Assembly: GCA_037178625.1 (NCBI GenBank)
Contig: CM074146.1
Span: 1,860,001-1,924,000 of the forward strand
Length of the DNA: 64,000 bases
Source of the DNA: Skeletonema tropicum
Taxonomy: Eukaryota; Bacillariophyta; Thalassiosirophyceae; Thalassiosirales; Thalassiosiraceae
Reading direction: 5' to 3'
The notes beneath the pieces were generated by a model. That model ran no database searches and was not told the origin of the DNA. It saw only the letters and a program-made list of their open reading frames with translations. Made by a program: the position numbers and the translations under genes. Each line of letters opens with the position of its first letter. Position 1 is the first letter of the stretch. Shown here one piece after another: positions 1 to 64,000 of the stretch.

Positions 1-102
1 TTTTATACACTCCCCACGTTTTGATACTGAAACTCCAGCAGCGTGAAGCAGACTTGGCATCGTATCCTATTTTCAATGATTTGTTCTTGTGTAACTCCCT
101 TC

Positions 103-560
103 TCACGCATTGTTAGGTGCAGCAGCCTCTCTTCTACTTTCCAATACCGGATCAATAACTTTTGGTACATTAGTTCTTCTTTTCTTCTTGGGTGACGGCT
201 TTGTTGCCAATTCGTCTCTTACTTCGTTTGTTACTTGTCCCAATGTCGGAGCTTCAACCACTTGTCTACCCATCGCAGCAGCAGGAACATACACACAGAT
301 AGAGAGAGGTAGCACCGATGGCGGCCCCCATTCCACCGCGTTGAAAGTCAAGACATTCTTTCTTTATGGGTAGTGCTATCTAACAGAGATTGCACTTGGG
401 TAGCAAATTGTTGGCTCATTTCATCGCTGGTTCCACATCTCAAAGGCGCGTTCCCTACAGCTTTCATGATGTTATTTGCCAATGCTTTTGCACTTTCAAA
501 ACCCACACGGTGAAGTGGAGGCACAGTCGTTCCGGCAATATATGCATCCTGGATCCTGTA
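103..560 (-). pseudogene. Decayed gene fragment, unknown family
   Basis: Two overlapping open stretches on the minus strand read like real protein. One runs from about 560 down to a stop at 348-350; the other continues in a neighbouring frame from 351 to a stop at 103. The second ends in a basic, low-complexity tail (PSPKKKRRTNVPKV). No ATG-initiated full frame spans the region, so a frameshifted remnant is the simplest reading. I do not recognise the family and assign no function. A chance overlap of open frames cannot be excluded. Confidence 0.3.
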
Positions 561-699
561 TCAACCCCAGACGCCAAGCTTCGTACTCTTTACCAGCTGC
601 TTCTTGAAGCAGTCTCTCATAGATATACCTTCTTGAACTCGTATCAATTCCAGCACGGCCTGCCAATTCATTTTAGAGCTGTAGCGACTCATCAAACGA

Positions 700-1560
700 C
701 ACACTCTTGAATGCAGCAGATGTTCGTGCAGAGTGTGATTATAGCCACAAGTACATGGCAGTAGTTTGACAAATACGAGTGTAGATCCACCAGCGCTGAG
801 CTGTTTCTCTACTCTGATTGGGCATTCAAGAATCTTTTTGTAGATTGTGTATGGTACCTATTGTGTACCATGTTGTGTCTCCTTTGCAAGGAGCTCCTCC
901 TCACCCTAAATAGTGCGAATTCTTTCATTGTTTTAGCCATGCTGCGTCGGATTTCTTTTTGTGAGAGTTTTGCGCCATGGTATCGATGTGGAGGTGGTAT
1001 TATTGACATCGAAATACTAGCGGAAACGTAGGGGAAACAGCGGCCATCATGATTGTTTTCTGCAAAATCGTTCTCCAGCATTCGGCTACAGCCGGAATTA
1101 TACATAGGAATTAGTATGTGCTTAGCTTAGTTTTTAGACTCAGCTTAGATCCTCTGATTGGAATTTGGTCGAGCTCACCGTGGCTGTGAGAGGAGGATTG
1201 AGATACATAGGAGTAATCACGAAGACTGCGGAAGGAATCGCGGTTGTCGCGTCACTAAACAGTCTTGAGGACAAAAGGTACAACTTGAACCTGAAAAGTC
1301 GTAGGAATTCAGTACATGTTGTCAAACGTCATCCACTCATTCAATATGTTGTAATCATCCGACTCGATGGTTATCTCTCGAGCGGGTCGGTTCCCTTTCG
1401 GGATAGGCCCTCCGATCCGACATGCTACATAAATTCTTAAAATGTCTTACGTTCCTGATAGATAGGATAGACGGCGCGAGTGGAATACATCACCCTATCG
1501 AAGGTTTTTCGGCTACCGACTGATCGGTAAGATACTGGATCCTTCCTCTTCTCCAGCGCA
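700..1560. other. Intergenic stretch, no supported gene
   Basis: Short open frames occur on both strands (for example 809-1105 minus and 1165-1440 plus), but none has a recognisable domain, a splice partner or repeat support. Nothing is annotated here. Confidence 0.5.
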
Positions 1561-1886
1561 CAAGTTTACCCTTGCGCACTTACATGCTTTTTACCTCGAG
1601 TCTCCATTTTTTTCGATTTTTAAAAATGTTCGTTTCTTGTAAAGTTTAACACGGTAGCCCCCATACTAAATGGGACCCCTCTGCCATCAAGGCCGAGTTG
1701 GAGAAGGGTGAAGGGTCGGATCTGACGCCGCAACTCGATGCCACTATGCCATACGAGGTTGGGAGACCCTTCAGGACCGGGCTGTGCGACCTTGGTCACC
1801 GAGATATCGTCATTTGAATTTATGAATTTCCCCCATTTCGTGTCGGCTGGACATCTCTTGTGTATTGTGTTCGTAGGTGTCCTTTG
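1561..1886 (+). repeat. Left terminal inverted repeat
   Basis: Inverted copy of 3780-4098. The arms stop matching just inside the shared tgtcctttg, at 1886 and 3780. The left arm carries an extra tandem gaagggt. Confidence 0.9.
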
Positions 1887-2038
1887 GCCCAGATAGAGAC
1901 GTGGGGGGTTTCGTCCTCTGTTGTCAACATACGGAAGGGGGCGTCCGTGCCGTATCCGCCCTCATAATCTATTATTTTCAAAGCAGTCGGCATTATTTAT
2001 TTTATGTCTCTACCAAGGGGCGGTGTGGGGTGTGTATT

Positions 2039-3730
2039 ATGAGTGGCATTCAATTCAACAATAGCAGTCATTCCGCTCTACGTAAAGCGATCGCTCACTT
2101 CGTAAAAGATGATAGTCTTCTCGGTAAATATTGTAGTTATGAGCAATTGCATGTACCAATAAGCACAATCATGTGCCGCTGGAGAGGTCAAGATGATATG
2201 AAGAAGGTAGATGAAAAAATGATAACAGCTGCTTTTACTGTTCAAGGGGGTGAAAAGGAGTACACCCTTCCATTTTGGCAGGTGGTTGGAGGAGGAGAGA
2301 CCGACCCCGAGTTTGAGAGTATATGCTATGCACAGGGATCTCGAGCAGTTGGAGGAGGAAGGCGGTTGGAAAAACGATCCAGCATTTGCAGAGTACCAGG
2401 AGGTAGTCAATAAGTTTCCAGATGCGTGTGACGGCTTCAGAGACGAAATCAAAGATGGCGGAAAAGCGTTCTTTCGTAGAGCCGAAGAAGTCTTCTTTGA
2501 GAACTACCGCCCCCAATTCAACAAGCATATTGCAAGCTGTGTGAGAATATCAGATACAGCAGCAACAAATAAAGGTGCACCAAATACTGCTCGTTTGCTC
2601 CCGTGTATGATGGGTGGACACCCCGAACTCGCCCGTGAGTACGCAGCGTGGCTTTTAGCCGCAGAAGATCGTGGGGAAGTAGATGTTGGAGATGATGATG
2701 AATGGTTCCGTCATCATTTTAGTACGAAGGAAATAGTACTTGACCACAATGAAGGAGACTTGCCACCAATCAAGATCAAGATTGATGATTGTATGGAATA
2801 TCTCACAGGAGAGGTCAATCCATTCGAAATGTTGAAGATCCCGTTGGTTCAAGACAACATGGAATTCTTGCGGAGGATGGCAGCAATACCGCGCGATCTC
2901 GCAGCAGTCGATATAGCCTGTCGGACAGGACGGCTCGAAGCATGATTTCAATCCTCTTCTTGATTATGTCCACAAAAGGATTGCTCCACATTGTTGTCAC
3001 GGACAAGGGGTGGAGAATCATGTTCAAAATGCTGGATTTGTCCGCAAAACAGGCGTCGGAGAAGGGAGAGGATCCGACCGTGCAACGGCACATTCTTATC
3101 TTATACGCGACTTCAATATGCAATCAAAATTAGAGTTTCGTGCGACGAAAAAGACAAAGGTGGAGAAGGATAAAATCCAGAGAGTTTGGGGCAGTAGAAG
3201 AATCAATATGTATTCCCCTTACACGGACTCATATAAAGACTCTCGAGAAGGCTTTTGTGGAACTCGGCAGAGAACAGAGAAACGAGCTCTACACATTCCT
3301 TCAAAGTGATGAGTCTAGGCAAAGTACCAAAGACAAGAAAAAGTTAGTCAATAAGGTCAAAGATGCAACGAAAAAGAAGAGGAGTATTACCAAGTCAGAA
3401 GCACCCAGCAGTGTACAACTTACTCCAGACATGGATGGTGGCATTCTATTTTCGATTTTGACAAAAAAAGCCGGACACGAGCCACATGTCAACGCAGAGA
3501 TTGTTGAACGTAAGATCGAATACAAATTGAGTCTACCAGTTACTGAAGCAAAGATAGGAGAGAAAACCAAATTGCTCAGGAATGAAGCATTGCTGGACAT
3601 GGTCGAAGCTGGAGAAGCTGCTGCAGGAGACAAGCCTCCGAATTACATCAAACCAAAATCTGAAATGATGAAGCAACTCTACGTGAAGCAGCGAGAGATT
3701 CGAGCTGACAAAAGAGCCACTAAGTCATAG
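2039..3730 (+). pseudogene. Frameshifted ORF of the long-TIR element
   Basis: Coding character moves through four segments: about 2039-2290 (starting MSGIQFNNSS), 2275-2945, 2945-3200 and 3190-3730. Each segment stops soon after the next frame opens. The second is acidic and rich in W, F and D. The third is basic (RATKKTKVEKDK) and includes a Cys-His stretch, HCCHGQGVENHVQ. The last is Lys-rich and ends RADKRATKS. No GT-AG introns fit the switches, so indels are likelier. I do not recognise a transposase family. The position inside long TIRs suggests it was the element's mobility gene. Confidence 0.55.
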
Positions 3731-3779
3731 CTAATAACACTAATGCATTACTACTCATATTTTGGCTTCGTAGGCCACA

Positions 3780-4098
3780 CAAAGGACACCTACGAACACA
3801 ATACACAAGAGATGTCCAGCCGACACGAAATGGGGGAAATTCATAAATTCAAATGACGATATCTCGGTGACCAAGGTCGCACAGCCCGGTCCTGAAGGGT
3901 CTCCCAACCTCGTATGGCATAGTGGCATCGAGTTGCGGCGTCAGATCCGACCCTTCTCCAACTCGGCCTTGATGGCAGAGGGGTCCCATTTAGTATGGGG
4001 GCTACCGTGTTAAACTTTACAAGAAACGAACATTTTTAAAAATCGAAAAAAATGGAGACTCGAGGTAAAAAGCATGCAAGTGCGCAAGGGTAAAGTTG
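3780..4098 (-). repeat. Right terminal inverted repeat
   Basis: Reverse complement of 1561-1886 without the 7-bp tandem duplication. Confidence 0.9.
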
Positions 4099-5632
4099 GA
4101 CACTGTCAGGCCTGTCAGGTGTCAGGATTCCACCAAACCCAAGAGAGCGAGCGAGCGAGCAATTACAATTACATCGGGTTGATCCACGCACGCTTTACCT
4201 TAAACTTTACGGTGCAGGTGAAATGTCACCTTCTGATCAGTTTCCAAAGGACACCAATCCCTCCATCATTCATTCAAATGAAGTTCTTTGTGTATCTGTA
4301 CCAAAGGATTGTAGCTTCCTACGTAATTTGTGGCATTATTGTTATTGAGTGTACCACTATGTGAACGAGGGCGATTTTACCAGAAGAGTCCAGGAGCGTT
4401 GGCATCGGTCTTACATCCGTCCGTGGCCCATTGAGTATATATGTGCTTCCCAATCCCAATGTGGTGCCCATTTGAGATTAAATACTTCTCCTCAACACTC
4501 TAGATTGAGACCGTCGGCTTTCTTTTGGAGGCGTATTTGGTTAACTTGGCACCACAACTCAGGATTAGCATCATCCATATGTAACAATCCCCACAGACGA
4601 CGCAGAATCATATTCCCGATTCTTCAAAATGGTCAATCCCTCAATCACAAATGATCACGTGCATCGCCTTGGCAATGCCACATCAGTTCATTATTCTTGT
4701 AATTTAAGTTGATATCTGATACATATAATAAATAAATAAATGGTAAGGCAGAGTATAGACAAGAAGAGTGTCTGTGTCTCTCTCTCCTACTACTAGCGCG
4801 CGAGAGAGAGTAGAATGTTGCTTTTGTGATGTATGTTTGCGTTTAATAATTAAAGTTTTAAATTATGAGCTTGCTGAGCTGTGCAGCACAAGCTCAGTGG
4901 AGCTCTTGCTGTTGAAACGGGCTGAATAAGTACTACATAGCTTGTTCAAAACCTAATAAGTATGTATACTTATTGTACTCGGAAAAGGCTATATCAGATC
5001 CTTTCGTCGAATTGAGACACCCGCGTTTCGATTCAAAGATTTCGAGAGCGACAGATCCCGTGTCACATCAACCATTCAAATTCAAAAATCAAAAGATCCA
5101 ATCTGTCAACTGCAATCTGCAATGCATGTCCATCATTGATAGTTGTCAACAACTAAAATAAATGAACCACCCATCAAGATAGAACCAGCACGTTTCCTTC
5201 CACCAACCTCGGTTCTTTCAAACGTGTCTCATCCTTTCAGAACTCGAGGTTAATCAAAAATTATAGGTGAGCGCTGATTGAGTGCTTCATGATGATGTGG
5301 TGTGTATCTATCGGCACGGCGGATTGATGCCTTTTGATGTTGATGGTTATGTGAGAACTGCCATTGGAGAGGCCTTTCTATCCAGGTTGCCGCTGCGCTG
5401 AACCGAGCTCTGTCATTATCATTAATGATTGTCAAGGCCGCTAATTATAATTATGATATCACTTCTTTTGCTCCAATCGTTCCGCCAATCAATCAAATGT
5501 CTCTCACAACATCATGTCTCATAATATCTTTTGCCGAAATCTTTGACATCAATATACAGATCAACGAATAATAACCAGCCACACACCTCTCTCTAGGCTC
5601 TTGAAGCTCATCAACATAACATAATATAAATC
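4099..5632. other. Intergenic stretch, no supported gene
   Basis: Contains a short (gagc)n run near 4145 and a (tc/ga)-rich stretch near 4775-4815. No ORF with recognisable content. The last part is presumably the upstream region of the Kelch gene that starts at 5633. Confidence 0.5.
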
Positions 5633-7170
5633 ATGTCTCGATACTCAATCGCCCTAACCGCCCTCCTATCCACCACCATCCCACATCTCACCACCGCCGA
5701 TCCATGGTCGTACCTCTCCGTCGATATTCCCGTAGCTTTGTCGGATATGGCCGTATCTGTCCTCACCTACACCACTGCTGCTGCTGATGGCGGGAATGCT
5801 ACCGCAGCGGATAATAATAATGGAGAGGTAACATCCAAGATTATTTTGACCGGAGGGTGTGTTAGTGAGAAGGGAAATGAGTTTTTGGGGGAATATTTTG
5901 CTTGTTTGGAGTTGACGGATAAGGTAAGTAGGTGATCTTATACTCCAGAGTATGCATATATATGTGGTGCGATGTTGCGTCTTTTACTGTGACTGCGGAT
6001 TGTATGTGATTGATGTGATATCTTTTGTCATGTTGCAATGATCGTTGCTTACTTGAACATTTTATATCAAGTATTGTCCACTGATTCATTGTGCCTTCAT
6101 GTTCATCTCACTCACTCACTCTATTCTCTCTCAAACACAAACAGGTATTCTCATTCGAACCAATCGCACCCAAAACACAATTCCAAGCATGGACCGGCAC
6201 TTTCTCCACCCTCGCACCCATGCCCCGACAACGTTGTCGTCACGGGCAGTTCCAAATCGATAACAATCTCTGCGTCATTGGTGGACGTGATGAATCTGAT
6301 ACGCTCATTGCTCAAATTGATTGTTATGACCCTACCACGGATGCTTGGACGGAGGTGGGGACCTTACCGGAGGAATATTTGACAAGTGACTTTGCAACAT
6401 TCATTGATGGGAGTACTGTCCATTTGATTGGTGGGTTTCAGCAGGATTATGAGGCGCTAAGTCAAGTCACCTTGGTGGATGTATCCGATCTTGACGCCAT
6501 CACGTTCGAAGAGGGTGTGCCAATTAATACCCCCAGAGGAGATATCTTTGCAGTTGCCATGGATGATGATACAATCATGATTTCGGGAGGGTTTACCCAC
6601 TTGAATGATTTTAGCGAACCCCTCAACTCGGTGGAACAGTTTACTTTTGGATCTCAAGAGTGGGGGGCTGTGGATTCATTGAATGAAGAACGGGGAGATA
6701 AGCAATTGATTAGTTTGGATGGTAAGGTCTATGCGATGGGGGGAGAGGGTCGAGTCGATGCATCTGGACCAGCCACGGAGGAGGATGTGGATGCTCTTGC
6801 TGCCATTACTTTGGGGAGTGTTGTGTTGGATACTGTGGAGGTGTTGGATCTTACCGCGGATGGTGAGGTGGAGTGGGTGACGGAGGGTGATATGCCTTCG
6901 TCACTCTTTCGCTTTGGTGCGAGTGCGTGGACAGCTGCGGCTGATGATGGTGGTGGTGGGGTCATCTTTGTGTTTGGTGGTCAGGTTGGATTTGAGGCGG
7001 AGTGTGAGTGTTTCCGTACTACTGAAAAGGTGTTGGTATTTGATCCGAGCAAGAGTAAGACGCTTGGCACACTTGGTCAGGAGGCTCCATCGGCTGGTGT
7101 GGCGATGAGTGTTTTTGTTGGACATGTCATTGCTGCTACGGCTGCATTTGTTGTGATGATGTTGGCGTAG
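5633..7170 (+). CDS. Secreted or membrane-anchored Kelch-repeat protein
   Basis: Two exons, 5633-5923 and 6145-7170, joined in phase 0 across a 221-bp intron (gtaagta...aacag), give 438 residues. The N-terminus (MSRYSIALTALLSTTIPHLT) looks like a signal peptide. The body contains Kelch-type motifs: double glycines after hydrophobic strands (CVIGG, VHLIGG, MISGG, YAMGG, VFVFGG), each followed by a Tyr/Asp/Trp-containing strand such as IDCYDPTTDAWTEV. This fits a beta-propeller used for protein or glycan binding. The C-terminus ends in about 20 hydrophobic residues (GHVIAATAAFVVMMLA), a candidate membrane or GPI anchor. The start is the first ATG and sits directly before the signal peptide. A decayed relative of exon 1 is visible at 18165-18455. 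Ligand and role are unknown. Confidence 0.85.
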
Positions 7171-7695
7171 ACGTAGAGTTGTTTACTCTTTGATTATGTG
7201 ATTGTTATAGATTGTGATGAGAAATGAGTGTTGAGAGTGTTAGAATGCCACAGATTGAATGACGCTCTTTCCTGATCCTGATATGATAAGATGTAATGCA
7301 AGGAAAGAGATGATATCGAGAAGAAACACACAATAGAAATATCTTTACTTACTTAGGCAGAATTAGGCCCAAACGTTTGATTTAGTTAAATTTCCAAGTT
7401 AATTCGTTATACTACATCGACAACAATACATTGTTTTACTCCTTATATTAGAATCAGATATTATACACACTACCTAAACCTAAGAAACACAAAATGTTGC
7501 AATAAAGATGCTAAGTTGGGTCGTTTCCCTTCAAATGAAGATATCCTAGAAGCCTAATCTAAGCAAAAATCTCATCAAGACTTGCTTTGCCTGTGAGAAC
7601 CGGCGACAAAGCCACTGTCAGAAGAAACGCTGAAAGAATCCTGGCGAAACATATTTTGCATTGCCATGTCCAAAGAAAATGAGTCTCGTAGGTCT
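7171..7695. other. Convergent intergenic region
   Basis: Lies between the stop codons of the Kelch gene (plus) and the dioxygenase gene (minus). On the minus strand an open frame at 7575-7781 runs past the dioxygenase stop in another frame and has similar composition. No other gene is seen. Confidence 0.5.
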
Positions 7696-9258
7696 TCAGC
7701 TTCTGTACTTGTTAGAGTAGTAAGTCGCGGGAGAAGAGTCTGGAGTGACTGCAAGAGCAGCAGGGACAGGCTTGTCGTCAAAGTCCATACCAGGTTTCTT
7801 GATCACATTAATGTCTTCTTCAATTGACTCGTGCTGAAGTGAAGTCTTATCCAAAGGTTCACTCCACGCTACCAGGATCTTACGTCCGAGGTCGTATGTC
7901 GGCTGACGTCCATGGCTGATAGAGAAATTGTCAATGCACATAATATCACCTTTCTGCCAAGTGCTGCAAGGAGAAATGGGGTTATCAAGCAAAAGTTAGG
8001 TGAAGTTGCGTGTGAAGTGCATTAGTACAGAAGAGCACATTGCATAATCATAATATAATCATACCTGAAGACCATATTCTTGTGAATGACACTTCGAACC
8101 TGATTGGCTTCAGCAAGGCTGATGTCAGTACCATCTGCAAATCTCATATCCAAAGCCATGCGGTGACCCAACAAAACATATTTAATGATCGCAATAATCC
8201 AAAAGAAGATACAACGGAGGAGGAATCTGATGTCATGCAGCCGGCAGAATGCATACCAGAGCTCACAGGGGAAGGAACTCCAGTGAAAGACCTGCAGATG
8301 ATTAAACCATACAGTTTCCTTCGTTACAGGATGTCGAACGAACGGGTCATCCATCCACTCCTGATAGAATGTATCATTGTTTTGTCCGATCCATTGAGGT
8401 TGAGGCGCACCTTCTTCTCTGCAGAGTTCTTCCACTTTACTCTTGTCAGGAGTACCGAACATTTGACGCCAGGAAAGCATAGATCCGACATCAGTTGTCC
8501 ACTTCTCTCCTTCATTGTAGTGGCGACGTTGGTACTGAAGCTTCTTCGTAGCAAATTTATCACGCAGCGATCCATCGAACTGTTGAACCACAGCCCGAAA
8601 ATCACATAGAGCGGTTTCACCGCCTCTTGACTTCGAATCTTGAAGGCATCCAAAGTACAGCTGCTGTGGAGGTGACCGAAGGAACGCCATCTCGCAATGT
8701 TGAGCGATAGGGTAGTTCACCGGAGCATCTGCTGCTGGAAAGCAGAATTGGGTGCCAGGAAACACCGAGCGAGGGGATGTGCCACGGTAGGAATCACTCA
8801 AGTTTGGTTGAAGAGATTTGATCGCCCTTTCAAACTCTGGCGCATCGTTCACTTGAAAGCCTCTGATGAGGACAGCTCCATAGTTGAGAATTTGCTTTTC
8901 CACCCACGATCGGTTTGATTCGAGCTGGATGGATGATGTAGTAAAGCAACACATATGATGTGAGCGAAATGTAGTTCAAGATATAACATTCCTATAGCAT
9001 ATGTGCGACCCGGGAAATAATAGAGCTGGTGCAGCAATGATAATGTCTCTCTGAGAGGGCCCACCAGACGTACTTCAAAATTTCTGTCACACTACCCTAC
9101 CACAACAAAGAACTTACCCAGTGGCAAAGAAACTCGAGCGAGTCATCAAGTCGGGGCGAGATGATGAGAGGAACCTTGCTCTCGTCATCCAAGAAGGATG
9201 TAGTAATGTTGTCAACATCAAGGGAGCTAATGAATGGCTGAGGAGGAGAAGAAGACAT
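7696..9258 (-). CDS. TauD/TfdA-family Fe(II)/2-oxoglutarate dioxygenase
   Basis: Three exons, 9258-9118, 8924-8065 and 7963-7696, make 422 residues. Introns are 193 bp and 101 bp, both GT-AG and phase-consistent. Family hallmarks follow in order: VLIRGF, the metal-binding H-x-E pair in AQHCEMAFLRSPPQQLYFGC, a W-F-N segment (ETVWFNHLQVFHWSS), a D-G-T stretch (RFADGTDI), and the distal His and Arg motif DNFSISHGRQPT. Such enzymes oxidise small molecules using 2-oxoglutarate and O2, often hydroxylating a C-H bond. The substrate cannot be read from sequence. The protein starts MSSSPPQPF, with no clear targeting peptide. Exon 1 and upstream DNA are duplicated at 17717-18127 without exons 2 and 3. 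The C-terminus may be altered, because another frame stays open past the stop. Confidence 0.85.
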
Positions 9259-9555
9259 GTTTTTGTAGATAGAGCGTGGTTGGTTGTTGTTGTTGTTTGT
9301 TGCTTCCTGATGTCTATTTGTGTTCGGTGTTTGTGTTCGTGTTTGTGAAAGCAGCACAAGCAGTATAAACTGCACTTGGAATAAACTGCACTTGGAGTAG
9401 GTACATGGAACATCGGTGATCGAAAAAGATTGCACGGAGTATCAGAATAGAATCAGGAATCTTCAAGTTTATTTGCACAACCGGGTTGGCTTGAGAAGTT
9501 GATACTTGATACTTGATACATGCCATGGGGCATTGATTGTGTTGGCTTCGTTTGC
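9108..9555 (+). repeat. Segmental duplication, copy A (dioxygenase 5' end)
   Basis: About 450 bp covering the intron-1 donor, exon 1 and upstream DNA of the dioxygenase gene. Repeated in the same orientation at about 17717-18127 with scattered substitutions and small indels. Confidence 0.85.
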
Positions 9556-9585
9556 GTTGTGCGTGTGAGTGCAATTTTTTGATGT

Positions 9586-9868
9586 ATTATGCCGACCACA
9601 AAAGCGTGCCACCCCATCCGTTGAGCGAGAAAGGAATCGACGGATCGAGCTCCAACTTTTTTTAGATTTTTTTTTTCAATCTTTGACACAACACATCAGA
9701 TCGACATGACGCCGGCAATACCCACACCAAATCATGTAGTAATAGCATCCAATCAACACCACAACATAGTTCCTAGACCAATTTTCAACGCTGAATCTAA
9801 TGGTGCAGTCGGCGGTTTGAGATATTCTGAGTCTACGGACGTATCCGTCGTTACATTACTGGCATAAT
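9586..9868 (+). mobile_element. 283-bp MITE-like repeat, copy A
   Basis: Bounded by ATTATGCC...GGCATAAT (8-bp inverted ends). Present in inverted orientation and at the same 283-bp length at 17396-17678. No ORF. No target duplication is evident at either copy. Confidence 0.65.
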
Positions 9869-10615
9869 TCCACAATGAAAATACATTACTGCTACAAGAA
9901 GTACGACGACTATAAACCAGCAATCATGCGTCTACCAACCCCAAATATCTTCTCGACACCCAAATTAATATACAATCGATTGGTACACTACTCGGCTAGA
10001 GTGTTCATAATCCGCATGTGGCGACTTATTGGTCACTAAATGAAAATTCGTCATAATATGAGCGAGCGTCAGAGGACCTATGAGTGCCAATCAATCCATG
10101 TCAACACCGATGTCATGGAGTTTCACCCTTTCAGATCCTTCATATAATTATCCTACGCGAGTGCTGGTGGTAATTCGTGCGAAATTACTCGTATTCACTC
10201 CAATTAATGTGCTTCTGATCACTACCACCTCAGCTATCAAGATGTTGCAAGGACTTAGTTCATCTCATTTAATTGATATCAAGGCTCAAACGACAACATT
10301 ATTTGGTTCTCAAATCCTTCAAATTATTATAAATGGAAGGGAGGCGCTGGTCATGCATATTTGATATGACATTTGACAACAATATATTATCATATCACGT
10401 AGGAGGGTAATTACAGTACGGGTGACTAGGTTGATAGCATGTCTATGTTGTTATGTTCGAAGTATTTGGGGCGTCAGCACATTGACGACTCATTATATAT
10501 CAGAGAGCAGTGTATACTATCAAAATAGTTACTATGAAGATTGCCATAATGATGAAAAAATTCGACTGATTGTGCATGTTGTTTGGACTTATTCTTCTAT
10601 TGAGCACCATAGACT
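9869..10615. other. Non-coding stretch next to the truncated retrotransposon end
   Basis: AT-rich sequence with only short open frames. No copy of the sequence upstream of the retrotransposon primer-binding site was found here, so no 3' LTR can be called. Confidence 0.5.
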
Positions 10616-13600
10616 TCAATAATAATGATCTGACATTCTTAGTGTAGTGATCAAAGACACTAAACTATTGATCTCCTCCCTCTTGTAACATATATAAACA
10701 TGAGTGTTTGCCCAATAAGTCGTCTCATCCATTTTAATGCGGTTACCCATTGTTAAATGAAGGCGCTCCACAATTGCATTGCTTTGTGGATTACGAGCTG
10801 TAGAGGGTGCCGATGCGATTCCTGCGTCATGAAGAAGAGATTGAAACTCAGGGCCGATAAATTCACCTCCTTGGTCATGGGCACAGACTTCGGGTCTTGG
10901 GTATCTTGAAAGCCAGACTTCATTGAACTTGCGAGCAACATTTTCGCTTGTCTTGCGCTTGATGATGATTCCATCTGGAAATCCAGTAGCTCGATCAATA
11001 GCCGTAAGGGCATAAAACTCGTAGGACTTGCCGCTGCGACCGGAGGTACTTACGTACCAAGGACCAATAAGGTCAACATCACATTGTTTCCAAGGATACA
11101 AATCCTCGACAGATCGTGGGGGCAGATGGCCATATCCTCTCTCACCTCTCTTGGTTCGCTGACAAATGTCGCATGCAAAAGCTGCTATTCGGGCGGCTAG
11201 CTGAGGATGGTAGAACTTGGCAAGGGCATGGGAGAGAGACTTTGATCCAGGGTGATTGAGCAGGAGATGAAAGTACTCAACTGCCGCATCAACCGTCTCA
11301 TCAGTAAGGACTATTTTGAGGCTCGATTCCTCTTCAGGAGTGGGGCTGTAGCAGATAAGCTCGATGTTGTTGCGGCCAAAAGGCTTGCGGTGATACCGAG
11401 TGGGATCTTGAGTAAGGCGCTGTTGTAATGCTTCACAGCTGGCTTGCGTTTCCGCTAGCCATTCATACCTGAGGGGGTTCTGAACGGTAGAAGGGAGATT
11501 CATTAGGACTTGGACATGATTGATCGGGAATTCATCTTCACTGGCAAGTTCCGACAGTTGTTCTTCAAAGACTGACGGGGCTTCAGGATCTGGATTGAAC
11601 GGAGTTGGAGTTGAGGGCAGATCATCCTTCCTCTCCTCACGGCCAGAATAATCAAACTTGGGTAGACGGCTAAAAGCATCCGCGAGGACATTCAGTTTTC
11701 CTGGGTGATAATGCCATTCAGCATTAAAGGTCTCGAGGAAGCAGCGCCAGCGAAGGACGCGCTGATTGGTTAGGTTGGCAAAGGTGAGATTGCGATGGTC
11801 AGTAAAGAGCTTGATTTTGGCACCAAATAACATAGTGCGGTACTCCTGCAGTGTGGCAACTAAAGCTAACATCTCCTTTTCCATCGTAGAATAACGAGTT
11901 TGGGGGCCCGTCAGGCGCTTGGAATAGTAGGCAACAGGCCGACCACCTTGCAAGATAGCAGCACCCAACTGATAGTCACTGCTGTCCGTGTAGATTTCAA
12001 AAGGTTGGTTGTGATCAGGGTAGGCACAAAGAGCATCCGCGGCAATAACATTCTTCACTTCATTAAAGCACTTCTCAAGATGATCGTTCCATTCAATAGG
12101 GGCTTTCTTCTCTTTCAGACCACGGATCAATTGAGTGAAGGGAGATAATAAATGACTTCGTCTCGGCCAAAAGTCACGGTACCAATTGATGAGTCCAACA
12201 AAGGTTCTCACTTCACTTGCATTCGTAGGTCGTTGAAGGTCGAGGACGGCTTGAACTTTCTTTTGCCAGGGCTTGATACCATCTTGTGTGAGGTAATGAC
12301 CCAAGAAATCCCCTTCCGAAATACCAAATTCGCACTTGAGGGGGTTGACACTAAAACCAGCCTCCTCCAGACGAGAGAAAACTTGTTCAAGAGTTTTCAA
12401 ATGATCCTCCCAAGAATCAGACCAGATCGCGATGTCATCGATATAGGCACACACATCAGGAATACCCTCAAGACACTGTTCGATCGCCGCTTGAGCGAAG
12501 GCAGGGGAATTACGAAGACCCATTGGAGCACGTGTATAGCGGAACAGACCGAACGGTGTTGAAATAACGGCAAGGTTCTTCGCACGTTCAGTGAGTTCAA
12601 AGGCATAGAACATCATACTCAGATCGATTTTCGTCATAAACTTAAACCCTGAGCGTTGGCGAATGAGGTCATGAATGATTGGTAGAGTATAGTCGCGAGG
12701 CTTGATCACTTTATTGAGTTCACGAAGATCCGAGACGACCCGAATTGTTCCATCTTTCTTGGCAACAGGGAAGGTAGGGAGTGCCCAAGCTGTTGGGCCA
12801 GTAACTTTCTCCAAAACATTGATCTCCACCATCCGAAACAGTTCCTTCTTGAAGGTTTCCAAATGTATTCTAGGCGTCGGATAAGGCCGTCGATGGACTG
12901 GTCTAGCACCTTCCTCCAATTCGATATCCATCTTCCCTCCTTTGTAGGTACGCAGCGTGCCATCGAAAAGCTTGTAATGCTTGAAGAGCAGGGCACGAAG
13001 ATCATTTTGCTGGGACGTCGTCAAGTGACCACAATTGTCTTTGATGGCTTGTTGGACATTCATTTCTTGGTAGGTAGCATCAGCAATCGCAGTGGCAAAG
13101 GTGTCGAGATAGTTGTTAAGATCTCTCTCTTCCTCCTCAAGCAAGCAGCTGTTCACAGCTGCTGTGATTCGATCCTTGGTGAAGTTGGAATTCATAGGTA
13201 CTTTCTTTCCCAGCCATTCGAGTTCCAAGGAGTCGAGATGAATCTTGAGACCAATCTTGTGGAGGAAATCATTACCAAGGATCAGATCGAAACTGCATTT
13301 AGAATCAAAGACCAAGAAATCATGGGAGGTCACCGACAAATTTGCATCGAATTCAGGAAAACGCATCTCTTCAAGAGTTAGTAGACCGACAGGTTGGTAG
13401 TTACCAGCGATGGTGTTGCACAAGGTAGATATTGGCGCAGGCTTGATAGGTGCTTGCAGAGGCAGTACACTTCGATGAGCCATCGAAGTGGACGCACCTG
13501 TATCGAATAGGCATTTCACAAAGCGATTGCTTCTAACACCATTGACGGATTTGACCAAGCAATAAGCAGTGGCCATCGGAACTGAGACACCACGATGGTC

Positions 13601-14260
13601 AGTTTTATATACGACCTTCACGGTGCTGTAGTCAAACTCGACACTGAACTGTGGATCGACTTGAATTTCATTGCAGGTATTTGGTACTGAAGGAAGATCG
13701 AGTTCATTTCCCAATGGAGCCAGCTCAACTTGGCTGACTTCAATGCCAGTGCTTGGAAAAATTGAATAATCCCAAGGCCGCGGTTCCGGATTGACAGGGT
13801 TTTGCCAGAAGACATTGTATTCAGGGGAGTCAATCATCGCCAGTTCTAAGTTGACGAAATCATTCGTCGCTGTCACGCCATCAATTAGGCGATCGGTTGC
13901 ATTATCATCGAAAATTTGGGTAAATATTTGTGCGAGATCGCAATTAGCATTCTCATTGGCACTGTTGTTGGTGACGGCAAGGCACGTCTGCGAGAATTCG
14001 TATCCCGGGGCCATAGAATAGTCGCAATGACATTTGTCGCAATGACGGCCACTGTTCGTTGGGTAAAGATTATCCCTGACGATGGACTCTGCCGTAATGG
14101 CTGTCCTGTGTACTCTTACGCAGTCTGGTTTTACTGCGGAGTTCGCACTCGCCGCGTTCATGTTCTCTTGGAACTGCAACGCCTTAGGACCATTTGCATA
14201 GCCAGTAATAGATTCAGAAGTAGTAGTTGATATTGAATAAGTTCCCAAAGGGTCGGCGTT
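10616..14260 (-). CDS. pol: Retrotransposon Pol polyprotein (PR-RT-RH-IN), truncated
   Basis: The frame is open directly after the gag TGA at 14261-14263. Visible in order: aspartic protease active site CLFDTGAST; reverse transcriptase with MTKIDLSMMFYAFEL and the catalytic YIDDIAIWS; RNase H with YTDSSDYQLGAA and ending FTDHRNLTFA; integrase zinc finger (H...H, CDICQ); and the integrase core Asp (CDVDLIGPW), Asp (AHDQGGEF) and Glu (AIVERLH). After MGNRIKMDE the sequence departs from integrase-like content and stops at 10616, so the rest of the core and the C-terminal domain are missing. No ATG lies near the frame start, which fits expression as a Gag-Pol fusion by stop-codon readthrough. Because of the truncation this copy is probably immobile. 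Confidence 0.92.
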   Translation of the reverse strand, partial: NADPLGTYSISTTTSESITGYANGPKALQFQENMNAASANSAVKPDCVRVHRTAITAESIVRDNLYPTNSGRHCDKCHCDYSMAPGYEFSQTCLAVTNNSANENANCDLAQIFTQIFDDNATDRLIDGVTATNDFVNLELAMIDSPEYNVFWQNPVNPEPRPWDYSIFPSTGIEVSQVELAPLGNELDLPSVPNTCNEIQVDPQFSVEFDYSTVKVVYKTDHRGVSVPMATAYCLVKSVNGVRSNRFVKCLFDTGASTSMAHRSVLPLQAPIKPAPISTLCNTIAGNYQPVGLLTLEEMRFPEFDANLSVTSHDFLVFDSKCSFDLILGNDFLHKIGLKIHLDSLELEWLGKKVPMNSNFTKDRITAAVNSCLLEEEERDLNNYLDTFATAIADATYQEMNVQQAIKDNCGHLTTSQQNDLRALLFKHYKLFDGTLRTYKGGKMDIELEEGARPVHRRPYPTPRIHLETFKKELFRMVEINVLEKVTGPTAWALPTFPVAKKDGTIRVVSDLRELNKVIKPRDYTLPIIHDLIRQRSGFKFMTKIDLSMMFYAFELTERAKNLAVISTPFGLFRYTRAPMGLRNSPAFAQAAIEQCLEGIPDVCAYIDDIAIWSDSWEDHLKTLEQVFSRLEEAGFSVNPLKCEFGISEGDFLGHYLTQDGIKPWQKKVQAVLDLQRPTNASEVRTFVGLINWYRDFWPRRSHLLSPFTQLIRGLKEKKAPIEWNDHLEKCFNEVKNVIAADALCAYPDHNQPFEIYTDSSDYQLGAAILQGGRPVAYYSKRLTGPQTRYSTMEKEMLALVATLQEYRTMLFGAKIKLFTDHRNLTFANLTNQRVLRWRCFLETFNAEWHYHPGKLNVLADAFSRLPKFDYSGREERKDDLPSTPTPFNPDPEAPSVFEEQLSELASEDEFPINHVQVLMNLPSTVQNPLRYEWLAETQASCEALQQRLTQDPTRYHRKPFGRNNIELICYSPTPEEESSLKIVLTDETVDAAVEYFHLLLNHPGSKSLSHALAKFYHPQLAARIAAFACDICQRTKRGERGYGHLPPRSVEDLYPWKQCDVDLIGPWYVSTSGRSGKSYEFYALTAIDRATGFPDGIIIKRKTSENVARKFNEVWLSRYPRPEVCAHDQGGEFIGPEFQSLLHDAGIASAPSTARNPQSNAIVERLHLTMGNRIKMDETTYWANTHVYICYKREEINSLVSLITTLRMSDHYY

Positions 14261-15649
14261 TCACAGCTGAGCCTGAACAAAATAATTGTTTCCATTCGCA
14301 TCCGTTTGCATAGTATAGAGGCGTTGGCCTCCTTGAGCAGGGGCAGGATTTGCCGTGCTTGTAGTGAAGGTAGGAGCTATCTGACTTGGTGGAGGCGGAA
14401 GTTGAAGTTGTTGTTGCGATTGGGAGGCAGAAGCAGCTGTTGGCATTGCCATGTAGACGCCTTGTTGTTGTTGAAGTTGAGGTTGAACGAAGTATTGCTG
14501 CTGTTGAGGTGGACCATTGCTATTAAGGACCTTCTTCTCGTAGGTTTTCTTGTACCAATCTGGGGCCCTTCCACTATCGTAGAACTTCTTAGCCTTGTCT
14601 GCATCAAACTTAGGCCCAGTAGGACAAAAGATGCAATCCTTGTACTGGTGTTTGTGGTTGTCGTGAAACTTGCACTGACTGTAGAAGGGATTTTTCCCTG
14701 TTCCACGGTCATCACCTTTGTCGCCACCTTTACTTCCTCCATTGCGCTGATTACCATTGCGCTTGTCACCGTTGCGATATTTATTCTTTCGGCGTCTATT
14801 CTTCCTTCCATCATCATTCGCATCATCATCGTTCTCATCATCATCCTCTCTCTTTCTTTTCTTCTCTTGATAGTTATCTGAGATTTTCTTGAATTCTCGA
14901 TTCCAATAGGGCTGGAGGAGGTCAAAGACATCCGTCCAGTCCATCTCGTTTGCTCCTCCATTAGCGGCATCAAACGGATCCTCTCTTTGTTCGTCTTTGA
15001 TGTAGAGCTGGGCATCGTCAGTGAGGCCGTTCCAAACCGCTTTGAGCTTAGCATTATCAGTAGTTGCCGGACCGGTATGAGGGAGCATGTCGCAGAGCAA
15101 CCAAAGAGCAGAGAGGCGGCGCTTGAAATCCTGAGGATCATAGAAAGTACCGCGGTAGTGATGGTTCTTCCATTCGAGACTCATAATTCTCGTAGCCAAA
15201 GAGTCACCAGGAGAGTCATGCTTACTCCACTGAATAAACACAGACCCGAGAAGACGGATGAAGCCATCCATAGTCTCGGCGTCTGGGTGGTTTGGATCAT
15301 ACCAGAAGTGTCCATTTGCTCGAGTAGTGTCCCAGATGGTCTTGAGGGTTCCCACGAGAATATCACTTTCGTAGGTTTCGAATACGGTCTCGGGCGCCCA
15401 TTGGACTTGGGTACAGAACTTAACGTAGGTCTCGTTTTGTAAGATGAATAGTTCCGCTTGATCGCCTAGAGCCGATTTTGAGCCGATTTTGATGAACTTC
15501 GACTTCTTCGTGCTGCCATCAGCACGTCGACCCTCAAGTTCTTGTTCTGCGTAGTTGTGTTTGTTGATGAGTTGCTCATGAGAAGAGGCGGTGATTTGAT
15601 TCTGTTGGATTTTGATGGCTAGAAGCCAAGCGTTTCTCGAAGTTGACAT
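14261..15649 (-). CDS. gag: Retrotransposon Gag protein
   Basis: 462 residues from ATG at 15647-15649 to TGA at 14261-14263. The first half is helical and Trp-rich, as expected of a gag capsid region (for example SLEWKNHHYRGTFYDPQDF). Next comes a highly charged segment (KKRKREDDDENDDD) and then a Gly/Asn/Arg/Lys-rich region likely to bind RNA. A Cys/His cluster follows (QCKFHDNHKHQYKDCIFC), which is not a canonical CCHC knuckle. The tail is Gln/Pro-rich. Pol continues in the same frame after the stop. Assignment rests on position upstream of pol, composition and size. Confidence 0.8.
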   Translation of the reverse strand: MSTSRNAWLLAIKIQQNQITASSHEQLINKHNYAEQELEGRRADGSTKKSKFIKIGSKSALGDQAELFILQNETYVKFCTQVQWAPETVFETYESDILVGTLKTIWDTTRANGHFWYDPNHPDAETMDGFIRLLGSVFIQWSKHDSPGDSLATRIMSLEWKNHHYRGTFYDPQDFKRRLSALWLLCDMLPHTGPATTDNAKLKAVWNGLTDDAQLYIKDEQREDPFDAANGGANEMDWTDVFDLLQPYWNREFKKISDNYQEKKRKREDDDENDDDANDDGRKNRRRKNKYRNGDKRNGNQRNGGSKGGDKGDDRGTGKNPFYSQCKFHDNHKHQYKDCIFCPTGPKFDADKAKKFYDSGRAPDWYKKTYEKKVLNSNGPPQQQQYFVQPQLQQQQGVYMAMPTAASASQSQQQLQLPPPPSQIAPTFTTSTANPAPAQGGQRLYTMQTDANGNNYFVQAQL

Positions 15650-15829
15650 GGTAATGGTTAAGACAGTTATATGGGTGTAAATTTACAGTGTCCCTTCCAA
15701 CTAAGTATACAGTTGGATTGGATAAGATTGATATATCAATTGATGTAGATAACAAAGATATTATTATGATTAGTTTGACTGAAAGTAGATGTACGTTCAA
15801 GCTGCAACAGAGCAGCCCTTGTTGATAAG

Positions 15830-15849
15830 CCCTTTGAGAAAGGGCGCCA
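15830..15849 (-). other. Candidate primer-binding site of the retrotransposon
   Basis: On the minus strand the sequence begins TGGCGCC, a common start of LTR-retrotransposon primer-binding sites, and lies 180 bp upstream of the gag ATG. The 5' LTR would be expected to end immediately upstream. The matching tRNA was not identified. Confidence 0.5.
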
Positions 15850-16250
15850 ACTTTTAAATCCGATAAAACAAGAAACGAGAAACATAGAGTATGAAATAAG
15901 ATTCGTGTCCAGGTGACTGTGACATTAACCACCCAACAGAAGTTGTGGATAACATATTCACCTTTTCTCCAAAATAGAAAGATAGCAAGAGGAGGGGTGG
16001 CCTCGTACGTAGAACCATACTAATTCCGCTAAGTAACCAAGTTGTCAGCCACGAGACATCGGACAGTTACTCCTGTAACCATTTTTGCTAATAGTGTGGC
16101 AGCCACGAGACATCTGAGAGTTACACATGTAACGATTTGGCTGACAAGTTTCCCGAGCCACCACCACCGACCATCAAATAAAAATAATAGTGTCCATGAG
16201 AGAGAGATTCACCATGGAACATTAAATAGACAACATAGATCATCAACAAT

Positions 16251-16634
16251 ATGTCGTCAAACAAAATGAAGTATGATGAATGGGCTGACAAGCAGCGTAA
16301 AGAGAGAGGGGACACAGTAGAAGTAGGCTCGAAACGATTGAGGAAGGTAAATCCAAAATATGTCGACAACCAAAAAAGTCACAGCAACACCTCCATTGCC
16401 CAAAACAACATCAATAATGAAATTGAGTCGAATGCTGTTTCGTCCAAAGAGGTACAGGCGGAGCGACATGGGGAGAATGGGTCGTCCCCTGCAACGCAGC
16501 GTCTTGTCAAAACATCTACTATGAATAATATTAATGACACAACTTCCGTCAATAATGCACCCTCCGAATTGCAAGTGCAAGCCTTGCTTGCACAGAACAT
16601 GTTATGGGTTCTACAAGCAAAGAAAGGAAAGTGA
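16251..16634 (+). CDS. Unknown ORF 1 of the 8-bp-TSD element
   Basis: 127 residues, ATG at 16251. Hydrophilic, with a charged N-terminus (MKYDEWADKQRKERGD), an Asn/Ser-rich middle and a short helical end (LQVQALLAQNMLWVLQAKKGK). It overlaps ORF 2 by 31 bp in a different frame; ORF 2 is in the -1 frame relative to this one. That leaves open either two proteins or one frameshifted product. No family recognised. Its place inside a tightly delimited mobile element suggests a role for the element rather than the host. Confidence 0.6.
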   Translation: MSSNKMKYDEWADKQRKERGDTVEVGSKRLRKVNPKYVDNQKSHSNTSIAQNNINNEIESNAVSSKEVQAERHGENGSSPATQRLVKTSTMNNINDTTSVNNAPSELQVQALLAQNMLWVLQAKKGK

Positions 16635-17041
16635 AATCATTGGTGCAGCGTTGGATAGCTTCTCCGCCCGAACGTATTAAATCAAATGAAGATGGTGAAG
16701 TAGTTGCTGAGGATATTCTCATCGAGAGGGATGTTGTTATTATTGCAAACGTGAAGATTGGAAATGGAGCAAACGCTACTACGGTGCAACGACCATTTCG
16801 TGTCATGGTGATTCATGATAAACATTACAACAAGTGGATGATAAGTCAATCGTCTAGTAAGAAGTGGGGGAAAGAAGCAAAGCCATACAAGGTAGACATT
16901 CGAATGCTCCGGAAGAATGAAGTTGGTGAGTATGAAGATGTCGAATTATATGATGCAGATTACAACAAGGAAGAGGTTGCAAAGCGTATTGGAGAGAATT
17001 TGATTCTCGATGTAGTTGGAAAGTTGCATGTAATTGGTTGA
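16604..17041 (+). CDS. Unknown ORF 2 of the 8-bp-TSD element
   Basis: 145 residues, ATG at 16604, stop TGA at 17039-17041. Composition looks like a compact alpha/beta protein, with hydrophobic strands (DVVIIANVKIG, FRVMVIHDKHY) and charged helices (NKEEVAKRIGENLILDVV). The start lies 31 bp inside ORF 1. No catalytic motif or known domain is evident. The element is far shorter than an autonomous hAT, so either it relies on a transposase elsewhere or these ORFs provide an unfamiliar activity. Confidence 0.6.
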   Translation: MGSTSKERKVKSLVQRWIASPPERIKSNEDGEVVAEDILIERDVVIIANVKIGNGANATTVQRPFRVMVIHDKHYNKWMISQSSSKKWGKEAKPYKVDIRMLRKNEVGEYEDVELYDADYNKEEVAKRIGENLILDVVGKLHVIG

Positions 17042-17395
17042 GTTCATTAATAATGGGGTTATTTCATGTTAGACTTTTCGTAGAGGTTCAGCCTCCCTAC
17101 CCATGTAACCCGATGTTACAGATCCTAGTACAAGTTTACGTAGGAATTAAATTCCTACGTCATCAGCGAGGAAGCCAGCAGTTACACATGTAACGATTTC
17201 GCGGACAGGTTGAGGCCACCCCTCCTATAGCAAGGATAGCTTCGAAACGGCAGTACATCGAAGCCCACCCCGGCGGCAAATCCAGGTGAATAATAGTGAT
17301 GATCATTGGTTATGGTATTATCAGCAACAGAGCGTCGAAAAAGCCTTCAAATACAACGACGACATTGCCGGAAGCGTGGTACATGTAATGGTAAA

Positions 17396-17678
17396 ATTAT
17401 GCCAGTAATGTAACGACGGATACGTCCGTAGACTCAGAATATCTCAAACCGCCGACTGCACCATCAGATTCAGCGTTGAAAATTGGTCCAGGAATTATGT
17501 TGTGGAGTTGATTGGATGCTATTACTACATGATTTGGTGTGGGTATTGCCGGCGTCATGTCGATCTGATGTGTTGTGTCAAAAATTGAAAAAAAAAATCT
17601 AAAAAAAGTTGGAGCTCGATCCGTCGATTCCTTTCTCGCTCAACGGATGGGGTGGCACGCTTTTGTGGTCGGCATAAT
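17396..17678 (-). mobile_element. 283-bp MITE-like repeat, copy B
   Basis: Inverted copy of 9586-9868, same length and same ATTATGCC...GGCATAAT ends. It lies between the 8-bp-TSD element and the duplicated dioxygenase exon. Confidence 0.65.
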
Positions 17679-17716
17679 ATTGGGATGCCCGTCTCAAAAA
17701 GTGCGACCATAACAAA

Positions 17717-18127
17717 AAACTCACCCAGTGGCAAAGAAACTCGAGCGAGTCATCAAGTCGGGGCGAGATGATGAGAGGAACCTTGCTCTCGTCATCCAAG
17801 AAGGATGTAGTAATGTTGTCAACATCAAGGGAGCAAAGGAATGGCTGAGGAGGAGAAGAAGACATGTTTTTGTAGATAGACCGTGGTTGGTTGTTGTTTG
17901 TTGCTTCCTGATGTTTGTTCGTGTGGTCGGTGTTTGTAATTGTGTTTGTGTTTGTGAAAGCAGCACCAATAGAGTAGAAACTGCACTTAGAGTAGAAACT
18001 GCACTTGTAGTACATAGAACCTCGTTGATCGAAAATAATTGCACGGAGTGTCAGAATTAGGAATCCTCAAGTTTGCACAACCGGGTTCTCTTGAGAAGTA
18101 CAAGGGTCATTGTGTTGGCTTTGTCGA
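17717..18127 (+). repeat. Segmental duplication, copy B
   Basis: Direct copy of 9108-9555 with substitutions and indels. It includes the orphan exon 1. Confidence 0.85.
17725..17865 (-). pseudogene. Orphan first exon of the TauD/TfdA-like dioxygenase
   Basis: The 141-bp exon is preserved at full length with ATG at 17863-17865, and the donor changes from gtaagt to gtgagt. Downstream on the minus strand comes the MITE-like repeat at 17396-17678 instead of exon 2, so the catalytic part is missing. The residues closely match the intact copy (one visible change is FISSLD to FLCSLD). It is a broken partial duplicate, though it may still carry a working promoter. Confidence 0.8.
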
Positions 18128-18164
18128 AGTCCGGTCATAACCTACATAGGATTTCTATGGATTC

Positions 18165-18455
18165 CTAAGTTCTGGATTCAGAGTACGTCGTAGTTTTGAG
18201 AAATAATCCAGAGGCGTAGAGCTGGAGACTCGATGTCCATGTAGAATTCTCCATAGCGATCGGTATTCCGTTCTGTCTCTGATATACCCCTCCAGTCACA
18301 GCCATGTCATTAGACAAAGCTACGGGACTATCGAGGGAGAGGCACGGCCAGTGCGCTGTTGAGATGTGGTATGGTTGCGTCACACACATCCTAGTTGTAT
18401 TGGTATAGCTATCTAAAAGTTGACATAAAATTATCCCAATATATCTCTGCTGCAT
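18165..18455 (-). pseudogene. Degraded fragment related to the secreted Kelch protein
   Basis: The minus-strand translation contains WPCLSLDSPVALSNDMAVTG, which resembles WSYLSVDIPVALSDMAVSVL from exon 1 of the Kelch gene at 5633. It is followed by GIPIAMEN and FLKTTTY, which recur in a second fragment at 24566-24676. No intact gene can be built. Confidence 0.45.
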
Positions 18456-18484
18456 TATGTCTCCGCAATTTTGTTACCCTCACA

Positions 18485-21400
18485 TCAAGGGACGCTGTTA
18501 GAATCGGATGTATCTGCATCACCATCTTCAAATACTTCTCCTCTTGGCTCCTCCAATTCATTCTGCATCACAGGGTACTCTAATCGCCTCGTCCCGATGA
18601 CTTGTTCCCTCATCTCAAACGCAGTCTCATCCATCGGTAATTGATTAAAGTCTTCCCCTTCATCCGCTGAATCGTCCTTTCCTGCACCCCTCTCCGAACT
18701 ATCATCTTCCAATCCGCTTGTTTGCGTAGTCACGCTTTCACTGGGCGGACTTTGACTTTGAGGGACAGATTGCGCAAGAGAATCTTGCATTTGTTGCACT
18801 ATCCCGCGGAGCATTGCAATCTCGTCGTTTTGTCTTGCCACCTGTTCTCTCTGAAGCATGAGCTCCTCCTGTTGAGAGCGTAGAATACCAAGCTCCTCCT
18901 GTTGAGACGCAATCTGAGTCTTTTGAAGTGCAATTTCCTCCTTCATTTCCTCTATTGCGCCTTCCTTTTCCGCTTCTGCTGCTTCTGAATCAGAACTAGA
19001 AGATTCCGAATCAGATGCATGTTTAGTCCACTTCGCATTCCATGCTTTCAATGAAGCAAAGATGTATTCGTCCAAATCCATCACAAACAGTACGATGACT
19101 GAATTAGCAATGATGTCAGTATTGCTTGTCGCGATTGCCTTGTTGTACACGGTACTAACCTGAACGAGGCGAGTGACAGAGTGAAGTTTAGCAAGTTTTT
19201 GCTCTCAAGCAGCATCAAGAGCAGCAAGGATCATATGACAGACGTCATTGCGACAACAACTTACATATAAGGCGAATAGCGTAATAGAACACAAGCCTAT
19301 CCCACCAATGAAATATCGAATCCTTGCTCCGAGAGAGTGTCTTCGTTTCGATGAATGGTATATCAACTTGGATCCATTAATCATGTCCTTCCTGAGATGG
19401 GCAATCATTAACATGCAGAAAATAAACCAGCCAAGACCATTCAAATCGGCTGTATCTCTGCACTCATCCGAGTCACGAGGGCATTTGTAGGTGAATTCTA
19501 TGTCGATTGAGTCATTTTGCAAGTCGGCCTCCGAAGCCATGACAAAGAAGATGAGAATTGCAACCTGTATGCCAAGTGTAGTAAAAGCTACCACCCAACC
19601 AAAAGCTTTGTCTGTTACAAAGTAAGAATACACGGAATCATTGCCGATTCTACTCATGGCATACTTGTCATCTTCTTCAGGCCTCTCTTCAATTGATCTT
19701 GTAATAGGGTTTTCCCGATTCCTATGTTTGCTGATTAGATTTAGAAAGAGGCGGACCACGCAGCTAAATGTAACGAACCCAGCAAAGAGAACAGTGGCAA
19801 ATGTGACGTAGTTAAGGCCCATTTTATTAACTTGCGTTTTCACTTGGGGATAGCAATCCTCGTTTGCGTTACCTGCAGTACAAGACGTCAATGTTGATGG
19901 AAGTGGAAGTTGCTTGGTGAGAGGTATCGTGAAGAGAGATATGAGAATCGATCAATCAAATTAGTACTCACAACACATGGTGCAATGTTCACACTCCATT
20001 GGATCTGTAAAGGCAGATGGTACGCCACAGTCTGTGACAAATGTGGATTCGTTGAACATGCTCTCGTCTAGTCGTGGTATTGCAGGCATTTCAGTAATCC
20101 TGTTGCTCTGAAGCTGAAGCAGTTGGAGCTTTGTCAACTCTCCCAAGCCTTCAGGTGCCGTTCCGGTGAAGGCATTGTAACTAAGACGCAGATAAGTGAG
20201 TTTGGAAAGTAGGCCAATCTGTGTTGGAATCGATCCCTGTGAGTGAATTGCAAGAAGAGCAATGTTGTTCGATGAGAGTTAGCAATGTCAATGCTTAAAA
20301 GTCAACAATGTGATGCACTCGTCACATATCCATATCATCACCTTGATGTCATTGTCACTCAAATCCAACTCTTCGATGGAAGGAAGGTTTCCAATGCTCG
20401 AACTCAATCTCCCCGACAAGCCATTGTTGCTAAGTTTTAGCTTTGTCACATGAGTTGCGTCCTCATTGCAAGCCACTCCGTACCAGTCGCAGCAGCTCGT
20501 ATATTCATCCATCCAATTGGTGCTATCTGTCCACTCTCCACCCTTGGCCGATTCATAAACATCACTCAAGGCATTTCGTTCGATTGGACATAACGTGGTG
20601 TCATTCGCTAGATCAAAAACTTTGACAGTACGCAAAGTACAAAGACTGAGCGGGGCAGCTTCAGATGAGTTGTAATAGAGATTACCTCCCAAGAGGATTG
20701 AAGCACCCTGAAGCTGACCAATCTGAGAAGGAATAACTCCATTCAAGTTATTATTAGACAAATCAAGGCGTTTCAAGACGCCTGCGAATAAATGACAGCA
20801 AAGGTAATAAGAAGTATTAGCACAACTGACTCGTCTACATTGTACAGCTAGACATAACTGATACTATACTCACCGTCGCGCAGTCCAAGCTCGGGAGGAA
20901 TTGTGCTGCTTAGACGGTTGCTGGACAAATCACACATTTCCAGCACTGCCATGTTTCCAATGGAGGGTGAAATAGTGCCTGTCAGCTTGTTACCGGCTAG
21001 CTTCAATACCTTGAGGGATTGTAATCTTACTAGTTCTTCTGGAATTGATCCCGTATAGCCGATTGTTTGGTTGGACAAGTCAAGCTCCTGGAGACTCAAA
21101 AAGGATCCTGCGAAATCCTGTAGCTGCCCGGAGAGGGCGTTGGATATATCGAATTGTTGTAGCTGTGGAAGATTGTTCAATGACTCTGGAAGACTTCCGG
21201 TGAGAGAGTTGGATGATATGTTGAAGTAACGCAACTGTGGAAGATCAATTATTGAGTCTGGAAAACTGCCGTAGATTTGATTGTTTTGTGCAAAGAATTT
21301 CTCAATGTTGGGCGGGATGTTATCGAGGAGGTCAGTTGTATTTATTTGGATGGCATTGTTGCTCACGTCACAAAAACGCAGTGTCTGGTAGGATCCCTTG

Positions 21401-23512
21401 TACTTTTCGAATCGACGCATAGAAGTGAAGTTGTTGTTGCTAAAGTCGGAGTGCACTATTGATGGAGTGACAAGTGCATTTATCTCTCCACTGAGCTGGT
21501 TTCCCGATACATCAAAATGTGTAAGAAAAGCAAGATTGTAGAGTGGACGATAGTCAATTGTACCTTTGAGCCTGTTACCGGCCAGGTCAACAGTCTCGAG
21601 CTTGAAAAGATTTGCCAAACCGTACCTGGGGTACTTCCCATAATTTTCTACGGTAGGAATGCCACCTAGTGTATCTGTGTTGCGCGTGTATACAGGAAAC
21701 TGGCCTGCTAGGTTGTTGTCCCTCAAGTCAATACGAGAGATACGTCCGTCATCGTTGCAAGATATCCCATACCACTGGCAATGATCTACTGTCTCATTCA
21801 TCCAACCATCATCCTTTTTCCATTTCTTCCCATCTGTTTCATTGTATATCGCCTCCAGGCTTGTCTTCTCATCATCGACGCTGGCCTTGTCAACCAAATC
21901 CTCTTCCAATCGATCACAACGATTTGTGAACTCTATGCTAGTATTCATTGCCTTCGGCTTCAACATATAATCAAATTCACGCAGAGCATAGTTGAAGAAA
22001 CTGCAGTAACACGTCGGACTGTTCGGAGAGACGAATCCTCTTGTGAGATACAAGTAATCTCCACACTCCACAGCAATATTCAGCTGCATAATCACAAGCT
22101 TCTCCCACTCCTGTATCTTCGCAAAGACGCACCCAAAAGTCGCATTTGCACTCATTATACAACCCAACAGTGTAAAGGTCTCCCCTATTATAAGAACCAG
22201 TTTCAACATGATGCTCTCCACAAGAACAAGACTCTGCTTCTTCACACAATGGTGACATGACACCATCTTTGATCCCCACAATGTCAAAGTGGTCTTGACA
22301 CGTCGACTTGTAATGCTCACACTGAAGTTGATTCAGTGAATGACAAAAATTGAATTAGTCACACAATGATCAAAATTCAAACTAAAGAATGTATCTGACT
22401 TACAGTGCGAGACCCTCCCAGTCGCAGGAGGCAAATGCAGCAGTGGGTAGTTGCTGGACCCATATCTCCTGCATTCCAGGCAGCGGAAGAACAGGCGTCA
22501 TATTCTTCATACCAATCACACCCATCACCATCTTTATCCTTCCAGTTGGACGTGTCCAAACAGAACTCCGTCGGATTAGATGAAATAGATGGAGAATTTG
22601 ATGGAGAACTTGTCGGAGAGGTAGAAGGAGTAGCTGACTTCGTTGGAAAGTTTGTGATTGTCGGAGAGTTGGTGGGAGGAAGGGAAACACTGCCCCCATC
22701 ACAATAGCAGCAATTCTCTGTTGCTGGTCCCATATCTCCTGCATAATTGTCGGCAAAGGAACAGGCGTCATTTTCTTCATAATAATCACACCCATCGCCA
22801 TCCCTATCCACCCAGTTGGGCGTGTCCAAACATGTCGTCACTGACCTCAATTCGTCGAAATTCATACGATGATTGTTACTAGCAGAAACCGACGAGGTGC
22901 CGGGAGGCGACACAACAATCGACGCTGGCAATGGACTCATGATATAACTTCGGCTTCAGGCGATGCCGCATTATCATCATCCGATAGATGTTCCCTTTGC
23001 CTTTCACGAACACGAAGAGATCTTGATGCAGACGGCGCGAATGCTGGAGGAGCTTCTCCCTCCCCCGACCCACCAATTTGATGAATTAAGGAGAGGGATA
23101 AAATCATGATTCCAAATGCGACCATCATAATCGTAATTGTCGAAATAAATCCACCGCCCGACCGTTTGGTCTTCTTACTCTTTCGCTTGGCGGCATCCTC
23201 GTCATTGTCCTGCTCGTGAGGTAGTTTATTATTATTATTATTCGCCGCCGATTCTTCCTTCTCCTTTGCAGCGGCGGCGACTGCATACTTCGGCTGCTGA
23301 TCGGATGCCGCATCATCGTCTCGCCCCGCCACTCTCTCATTGACTGAACGAACAAATAGCTCTGTCATAAGATCCTCCTTCGAAAAAGCGGCCAACTGAT
23401 TATTATTTTTGACCGCCGTGACTTCCTTCAACATCTCTTCGATGATTTGATGACGACGCCGCTCGGTCTCCGTCATTTCGGCGGCGGGGGAAGGGAGATT
23501 AGTGATGTCCAT
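18485..23512 (-). pseudogene. LRR membrane protein gene, six exons, two frameshifts
   Basis: Exons on the minus strand: 23512-22404, 22321-20874, 20781-20342, 20236-19972, 19872-19244, 19159-18485. All junctions are GT-AG and phase-consistent; the last donor (gtctgt) is weak. Order in the protein: charged N-terminal region, transmembrane helix (GFISTITIMMVAFG), two Cys-rich modules of the form C-D-x-x-N-W-x-D-x-DGDGCD-x-Y with GDMGPAT and CC-x-C, LRR-type segments such as LDLSNNNLNGVIPSQIG, four further hydrophobic helices, and a Glu/Gln-rich coiled coil with an acidic tail. The plan suggests a surface receptor-like protein. Two breaks interrupt the frame: a 2-nt insertion near 22938, relative to the paralogue at 63356, and a 7-bp tandem duplication at 22059-22072. 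It is either a recent pseudogene or a mis-assembled allele. Confidence 0.75.
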
Positions 23513-24112
23513 GATGATATTAATAAAGCGATTGAGGCTACTACTTCTCATGTTTCATGTGGAGGGCAGTTGAAAGTACTCCTACATGAACATAAGTATC
23601 AATAGATACTCCTATTGATTATATCAGTAGGTACACGTCATAGCGGTATTCATTTCTGTCTCTGGCATCAAAACGAATCTTTGTTCCAGCTTTGTTCCCT
23701 TCGTCTCGCCACTCGCCACAATCGCCTCTCTCAGACAATACGTAACAATGTATATGTATGTAGTGATAATCATCTATTCACGAGCACCAACATCAAAGGA
23801 GGTGGGAGGCCATTCTAAGCAAAGAATGCCAGTTCTCGCTCATTGAGATCTATTAATGCATTCTCCATTCTCCCTCCACCTCCACCGCCCACATCCACAT
23901 GCTATAAGTACAAGTGCATTCCGTGATGCTGCTTGGATAAGAAACATGATGAAGTAAAGGGCATCAATCAGATGGGCATTTGCTTCCATCCGCAGTGTCC
24001 CATCTGACCTATGTAAGACGTCAAGGTCAAGACATACTCCAGTCGATAATAATGATTTGTAGCTGTGTAGCCTATGCCTATGTATTGTTCACCTGACTAC
24101 CAAAACCCTGAC

Positions 24113-24470
24113 TGGGAACAGTATCAAAGCCTCGTTGGACATTCATATTGTACGCTGCAAGAAAATCCAAGTTTGAAGCCAATCAGCAGAATGGCGTCAG
24201 TAGCATCAGGGATAATCTCATGTGAAATCTCCTACCCAAATACTTCTTACTCCACCCCAGGCCCAGGATGAAAGAGTTAAATCAGTTTTGTCCCTATGTA
24301 TTTTCCACTGGAATTGGATGCAGCATTGCTGGGAACAGCATTAAAGCCAGAAGAAAGTCCAAGTTTGAAGCCAAGCAGCAAAGGGGCGTAGCATCGAGGG
24401 TAATTCATGGTGTAAGATCTCCGCTCAAGTACTTATTTCATGTGCCTGATCCCCAGGATGAAGAGTTAGT
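24113..24470 (+). repeat. Degenerate tandem duplication, two units of about 150-170 bp
   Basis: Both units share gggaacag, aaagcc, a tccaagtttgaagcca block, and end with ccaggatga followed by gagtta. Units start near 24113 and 24329. Coding potential is not convincing. Confidence 0.55.
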
Positions 24471-24565
24471 TTAGTTATTTTCCCTTGGTCTATCCATTGT
24501 TCCCATTTCCCCTGTCGTTCAGTAATCAGTTCTGTCTCTGGTACTTCCTTGAGAAGCAGATGGTA

Positions 24566-24676
24566 TATCGTAGTTTTGAGAAATGATCCAGAAGCGTGCG
24601 TTGAGTTGGAGACTGACTCGATGTCCATGTAGATATTCTCCATAGCGATCGGTATTCCATTCTGTCTCTGATTACC
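24566..24676 (+). repeat. Dispersed ~110-bp repeat, copy 2 (copy 1 at 18186-18294)
   Basis: Both copies contain tcgtagttttgagaaat, cgatgtccatgtaga and ctccatagcgatcggtattc in the same order and orientation. They lie on either side of the LRR gene. On the minus strand they encode similar peptide fragments. Confidence 0.75.
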
Positions 24677-24750
24677 CTACCCTCCCTCCCGCAAAAATGA
24701 TGTGTCCATCCCGCAAAATTTTGCCTCATTTTTCGGCATCGAGGTGGTGC

Positions 24751-24771
24751 TGGTGGATGAGTTTTAAGGAA
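24751..24771 (+). repeat. 21-bp direct repeat, left copy (right copy 26264-26284)
   Basis: TGGTGGATGAGTTTTAAGGA plus one further base is identical at 24751-24771 and 26264-26284. The copies bracket the transposon-type ORF at 25150-26091. Confidence 0.7.
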
Positions 24772-25149
24772 AAGGAGGGAGAAGAGGGGAAAAGAGAAGA
24801 GAAAAAGAAAGATCTCGCTCGACCATGTCAAAAAGTCAAAAGATCCGTAGTAGCAGTCTAGTAGTAGTCATTACTGTAGTATGCTGTTGTCGATGTAAGG
24901 TTCGCCGCCAGAGAACTTATCCCATGGACCGTCGATGATAATATTTTTGTCGAAGAAGATAATGTACGTCTGCGTGTAGAATAATAATACATCAAGAGGC
25001 ATGATTCATTTAGAAAAAGTACCGTGATGGCCTCACATGATGTGATGTAAATAACTCTATCCACATCAAGTGTGGAATGTCTCCTTCAATTATTCAATTA
25101 ATAAATAGACACAGCAGAATAATAATTATTCCCGTGAGAATGTAGCGCA

Positions 25150-26091
25150 TTACAAATGTGGCAGGCAGTATATGGAATGAGAGTCACGTAAGAGTCGACG
25201 CAGAATGCTCACTGTGTAGTATGTCTCCGTTTGGCCAACAATAACACGGCCGGCATGGTTGTCACGGAAGCAGTGGGGACCAACTCTAGCGTTTGTTTTA
25301 CAGTTCGGGCAATGTGGCATATACCTCTTATCAGTAGTTTCCCATCTTACATCAGGTAGCCAAACGTGCACATCCCTGTAGTAAGCTCTATACTCTTCAT
25401 CAAGTTTGTCTTCTTTTTTCTCTACACTTGCATTGTACTTTTTAATAAACCACGTGTACCATTCCTTTCGAAGCCACCAATCGTTCTGCTGCAGATGACG
25501 TAATAACCATTTGTTGTTGATATTTTTGTTATCTTTGCTCACCTCAATTTGCACTCGTTTTTGGACGGCTGCCACGTACCGTTGCTGGATGCCTGGAATA
25601 GTATCATCTTCAAAGTCGTCTGAATGCTTCTTTGTTGCTTCTTCTTCGCTGTAGTCCAGCTCTGCAATTGCGTTGGCAGGATCAATGACATTGTTTATTT
25701 CCGGATTATTGATAGTAACAACGTCGTAGTCAGGAGTGGCGGAATTGTTGTCGACAGCTGTGACCGCTGTTGTGGTTGAATTCTCTTCAGCGGCAGCATC
25801 AGCTCTGTCATCGGCCGACGTGTTCACGGCAGCAGCGGCAGCAGTTGTTGTCGTATCATTATTGATGGGAGCAGCAGTAGAATCACCAGATGATCGATTC
25901 GTTCGCGGGGCAAAGAAATTCATCCGTGCAGCTCTCTCGACAGCTGCCTTTTGCTGTTCCTTCTTCTTTTTATTCTTTTGTTTCGTCTCTGCGCAGCGTT
26001 CTGCTTGTTTTTTCTTTTGAGACGAAGTCTGCTTGCGTTTGGCTTTGTAGCCGTTCTTGACACCCACGGGTCTTCCTCCCCCTCTTGCCAT
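25150..26091 (-). CDS. Truncated transposon-type protein with zinc-binding segment
   Basis: 313 residues, ATG at 26089-26091. Very basic Lys/Gln-rich start (nuclear-localisation-like), Ala/Thr/Asn low-complexity linker, then a Trp-rich helical region (NDWWLRKEWYTWF). It ends in a conserved-looking block: VHVWLPDVRWE, then MPHCPNCKTNARVGPHCF and GRVIVGQTETYYT. This resembles the N-terminal 'W-x-P ... CPNC ... R-x-I' domain seen before DDE or exonuclease modules in large protist and fungal transposons (DUF6729-like, from memory). The protein stops soon after (YCLPHL), so a catalytic domain is absent. A remnant or domesticated fragment is likely. Confidence 0.5.
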   Translation of the reverse strand: MARGGGRPVGVKNGYKAKRKQTSSQKKKQAERCAETKQKNKKKKEQQKAAVERAARMNFFAPRTNRSSGDSTAAPINNDTTTTAAAAAVNTSADDRADAAAEENSTTTAVTAVDNNSATPDYDVVTINNPEINNVIDPANAIAELDYSEEEATKKHSDDFEDDTIPGIQQRYVAAVQKRVQIEVSKDNKNINNKWLLRHLQQNDWWLRKEWYTWFIKKYNASVEKKEDKLDEEYRAYYRDVHVWLPDVRWETTDKRYMPHCPNCKTNARVGPHCFRDNHAGRVIVGQTETYYTVSILRRLLRDSHSIYCLPHL

Positions 26092-26321
26092 GGTGATGAT
26101 TTAATATGTAGAGGTACCGAATCTCAAATGGTATTATGTATGCAATTATTGCAAGTGAAAGGGCCGGTGCCGACGTGAAGTACCATAGTAGGTTCTCTTG
26201 AAATTTGAAATTTGAAATGAAACCAGCGCAGTAAGTGCGCAGTGGAGCCGTGGCTTCTCTGACTGGTGGATGAGTTTTAAGGAACTCTCAATTTTAAAAC
26301 TCCTTTCAGGACTTTCTCGTA

Positions 26322-26413
26322 ACCCCTAGACATAAGATACTTATTCCATCGTACGTATGTAGACCCCTAGACATAAGCCTACTGAAGGAATAGGTACCTT
26401 ATGTCCTAGGGGT
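26322..26413. repeat. Imperfect inverted repeat (hairpin)
   Basis: Arms 26322-26347 (acccctagacataag...) and 26387-26413 (...cttatgtcctaggggt) are complementary over about 26 bp with a few mismatches. A direct partial copy (acccctagacataag) lies in the loop at 26363. Looks like a small MITE remnant or a structured RNA element upstream of the SET gene. Confidence 0.65.
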
Positions 26414-26687
26414 CTCCACCAGCACAAACTAGCTGCCCATTTTTCACCCTCACCGCTCATTCACTTCACACTTCACTTCATTCCACGCACGAAGTTGTGT
26501 TCCTCTGCCTACAATAAGTACCTACCTTGACTTGCCTTGCCTTGTGCTGCACTACAATCGCTCCAGAATCACAGAAAGAGATTAAAGAAGCGTAGGCTAT
26601 CAAGTTTGGTTGCATGCTGCTCTCCGTGTCGGCCGCTTAGTTTAAAAAGAATCGAGCCAACATAATCAAACATCAATCAACAACAAC

Positions 26688-28085
26688 ATGACGCCTCTAT
26701 CTTCCATCAGCCCACTGATGCTGCTCACAGCTGCATGCATTACATCCTCGTCATGGGCCTTTCATTCGCCCATCAACAACAACTTTCATCGACCACTCAA
26801 ATCATCCTCCAACATTCATCAACACAAATCATATCAACCATCGTCAGCCGCCCTTTTTCAATATCCAATCGACACATCCGAAAATGCCCCCCGAGACACA
26901 ATCACACTCACCGACTGGGCCATCAACTACGGCATCCAACTAGGCGAAACATTCCAACTCATCGCCACACCACAAGATGATGCCGCTCCACACGATGATG
27001 TCTATTCCATCACCAATCAAAACATTGCCGCATCAACTCCTGTACTATCCATCCCATCGAATGTTATACTTACAGGCTCACTTGCCCGCCAAGAACTTGG
27101 CCCTCAAACGTATGGAGCCGAATCATCTTTACTACTTTCGGACCATCAACCATTCTACCTCTTTTTAAAACTACTCGTCGAATATGAACTAGGAGATCAA
27201 TCACCGTGGTATTACTGGTTGAATTCACTGCCACGATATTACTCGAATGGAGCGAGTATGACGGATTTTTGCTTTGGGTGTTTGCCTCCCTATGCGGCTG
27301 GATTGGCACTGGCAGAGAAGAAGCGATATAAACAGTATGTAGAGGCGTTGAGTAACATACAGTTCTTGAGTGAGGAGTGTAAGCAAAGTGAAGAGGTGAC
27401 CAAATGGGCATTTAATGTAGTGTTTACACGATATATGGAACTGCCCGGCGGGGATTTGGCTCTAGTTCCAATGGCTGATTATTTGAATCATGGTGCCGAG
27501 CCCAATGTGGACATTTCCTATGATGACGAGGGCAATTGTTATGTGTATTCGACGAGAGAGGTGGGCGCAGGAGAACCATTGGTGTTTTCGTACGGAGATT
27601 CCACCAATCCATCGAATTTATTGGCACGGTATGGATTTTTGGATGAGAGTAGTGCTGCCACATTTTGCAAGTATGTGGTTGAAAATCCCACGATGGAAAT
27701 GTTCAATTTGGGATATCCCAACTCCATGTACTTTTACAATGATGGGAGTATCAGTAATGAGGTGTGGGACGTTCTTCTGTATGAGTTGTTGAAGGTAAGT
27801 CCCGAGGAACAACAATACTTTTATCAGGCTCACATGTCGGGTGATGAGGGGACCAAGGCATCGTATCATGATCAATACTTTGCGCAAACGTACAAATCGA
27901 TATCGAGTCATGTGGATTATATTCTGAATGAGTTGGAAGAGTTGGGGATTGGGTTGGAGATGCAGATTCGTCAGGGGCAGGATAAGAGGCGTCATCCGAG
28001 GTTACCACTCATCATGAGGCATAATGAGTTTGTCAAGGGTACTTTTGACAATGTTCGACAGAATCTTGATAACATGTATGCCTGA
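26688..28085 (+). CDS. Plastid-type SET-domain protein methyltransferase (Rubisco LSMT-like)
   Basis: 465 residues read without an intron. The N-terminus is a signal peptide ending SSSWAFHSP, which matches the diatom bipartite plastid presequence (cleavage before a Phe), followed by a Ser/His/Asn-rich transit-like stretch. SET hallmarks: MADYLNHGAEPN (the N-H motif) and GEPLVFSYGDSTN (the catalytic-loop Tyr), with LLARYGF after it, as in the LSMT/SETD6 group that methylates lysines on Rubisco, aldolase or ribosomal proteins. The C-terminal 97 codons (27795-28085) correspond to the family's substrate-binding end. They begin with gtaagt, a perfect splice donor placed after AAG (27792-27794), and are duplicated twice downstream with splice acceptors. 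Confidence 0.9.
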   Translation: MTPLSSISPLMLLTAACITSSSWAFHSPINNNFHRPLKSSSNIHQHKSYQPSSAALFQYPIDTSENAPRDTITLTDWAINYGIQLGETFQLIATPQDDAAPHDDVYSITNQNIAASTPVLSIPSNVILTGSLARQELGPQTYGAESSLLLSDHQPFYLFLKLLVEYELGDQSPWYYWLNSLPRYYSNGASMTDFCFGCLPPYAAGLALAEKKRYKQYVEALSNIQFLSEECKQSEEVTKWAFNVVFTRYMELPGGDLALVPMADYLNHGAEPNVDISYDDEGNCYVYSTREVGAGEPLVFSYGDSTNPSNLLARYGFLDESSAATFCKYVVENPTMEMFNLGYPNSMYFYNDGSISNEVWDVLLYELLKVSPEEQQYFYQAHMSGDEGTKASYHDQYFAQTYKSISSHVDYILNELEELGIGLEMQIRQGQDKRRHPRLPLIMRHNEFVKGTFDNVRQNLDNMYA

Positions 28086-28114
28086 TCCTCTTTGCATCAT
28101 GACAAATAATTCAG

Positions 28115-28405
28115 GGAACGAGTCCAGAGGAGCAACAAGCTTTTTATCAGGCTCACATGAGTGGTGATGAGGCATCAAAGCAATACTATCATGAACAATA
28201 CTTTGCACAGACTCTGGCAGTTTTACGGAAACATGTGGACTATTTGATGAATGAACTTGATGACTTATCAGAGAGTAGTTGGAGGAAAACATTTCGGAAA
28301 GACAGCCATCGTCATCCTCGATTACCTCTCATTTTGAGGCACAATAATTTTGTTAGGGAGATCTTTGAGCTTGTGCAGCGTAATCTTGATGTCATGGCGT
28401 CTTAA
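28115..28405 (+). CDS. Alternative last exon 2 of the SET-domain gene
   Basis: Starts directly after attcag (28109-28114). In phase 0 it reads GTSPEEQQAFYQAHMSGDEA and ends HPRLPLILRHNNF...LDVMAS, 96 residues. It is the same length (291 nt with stop) as the segment at 27795-28085 and clearly homologous to it. Splicing from the donor at 27795 would swap the C-terminus in frame. No ATG opens this segment naturally, which argues for use as an exon rather than a separate gene. Confidence 0.75.
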   Translation, partial: GTSPEEQQAFYQAHMSGDEASKQYYHEQYFAQTLAVLRKHVDYLMNELDDLSESSWRKTFRKDSHRHPRLPLILRHNNFVREIFELVQRNLDVMAS

Positions 28406-28476
28406 TTGATTACTAGGATTGATTTCGACAGCTAACGTTGATTGCTCTTCATCTCTATGATTCACATTTTCCCCAG

Positions 28477-28782
28477 AGCCCGGAGGATCAACAAGCGTTT
28501 TATCATGCACACATGACTGGCGATGAAGCAACAAAACAAAATTATCACGATGAATACTTTCTAGAAACACTGACAGTACTGCAAAACCATGTCGACTATT
28601 TGGTGAATGAGTTGGATCAAGCCTATTTACGGATGGAGGACCACTCAATTGTCGCTTCCATGGATGAGGGAGATGACGAAACTAGCCACCCTCGGCTGCC
28701 TCTCATTTCGAGGCACAATAACACTGTGAGAGGAATCTTGGAGCTTGTCAAGCGGTATCTCGATGGTATGGCATCTTATTAG
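28477..28782 (+). CDS. Alternative last exon 3 of the SET-domain gene
   Basis: Starts after a pyrimidine-rich tract and AG (ttttccccag, 28467-28476). In phase 0 it reads SPEDQQAFYHAHMTGDEATK and ends HPRLPLISRHNNT...LDGMASY, 101 residues. It is a third copy of the C-terminal cassette with an extra acidic insert (MDEGDDETS). It is compatible with the same donor after position 27794. Confidence 0.75.
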   Translation, partial: SPEDQQAFYHAHMTGDEATKQNYHDEYFLETLTVLQNHVDYLVNELDQAYLRMEDHSIVASMDEGDDETSHPRLPLISRHNNTVRGILELVKRYLDGMASY

Positions 28783-28840
28783 TTGAATTCTTCATGATTA
28801 AAGATCAAATGATATTGCGAATCACCTAATTTCCACCGTA

Positions 28841-30302
28841 GACCGATCTCACGATCAGCTGATCGATTTTGACCTTCTTCCTTGCATCAGAATTTTCGAG
28901 ACATTCGTTCCAAGCGTCTTGGCGCCAGTCGATTCGAATAAAATTTTAATTCGATTCGCTCTCCATCCACGAGCTCTCCACTCACGGACAGAACTCCACT
29001 ACTTAACATGACGAACAAGGTAGGCATAAGTTCAAGTATACGAACAGGATGGTCAATATCAATAATTAGTAGTAATTAGGAATTGTATTACTATCTTACA
29101 GTTTCAACATTCGTACATTCGTCCATCTTGCCTTTCGACGATATCTTGTCAATTTACACTAAGATGGTCCAGATTACGTTAGCACTCATGTAAGGATCAT
29201 TCATTTTGCACAAGGCTAAGGCGAGATTGAAATTGAAGGCACGACCCGATACGTAGCGCATTACTACACAAAAGAGACCCAGCTTCGGCGTTTGGTGCAA
29301 GATTCGCTGCTTGTTTCCTTGAGCATATATATTCGATCTACCACGTCCAATTTGTGTAACCGGCTTTCGTAGAGAAAAAGCATCTGATCTCGAGCAATCC
29401 TGATTAAGAAGAGGTGCCCATCACCGCCTCATTGCTTCAATTAGCTCTGGATAAGTCCCTGCAGTATTTGATCAAAGATTTACACCATTTGAGACCATGT
29501 GTGAATGAAAATGCGATCAATCTTCCACAAGTGAATAAATTCAATCCATTCGATACATGCCTCCGAAAATAATGCGAATGACGAATATTATCTGATTGCA
29601 GCATATTAGATTGAAGAAAGGGTGGAAACGCTCGACGAGATCATCCAATTCGAATTATTTCCACAGCAGCACTCCTCTGCGCTGAGTTCGACAGGAACGT
29701 ATCAAATTCGAATTGGTAAAACTCTGAATGCAGGCTGAATATTCGAGGGGCATATGCAATGACTTTATCCGCGAAGTTCCTATGGTGTAACAGCACCGTT
29801 TTCGACTAGTATTGTCCACCCCCCCTCGATAGATTTCGATGGAATGATCTTTTGTGGCATCTGAAGAATCCTTTTAAGATTAAAAATCCTTCTGTTGTGG
29901 TCAGCTTGGGTGGATACGAATACAAATAACGTGCCGTATTTCTTCTGGGAGATCCATCGAAAGAGACCGAAAGGGCGGCGAGATGAATGATGTCGTGGGA
30001 GACGGTAGAACCTGCACGGAAGCTGAATGGCCTACACAGGACCGATCGGGCGATAATTGAAGCACTGAATACGCACTGAAAAATTATGGGGCACATGCAT
30101 TGACGATATCAGGGAAGTTCCTATGGACTAGTAGCACCATCTTTGGTAGGTGGATGCATGTGCCCCTCATGAGATTTCAATGGACGGGGAGTGGTCGTTT
30201 AGTTAGGGGGCTTACTAGCTTTAATTTAAAATAAAGGTCTCGGGTTCAAGGTCTCGGGAATCCCAATTCAAGCGCGCCCATCAGCTGATCGTGAGATCGG
30301 TC
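28841..30302. mobile_element. 1,462-bp non-autonomous TIR element with CGTA target duplication
   Basis: Perfect 23-bp inverted ends (28841-28863 and 30280-30302) starting GACCGATCTCACGATCAGCT. They are flanked on both sides by CGTA (28837-28840 and 30303-30306). The end contains a palindrome, atcagctgat. Inside, two diverged direct subrepeats of ~90 bp share gaagttcctatgg and nearby blocks (about 29745-29840 and 30084-30180). No coding capacity. Superfamily unknown; several groups make 4-bp duplications. Confidence 0.85.
30190..30262 (+). other. Possible tRNA-like (Pol III box) sequence
   Basis: The stretch ggtcgtttagttaggggg resembles an A box, and gggttcaaggtctc about 45 bp later resembles a B box. 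No full cloverleaf folds by eye. It may be a tRNA-derived SINE-like remnant inside the TIR element. Confidence 0.2.
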
Positions 30303-30306
30303 CGTA

Positions 30307-30755
30307 ATTTTTGGTAAGTAGAGATTGAGAGTGCTAAATACATTGAGTAGGATGTGGTCCCATACAGGTGTGTAGCCTAGGCCGTCTCCCATCATCTTCT
30401 CTGTATCTGAGGGTTACATATCCGAGCCTTAGCGGGAGTTACGTAAGGATGTATTCCATCCTGACCAAATACAAGTGAAGATAAGGGTGGTTTGGGAGAG
30501 AGAGGGACTATCTTCGGTGGCTTGCTAGCTAGGGCTAAGCTGCCTCTCTTACTCTTGTACCTTCTTGTACTGTTGCTTGCTGTTTTGGCCAATCTTCTCT
30601 ATCTCTACAATATACAGGGACATTCACATGATTAGAGGATTGTCGAGCGCTAATGACGGAATCGTCATTTGCCACAAAGCAGCTTTGGTAATTGAAACCT
30701 ACTACTCAATTATCGAGTCTTGCCCTCTTCATCTTCATCATTAGTTGTTCGATGC
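30307..30755. other. Intergenic stretch, no supported gene
   Basis: Short open frames only (for example 30392-30592 minus). No domain or repeat recognised. Confidence 0.45.
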
Positions 30756-31337
30756 TCATGATTTCTGCGGCTTCGCTTCAAACTTGGCAATTATGGCAGC
30801 ACATTTATCACATTCTTTTCTGTGCCTTTTCCAATCAATTTGTTGGCACCGACGGGAACAATATGTGACCATCCGACATCGACTGCAATACTTTGTTTTG
30901 CGGCGTTCCACTCGTTCTCCTGACGTTTGGTCTCCGAATTTGCATTGCATGTAGCAGCAAATTCCCAACTTTGAGATGTTCTTCACTTCTTCGTATTTCT
31001 CATCCAAGCAGGAGCAGGGAGTACGTCTCCGGAAGAATTTGACAAGAGTATGTTGATCGGCGTAGAGCGTTTCGATTGTTTTTTGCCAATTGAATAGAGC
31101 ACGCTTTTGATCCAACTTCACTGCGATATGTTGCTCAAAATACCTGGCAAACGTAGCAAAATCACGAGCATCATCATAATTGCCTTCAAGAATATGTTGT
31201 GTTCCATGACACAAACAGTACGATATCGCCATTTCCATCTTGGTAGAATCATTCCACACATCGGAAAATTCGCCCAGCGTCGCAATATGAGCTTTTTTCA
31301 GGCTAATCGCAAAGTAGATACCACTACCAACACCCAA
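30756..31337 (-). CDS. MYND zinc-finger protein, 5' end missing or unspliced
   Basis: About 193 residues ending in a C-terminal MYND finger: KYCSRCRMVTYCSRRCQQID, then WKRHRKEC. MYND fingers bind proline-rich protein motifs. The preceding part is helical and may be repeat-like (YYLGVGSGIYFAISLKKAH is reminiscent of Sel1/TPR-like helices). The frame is open up to a TAA near 31371 but has no ATG at its head; the first internal ATG is in KMEMAIS. Either an upstream exon exists or the gene is truncated. A decayed copy of the middle part lies just upstream at 31650-31995. Confidence 0.6.
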   Translation of the reverse strand: MGVGSGIYFAISLKKAHIATLGEFSDVWNDSTKMEMAISYCLCHGTQHILEGNYDDARDFATFARYFEQHIAVKLDQKRALFNWQKTIETLYADQHTLVKFFRRRTPCSCLDEKYEEVKNISKLGICCYMQCKFGDQTSGERVERRKTKYCSRCRMVTYCSRRCQQIDWKRHRKECDKCAAIIAKFEAKPQKS

Positions 31338-31649
31338 ATAGTATATTGACTCGAGTGTCGATTTACTAGCTATTTATTGGTCGAGAAAGGAAGGAGAAGA
31401 TTGTCCCAAAAGGAAACATCTGTCAGAACTCGAAAGACGGATACCGCCATTTTCCGAATTCTGAGACAAATTGGTCTGGACAAGAAAGGACTCTTGTCCC
31501 TGAAAGGACACCCATCTTTCCACGCATCGCAGCTAGAGCTAAGCCAGTACACTTTTCGACGTGGACATGGACTACAATACACTGTTGTATTTTGTTCCAC
31601 CTCTCCGTCAGTAAATTCGCACGTAGGTGTAGCTGCAGCAGAGGCCCAT

Positions 31650-31995
31650 CTTCGGGATACACTTCACTTCTTCGTATTTCTCATCCAGACAAGAGAAGAG
31701 AATACGTCTCCGGAAGAATCTAACAATAACAAGAACAAGTGTGTGGAAGTCAGCTCGATACGCATCCAATATTTTTGTTCAATAGACTCTAGAGCCTGAG
31801 ATACATCGTAACAGCGACGTATTGCTCCAAATATCTAAGCAGTTTTACCTAGCAGAATGTGTTCTGCTCCGTAAGAGACAAAAATTACGATACAAACGAT
31901 TTCAACTTGGCAGCGGCAAATTTATTCATCTTCGCATTTTGAGCTTCTCTGAGGCAACTGGAAAGATTATTAAGCTTGCCAGCTTCTCCATTGAA
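31650..31995 (-). pseudogene. Decayed copy of the MYND gene middle region
   Basis: Shares cacttcttcgtatttctcat and ttacgtctccggaagaa-type blocks with 30980-31045. Further on it shows scattered similarity to 31120-31300 (such as cgatt/cgatat and acaaacagtacgatat-like words). No continuous frame. Confidence 0.4.
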
Positions 31996-32450
31996 TTCTC
32001 CAGTGAATTTGCTTAGGAGAATTTGTTCACAAGTCGACGTATGAGAAGGGTAGTTCGAAGCCGTGGTGACAATGTTGGTTGAAAAATGGGCTCTTACATT
32101 CTTACGGTTACGGCCGAATGTACTTGCACTTGCGCTGTCATCGACCGCTGCTGGCCATTGGTAACAACCAGAACTGCTTTCCTGTTCCTCCCGTCTTGTT
32201 CTTTCACCTCATCTTCCTTTGCCCTGTTTTGCCCCCCTCCTTGCCTTCGCTCTTGTCCATGCTTCGCTGGTGCTGGTGCCTTTTCCTTTTCCCTCGATAT
32301 CATCTTTCAATATCAATATGTTTATGCATGAATGAGGCAAAAAACGGATGAGCTATGCAAGTGAGCATCCGGGGTGATTTGTTGGCTCCTTCAATCACCC
32401 CTGCCTGCCGCCTCTTGCCACACTCGCTTTCTCCTTACGATATCCACATG
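31996..32450. other. Intergenic stretch, no supported gene
   Basis: Pyrimidine-rich sequence; open frames on both strands overlap and lack domain character. Confidence 0.45.
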
Positions 32451-32919
32451 TGATGAGATTTTAAAACTGTCGAGCGTCCCATTTTGGGACAGTCGATTTT
32501 GGGAGTCCCAAAATGGGACAGTCAAGCAATAAGGTAGATAATAAAGCTAAAGCGCTTCTGTTGCCTTCATCAAGGTCCGATGGGATGGTTCCTACTCCTA
32601 GCTTTTTTTGCTGTGAAAAGCATTTCTTGGCTCTCTAATTTTTTCGACGTCTGCACGTCACCCGCCTTACTTTTGAGCCGAGGGGAGAAGGTGTCATCCA
32701 CAAAAGATGTCGGCACCCAACGCCTCCGAGACCCAAGCCTTGCCAAGGACACCCTCAGCGGCAGCTAGTGGCTTGGTTTATTGCCCTGGCGAAGTCGTAT
32801 AGACGCCGTGTTAATACTGTAATCACGTGTAGTGTGTGTGTGTGTGTCGGCAGTGTGACATGCCGATGAGAGAAAGCGGTAAAGGGAGCTTGTAGGGGCG
32901 GCAGATACAACGAGGAAAG

Positions 32920-35900
32920 ATGGACGACGATGTCTTTGATTCGGACCTGTACGATGATGAAGATGACATCATTGCCGCTCACGGTCAAGACTTCTCATTG
33001 GGTGGGAAGCTCGCAGACGAGGAGGAGAAGGATCCGGAGGACTCTCTCAATGATGATTTTACAAATTTTAGTTTTGGCAATTGGCCGCCTAATCTCCAAA
33101 AATGGAAAGAACAGCGTGCAGACATCACCCACCCTGAGATAACATTCAACGAGTCAAGTGATGTTAGCTATGAGCAGGCTAAGAAGGAGGTGAAATATCT
33201 TGTCGACCGTCTGGGACATGGTGAAGAAGGTGTGAAGAACTTGTTTCAACAATGTTTTGGGAGTAAGAGCGAATTGTTTTTGAAGTTCCACGAGCACATC
33301 GATATGGAATATAATGACTTCTGTTGCTTCTTAGCTACATTCTTCATCGAGTGCAAGTTTAGCAAGACGTATAGTAGGCTTTGCAAAGACAAATACGTGG
33401 ACACGTCCAAATTTGCCACTGAGGAGCAATACAAGAAGCGGTGGAAGAGTATTGACGACCATAACAAAAATGAACGTTTCTTGTCTCGATTTTGGGAGGT
33501 CACCCAACTTGCCTTTAACAACACAATGCAGAAGGCCTTCCAACCTACCAATTGTGAGTATAAGCTCTACATGACGATTGATGATGACAAGCAACACTAC
33601 AACTTTCATGTGAGTCCTCGGAACGTCCCGCTCAATGATAACAATAAGATCAAGAGAGTCCGTTTCTTTCGTGACAACGCTACAGGGCAAGCTCTTGATG
33701 ACAGGTATGCTGACTATTATAAGATGTTGAAAATTCTAGGTCTGTCGAATCTTCTACCTGTAGAGGAAGACCCAGATGATAACTTGGAAGACCCAGATGA
33801 TAACGAGGAAGAAGTGGTGGAGGACGATACCAATGATTCCGAGGAAGAGATATCAATTGATGATGAATCAATTGGTGCACTACTTGCTGGAAAGGAGAGA
33901 GAACAGGCAACAGAAGAAGATTGGGTAGAAGCAGGTTTTACCTTTGAAGAGGATGCATCTGCTGATAATGATGATGATGTCGGTGAGAGAGATGAATGCG
34001 ATAATTGTGAGAGTAGTGATGTCGATGAGAGAGATGAGTGCAATGATAGCAGTGATAGCAGTGATAGTAGTGAGTGCGATGATAGCAGTATAGTAGTGAG
34101 AGCAACCTACGAAGTGAAGACGAAGATATTGATGACATTGAGCACATTGAAAAGATTGATAACTTTGCGGATCTATTTGTTGACACATTTTGTGGGCCCG
34201 ACCAAAGTGACGCCTTTGAAAATTTGCGGAGGAGCGAGGGTTTGGATTACATACAAAATTCAGCTACTGACGATGAAATGATTGCAATCATCGGCAAGAT
34301 AGAGGGAGCCAAGCTTGGGAGTAGTGCGGAATATCGTAGACAAATACTCAGCAGTTGGGTAGACTGTACCCGGGTGCAGCGAGTCTCAAGTTTATGACTC
34401 TAAAGGAGATGAAGGAGTTTCATCAGAGCCATGGTGGCTTACCAAACATCTCCTGGAGCGGAAGGGTTGACACTGTGCGTCAGAGATTGGCTGGTGCTTT
34501 GCACGAAGCGAAGAATGTGGATGGTGTACATGCCCATGCTCAAGATGAAGATGTTTTTTTTTACTGAGAATACGCAGCAATCACTGAACTTGCAAGAAGC
34601 TCTTTTATGAAACCACTGCGGAAAGGGAATGATGAGGGGCAAGCCAAATACGCCGCACCGCGCCGAGAAGCCATTCATGGAGCAAGCTTTCGATATTTGT
34701 CAGAGGATTTATGGTCAAAATAGTCTAGAAGCTATCTACTCTCCAGGACTCGTTCGACGTGGCTCTGTCGAAACTGACACTAATAATGATGAAGAGCAAC
34801 ATAATTTCTTTTTGAGGGACACGGCAGATGGAATTACCATAATGGATTTAGGTGATGATAAAAGGATAGCCGTCCCAATCGAGTGTAAGTGCCGTGCGTC
34901 GCCACGAACATTTGCAAAGGAACGAAGTCGTATTGAGACTCTTCATAGAGAGAATGCGTCTGGAAGAGGGATGGGCGTTTCAACTGAGGTTGATATGGAT
35001 ACATACACAGCGTACGTGGTAGAGATGATAGTGGAGTATTCAGATACGCATTTGGAACTTTTCCATAGATGTGTGCCAGACGTTGACGAGAGGGTGCAAA
35101 TATTTCATCTACCTACCAAAGTGATCGGTGCATTTTTCTCATTGGCAATAACACATCGCTCATGGCCATGTACATCTTCATATTTCCAGCTAAGTTCATC
35201 GTTGACGTGAAAACAATGTGACGGTGGCTCGGATGTTGATGTACTTTGGTGTCGCTTTCCATCGAGGTAATCAGTGGTGCAATGTAAAAATGGACTTTCC
35301 GTATCCAACGTTGGCTCATTGTAGGAATGCCAACAACAAGCGCGCCGCCTTTGAGGATTCTATCGACTTGGCGATCGATATGCTGTTGGATGTCGTCCTG
35401 GCCCATATGGACCAGACACTCCTTGACGCTGCAGCTTGTACCACTGGAGTAGAGAGTACGGAAACACCGCTTCCAATGGAGCCATTTACACTTTTGCCGC
35501 AGCAGACTGTGGCACCTGTTCATGACCTGGAGAGAAGGCCTCGCAGTCGCAGTACAGCAAAGCAGAGGACACCCCAGCTCCTGGGTTGCCTGCGCCTGCA
35601 GTTGTGTCTGGACAAACACCAAGGACAAGTAAGCAGAAACCAGTGCAAACTCATGTAGAACGATGCAAGCAATGTTTAGGAATCTACTTGGCCAAGGTAG
35701 AGTCTATTGGTGTAGTGGTCGACGGGCAGAAGAAGAGGAGGAAAAAGAAGCAGAAGAAGACAGATGAACGCACTCGACGTACATGTGAGCACTGCGGCAA
35801 GAGGACTGACTACATGTGTCTTGGATGCCGCCGGTATTGCTGCTTCTCTGCACCATCTGCGAAGAAGAATAACAAGAAACATCCAAAGAACTTTTCAGTC

Positions 35901-36374
35901 AAAACACCAATCCTAAATCGGAAGACTGGTGCTTTGCGTCGGGTAAGAAGGAGTTCAGACTTGGTCCACGAGACTGCCGTTTGCCAGTGGACTTGCTATC
36001 ATGCTTTACATCGTGAAGCATGGGAAACCTATACCGAAAGCAACAAACATCAGATGCTTGCGATGGCTAGAGGGAATAGATCGGAAGCAAACACAAAGAA
36101 GAAGGGAATGAAGAAGAAGAAGAAGAAGAAGAAGAAGAAGAAGAAGAAGAAGAAGGGCAAGTTGAAGACAATCAGGAAGAAGGGCAAGTTGAAGACAATC
36201 AAAGAAGGAAAGGACGAAGACAATAGTGTAGGTGAAAGCGAAGAAGAAGATGTCCTGTCGGATAGCGAGTCGGATGAGGAGTCGGATAGCGAGTCGGATG
36301 AGGAGTCAGATAGCGATGACGAAAATGATCAACACAATGGCCGCAAGAGAAGCCATCGTTACGTGAGCAAATGA
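32920..36374 (+). pseudogene. Frameshifted transposon protein: acidic linker, SAP-like, ExK-like and Cys-rich parts
   Basis: The first segment (32920 to ~34090) starts MDDDVFDSDLYDDEDD. It has a helical core with FFIECKFSKTYSRL and YMTIDDDKQHYNF, vaguely like the first strand of piggyBac-type transposases, then a long Asp/Glu/Ser tract. Coding then shifts frame (ESNLRSEDEDIDD..., to ~34370), again to TLKEMKEFHQSHGGLPNISW (SAP-like, to 34567), then 34629-35210, where D...VPIECKCRA recalls the D-ExK core of PD-(D/E)XK nucleases. Another frame follows (35218-35600), and the last (35586-36374) has a Cys cluster CEHCGKRTDYMCLGCRRYCC plus WTCYHALH, like piggyBac C-terminal fingers, and poly-Lys. 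At least four frame changes without clean introns make it a pseudogene. Confidence 0.55.
36110..36156 (+). repeat. (GAA)n microsatellite encoding poly-Lys
   Basis: About 15 uninterrupted GAA/AAG units within the C-terminal part of the transposon pseudogene. Confidence 0.9.
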
Positions 36375-36861
36375 TACAATAACAATATATACGATAATGG
36401 GAAGTGAAGCAGCATGAGAAGTTCACGGGTGGGACCGGGACAAGAGATACACGAGAATAGATACATATCACATGAACATAAATATTCATTACATAGAGCA
36501 TAGTATCCAGCCAGTACACAGTGACAAACTCGTCATCCATACCCCCCACTCATTGTAGCGAAGGTGTAGACGTGCAATGGAAGCATTTTCGGACTGTCGA
36601 GCTCCATAGAATGCCCATTTTATATGTATTCAAAATTCTCATTTTTCCTCTAAAAATCCACGAAAATTGTATCTACTAATAACGGTGCCTAGAAACTACC
36701 AATGACAAAATTGAACAACCTAAGCACATGGTATTGATCACAAGAGTGTATAGAAGGCGTCTGTAAACTTTTTTGGGTCATTACAGCAATTATTCACTGA
36801 GCGTCCCATTTTGGGACACTCGAGAACTTCTAAAATTTTTTCGCGGTTTAAAATCTCATCA

Positions 36862-39352
36862 TGGATAGGCTACAAGGCCCAGCCACGTCCCACCATCACC
36901 ACAAGAGACGCGGCGCGGAGACAGGCCCACCCTACTAGACATAGAATCTTCAGACACCTGTCTGAGTCACTTGGAGGACTCAGCACATGTGACATGTGAG
37001 ATCCGCCCCATGTCCGAAAGCTGGCCGGCAAGAGATAGACGGACAGAGCCCCTGCCGCGCCGGCCGGGGTAGGTAAAACGTTGGATGTCCGATTCGCCAT
37101 TCGTGAATGGTTTAGACACATTCTCTGTCTTTTTCACCACTCACAAGTTTACCGAGACTCGGAAATGACTCATAGGGTGTAGAGCCTGCGTACAAATCAC
37201 AAGTCCAACGCTCCTTGATACGAATGAAACAACATTCTCATTACATATATTAAGCGAAGCATCCTAAGCACTGACAAGCGTTGAGATGAACACAATAAAC
37301 TAAGAGCCCAGTCTCTCAGTAAGACATAACAAGTATGCAGCTCCTAGATTGTCACTCCAACCGTGACAAACCTATGAATGTTGGTTGGGCTTACCCCAGC
37401 CACAATTTCTATCTTGTCCTATCTAGGTTCAAGAAAATACTCCTGCAAATACGGGACACAAGTCCCGAACCTCGGCACTCCAGTTCCTCTGTCCGAGCAA
37501 GCGTTTCTACCCGAGTGAAGTGGCCTCAAAGAGCTTAGCTATCAGTGAGGACCACGACACACGTTGATAGTAGCAACCTTGGACCTCCAAAGGGCAGCGA
37601 GAGCCGGAAATCTCATATCATTTCCGGATGCTTGACTGCCTTGTCGAGTTAAACAGAACCATCTTATCAAACAAAGTGAATAAGAAACCCCCACCAACTT
37701 CCCGGAGACGGATGGCGCCTCCAGCCGACAACGCTGGGTTGCCGGTTTGTCATACTCCCATGCGATGGAATGCCCTATTCTCTCCCCGATCAGCGCTCGG
37801 CATGTCGCTGCCTCTTCTAAAGGGCAAGGAAGTATGACGAATTATGTGTGATTTGTGTTGTATTATGAAGAATATCTCTGAAGTAAATGATGTTTACGAA
37901 GACGTTTGAATTGAGCAACACTCTACTGCTCGTTATGACATGCACAAAAGAAGGAGATCAAGCTAATCTTTAGGGCGTTAGCGGTACCCGTGGATGATAG
38001 GTCGATGATGATGATGAAGACCTCGTTCCTCGTGCATGGTGAAAGTAGGACTTTTGCATGATGTAGGTAATAAATGTTGCGGCGATGTTGTGTAAATAAT
38101 ATGACTTGTTCATATGTTGTGTTGTAGTTCGTCGGATCGGCTCAGTGCTCTATCTTTCTGAAAAGGGGGAGTTTCACCCCACCGATGATGGGCATAATGC
38201 ATGCCCATATTCTACAACTCGATGTATTGTCTTGCCCCGGGTTGACCCTACTCCATGTGCTTCCAGCTGACTGTGACGCAGGTGACTATTCTGGAAACGT
38301 CAGACTTATGGACAGATATCTGTAGCACGCGCTCGAAGATGTCAAATACGCACCTCCGATGACTAGTGTTCTCATCATCAGAGTATGGGGAAGGCACAAA
38401 AACCATAGAATGCGTAGAAATCCCAGTATAAACAAGAAGAATCCCTTCTTTTATCCACTTCGATCGAGACAGAGCAATCTGTCATTATCGACTCCAAACC
38501 AACAACATGGCGAGAATACCACGCTGATGGGCCTTTAAATACCCACCTCAGCCACCCCACCCCCACAGAAGAACCTGACGTGATGACATGAGGAAGAAGG
38601 CCCATAACACTTAAGAGTGACAAAATTAAACGACTAGTTTGCGCTAAACTGCACTCGTCGACAGTGATCAGTAATTGCCCCCGATATGCCCAAAGCGTAA
38701 ACCAGCCGATTTAAAGTTGTGCGCACTGAATACTCCAGTCGAAAGATGTTCTATCAGGTCGAACGATGACACTCGTTGTGTGTGGAAAGGGGGTGTCAAT
38801 GGTTGATGTTTTGTCAATCGTCTGACCCTCGGCTTTCAATTCCGACAATGTCTCAATGCAGTCATCCGTTTCTTCGTCAGTGTGTCCTTGTTCTTTATCC
38901 CTCGGTATACACCGTCTTGACTGTGGCGTACGAGGTGCTTTTCGATACCCGGGACGACGGGAAGCGGTATTGGTAACACAGGGTCTACAGTTGATAATAA
39001 TTCTTCAAGAGTGCAAATTCATACCCTATTTATTAGTGTCAACACGGGAACCGTGGTGTCACTTTTCCGATGAATGAATCCATCCGTTCACGAATGTGGA
39101 CTTTATCTACCTGTCAGCCAGCTGCCAGACGTGTTCTCCATCGTACATCCTCTCTACATCTACACGTTCTCAGAGGTAAAATGAACACACTCTCAGAGGT
39201 AAAATGAACATCCTCTCAAAGGTAAAATAATGAACATCCTCGCTACACACTCATCAACGAGTGCAACGCAAATGAGAAGAAGCTCTCATTAATTGCAATA
39301 TAGCAATAAATGAGTATCAACGATAGATATACTCAAGCTACTCAACAACGTC
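36862..39352. other. 2.5-kb region without a supported gene
   Basis: The first part (about 36870-37850) is more GC-rich and lacks low-complexity, but no ORF carries a known domain, and I could not match it to an rRNA or other RNA gene by eye. The rest is AT-rich. A 24-26-bp tandem repeat lies at 39164-39242, just upstream of the CEMIP-like gene. Confidence 0.4.
39164..39242 (+). repeat. Tandem repeat, three units of 24-26 bp
   Basis: Units share tctcagaggtaaaatgaaca with small changes, ending about 110 bp upstream of the start codon at 39353. Confidence 0.85.
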
Positions 39353-42300
39353 ATGCGTCTCTTCAGCGGCGGCGCCGTTCTTCTCACCGTCCTCGCCACG
39401 ACGACGACGACGGCAAATGCTCACCAAGATCTTGATGAGCCTTCTCCATCGTCGTCTCTCCTCCGAGGCACAGCAAACCTACAACAAGCGCGAGCTCAAC
39501 TCACCTTCCCAATCTACGAACCCTTGCAAGACGACTTTGCACGTACTAATCCAGGCAATGAGGAAGACCTCCGTCGTCTCATGGATACGGAAGGACACAG
39601 TAATCACACTGGCATGTTCCATCCCCTTTCGTGCAATGCAGATGTCACTGTCGACACCTGCCTCGGCCCCGATGCTGTTCCTTTCTCTACTATTGTTGCC
39701 GCAGCAGATCATCCCTCTACGGCCGTGGCAACTCAGTCCTCCACCTGCTATGATAGTCCGGCCTCTAATGCAATCAACGGTGATCATTTTGATTTCTCTC
39801 ACACCTGCTCTGGAGACACTCCAGCATGGTGGATGGTTGATTTTGGTGATGACATTGCCGTAGAAGAAGGTATGTTCATTAAATACTTGTGGCATTTCTG
39901 AGTCATGATCATGATATTCGTGTCTAACAAATATCTTTTGATTGTTCGCTGCATTTCAACAGTGGGAATTGTTAACCGCAAACGATGGGGAAGAACTAGG
40001 ATAATCGGGGCTGAGGTTGAGGTGCTTGATGCTGACATGAGCGTAGTCGCAAGCAAGGTTGTAGAGAACGAGCAAGGTGAGTCTCCGTTTTGAGAAGAAA
40101 CACTTTATGCTGATACACCCCACCATTGTCTTATTCTCAAATGAAATTCATTATCCGTGTTCTGTTAACAGACATTTACTATTTCATTTTTGATGGTGCT
40201 ATTGGGCGTCGTCTACGTATCATCCAGCGCTCGAATAATGAGCCTCTCAACATTGTTGAAGTCAAAGTGGAAAGGGGCCATGCTCTAGCCACTGGACAAA
40301 CTCCCTACGAGCACAAGTACATCAAGCCCGGCAGTGACCCCACAAGCGAGTATGTGACTGGTGAGGCACATATTCCATGTGGCGTCTGTGCCATTGTCGA
40401 TTATACGGATGGCGAAACGGTGGAAATTCCTCGTGGCATCAACGTTGAGGGTATGCTCTACTTCCCCTCCACCGCAAACGTTGAAGTTCGTACCCCCCAC
40501 CTCTACGTGCAGGGGAATCTCAAAATTGATGCCCCAAACGACGGCAACAGGATCAAGGTGCACATGATTGATACTGAAAAGGAGCAGTTCATGATCCCAC
40601 ACGTTGAGAATGCTAACCAGTGTTCGGCATTGGGTTGCAGCTTAGGCAAAAAAGCCGTAGGCATTGCTGGCGGTACGTTCTTATACTATACGTGCCATTG
40701 ATCATGAATTAACATATGCATATGCTTTTTTGCAAATTCAAAAGAATTTTGTTGACTTATGTTTTCCTTCACGTTGCTGCTACTTAGGTACACTTGACAT
40801 CCAAGCTTTACCTGATCCTTCCTGTCCCACCTGGACATTCCTGGAGGCGGTCCTCGATGAAGAAGAGGGCACTAATCAAGTTCTACAGGTTGGGGCCAAG
40901 GCTGCTGAGTGTTGGGGACGTCGTCTTGGTGATGAGATTCTCATCACTGACACTATTGGGTGGAAGTCTTACGCGAGTCTCATTGGCACGATCGCAAGTG
41001 TCAATGTTGAAGCTGGGACAGTGACGCTCTCCTCTCCGCCCACGACACACACTGATTCCAACGAATTTGAGGACGCTAATGGACAAGAGCCCGCCGGATG
41101 GATCTCAACGTTGGCGAATGATCCAGACTTTCCAGCCGAGGTGGCATGGTTGAGCCGTTCTGTCACATTCGATGCCGATACGACGCAAGGCTTAGCGGGT
41201 GGTGGTACATGGTGGAAATGCAATTCCGAACAGCGTCGTATTGGTGGGCATATGATGATTAGCCATACTTCGGTGGCACAGAAGATCGAGGGGGTGGAAT
41301 TCAAAAACTTTGGCCAATCGGGCACGCTTGGACGTTACGTAAGTGCAACTTTTGTGTGGTTGTGCTGCAATGTTATGGCTGTTTTGTTCCCTAACTCTCT
41401 TTTTGTCCCCATAAATATCACCAGCCCATTCACTTTCACCTTTGTGACGATGTCTCGGGTTCCACTGTTCGCAAGAATCTTGTGCGATCTTCCCACCAAC
41501 GTTGTGTTGTAATTCACCGAAGTAATAATGTAAATGTCGAAGAAAATGTCGCCTTTGGTCACAAGGGGCACTGCTTCATGACCGAGGACGGAGTTGAGAC
41601 TGGCAATATGTTCAAGGGAAATCTCGGTGCAGACGGACAAAGACTTTCGTGCGTAGAAGATATTATGGGCAACAAGGATGATAAGCAGGCAAGCACCTAC
41701 TGGATCAGCAATCAAAACAACCAATTGTAAGTATATGTTCTTCAATTTTGTTGCGATCCCTCAGCCTCAGTCTCAGGATGTTTATTCTAATTCTAATTTC
41801 AACTCTGCCACTGACCTGCATACTTATTGCAGTGTTGATAATGTTGCAGCCGGTTCCATCAATGGCTTTTGGATCGATGGTGGAAATGATCCAATTGGAA
41901 AGTTCTCGGGCAATATTGTGAGTATGCTTGTTCACTCATTTCTCTTTCACATTCCCCTTAAAATCTCTAACAAGTCACCAAAATATCCCATTTCCTTCTT
42001 AAATTAGGCCCACAGCAATCTTAATGAGGGTATCAAGCTATACCAAGGGCAGTACAGACCCAATGCTCCTTCTCTGTTTGAGAACTCTAAGTCATACCGC
42101 AATTACCGGCAGGGTGTCCGCCTCCATCTCAACAAAAACATTATCTTCAAGGGGCTTTTGCTAGCCGACAATGGTATTGCTATCTCAAGCTTTGATAACA
42201 ATAATGAGAGCGTGTTTGAGGATACGACTGTGATAGGACTTACTGCCAAGGCAAGAGAGTTTTCTGTGTCACTGAATCCCCAAATTTCCAGTGGTATCAA

Positions 42301-45300
42301 ACATGAAACAGGCATTTGCACAGACTGCCACCATATCATTAGTGGTGTTCAGTTTGCAAGTGATCCAAGTCATACACAACTGAGCCTTCGAACTATCTCA
42401 TTCCGTGGGTTTGAGCCACACTTTGATGGAGCAATTGATTACGACATTCTTGCATTGAGGCTGTGGTTTGCGTTTCCAGGCTTTCATGGGTCGGGTGGTA
42501 AGTCAATCATATCTTCGTCAGTATTTCATGCAGGTTGCTCTACATCATTATCTCACGATCACGATGATTTTTGTTTGCACTTGCACAGGCACAATTCTCC
42601 ATGGTGGTGATACACGCTTCTGGAACATGCCTTCTCTTGAGGGAGTGACTATTAGTTCCCCCGATAACGGCTTTGACTTTGAAGGTCAACTTCTCATTGA
42701 TCAACCAGGTGAGTAAAAATAACAAGATGCATCTTCGTATGACTTTGGTTTCAATTCATCTTCCAGCTTCTAACAAGAGCTCTTTCCTTCGACGGGCACA
42801 CGTGCACAATATAGCAAAAATGCACGGGTATTTTCAGGACGTCAATGGTACATTTCACGTGGACGGACCAGGCGTATTCATCCCGCAAGACTCGTCTGGG
42901 ATGGTGCCTAATGCCCCCGAGTTCTCGTTTCTGGCAGATCATCGCTGTAACAAAGCAAATTCTAGACCCAACTCGTTTGCACTTTTTTGTGCTGGATCTT
43001 GTATTCGCAAAGGTAAGTCACATGTGCACCTACCTCATGATCACACTACATGCATCTTGCCATGATTGACACCACTATTTTTCTTCTTTCATGTGAAAGT
43101 GTTTGTTCATAGCAATTGTCCTGGGGACCTATTCGTAACAAGTACCTCAACCAATGAACAGTCATCCTTCCCTCCAACTCGATTTCGAACCCTGACAGCA
43201 GGTTGGGGAATGGACTACGACGAAACAGTATGGTCAACCAAACTGCATGTAGCTTTCCTCTCCAATGATGACTACCAGCTTAGCTGCAAAACTGAAAGTG
43301 GAGACATTTTCAGCCCCAAGTTTATGAGGGTGACCTTTGACGGCCGAACTTACCAAATCAGGAACAATAATAATTGCTGTAAACCTGGCTGGTATGATAT
43401 GAATTTTGCCAGGCCCCCTCCATCGTGTACCCCTTACGTAGATCAAGGATCATTTCAACTGCCAGCAGTGCCTCTGTACCAACATTTTGAGGCAAATGAA
43501 TTTGTACATTACTGGAATCAAGCTGATGTAGATGGTATCAGGCTTAAGGATCATCAATTTGGTGGCGCACGTTATGGTCCTGTAAATTTTGGTGCATCAG
43601 GCGAATCTCGTGCTGTACTCGTAAATTGGAAAAGCCTTACCTCTTGGGTTAGTGTAGAAATGAAACTTGACGATGGGACATTGATTGGTAAGGTCAGTCA
43701 GGCTGATGCGGGTATCGAGAGTGCTATGGAAATAGATATTCCTCCAGAAGTCAGCGGCATTCATGAAGTGATCTTTACAGCCCACAGATTCGCTGGAACT
43801 CATCATTTTGCCAAGATTTTTTCATTTGAAATTCTTCCTCCACTTCCAACCACATCACCAACAATGAGTTCTGCCCCTACAATGTCGCTGGTGCCCACCA
43901 AGCCGGCGATAGACATTGTCTTCACGCCCAATGACAATAATCAATGGTTCCCATTTGGCCCTCATACGCTCAAGGACACTGGTGAGCTTACGTTTTCTGT
44001 CAAAGCAACAAATGATGCTCATGTTGCCTTAGGTTCAGCTACGGATCAACCTACCGGTCGTGATGTACCCAGTCATGTGGAAATTTTCATTGGAGGATGG
44101 GGCAATTCACGTTCTGGCATTCGTCCTGCCACAGGCGATGTGAATAACCAAGTTGAAGTAGGTGGAGCCTATCTTAGTGGCAGTGACTACAATACCTTTC
44201 GCATTACCTGGTCACCAACTGAAATCAAGCTCGAACACTTGTCGCTTTGCGGTACATGGGTCGCTATGGTGAGCATGGATCGAAGCTCGTTGGACATCAT
44301 CATTGATCGTGCGATTGTAATGACTGGCTGGGATAGCACTGGAGAGTTTCAGCTTGTCAAGGACCCACCAACACCGTCCTGTGAGGCTGGTACTGTCCTC
44401 ACACCCAATGACAATAATCAATGGTTCCCATTTGGCTCTACACTTGAGGACACTGGTGAGCTTGCGTTTTCTGTCAAAGCAACAAATGATGCTCATGTTG
44501 CCTTAGGTTCAGCTACGGATCAACCTACCGGTCGTGATGTACCCAGTCATGTGGAAATTTTCATTGGAGGATGGGGCAATTCACGTTCTGGCATTCGTCC
44601 TGCCACAGTTGAAGTAGGTGGAGCCTATCTTAGTGGCAGTGACTACAATACCTTTCGCATTACCTGGTCACCAACTGAAATCAAGCTCGAACACTTGTCG
44701 CTTTGCGGTACATGGGTCGCTATGGTGAGCATGGATCGAAGCTCGTTGGACATCATCATTGAGCGTGCTCTTGTAATGACTGGCTGGGATAGCACTGGAG
44801 AGTTTCAGCTTGTCAAGGACCCACCAACACCGTCCTGTGAGGCTGGTACTGTCCTCACACCCAATGACAATAATCAATGGTTCCCATTTGGCTCTACACT
44901 TGAGGACACTGGTGAGCTTGCGTTTTCTGTCAAAGCAACAAATGATGCTCATGTTGCCTTAGGTTCAGCTACGGATCAACCTACCGGTCGTGATGTACCC
45001 AGTCATGTGGAAATTTTCATTGGAGGATGGGGCAATTCACGTTCTGGCATTCGTCCTGCCACAGGCGATGTGAATAACCAAGTTGAAGTAGGTGGAGCCT
45101 ATCTTAGTGGCAGTGACTACAATACCTTTCGCATTACCTGGTCACCAACTGAAATCAAGCTCGAACACTTGTCGCTTTGCGGTACATGGGTCGCTATGGT
45201 GAGCATGGATCGAAGCTCGTTGGACATCATCATTGATCGTGCTCTTGTAATGACTGGCTGGGATAGCACTGGAGAGTTTCAGCTTGTCAAGGACCCACCA

Positions 45301-46746
45301 ACACCGTCCTGTGAGGCTGGTACTGTCCTCACACCCAATGACAATAATCAATGGTTCCCATTTGGCTCTACACTTGAGGACACTGGTGAGCTTGCGTTTT
45401 CTGTCAAAGCAACAAATGATGCTCATGTTGCCTTAGGTTCAGCTACGGATCAACCTACCGGTCGTGATGTACCCAGTCATGTGGAAATTTTCATTGGAGG
45501 ATGGGGCAATTCACGTTCTGGCATTCGTCCTGCCACAGGCGATGTGAATAACCAAGTTGAAGTAGGTGGAGCCTATCTTAGTGGCAGTGACTACAATACC
45601 TTTCGCATTACCTGGTCACCAACTGAAATCAAGCTCGAACACTTGTCGCTTTGCGGTACATGGGTCGCTATGGTGAGCATGGATCGAAGCTCGTTGGACA
45701 TCATCATTGATCGTGCTCTTGTAATGACTGGCTGGGATAGCACTGGAGAGTTTCAGCTTGTCAAGGACCCACCAACACCGTCCTGTGAGGCTGGTACTGT
45801 CCTCACACCCAATGACAATAATCAATGGTTCCCATTTGGCTCTACACTTGAGGACACTGGTGAGCTTGCGTTTTCTGTCAAAGCAACAAATGATGCTCAT
45901 GTTGCCTTAGGTTCAGCTACGGATCAACCTACCGGTCGTGATGTACCCAGTCATGTGGAAATTTTCATTGGAGGATGGGGCAATTCACGTTCTGGCATTC
46001 GTCCTGCCACAGGCGATGTGAATAACCAAGTTGAAGTAGGTGGAGCCTATCTTAGTGGCAGTGACTACAATACCTTTCGCATTACCTGGTCACCAACTGA
46101 AATCAAGCTCGAACACTTGTCGCTTTGCGGTACATGGGTCGCTATGGTGAGCATGGATCGAAGCTCGTTGGACATCATCATTGATCGTGCGATTGTAATG
46201 ACTGGCTGGGATAGCACTGGAGAGTTTCAGCTTGTCAAGGACCCACCAACACCGTCCTGTGAGGCTGGTACTGTCCTCACACCCAATGACAATAATCAAT
46301 GGTTCCCATTTGGCTCTACACTTGAGGACACTGGTGAGCTTGCGTTTTCTGTCAAAGCAACAAATGATGCTCATGTTGCCTTAGGTTCAGCTACGGATCA
46401 ACCTACCGGTCGTGATGTACCCAGTCATGTGGAAATTTTCATTGGAGGATGGGGCAATTCACGTTCTGGCATTCGTCCTGCCACAGGCGATGTGAATAAC
46501 CAAGTTGAAGTAGGTGGAGCCTATCTTAGTGGCAGTGACTACAATACCTTTCGCATTACCTGGTCACCAACTGGAATTGCGTTAGAACACTTGGCAGGAT
46601 GCGAATGGGTCCATATGGCTTGGATGGGTCTAAGCTCGTTGAACGTCAGCATTGATCGTGCTCTTGTAATGACTGGCTGGGGAAGTACTGGGGAGTTCAT
46701 TCTTATTCAGAGTGGCCTACCATCGTCCTGTGATGCCTCTTCCTAG
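39353..46746 (+). CDS. Secreted CEMIP/TMEM2-like protein with C-terminal Methyltransf_FA repeats
   Basis: Ten exons: 39353-39869, 39963-40076, 40172-40672, 40788-41338, 41425-41726, 41833-41917, 42008-42497, 42589-42708, 42767-43012, 43100-46746. Together they encode 2,190 residues. All junctions are GT-AG and in phase. A signal peptide (LLTVLATTTTTANA) leads. About residues 110-230 look like an F5/8 C (discoidin/fucolectin) domain (CYDSPASNAINGD, WWMVDFG). A G8-like beta-rich region follows (GETVEIPRGINVEGMLYF). The right-handed beta-helix has the CEMIP-type block PIHFHLCDDVSGS and GHCFMTEDGVETGNMF, then STYWISNQNNQ and GFWIDGG. A CBM6-like domain lies near residue 1100 (HFEANEFVHYWNQ). Residues ~1250-2190 are six Methyltransf_FA-type repeats. 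CEMIP and TMEM2 act on hyaluronan in animals; here a cell-surface or matrix polysaccharide role is inference. Confidence 0.88.
43924..46746 (+). repeat. Six near-identical 474-bp coding repeats
   Basis: Unit starts: 43924, 44401, 44857, 45331, 45805, 46279. Lengths are 477, 456, 474, 474, 474 and 468 bp. Unit 2 lacks 18 bp encoding GDVNNQ. The inner units differ by only a few substitutions, for example GCGATTGTA versus GCTCTTGTA near each unit end, while the first and last are more diverged. Each unit is a Methyltransf_FA-type domain (core ATNDAHVALGS, EIFIGGWGNSRSGIRP, FRITWSPTEIKLEH, MTGWDSTGEF). This domain type is thought to bind glycans or ligands; despite the name, no methyltransferase motif is seen. 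Confidence 0.95.
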
Positions 46747-47045
46747 GTTGATTTTACTCGCCAAAAGTTCTATAAAATTAGAATTACAAAGTCAGAGTAG
46801 TATTAGTTTTTCCATCGTAGATAGATGAATCCTTTCAATATCTTCATTGCCCTGTGCTCTAGCTAAAGTGGTGCAAGAATCAGGGAGGCATGATACTCAC
46901 AGAAATAGAACCATGTGGTGCAAGAGGCGTGGATGAGATAGAGAGACGAATCGGAAACAAGAAAACATGTTACGTGTTGTACCCTTACAAGACCACTTCG
47001 ATTTGAATCTGACTGATACGCACCTCGACCTCGATCCATATATCC

Positions 47046-47388
47046 ATATCATAATATCACTCAGGAAATTAGGTAAATGTTGCATTATCGCTACCTAGAC
47101 ATCATTGAACCAACAATTGGAGTGTTCATACGCCGAGGGCAGAACCAAACAGCGTCGCAGTTGGAACCACGGGAGAGGGTTGTCTCTGTTACCACTACCA
47201 CAGCTCGTTTTATAGAGCCCGGGATATGATATTGATACAGATTTCAATAAGCCTGAATACAGGCGAGATATAAAAAGTGTTTGCATGAGAGTATAAGCAT
47301 ATACCTATCTTTATCCTTGGTTGTTTTGACCGCGTCGAAGTGCGCTTGCGCCCGCTGGTGGAGTATCAATATCAAGAAGGCATCACAT
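47046..47388 (+). repeat. ~340-bp dispersed repeat, copy 1
   Basis: Matches the reverse complement of 62509-62840 almost end to end, including ggaaattaggtaaatgttgc and ttttgaccgcgtcgaagtgc. No ORF. Possibly a MITE or SINE family member. Confidence 0.85.
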
Positions 47389-47982
47389 GCTGCTCTCACT
47401 GATACAGCAGCCAATAAGCCTGATGCTCACCAGAAGTTGTTTCGAGATTATCAAGATTGATTTCCATCAAATATTTATCCTCCTCCCCTAGCCCTTCTAA
47501 GCCCATCTCTTGCTGCTCCTCAATAGCTATTTGTAACTCCTCCTTCCTCTCTAACAACTAACGCAAGCATACCCGGAATTTTATCATGAATCAAGAAATT
47601 CCTCACCATGACCAGCCATTGTCCATGTCCATGTGTCCATGTGTCATCTCCATCAGCTTGATAGAGAAGCTTTGTGCCCATTTTGCGCCAGAAAGATAGC
47701 TGCCCCCCCAGATGACAATGTAACTCTTGAATCGCAAAAAACTCCTTGGATATCATTCCTTCCATAAACCACCGCCATCCGATCTGTCTTCTGAAAGTGC
47801 TAACTTCTGCAATGTGGGGTCTCATGATTGCCAGAAATGCAGGGCTTGCCCGAGCAATGGTCGGTATTTTTATAGTAATGATGGTACCGATCGATGCAAC
47901 TTGAAGAGAGCTTTCCAACAGTGGTCATATTGTATTTTGGTCAATATTGGACCTTGGCACCAGCACCGGTGGATTTTCAAGC

Positions 47983-48008
47983 TGTCGGTGTCGGTGTCGG
48001 TGTCGGCG
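47983..48008 (+). repeat. (GTCGGT)n run
   Basis: About four hexamer units. Confidence 0.85.
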
Positions 48009-48228
48009 GCTTTCTTGCCCGATCACTTTCTAACCCTGTTTTTGACCAATTCGATTGAACAAAGGTGCTCCAGTCAAGCTCATCATATGTCTAATCGATA
48101 GTGCTCACTCTCAGCTTTCCAAAACGACACTCATCGCCCTCATTGGACTGCTAGGAGAGAAGATAGGCTTCATGGTGCATCTGATCTGCTTGATGGGTTG
48201 ATTTTTGATAAATGAAAATAAGATGATG

Positions 48229-48371
48229 TGTTAGACCCAAAAGACCAAATCTGCCATTTAGCCAAATGGCAGAACTGACAGTGCCAATAGACCAATCCAC
48301 TAAAATGGATACGAAACGGATACATTTGGCCTAATTGCGATGCCTATCACTACCAATAGACCGATTGCCCC
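48229..48371 (+). repeat. Left TIR of the Ginger-like element
   Basis: Matches the reverse complement of 55807-55979 with substitutions and one missing palindromic subunit. Confidence 0.88.
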
Positions 48372-49602
48372 CTACTCGGAACATTTCGCCTTAACGCGAT
48401 GACAAGCCCCAAGATCGGGCATCATCTATCTCCGTCAGCGTCATTCATAGGTTTTCCTCAATCCTATCACTTTTATGGAGACGTGCATCATGCATCCGCG
48501 CAGCGTTGTCAAAAAATCAATATCTATCACACGATGGTAAATACTGCACTACTTTGATTATCACCACAGCGACTACGGTGGATAAACTTCGCCGATAATT
48601 TAGTGAATGGTACTTTTGATACTGCGCTATGGAGCAGTGTTTTCAGCGTTATCATTGATTGAGCACGCACTGACGAATTGTGTACAACTGATTACCAACA
48701 ATGTCGTGACTGCTTCGGCAAAACATTCATGAGAATTACAATATTGGAATGAATATGCACATGCAGCAATGAACTCAATCATTTCCGCCGTATATGAGCA
48801 ATTGGCAGCGGGTGTTAGGCTTGGCGGTTGTAATGAAGTGGGATGATAAGAATCTATTATCATGTAAGAATGTGAAACATACAATCAGCACAGATACACT
48901 ACAGATACAGCATCATCATGGCACATTACGGATGCCAAGAATTTCATTATGCAACAAACAAACATATAGTGGATGCATCGCTCGATGGTATTAGTCAATA
49001 AGGATGATCGCCTTTATTGGTATTGGATCTACATGAGGATAATCGTCCCATTACATGTTATAGCTATAACGCTAAATGGAATACAACAAATTACCCAGAA
49101 TTCGTGCTCATATGGTTCGTGGCATCACTTTTATCGTTGCATTTCATCTGAGCAGTACTGAGATACTTCTATACTATCATCATGATGTATAATGGGCCAC
49201 TAAATGCGGCTCCTTGCCATACTGACAGCGTTAGACACAGAATGGCGACCAATGTAGTGCTTGAAGCAAGCCCAAACTCGACCACACCGGGGCCAACAAG
49301 GTTGCAACATCACTTCTATCAATAAAATGCGCATGAGCAGTAGCATTATGCTTCTATACAATCACCACCAAGTGCAATGGGGCACTAAACACGTTTTATT
49401 GCCATACCAACAGCGTTAGATACGAAATGGTGGTTGTATGCTGCTGATGCTTGCCAGTCCAAATTGAACCGCACTGGTGCGGCTAAAAGCTTCGTGGCAC
49501 CCAGTTCCATCAACACAGTTCGTCGGAGCAGTGGCAATGTGCTTACATACTATCAATACCAAGTAGAATGGTCCACCCAACACGGCTAACTAAAATGCAT
49601 GA
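48372..49602. other. Non-coding 3' part of the Ginger-like element
   Basis: No ORF with domain character. The distal part carries a tandem repeat (49150-49590). Confidence 0.5.
49150..49590 (+). repeat. Tandem repeat, period about 185-191 bp, ~2.3 copies
   Basis: Units begin gagcagt at 49150, 49335 and 49526. They share cttctatac/tacatac, ccatac and cagcgttagayacraaatgg blocks. Confidence 0.7.
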
Positions 49603-51300
49603 TTAATAACCATCTCTATTTCTCCTCCTCCTAAGCATCATTTGGAGGCCGGAATTGACCACCCACCACCTCAACTTTATCAAGACCTCCATGAGACTTC
49701 CAAAGTCTTGCTTGCAACATGCTATGATGGTGACTCTATATCCGTCAATGACGTATGAATATGTTGTGCAGTAATTGTAACCACTCCTCCAATCATTCTT
49801 GGTATCAAGATGCATAGCAAGTCGATCATTATCTGTCACTCGTCTTGCTATGAATCCGACATACTCCCAGTTCAGCGTGATATTATTATCATTCCCCAGA
49901 TAATCTCTAACAAAGTAATCACGAATCAAGTCACGCCGCCTTACATCTGGAAATGCATCTGGGTACACCTGCTCCGTTAAACGATCCATACCTGTCAAGA
50001 CAGAGGTCAATTCCTCCTTGACCTCGTCGGTCATAAATCGAAGTATCTCCGTTGTTTTCTTCAAAAAGGGGACACGCAATGGATTCCTGCTACCATCCAA
50101 AACAACATTACCATCAGCATCTGAATATTGGTCACAGCTACCTTGAGCTTGATTGAACAACAAGTCATAACGATAGACGTTACTGCCAACATCACGGCCA
50201 GCATCGGCGCTCAAGTATCCCTTACATCGTTCGTCACACACCAAAAAGTGAAGGAATGCTTGCTTTACGGCATCGCTCGTCATTGAGACCATACCAGCCT
50301 CGGTTGTACCACTTCTAAAGACAAAGACTCCATCATCCCTTCTACCCATGCCAAATCTTGCCATGTCCTCTGAGACATCAATCACATCAACACCATTCAT
50401 ACGAATCGTAGTATCAGAATCTGCCTTGGTCGATACAAATCCAGAACCGTGGGAAAGTCGATCCAATCCCTTATGGACTATGATCAAATCGTTGTCATGC
50501 GGTGTGACAGAAATTGCCACATTTATCACTGCAACTGCAAAGTATAGCCCATCCGTCACGCCTCGGTTGGCATCCTTTACTGATGCTGGCTGATGATTTC
50601 TCAAGGGATGACCAGCCTTTTGACCTACACCTAAATCAGAATTTGGATCCCTACCGTTGCAGAATCTACTGCAATCGCGTAAATGATAGACGAGATACTG
50701 TCCGTTCGCACTGTTGGAGAATGAATTGGAATAACTGAGGGCAAGGTACAAGTTCATCGCAAGTTCAAGCTCGCCAATATCCATTTCTTCGCAGTCACCA
50801 TCATCGTATCTGACAGACCACCATTCCTCGTGCTCATCGTATGAGATTACGTAACCACAGAAAATTTTATCTGATAATACGAAGTACTTTGCAACTTTGC
50901 GACCAATATAACTTTCTGGCAAGGGAAGAAGCGGCTTTACTCGGTTGTAGTATTGGTTGTCTGCCTGTCTTCGCTTCAACTTGAAATCTTTCTTCAACTT
51001 TTGAATCTTGAATGATTTGTCCTTGAACATCGTTTCTTTTACGAATGCATGTAAGTCATCATCAGGAATGAGCACCCGATGATTTGGTTTGGCTTCTCCA
51101 TTGGTTGGAAGCGGCCTCCTTTTACTGTCTCGACGGCAATAAGGATAAAGAGTACCATGTGGAATGCCATTATTCTTGCAATATTGACGTAAACTTATTC
51201 CAGTCTGAAGATCCCATTCTTCCACAAGACGTATCAGTTTTTGTTGTTCCACCTTGGAACTCCGATCGGTTCGCCTTCTTCTCTTTGAAGCTTTGCCCAT
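49603..51300 (-). CDS. HTH and Tudor-like protein of the Ginger-like element
   Basis: 565 residues, ATG at 51298-51300. The start is very basic (MGKASKRRRRTDR), followed by a helix-turn-helix-like segment (ISLRQYCKNNGIPHGTLYPY) similar to Psq/resolvase-type DNA-binding motifs. Around residues 130-180, GRKVAKYF...GYVISYDEHEEWWSVRYDDGD matches the pattern of the Tudor-like domain found in plant PTM/DIR17-type proteins (name from memory). The C-terminal 380 residues are unfamiliar but read as a folded domain. A role in end recognition or chromatin targeting of the element is inference. Confidence 0.7.
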   Translation of the reverse strand: MGKASKRRRRTDRSSKVEQQKLIRLVEEWDLQTGISLRQYCKNNGIPHGTLYPYCRRDSKRRPLPTNGEAKPNHRVLIPDDDLHAFVKETMFKDKSFKIQKLKKDFKLKRRQADNQYYNRVKPLLPLPESYIGRKVAKYFVLSDKIFCGYVISYDEHEEWWSVRYDDGDCEEMDIGELELAMNLYLALSYSNSFSNSANGQYLVYHLRDCSRFCNGRDPNSDLGVGQKAGHPLRNHQPASVKDANRGVTDGLYFAVAVINVAISVTPHDNDLIIVHKGLDRLSHGSGFVSTKADSDTTIRMNGVDVIDVSEDMARFGMGRRDDGVFVFRSGTTEAGMVSMTSDAVKQAFLHFLVCDERCKGYLSADAGRDVGSNVYRYDLLFNQAQGSCDQYSDADGNVVLDGSRNPLRVPFLKKTTEILRFMTDEVKEELTSVLTGMDRLTEQVYPDAFPDVRRRDLIRDYFVRDYLGNDNNITLNWEYVGFIARRVTDNDRLAMHLDTKNDWRSGYNYCTTYSYVIDGYRVTIIACCKQDFGSLMEVLIKLRWWVVNSGLQMMLRRRRNRDGY

Positions 51301-51598
51301 TGCTTTTGTTTATTCTATCTAGTAAGAACATTTCACAACAGCTCAACAGAGCACTCAGCTCTCTTAGTCTTGTTTCTTTCCCGAAAAAAAAGAAGCCATT
51401 TAAAATTTAATTTTTTTGGCAGAGCAAGTTGTCAGACTACTAATCATGTAACACCCACAGTACTACGCCCTGCAAACACTCTCTTTCAGTCTTGTTTCTC
51501 GGTGCACGGCAAACCCACTAGTATGCGCTGCAAACATTATTACTGTAGCATCCCACACAAACTCACAGTACTATGCGTTGCAACTTGACTACTTCTGA

Positions 51599-52936
51599 TT
51601 ACCCAATGAGATGGTGGTCAATAGCACAATTATCCATGATTGAAAGTGCAATTCGCTCCCTGCACTTGTTAATTGAGGCCTCATCATAATCGAAAATTGG
51701 AGCACAATCCATTGCAATGAAGTCAGCAAATAAGCAAACAAACACCCCACAGTCCCATACATTTTTGTTATTGTACGCCTGTTGATGCGGTGTGTCTTCT
51801 GTGCAAAGCACAAGACGCCATTCCGATATGTCCATGTCTGATCTGAATTGTCTTCTGTAATCATCCTGCAAGTACTCAAGAATTCCCTCCAAGTATTTCG
51901 TTCCGTTCCACTTCAAAGAATCATAATACTGGATTCTTTTCTCGTCCATAAATGCTACAACGAGCGCCCAATGCGAGTTATTGATATTGATTGGAAAGAA
52001 GATACGTTCGAGTTTAAAGATATTCTTCCCCGGCGCATGCTTGTGCCATCTCTTGACATTTGAGTACTTGTACTTGCCTTTCTCATTGGCATTGCCATTC
52101 TTCCCATCGAACAAATTTTGCACGAAGAACGAATTGAAGAAGTGGGATCTCCTGTGGTTGGTATTGCCATCATGCATGTTTTTGTCCCTACTTGCAAGAC
52201 AAACTTTGAGGAAATAATTCACAATCTCATCATTAATCCACACCTTTGGCTCCAGTGTCTGCATTGATTCTCTGTGCACTTTATCACGGTCACTGCTTGC
52301 AAGTACATCATATAGATGTCCTGGCCCATAGATTGCGGTATCAACCAAATTTTGCTGTAAAGGAGTCAAGTCATTCTTTAGCATGTTGGCAGCCATCACA
52401 GATGCTCTTCTAAGCCTACGCATTGCCACTTCGTTCGAAAATGCCTCCTCCTTGTCTTTGTCCTTGTCTTCATCCATATTCAATTCCTTTGCAGTGTCCG
52501 TCAGTGCACAACCATCAACTGCACCATCCTCTGCTCGAGGATTCAAAATATCCACGGGCATACCCTCTGGCGCATTCCTATTCACATTTGCATTCAATAT
52601 CGTACGAAATGAAGAAGCGCTCTTCTGGATCACGTCGCGAATAGACCCAATCCTTGATTGAATAATTTCATAATCGTTGATCTCTCTAAATCCACTCTGC
52701 TCGCAATCAACCAATTCTCCATTGACAACATGTTTGACGATTTGAGCTGGATGGGAAGACTCCAGGATATCCATATTATCCATGACCAAGGTGAACTCTT
52801 CAGCATCATAACTAGATGGTTTGAGTTCAATTACTGTTGCCACCCTAAGTGCACTTGGAGTGCCAGCCACAGCGATGGGGTGATAATATTTCAGGACGCA
52901 ACCTGCCCGGAGTTCTTGGTAGGGGTATGGCTCGCC
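51599..52936 (-). CDS. Ulp1-type (C48) cysteine protease of the Ginger-like element
   Basis: The frame is open from 52936 to the stop at 51599. The catalytic layout of Ulp1/SENP proteases is visible: His in INNSHWALVVAF, Asp in IQYYDSLKWNG, and Cys in VWDCGVFVCLFADF. An upstream conserved patch (WINDEIVNYFLKVC) matches the usual start of the domain (W-L-x-D-x-x-I/V). About 190 residues precede it. There is no ATG at the head of the frame; it is separated from the Cys-rich segment upstream only by an in-frame TAG at 52937-52939. Such proteases process SUMO-like tags or polyproteins. Here it may cut an element-encoded fusion, which is inference. Confidence 0.85.
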   Translation of the reverse strand, partial: GEPYPYQELRAGCVLKYYHPIAVAGTPSALRVATVIELKPSSYDAEEFTLVMDNMDILESSHPAQIVKHVVNGELVDCEQSGFREINDYEIIQSRIGSIRDVIQKSASSFRTILNANVNRNAPEGMPVDILNPRAEDGAVDGCALTDTAKELNMDEDKDKDKEEAFSNEVAMRRLRRASVMAANMLKNDLTPLQQNLVDTAIYGPGHLYDVLASSDRDKVHRESMQTLEPKVWINDEIVNYFLKVCLASRDKNMHDGNTNHRRSHFFNSFFVQNLFDGKNGNANEKGKYKYSNVKRWHKHAPGKNIFKLERIFFPININNSHWALVVAFMDEKRIQYYDSLKWNGTKYLEGILEYLQDDYRRQFRSDMDISEWRLVLCTEDTPHQQAYNNKNVWDCGVFVCLFADFIAMDCAPIFDYDEASINKCRERIALSIMDNCAIDHHLIG

Positions 52937-53595
52937 CTAGCTGTCACACTTGGCTGCAGTGTGTTGTGTCTCTTTCACTGCTTCTTTCTCTTTACTGCTT
53001 TGCTTCGCTGCTAGATTCACCACTTCGCCGACTGCTGACTTGTTGTCCAGAACCTGCTTAGCAGCAGGCTTCTTCTCATTGTCTGGAGTCGGTGCGTGAG
53101 TGTCAGCAAAAACTTTGTCTTCGTATTCGCCAGGATTACCGCCACGCACTTCAATCATCGTCTCCTCCTCCAAAGTGCACTTCTTTCGTCTGCGCTTTGC
53201 AGATTGTATCTTCTCCTTTGTATTTGATGATGCGCAACTATAGTTGCCATCGCTACAGCTGTAGATGTCAACATCAACCGTCGTAGTCTCCTCTTGACTG
53301 CGCTTCTTTTGACCAGCACACGGTCCCTGCCGTGAGTCAGATGTAGGCTGACATAACTCCACATCCAGAGCGTTAACGAACGAAGCAGAAGAATGTGGGT
53401 TGTTGGGCACATCTGCGGCCGCAGGCTTGCAATTTGTACATTTCTCATTTCTGCCTCTTCCACCATGGCATTTTGAGGTGCAATAGTTTCCAACCTGCTT
53501 GCACTTACATCGACTACTTTTGGCACAATCACTTTTACACTTACAAGTTGTAGCTCCTCCACTTTTGTTATACAGTGCACTTACCGTGGCAATAG
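52937..53595 (-). CDS. Cys-rich (CXC-like) tail of the Ginger-like integrase
   Basis: The frame runs from about 53620 to the TAG at 52937-52939. It contains a dense Cys cluster: TTCKCKSDCAKSSRCKCKQV, then NYCTSKCHGGRG and KCTNCKP. Similar C-K-C...C-x-C...C-H tails follow integrase domains in SCAN/KRBA2-type integrase-derived proteins (from memory). After it comes a charged, low-complexity linker with KRRRKKC. The integrase stop at 53596 lies in another frame; moving from the integrase to this frame needs a -1 shift (or an unseen intron). It is probably not an independent gene. Confidence 0.6.
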
Positions 53596-55655
53596 TTAGA
53601 GCACTCCTGAATCTTTCCTGTCGATATCAATTCCAGCAATATCCGCATTCCAATTTGGCATAAAGTCAAGATTCTCTCTTGGATACCAGCCCTTCAAATG
53701 TCCGTCTCGAGAAGCAACTTGGTAACTCCTTATACCGCTGTTGCTCTTTGGTTGCTTGCACTTTGTTATCATTACAGGGAGATTTGGGTGATCTGTGGCA
53801 GCCCTCGTGTTGCCTTCCACTTGGATTGTGCACACATCTCCTACTCGGAGTTCCTCAACATATGTACTACATCTGCGTTTCTTGTTGACAGCAATAGCTT
53901 GCTTTCTTTGTGCTGCAGCAACTGCTGCCCTGATTACACCTCTCTCGGGCGTGTCACTTTCGTGATGGATTGAAGCTTTTGTTGGAGTTGAGGTGATGTG
54001 CTTATCCTCTGAACTTTTGACATTGGTGGATTCCTCTTTTGTAGCTGGTAGAAGGTCAAGGATAACCGGCTCTTCATCTCCTTCATTGCTCGTTCTGACA
54101 GCAACAGTCTCCAGTACTTCTCCTGCCATTGCAACAGCATCCACAGCTTTGGCTTCCAACTTCATCGGGCCCTCTGCTTCTGTGCCTCCTACTGCCATCA
54201 TTGCACATGCTTCCACAGCGGCAGGCTTCATTGACTCCTCCTCCCCCGCATATCCTTCTCTTGCCATCGCAGAGGCATCTGCTTCCTGGATTACTGCTAG
54301 AATTCTGTCATTAAAGTTAGGAGATAACTTATCTTCCATTGCGTGTTCCTCGTTCACAAAATCGAGAGCAGCCTGAAGACCATCTTCAGTAAGGCACTGC
54401 TCCAACACATCCTTGCCCAAAATATCTGCTGGACAGTTGCCCTTCTTCTTTCCATAGAACACTTCATATGGAGAGTAACCGCCTTTAGACCGGGAGCAGC
54501 GTTTGTTGATGCGGCGCTGTACGATGTATATTCCTGTTTCGGCCCAACATGTACTTCCAGTCTCCTGCATCCAACTTTGCAGTGATGTCTTGAATGGAGC
54601 ATTACCACGCTCGATTTTACCTTGCGACTGCGGATGCCTGCTCCTACCTCTCACGATGTGCGTCTCTTGAAAATGTCTGCAAAGAGGAAAGACTAAATGA
54701 GTTGATGAAGTCAAGGCGAAACAAATATAATTTCATTGTAGCAAGTGACTTACTCGTTTACATACTTCACCGTCTCTCCAAGAAACTCTCCGCCGTTGTC
54801 AGATTGGAGAATGTCAAAGTCTGGGAAGAAGGAGAGGATCTCAATAATAGCAATCGCACATTCCTTTGATGTCTTTGATTTCAAAGGCTTCGTTGCTCCA
54901 AACCCGCTATGGTGGTCAACTAGGCGAAGGATCCAACAGTAGCCGCCTGGGTCCTGCTGTGATGTCATGTCGATCAAATCCATCTGCGCTCGCTTCCCTA
55001 CAGTTACTGATAATATCATTTTTAGGGGCTTTTGTTTGGCGGTAATCTTCCTAGTTTGAGATGCAATGCAAATGGGACATAAACCCACGGCCAATTCAAC
55101 ATCTTCTCTTGTGATGCCATACCAAGTCTTTGAAATGAGTTGATGGATCCTTCGTGAATCTATCCCATGACCTGACTCAATATGAGTATTCATAATGATT
55201 GCAAATATTTGTTCCTTTGTTGCAACTCTTAGGTTTTTGTTATTTTTCGTCCATCGGAGTGCTGTCGAGCGTGTCGTGTTGTCCGATAGGGTGTAGTTTT
55301 GATTCCATTTAGTGTGCAATGGTGAATGCCGCACTCCAACCACCCATCCCTGCAACACTGTACAAATATCATCATATTCTTGTTCTGTAACCATTTCCGT
55401 CCGCCTCTTCTTTTCACTTAACCCGACTTCGAGTAGCTCATAGAATTTCTTTTTCGCTGCCATCATAGCTGGTTCGGACAAAACATTACTTTTCGAGCTG
55501 TTGGAACGTACTGTTCCATCTCCTGTCAAAACGGTATCAGACGATGCTGTGGCGGGCAGTGCAGGCAAATGAGGCAGTGCAGGCAAAAGAGGGTCAGGAG
55601 CTGCCGCTGTCTCCGCTGCAGCCAACTTGGTGTCTGACGGGATCTTCTCCATCAT
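53596..55655 (-). CDS. Gypsy-type DDE integrase of the Ginger-like element
   Basis: Two exons, 55655-54754 and 54676-53596, joined across a 77-bp GT-AG intron, give 660 residues. ATG at 55653-55655. The zinc-binding HH-CC module is visible (HIESGHGIDSRRIHQL ... CPICIAS). The catalytic triad: Asp in AQMDLIDMTS, Asp in LQSDNGGEF and Glu in SQGKIERGN. The intron falls between the second Asp and the Glu, and the joined reading VKYVNEHFQETHIVRG is typical of the fold. Downstream, GGYSPYEVFYGKKKG and VGDVCTIQVEGNT fit the integrase C-terminus. The stop at 53596 is followed by the Cys-rich frame. It is the likely transposase. Confidence 0.88.
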
Positions 55656-55806
55656 GTAAGAGGATTTATGAAGAGTTGTGTTGTGCGTGATACGGAATAA
55701 AGAGCACAAACATTGTATTCTAAATTAGTGGCTGTGAGAGGGCTTCTCTATCTTTTTCAGATGTGCCCACGGAGGAGGCAGATAAAATACCCAAGGCCCG
55801 AGCTAC

Positions 55807-55979
55807 GGGGCATTTGGTCTATTGGTGGTGGTGGCATAGCATTTAAGCCAAATGTATCCGATTTGATGGATTTTGTCCGATTTGGTCTTTTGGTTGTGTC
55901 ATTTCTGCCATTTGGCTAAATGGCGCACTTGGTTACCGCCATTTGGCTAAATGGCAGATTTGTTCTTTTGGGTCTAACA
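55807..55979 (-). repeat. Right TIR of the Ginger-like element
   Basis: Reverse complement of the left TIR, with two copies of the palindrome GCCATTTGGCTAAATGGC. Confidence 0.88.
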
Positions 55980-56228
55980 GATGCACAGCAATTTATTCAG
56001 ATGCCCGTCTCGAAAAGTCCGCCAGAACCAGAACTGCCGCTCGAACAATGACAGCAAGATGATGGACATCATACTCTACACAACACATCTTGTGGTCAGC
56101 CCGTACATATCTCAATGATGATGATCCAATATCATCAGCCAGCGATCCTAGTGATAGCTCTCTCTAGTAGCTGAAGAGACGTACACGAAAACGTCATTTC
56201 TCTCCAGAGATTCAAAATATAAAAAAAA

Positions 56229-59200
56229 ATGGGCAAAAAGAACAAAAAGAAGAATCGAAGCGGCAGCATTGACCAACAACCTTCTCAACCACCACCACCA
56301 CCACACAAAGCTGCAATCGAAGCAGAAGATCTATCACTGCAACGTCGCGACGAAGAAACTGTCCTCGCCGCAATCTACGGAGATGACTTTTCATTAGAAT
56401 CTGGCGCGTGGAATTGTCCCGTTTACAAGTTGCGCATCCGTCCTGCCTCGGATGTTACTGATCCCAATACTACTGCCACTACTACTAATCATGATAATCA
56501 CGACAATGCACGGCAGCAATGCGAACTAACCCTCTCGATCCAACTAACCCAAAAATATCCCTACTCCATCCCGCTCCTTCAAGTACTCACCAATAATAAT
56601 AATTCCGCCAACAATAACGATAGCGATCATCACTCGTTTTTCACTCCATCTCACCTCTCTGACCTTCTATCACGACTATCCACCAAAGCTACCGAATGTG
56701 CTCAAAAGGGGGAGGTCATGGGATGGGAACTTGGTCAAGTTTGTGAATTGTTTTTAATGGAGTGTTTGGAACGACGGGAGCAGTGTGAGAGGAGGAGGGT
56801 GGAGATGTTACGGGGGTTGGAGGAGGATGGTAAGAAGGGTAGGAGTAATAATCAGAATAATATTAGAAGGAATGATGATGATGATGGTGGTAGTGAGGTG
56901 GAGGAGGATAATGATGACGAGGCAGAGTATTCAGAACAGCAGCTGCAGCAACAGAAGAATGAGCAACAACTTCAACAGTCCCAGTCATCAATGGACAGTG
57001 ATACCAAGAAAGAAATTGCAAGACAAATGGAAGCATTGAATATAGCTGCAAGACAAAGACAACGTCGAAGGAAACGGCAGGGTGTTGTAGGCTTGGGAGG
57101 GTTGACATCCATTGCTGATGATGACAATGACGATGACGATGACGAGGAGGATGACGCTAATGAGGAGGTGGAAGATTCCGAAGCCATGTTTGACTTGGAT
57201 CAATTTGATTTATTAGAAGATATTGATGCAGGAATTGGAGGTGACTTACAACAACAACAGAGTGGAACGACATCACGATATCAATCCGACTTTGTGGAAC
57301 TTCAACACCTCGGCAAAGGTGGCGGTGGTGAGGTTGTAAAAGCAATCAACCGATTGGATCGACGTGAATATGCCATTAAAAAGATCTTTTTGGAGTCGGA
57401 GGAAGTGGGGAATGATACAGTCAAGAGTAAATTGGCAATGATTCAGAATGAAAAGTTGAGAAGGGAGGTTGTTACGATTAGTCGGATGACGCATAAGAAT
57501 ATTGTGAGGTATTATCAGGCTTGGGTGGAGGATCCTCCCCGGATAGAGGAGGACGAGGAGGAAGAGGCGGAGGACGATGATGTGGAGAAGAAGCGACGTG
57601 AAAGTAGTATCGAGAGCAAGAGCCAGACTGCTGAAGAAAAAGGGAAGGATGATTTTACCACATCTTGGGACGATGAGTCGTATTCTTCAGAATCATTTAC
57701 TTCGTCCAGCGACAGTGAGAGTGATAGTTATGACGACAAAGTCAGTCAACAAAAGCCAATGACGACACGAACAAAACCGTTGAATGATTACTCCCGCTCA
57801 CACTCACTAGATAACTTTTTGGAACACGAGGCCGTTGCATTAGACTTTGCCAATCCACTCTTCTTTGCGGGGAGTAATGAATTGCTTCCGTCTCCCTTAC
57901 CTCAACATAAGAAGTACTCCAGCTCGAATTGGACTGATAATATTACGGAAAAGAGTCGCCGTGATGAGAGGAAGATCTTGTATATTCAGATGGAGTATTG
58001 TAAGACAACTTTGCGAGATATGATTGATGAATCGAAGCTGTCGTTAGATGCTGTGTGGAAGTCATTGCGGCAGATATTAGAGGGGCTGGTGTATATTCAT
58101 GGACAGAATTTGATCCATCGTGATCTCAAGCCGGCCAATATCTTTGTCGACTCCGAAGGTGAGATTAGGTTAGGTGATTTTGGACTGGCTACCCAAACAT
58201 CGGGTAAGACGACGGACGATAGAGAAGCTAGTGAGGCAGATGTACTATACGATGCGATTGACAGTATTGGTGGATTACTGCAGCGGAACTCTTCATCATC
58301 CACTGACCCGGACACGATCACTGGTGGCGTCGGCACGGCATTGTACATGGCCCCTGAGCAGTTTTTGAAATCGAAGCATAGTGGTTCGTATGATAGCAAG
58401 GTAGACATTTTCTCTCTGGGGATATCGGCATTTGAGATGTTTCATTTGAAGCCTTTTGGTACCTACATGGAACGTGCAGAGAACATTACACGTCTTAGAG
58501 GAGATTCTTCACGCGATGTGGTTCGAAGTCTGTCGAAGGAAGCGAGTGCTCCGCTGTTTACAAAGGATGGGGCAATCATCGGTGATTGGGAGGAGGTCGC
58601 TGATCGTAGACTGCCTCCTGAATTACGTGCCTCTATGCCAGAAAATGCTCAAAAGCTAATATTGTGGTGTACGGAGCGGTCTCCCGAGAATAGGCCGTCG
58701 GCGGAGCAGATTCTGAACAGCCGTCTAATGCCACGAAAGATGGAGCTTGAACAAAAATATCTTGATGAAGTGCTACAAACGCTGAGCAACCCACAATCAG
58801 ATACAAGTTATCAGCAAATACTGAGCAAAATTTTCAAGCGGCAAACGCCGGCACATGTTCTGACGACATATGACAATGATGTGGCCCTAAAAGCAAACAA
58901 TGCTCGTGAAATTGCAGCTCATGTTCTCAAAACGACTTTGGATCACATCAAAGGGTCTCATTGGGGAAGCCACAGCATGAATTATACATCACCAATGAGC
59001 TCGTGTGCTGTTTCTGGGGCAATAACTTCGTTGAGACGGGCTGAACATGTAGGTGTAGTTACGGGTGGTGGGAAGGAGGGCGAATCGATGCGTGGTGCTC
59101 CTCAACAAGTGGCCACAATAGCAGCCATGACTTCGGCAACAGCTGCAGCGGTATTAGGTGCCGACGTAATAGTTGGTCCCGATCCTCGAGTGGTTGACTA

Positions 59201-61700
59201 CGTCTGCTCAAAGTTGAGTACAATCTTCCAATCTCACGGTGCTGTGCATCTTCCATCTCCATTATTGAAGCCACGCGATGCGTTGGATCTAATTGCAACT
59301 TTGAATGAACCAGCTCAGGTTCTCAACAAAAGGGGATCCGCACTTGTCTTGAAATCCGATCTTACTGTGAACTTTGCCAGAGCAATATCGCGGGGAGGTG
59401 CTGCTACGAACAACATCAAACGCTATGAAGTAGGGAAGTGTTTCCTTGAATCTGATGCTGGGGGGCATCCTAAAGGTGAGTTTTCGAGTGCTTGTTCACT
59501 TTGCATCGACCAATCACGTGTACTGCTCACTACTGTATATCTTTTATCGTTTCAGAGTTGCTTGAGGCATCATTTGATATTGTGCAAGACGCATCATCGG
59601 TCAATCAACCATTCTTAGAAGCAGAGGCAGTATTGGTGCTCTGCCGAGTTATCAAAGTATTGGCTCCGATGGAAGTAAAAAGTTTCAATCTCCCTCCCAT
59701 TTCATTGAGATCTCCACTTTGGTTCTTAGTAAGTGCAAGCACTCATTGTCTTGCTTGTGTTAAACCTCTTACCTTATCCATGTGCACTAACTAACGATTG
59801 GATCAAATGTTGTAGCGTTTGTCCCACTCGAGACTCTCCGATGCAATTCTTGATTTACTTTTTGTGCCCAACTCTGACACGATTCGGGAAAGTATTCTGA
59901 ACATCTTTACAACTTGCACGGCGTGTCCGCCAATAGAATTGAACAATCAACAGCGCCATTCGGGCAAATATAAGCGGAAGGCTCGTGAAATCAAGGCCAA
60001 TCTTCTGGAATTTCTTGATAGACAACTCTCTATTCATGATGATCTTCCCAAGAATGTCGCCGAGCGCATAAGGCTTTTTGTTTCTCACGGAAGTCTGCCG
60101 TATCCAATGAATGCAAGCAAAGCACTTGACGTAATACTCAAATCTGCTTCCAAAGTGATGAGTTTGGGCGGAGACCAGGCGAAAGAGCTTTCAAAGAATT
60201 GTTTCCAAGAGGTCAAAAGAACTATCAATCAGCTGAAACAACTTTTGAAAGCGATGGAGTCTTTGGGGGTTGTACCTGCTATTCAGAAACAGAATGAGAA
60301 GTTTGACGGGGACGAACACATATCTTCTCCAGCATATATTTCTATTGATCTAGGATTGCGTCAAAAGAGACGGCACAGTTAAGTATTTTTGTCATGGAAT
60401 ATTTTTTTCAAGCCGTAGTTCTTATTCTAAAAGATCCAATTCTACAGTGTCGGGAGGCATTTTCTTTCAGGCCATCCTATTGCAGGACGACTTCTTTGAG
60501 GGGAAGGAGAAAGCTGAAGCGACGAAGGGCAAGCATGCATACGGAGGAAAAGGCAGTAGAATCGCCGAAGGGGGGAGGTATGATGATCTTGTACGACAAT
60601 TTAGACCGCCTGGGAACTTTGGAAGTGTCCAGTTGGAGGAATACACAGGAGCTAGTGTGCCTTTCTGCATGGGCGTCCGCTTCTTTGTGGGTAGAATGGT
60701 CGAGCGAATATACAAAGATGCTTACATCGATGCATCGCAACAACTATCTAAACGACAGGGCCGCTCCTTCCTAGAAGGTGTGCGACGCAGCATTGGCCAT
60801 CCTTTCCTTGAGACTCCTATTCAGTGCATTGTTACCGGTGAAAACGGTTTTGATCTTGCCACATGTGGTGAGCGGGCATCTATTGCGTCCCTCTTGTGGT
60901 CGGCTGGGATACCTTGTGAATACTTGCGCAATAGCCTCTGCTACACAATGAGCTTGCTGGAAAATTTTATGAGCGATTCCAAAGTGAAATCTCCTCATGA
61001 ATGGAGCGTTGACATGATCTGCGGTATAGCTGCAATATTGAACATTCCATTCGTTGTTATCGTTCAGCCTCACCTCCTCAGCAGAAAGTCATCCGTCAAG
61101 CTACGACAAACAACTATTGCACACGGGACGGGACCTCTTTTCAACTACAATGGAAATGAAGAAATTGTTGCTCTCAATACTTTATCTTCATTGATCATGG
61201 AGCGCTTAACTGTGAACGACATTAGTGATGAAAATATTGCAACACGTCAACAAACGAACGCTATTGACTCATCTATACAACCAACACAATCGCACAGTGG
61301 CAATTTTGATATAGAATGCATCTATGTTGACAACGACCAATACTTTGACGACTCAAACCGAATCAATTCCTCCCAGTGGAAACGGGTGAAGAAAGTGATG
61401 AAGTCAACCTCTCAAAAGATGATGGATCACTTAGGCAATGCATTGTTCGATTTTACAACTCCTGTGATTGCAGTCGATTTGCCTTTCCGGATAGTTCGGG
61501 AGCTAGGATCGTGCTTGATCTTTGATGGCCTTGAATCTTTGATAAGCAATGATATCGCGACGAAATTTCCAGGCCACAAAAAGACCCTTCGAACTCTGAT
61601 GTATGCAATTGACAGTATATCTAGAAGGACTCAGGGAAGATTGACATTCTTTTTGTATAGTACAATAGATGATGCTATGGATTTTATAAGGATGTCTTGA
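56229..61700 (+). CDS. GCN2: GCN2-type eIF2-alpha kinase (RWD, kinase, HisRS-like)
   Basis: Four exons, 56229-59475, 59556-59728, 59816-60377 and 60448-61700, all GT-AG and in phase, give 1,744 residues. The N-terminal RWD region (about 40-185) contains EETVLAAIYGDDF and YPYSIPLLQV. The kinase starts near 360 with LGKGGGGEVVKAI and the lysine YAIKKI. It has a long acidic/Ser insert typical of eIF2-alpha kinases, then HRDLKPANIF, GDFGLAT and YMAPEQF. From about 860 the HisRS-like region follows, with DPRVVDYVCSKL, GGRYDDLV and MGVRFFVGRM. GCN2 senses uncharged tRNA through this domain and phosphorylates eIF2-alpha to slow translation under amino-acid starvation. The C-terminal part resembles the ribosome/tRNA-binding region. 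Confidence 0.93.
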
Positions 61701-62508
61701 AGGTGAAGGCGCAGCTGTATGTTACACGTTTCTCTTAGCGAGGTAGGAATCAGTCATTGGATCAATCAGCTTATGGCGTGATCATCTAAAAAGATACTAT
61801 TCTGTCGACATAGCGCTTGTCAATCTCATGGATTAATCTAGCTGTATCATTGTGCACCGAACTAGAAAGTAAATGCAGAACGCAGATTCAAAGCAGAACC
61901 AGAATGATGCTGAACGATAGTACTTCATTCAATTCAAACAAAACTCTCGGCAAAGTGCATTCGACGGAGAGCATTCACGCAGTAGGACAAGTTACACTGA
62001 GGCAAATGATCGCTCGGGCAGTATTGTGCCTACAGTGACGTCCAACTTTAACAAGTGAAAATTCCAGGGACCAGGGTCTAATGCTCCTTATCATGATGAG
62101 AACAGTTGGTAGCAGTAATGTATTGACGGATGGTGGTGTAGGTTGAGGTTGTCAGTTGCCTTCGACTTAAAGCGTTTGATTTCTGGTATGAATCTACGGA
62201 TCCTTCCTTCTTCGTTTTGACAATTCCACAATAGAAATGCGCTGTTGCTGGTGGTTGGTTAGCGGCTGATCATTGCGGACTTTTACATAAGAGTATGAAC
62301 TTGTCTTTGTGATTGGTGCGAGACAGAACTGAATACGTACCGAAAAAGGTGAACCGCTTCCGACATCAAACTTTCTCCTTGAAGTTGGTACATATTGTTA
62401 TGTTGTGATTGTGATTGGTGCCAAAGACAGGATGGAGTACCTCGTAAGCTTTCCACGACCACCATACTCGAATGGACGACCCTGCACCCGGGTCAGTGAA
62501 AGCGGCAA

Positions 62509-62840
62509 GTGAAGTCTTCTTGATATACGTCGCCAGCAGGCTCAAGCGCACTTCGACGCGGTCAAAACAACCACGGATAGAGATGGGTATATGCTTATAC
62601 TCTCGTGCAAATACTTGTATTTGTGTATACACATCTCGCCTGTATACAGGCTTATTGACATCCATGTCAATATATCCCGGGCTTTAAACGAGCTGTGGTA
62701 GGAGAGACAACCCTCTCCCGTGGTCCCGACTGCGACGCTGTTTGGTTCTCTGCCCTCGGCGTATGAAGACTCCAATTTTTGGTTCAATGATGTCTAGGTA
62801 GCGATAATGCAACATTTACCTAATTTCCTAAGTGATATGA
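62509..62840 (-). repeat. ~340-bp dispersed repeat, copy 2 (inverted)
   Basis: Reverse complement of 47046-47388 with scattered substitutions and small indels. Confidence 0.85.
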
Positions 62841-63092
62841 TATGCTATGGAGGCTGAATCAAAGAGATATGAGGAAGTTTCACCTCCGCCGTGCGCTGCC
62901 GCTGGCAACGCATAGTGTTGAAGGCGTTGTATTCTTCGCCATCCGAATGTCGTGGCTCGAAGAAGACTACTTATGACTACTTTTGACTTCGATTCAAGGA
63001 ACAGAGTACCGCCAAAGACAGAATCGAGTACCGCATAACCACATTCCAAGACCATTTCAATCAAATAATATGTACTTATCGTAAGTACAGCT

Positions 63093-63265
63093 TCTTCACG
63101 AGATTTGAGAATTGAGAACTCCCAAATTAATTGCGAATTGGCTATGCTGCATGCCATGGCTATGCTGCATGGCTGCGCTGCATGGCTAGAGCTACAGCTG
63201 TCTTCACGAGATTGAGAACTCCCATTCAAATTGAAATTGCGAATTGGAATTGGCTATGCTGCATT
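63093..63265 (+). repeat. Local tandem duplication upstream of the LRR paralogue
   Basis: Two units share ttcacgagat, gagaactccca, ttgcgaattgg and ggctatgctgcat. In the first unit, gctatgctgcatg is itself repeated. Confidence 0.7.
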
Positions 63266-63355
63266 CAGAACATGCGAATGGCTAATGGATCCCAGATAAT
63301 ACAACATCAAATACATCATCGTCTACTTAATACCTCAATCGCTCGAATTATTATC

Positions 63356-64000
63356 ATGGACATCACTACGCTCCCTTCCCCCGTCGCCGTCAAAGAGTGG
63401 CGTCGTCTCCAAATCATCGAAGAAACTTTGCAGGAAGTCATGACGCTCAAAAATAATAATCAGTTGGAGTTGGCCGCAGCTTTGGCTTTGAAGGAGGATC
63501 TTATGAAAGAACTGCTATCTCGCTTCCTCGACGAGAGAGCAGCGGCAGCGACAGCCGGGCATCATGCAGTTGAATCATCTGATGATGCGGCGTCTGATCA
63601 GCAGTTGAAAGATACGGTCGCCGCAACGAAGACGAAGGAGGAAAAATTGGCGGCGAAGAGCAAGAAGAAGAAACCTCGCAAACAGAAAAAGGCTGGCGGC
63701 TTTATTTCACTAAAGTTGATCGCATTTCGCTCCATCGTCACGTTGATTTTCTCGCTCTCGTTCATTCATCAAATTGGTGGGTCGGAGGGGCAGAGGTTAG
63801 CTCCTCCAGCATTCCCGCCGTCTGCATCAAGATACCTTCGTGAAAGGCAAAGGGAACATCTATCGCTATTGGATGATGATAATGCAGCATCGCCTGAAGC
63901 CGAAGTTATTATGAGTCCATTGCCAGCGTCAAGTGTTGCGCCGCCTCCCATATTCTCTCCAGCGGGTACTAGTACTAGCAATCATCGTCGTATGCAGTTC
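63356..64000 (+). CDS. LRR-type membrane protein, N-terminal part (runs off the window)
   Basis: Open from ATG at 63356-63358 to the window end, 215 codons without a stop. It is a close paralogue of the gene at 18485-23512: start MDITTLPSP versus MDITNLPSP, shared IHQIGGS, LRERQREHLS and DDDNAASPEAEVI. It has a charged, Ala/Lys-rich cytosolic-type N-terminus, a Lys-rich stop-transfer stretch (KKKKPRKQKK) and a transmembrane helix (IVTLIFSLSFIHQIGG). The frame continues through EVIMSPLPAS, exactly where the other copy is frameshifted. The extracellular modules are expected beyond the window, so intactness there is unknown. Confidence 0.8.
   Translation, partial: MDITTLPSPVAVKEWRRLQIIEETLQEVMTLKNNNQLELAAALALKEDLMKELLSRFLDERAAAATAGHHAVESSDDAASDQQLKDTVAATKTKEEKLAAKSKKKKPRKQKKAGGFISLKLIAFRSIVTLIFSLSFIHQIGGSEGQRLAPPAFPPSASRYLRERQREHLSLLDDDNAASPEAEVIMSPLPASSVAPPPIFSPAGTSTSNHRRMQF

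Follow-up and report, generated by a model that had tools for sequence, protein, structure and literature searches.

In a 64,000-nucleotide stretch of the genome of the diatom Skeletonema tropicum (hereafter, the window), a SET methyltransferase gene ends in three homologous tandem C-terminal coding blocks (cassettes), and at least the first two of them probably serve as alternative last exons, selected by intron retention versus splicing (probability roughly 0.84). For cassette 3 the same use is somewhat better than an even proposition. This reading is supported by the relatives of the cassettes, by a conserved acceptor codon and conserved donor residues, by purifying selection, and by a spliced gene model of Cyclotella cryptica. 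The phase-matched alternative last exons proposed in the first-pass annotation are thus well supported by comparison, more weakly in the case of cassette 3, whose acceptor is lost in a second copy of the locus.

Organization of the locus

The genome carrying the window comprises 78.39 Mb in 125 contigs, and all features described here lie on the forward (+) strand. The common part of the gene (26691..27794) consists of 368 codons, with an ASAF-like presequence and a SET domain, and is closed by the sequence AAG|GTAAGT (27792..27800), a candidate splice donor located inside the unspliced reading frame. Cassette 1 (27795..28085), which would be used if the donor were left unspliced, reads VSPEEQQ... 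and encodes the type 1 C terminus of 96 amino acids, followed by a TGA stop codon (28083-28085). A spacer of 29 nucleotides (28086..28114) ends in aattCAG, the putative acceptor of cassette 2, recognized from the sequence and from the glutamine that precedes the cassette in its relatives. Cassette 2 (28115..28405) encodes the type 2 C terminus, 96 amino acids followed by TAA. A second spacer of 71 nucleotides (28406..28476), containing a pyrimidine tract, ends in ccccAG, the putative acceptor of cassette 3, for which the sequence and the comparison with the second copy were considered. Cassette 3 (28477..28782) encodes the type 3 C terminus, 101 amino acids with an acidic linker, followed by TAG. 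Relative to cassette 1 (VSPEE), cassette 2 starts one codon earlier (GTSPEEQQ...) and cassette 3 one codon later (SPEDQQ...).

The first-pass annotation had placed the three copies at 27795-28085, 28115-28405 and 28477-28782, and sequence, repeats and open reading frames (ORFs) agree on exactly these limits. What it had said of their structure was also borne out: neither cassette 2 nor cassette 3 opens with an ATG, and the first Met of each lies further inside, within AHM; the attcag and the pyrimidine tract plus ccag directly before them were found as aattcag and ccccag; all three cassettes join in phase 0 to the AAG at 27792-27794, cassette 1 opening with GTAAGT; the three frames are intact; and the core HPRLPLI-x-RHN is present in all three. 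Each of these terminal blocks is closed by its own stop codon and is open on the + strand in this frame only, the remaining two frames containing 3 to 12 stops each. The repeat finder detected a 142-nucleotide block in three copies (with 70% and 77% identity of the other two to the reference) and a 92-nucleotide block in three copies (66% and 77%); an identity of 66 to 77% across blocks of this size rules out a chance repeat. At the amino acid level, identity is 0.60 between cassettes 1 and 2, 0.63 between cassettes 2 and 3, and 0.50 between cassettes 1 and 3.

If the AAG|GTAAGT donor were ignored, translation would read through into cassette 1 and stop there, and cassettes 2 and 3 would become 3' untranslated RNA. 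Since only 29 nucleotides separate the first stop codon from cassette 2, the cassette 1 message most likely continues through cassettes 2 and 3, as a true retained intron. Joining the donor to the first acceptor would remove an intron of 320 nucleotides and yield a protein ending in cassette 2, and joining it to the second acceptor would remove 682 nucleotides and yield a protein ending in cassette 3. A single nuclear gene would in this way encode a SET-domain protein methyltransferase, presumably plastid targeted, with interchangeable C-terminal lobes, which may change the partner, the target or the stability of the enzyme. We infer that the window gene is spliced as proposed in S. tropicum itself, isoform 1 being the retained-intron message.

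Downstream of the array, perfect 23-nucleotide terminal inverted repeats lie 1.46 kb apart (28841-30302), flanked on both sides by CGTA. This element, which looks like a transposon-like insertion, begins 59 nucleotides after cassette 3, and the second copy of the locus carries its arms as well. Elsewhere in the window, positions 20001-23520 are multicopy (158 genome matches), as are positions ~47040-47842, where 38 of the 40 matches listed are at 84 to 85%.

Enzyme class and predicted targeting

The SET domain (PF00856) was found in the window protein with an E value of 5.2e-7 and, at E <= 1, in 56 of 57 scanned proteins, the window protein included. The Pfam Rubisco LSMT substrate-binding domain, which we take to be PF09273, gave no match in the window protein at E <= 10 and is absent from the 22 families that the 57 proteins matched at E <= 1; membership in that family is therefore rejected. 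The overall fold, including the C-terminal helical region, is the same as in the LSMT/SETD3/SETD6 class. The earlier description of the enzyme as LSMT-like accordingly stands for the SET domain and the shared fold, and does not extend to the Pfam LSMT substrate-binding domain, undetected in the 57 proteins. The swapped piece corresponds to the last, distal helices of the SETD3/LSMT-like fold, and the exchange of this putative substrate-binding end appears structurally reasonable.

The enzyme had also been called a plastid SET methyltransferase. We regard the gene as nuclear, judging from the genome that carries it, so that "plastid" can only mean plastid targeted. The N terminus of the window protein reads SSSWA|FHSP, and this ASAF-like presequence motif suggests that the product is directed to the plastid; the SET domain part of the designation is confirmed. 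A loose pattern (a hydrophobic stretch followed by A|F close to the N terminus) occurs in 84 of 113 sequences, the window included, although some of these occurrences are plainly misplaced (P0002, P0009).

Cassette types and their relatives

For the comparison with other proteins, we used the best 120 of 485 matches to the whole protein and the best 120 of 210 short matches to the cassettes. Among the matches listed, the closest named protein is P0001 of Skeletonema marinoi, with 84% identity, and a shorter match, P0011, is 96% identical to the window protein. The tree of the C-terminal domain was built on 248 sequences, 5 of 253 domain matches being left out for short coverage, and type groups were defined as the common ancestors of tips picked after viewing the tree. 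The window cassettes fall in three groups, namely, type 1 (n = 55), type 2 (n = 74) and type 3 (n = 16), with node supports of 0.73 for type 1, 0.006 for type 2 alone, 1.00 for type 3 and 0.93 for types 2 and 3 together. In this sequence tree, type 1 is thus separate from types 2 and 3, and type 3 forms a firmly supported clade. Type 2 alone is unsupported and may be the stock that gave rise to type 3.

Type 1 is found in named proteins of Skeletonema, Thalassiosira and Cyclotella, type 2 in named proteins of Thalassiosira and Cyclotella and in the source genome of the window, and type 3, among the matches listed, only in the window and 15 other sequences. Type 2 members are mostly stand-alone ORFs (64 of the group of 74), as are all 15 type 3 relatives. 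Eight full-length proteins have a type 2 end (P0010, P0015, P0031, P0043, P0046, P0048, P0057 and P0089). A region-based search with isoform 2 gave 8 matches from 34 candidates, with P0010 and P0015 being of type 2, and neither these 8 nor the best 120 of 485 whole-protein matches contain a full-length protein with a type 3 end. The linker of type 3 is acidic, with a charge of -5 to -7 in all 13 linkers that could be parsed among its 16 members (53 of 55 were parsed for type 1 and 68 of 74 for type 2). Moreover, P0046, P0048, P0057 and P0089 lie outside the type 1 SET clade and have type 2-like ends; type 2 being poorly supported, this faintly suggests that it may be nearer to the ancestral end. 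Scans of viral contigs with the cassette and full-length alignments found no relative.

Two subtypes of type 2, EFSWKKD and VFSWQTD, are represented in two Cyclotella species (P0031, P0142) and in further relatives (P0138, P0198, P0238). Taken across species, they suggest that the array may have been enlarged separately there. Of the proteins labeled Cylindrotheca closterium, a pennate diatom, P0026 falls among the type 1 proteins and P0091 outside them.

Splice signals in the window and in related sequences

The donor AAG|GTAAGT and the acceptors aattcag and ccccag are all in phase 0 and mutually compatible. The donor alone proves little, because neither GTA nor AGT is unusual as a codon in this setting (0.187 of Val and 0.221 of Ser codons, respectively) and AGGTAAGT occurs three times in the window, against 1.2 expected. 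The pyrimidine tract of the cassette 2 acceptor is poor, which counts against the alternative-exon reading, and another in-phase AG upstream of cassette 3, at 28430-28431, is a further candidate acceptor.

The stand-alone type 2 and type 3 ORFs that extend upstream of the cassette have dissimilar upstream residues, yet of 35 informative ORFs 30 show Gln immediately ahead of the cassette, the others having Lys (2), Ser (2) or Tyr (1). The 35 remain from 41 ORFs examined, 2 without a recognized cassette head and 4 with a start codon at this position being set aside; the head pattern was written after the sequences were seen, and the ORFs counted are mutually related. Since a phase 0 CAG acceptor reads as Gln, the residue is compatible with CAG at this point. 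For the type 3 cassettes in particular, Gln stands directly before the cassette in 10 of the 11 ORFs read upstream.

On the donor side, the junction could be read in 52 type 1 proteins, 35 of which show the motif [KQE]V[SN] there, compared with 5 of 89 other proteins. The junction Val fits a donor, because Val is encoded by GTN, as the donor requires. The 17 remaining type 1 proteins do not have Val followed by Ser or Asn at the junction, and 12 of them form one subclade of the SET tree, perhaps representing a gene without a cassette array. One joined-exon pattern, searched in the S. tropicum genome itself, gave no match; such a junction would exist in RNA only.

Transcript-level evidence

For S. 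tropicum, the genome paper states that both full-length (PacBio) and short-read RNA were sequenced (PMC11032307). In the comparison with relatives, P0031 corresponds to CCRYP_010569-RA of C. cryptica, a two-exon model with a type 2 end, whose name gives no intron position. Its quality string is 164/1/1/1/0/0.5/2/544/443 and, if this has the standard MAKER meaning, as we assume, all its splice sites are transcript confirmed. According to the published account, assembled RNA-seq served as EST evidence in the C. cryptica annotation (PMC7466962). The nearest sequence to P0031 in the SET tree is the type 1-ended P0013 of Cyclotella cf. meneghiniana (support 0.93), and identity between them falls from 80% before the junction to 46% beyond it.

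Among the MMETSP sequences, P0015 represents a transcript with a complete type 2 ORF, which could derive from a species where the type 1 cassette was lost. P0194 represents a transcribed type 3 cassette whose ORF is short and opens at an internal Met, and it fits an unspliced message better than a spliced isoform 3. The estimated identity to isoform 1 is about 92% for isoform 2 and about 88% for isoform 3. Database clustering at 90% could therefore hide isoform 2 and need not hide isoform 3, the absence of which counts mildly against it.

Constraint on the cassettes and second copy of the locus

The differences among the cassettes are concentrated at third codon positions (0.50 to 0.60, with 0.28 to 0.39 at first and 0.17 to 0.27 at second positions). 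The dN/dS comparison that had been proposed as a check indicates constraint, with ratios of 0.07 to 0.23 where computable and dS saturated: 0.23 (NG86) and 0.07 (maximum likelihood, ML) for cassettes 1 and 2, 0.16 (NG86) and 0.17 (ML) for cassettes 2 and 3, and 0.08 (ML) for cassettes 1 and 3. YN00 gave no value for any pair, and NG86 gave none for cassettes 1 and 3. As read from these substitutions, the divergence of the cassettes bears the mark of purifying selection.

The same genome contains the locus a second time, in inverted orientation, at C20:682825-683950, with 98.8 to 99.5% identity across ~4.5 kb. In the common coding part, the two copies differ at 15 sites (10 nonsynonymous taken singly, 6 of these within codons 1 to 22). 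Across the three cassettes there is one difference, which is synonymous, and the frame of cassette 3 is open in both copies. The two spacers also show one difference, an A-to-G change at 28475, which in the second copy turns the CAG before cassette 3 into CGG, with loss of the acceptor AG. Isoform 3 is probably not made from this second copy.

On a larger scale, parts of the window (20001-30340 and 44850-48000) match an inverted near-copy on C20, ~1.2 Mb away (G000:C20:664511-690459, minus strand), with 97 to 99.5% identity where aligned; it could have arisen by segmental duplication or be a haplotype that was misplaced. Paralogs of this genome on C2, C3, C7 and C19 read through the junction point in one frame. 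Two nearly identical SET methyltransferase paralogs are located in tandem, ~1.9 kb apart, at C5:1126000-1133000.

Cassette arrays in related diatoms

The suggestion that the same array be sought in related species led to co-occurring cassette types in three kinds of evidence: a single gene model, consecutive gene tags and equal sizes of host contigs, from which placement on the same contig was inferred. In Thalassiosira sp. AJA248-18, P0010 holds types 1 and 2 in tandem in a single gene model. P0013 and P0142 are consecutive genes of Cyclotella cf. meneghiniana (ACHAW6_006100 and ACHAW6_006099). Among the 229 matches with a listed contig size, 16 size groups hold more than one match, and 9 groups of at least 2,437 bases each combine different cassette types from a shared source. 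Six of these nine combine type 1 with type 2: P0007/P0127, P0013/P0142, P0039/P0240, P0050/P0172 and P0094/P0149, together with P0051/P0129/P0157, which also includes type 3. The other three (P0123/P0140, P0131/P0148 and P0151/P0236) pair types 2 and 3. Equal sizes also arise by chance, seven groups under 2,000 bases lacking such a pattern and the group of 5,549 bases including P0166 from other sources. Furthermore, the junction Val-Ser is present in the type 1 members of all six sets with types 1 and 2, and in P0010. On these comparisons, the array appears to be more widespread than the window alone could reveal.

Weighing of alternative explanations

If cassettes 2 and 3 were relics of a partial tandem duplication, transcribed as 3' untranslated RNA and unused in protein, the missing start codons at their heads would be expected, P0194 might be an unspliced message of this kind, and the annotation of the Cyclotella cassette P0142 as a separate gene would be in keeping with it. 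However, the low dN/dS and the open frames, the many relatives of types 2 and 3 with a conserved Gln at the acceptor, and the spliced C. cryptica model with a type 2 end make this improbable. A narrower form of our preferred explanation, and compatible with it, restricts the functional alternatives to cassettes 1 and 2, with cassette 3 as a later addition decaying in at least one copy. The few type 3 sequences (the window plus 15), the acceptor lost in the second copy and the absence of full-length type 3-ended proteins among the matches listed all speak for it, and make isoform 3 the least secure of the three; the frame that is open and identical in both copies, the Gln before 10 of 11 type 3 cassettes and the acidic linker conserved in all 13 parsed cases speak against decay, and we hold this restriction to be unlikely, while giving it more weight than any other alternative.

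Homologous tandem cassettes beside a single expressed copy could also recall DNA cassette switching, in which cassettes 2 and 3 would be silent templates replacing cassette 1 by gene conversion. We reject this, as scarcely credible: the two-copy comparison reveals no exchange among cassettes, the tree keeps type 1 apart from types 2 and 3 (supports of 0.73 and 0.93), and the conserved splice signals would be left unneeded. Joining in series, cassette 1 and then cassette 2, would produce a protein with two C-terminal lobes, as P0010 is modeled; but that is a single gene model, the name of which states no transcript support, P0010 is the only one of 242 proteins listed with two such domains, and each window cassette closes with a stop codon, so that we find serial joining very improbable.

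Returning to the alternative last exons, their origin was probably a tandem duplication of a 3' end containing AG|GT, in which case phase-matched donor and acceptors would arise by the duplication itself. It is possible to hypothesize, tentatively and at a little under even odds, that Skeletonema, Thalassiosira, Cyclotella and related diatoms redirect a plastid methyltransferase to other targets through its RNA: the message would be either retained unspliced or spliced at one donor, in a regulated manner, and this choice would select among long-conserved C-terminal lobes, one of them with a strongly acidic linker (type 3). On this view, the arrangement originated in AGGT tandem duplication, and the Skeletonema and Cyclotella lineages each expanded it independently.

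Comparison with known systems

To our knowledge, alternative splicing in diatoms has been more often tallied than tied to protein function. Intron retention is described as prominent in Phaeodactylum tricornutum and as varying with conditions; different from the present case, that study is a genome-wide tally, the main text of which does not contain the terms "mutually exclusive" or "alternative last" (PMC5859163). The Nannochloropsis LSMT study concerns aldolase methylation, and the string "alternative splic" is absent from the portion of it considered here (PMC11012178). In the titles and abstract openings of the open-licence literature, covered by partly loose searches, no tandem alternative last exons of diatoms were described. 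If the proposed reading is true, the locus would be a compact and conserved case in which intron retention is not noise but the default coding state for one isoform, and it would offer, in an enzyme linked to the plastid, a switch that can be tested directly. It also illustrates how annotation can misname such exons, the Cyclotella cassette P0142 having been entered as a gene of its own.

With respect to LSMT, SETD3, SETD6 and PAP7/pTAC14, identity is 13 to 18%, the Pfam LSMT substrate-binding domain is undetected and the C-terminal end would here be interchangeable. Tandem exon duplication with alternative exons, mutually exclusive or last, is known in animals. The array resembles those systems in having homologous tandem exons in the same phase, one of which would be used per mRNA; unlike them, the first alternative would be a retained intron, with the donor at its coding start and no acceptor of its own.

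A further parallel is the model of intron gain by tandem duplication of an exon segment containing AGGT, named in PMC4974935. As in that model, the proximal GT and the distal AG derive from one site that is present twice, and the phase is kept: the proximal AG|GT and the distal AG occupy a homologous site here, AAG|GTAAGT compared with CAG|GGAACGAGT. In the AGGT duplication model, the original protein is restored. Different from this, both copies at the present locus stay coding and specify different C termini, which makes the array a plausible example of tandem duplication creating alternative exons that are already in phase.
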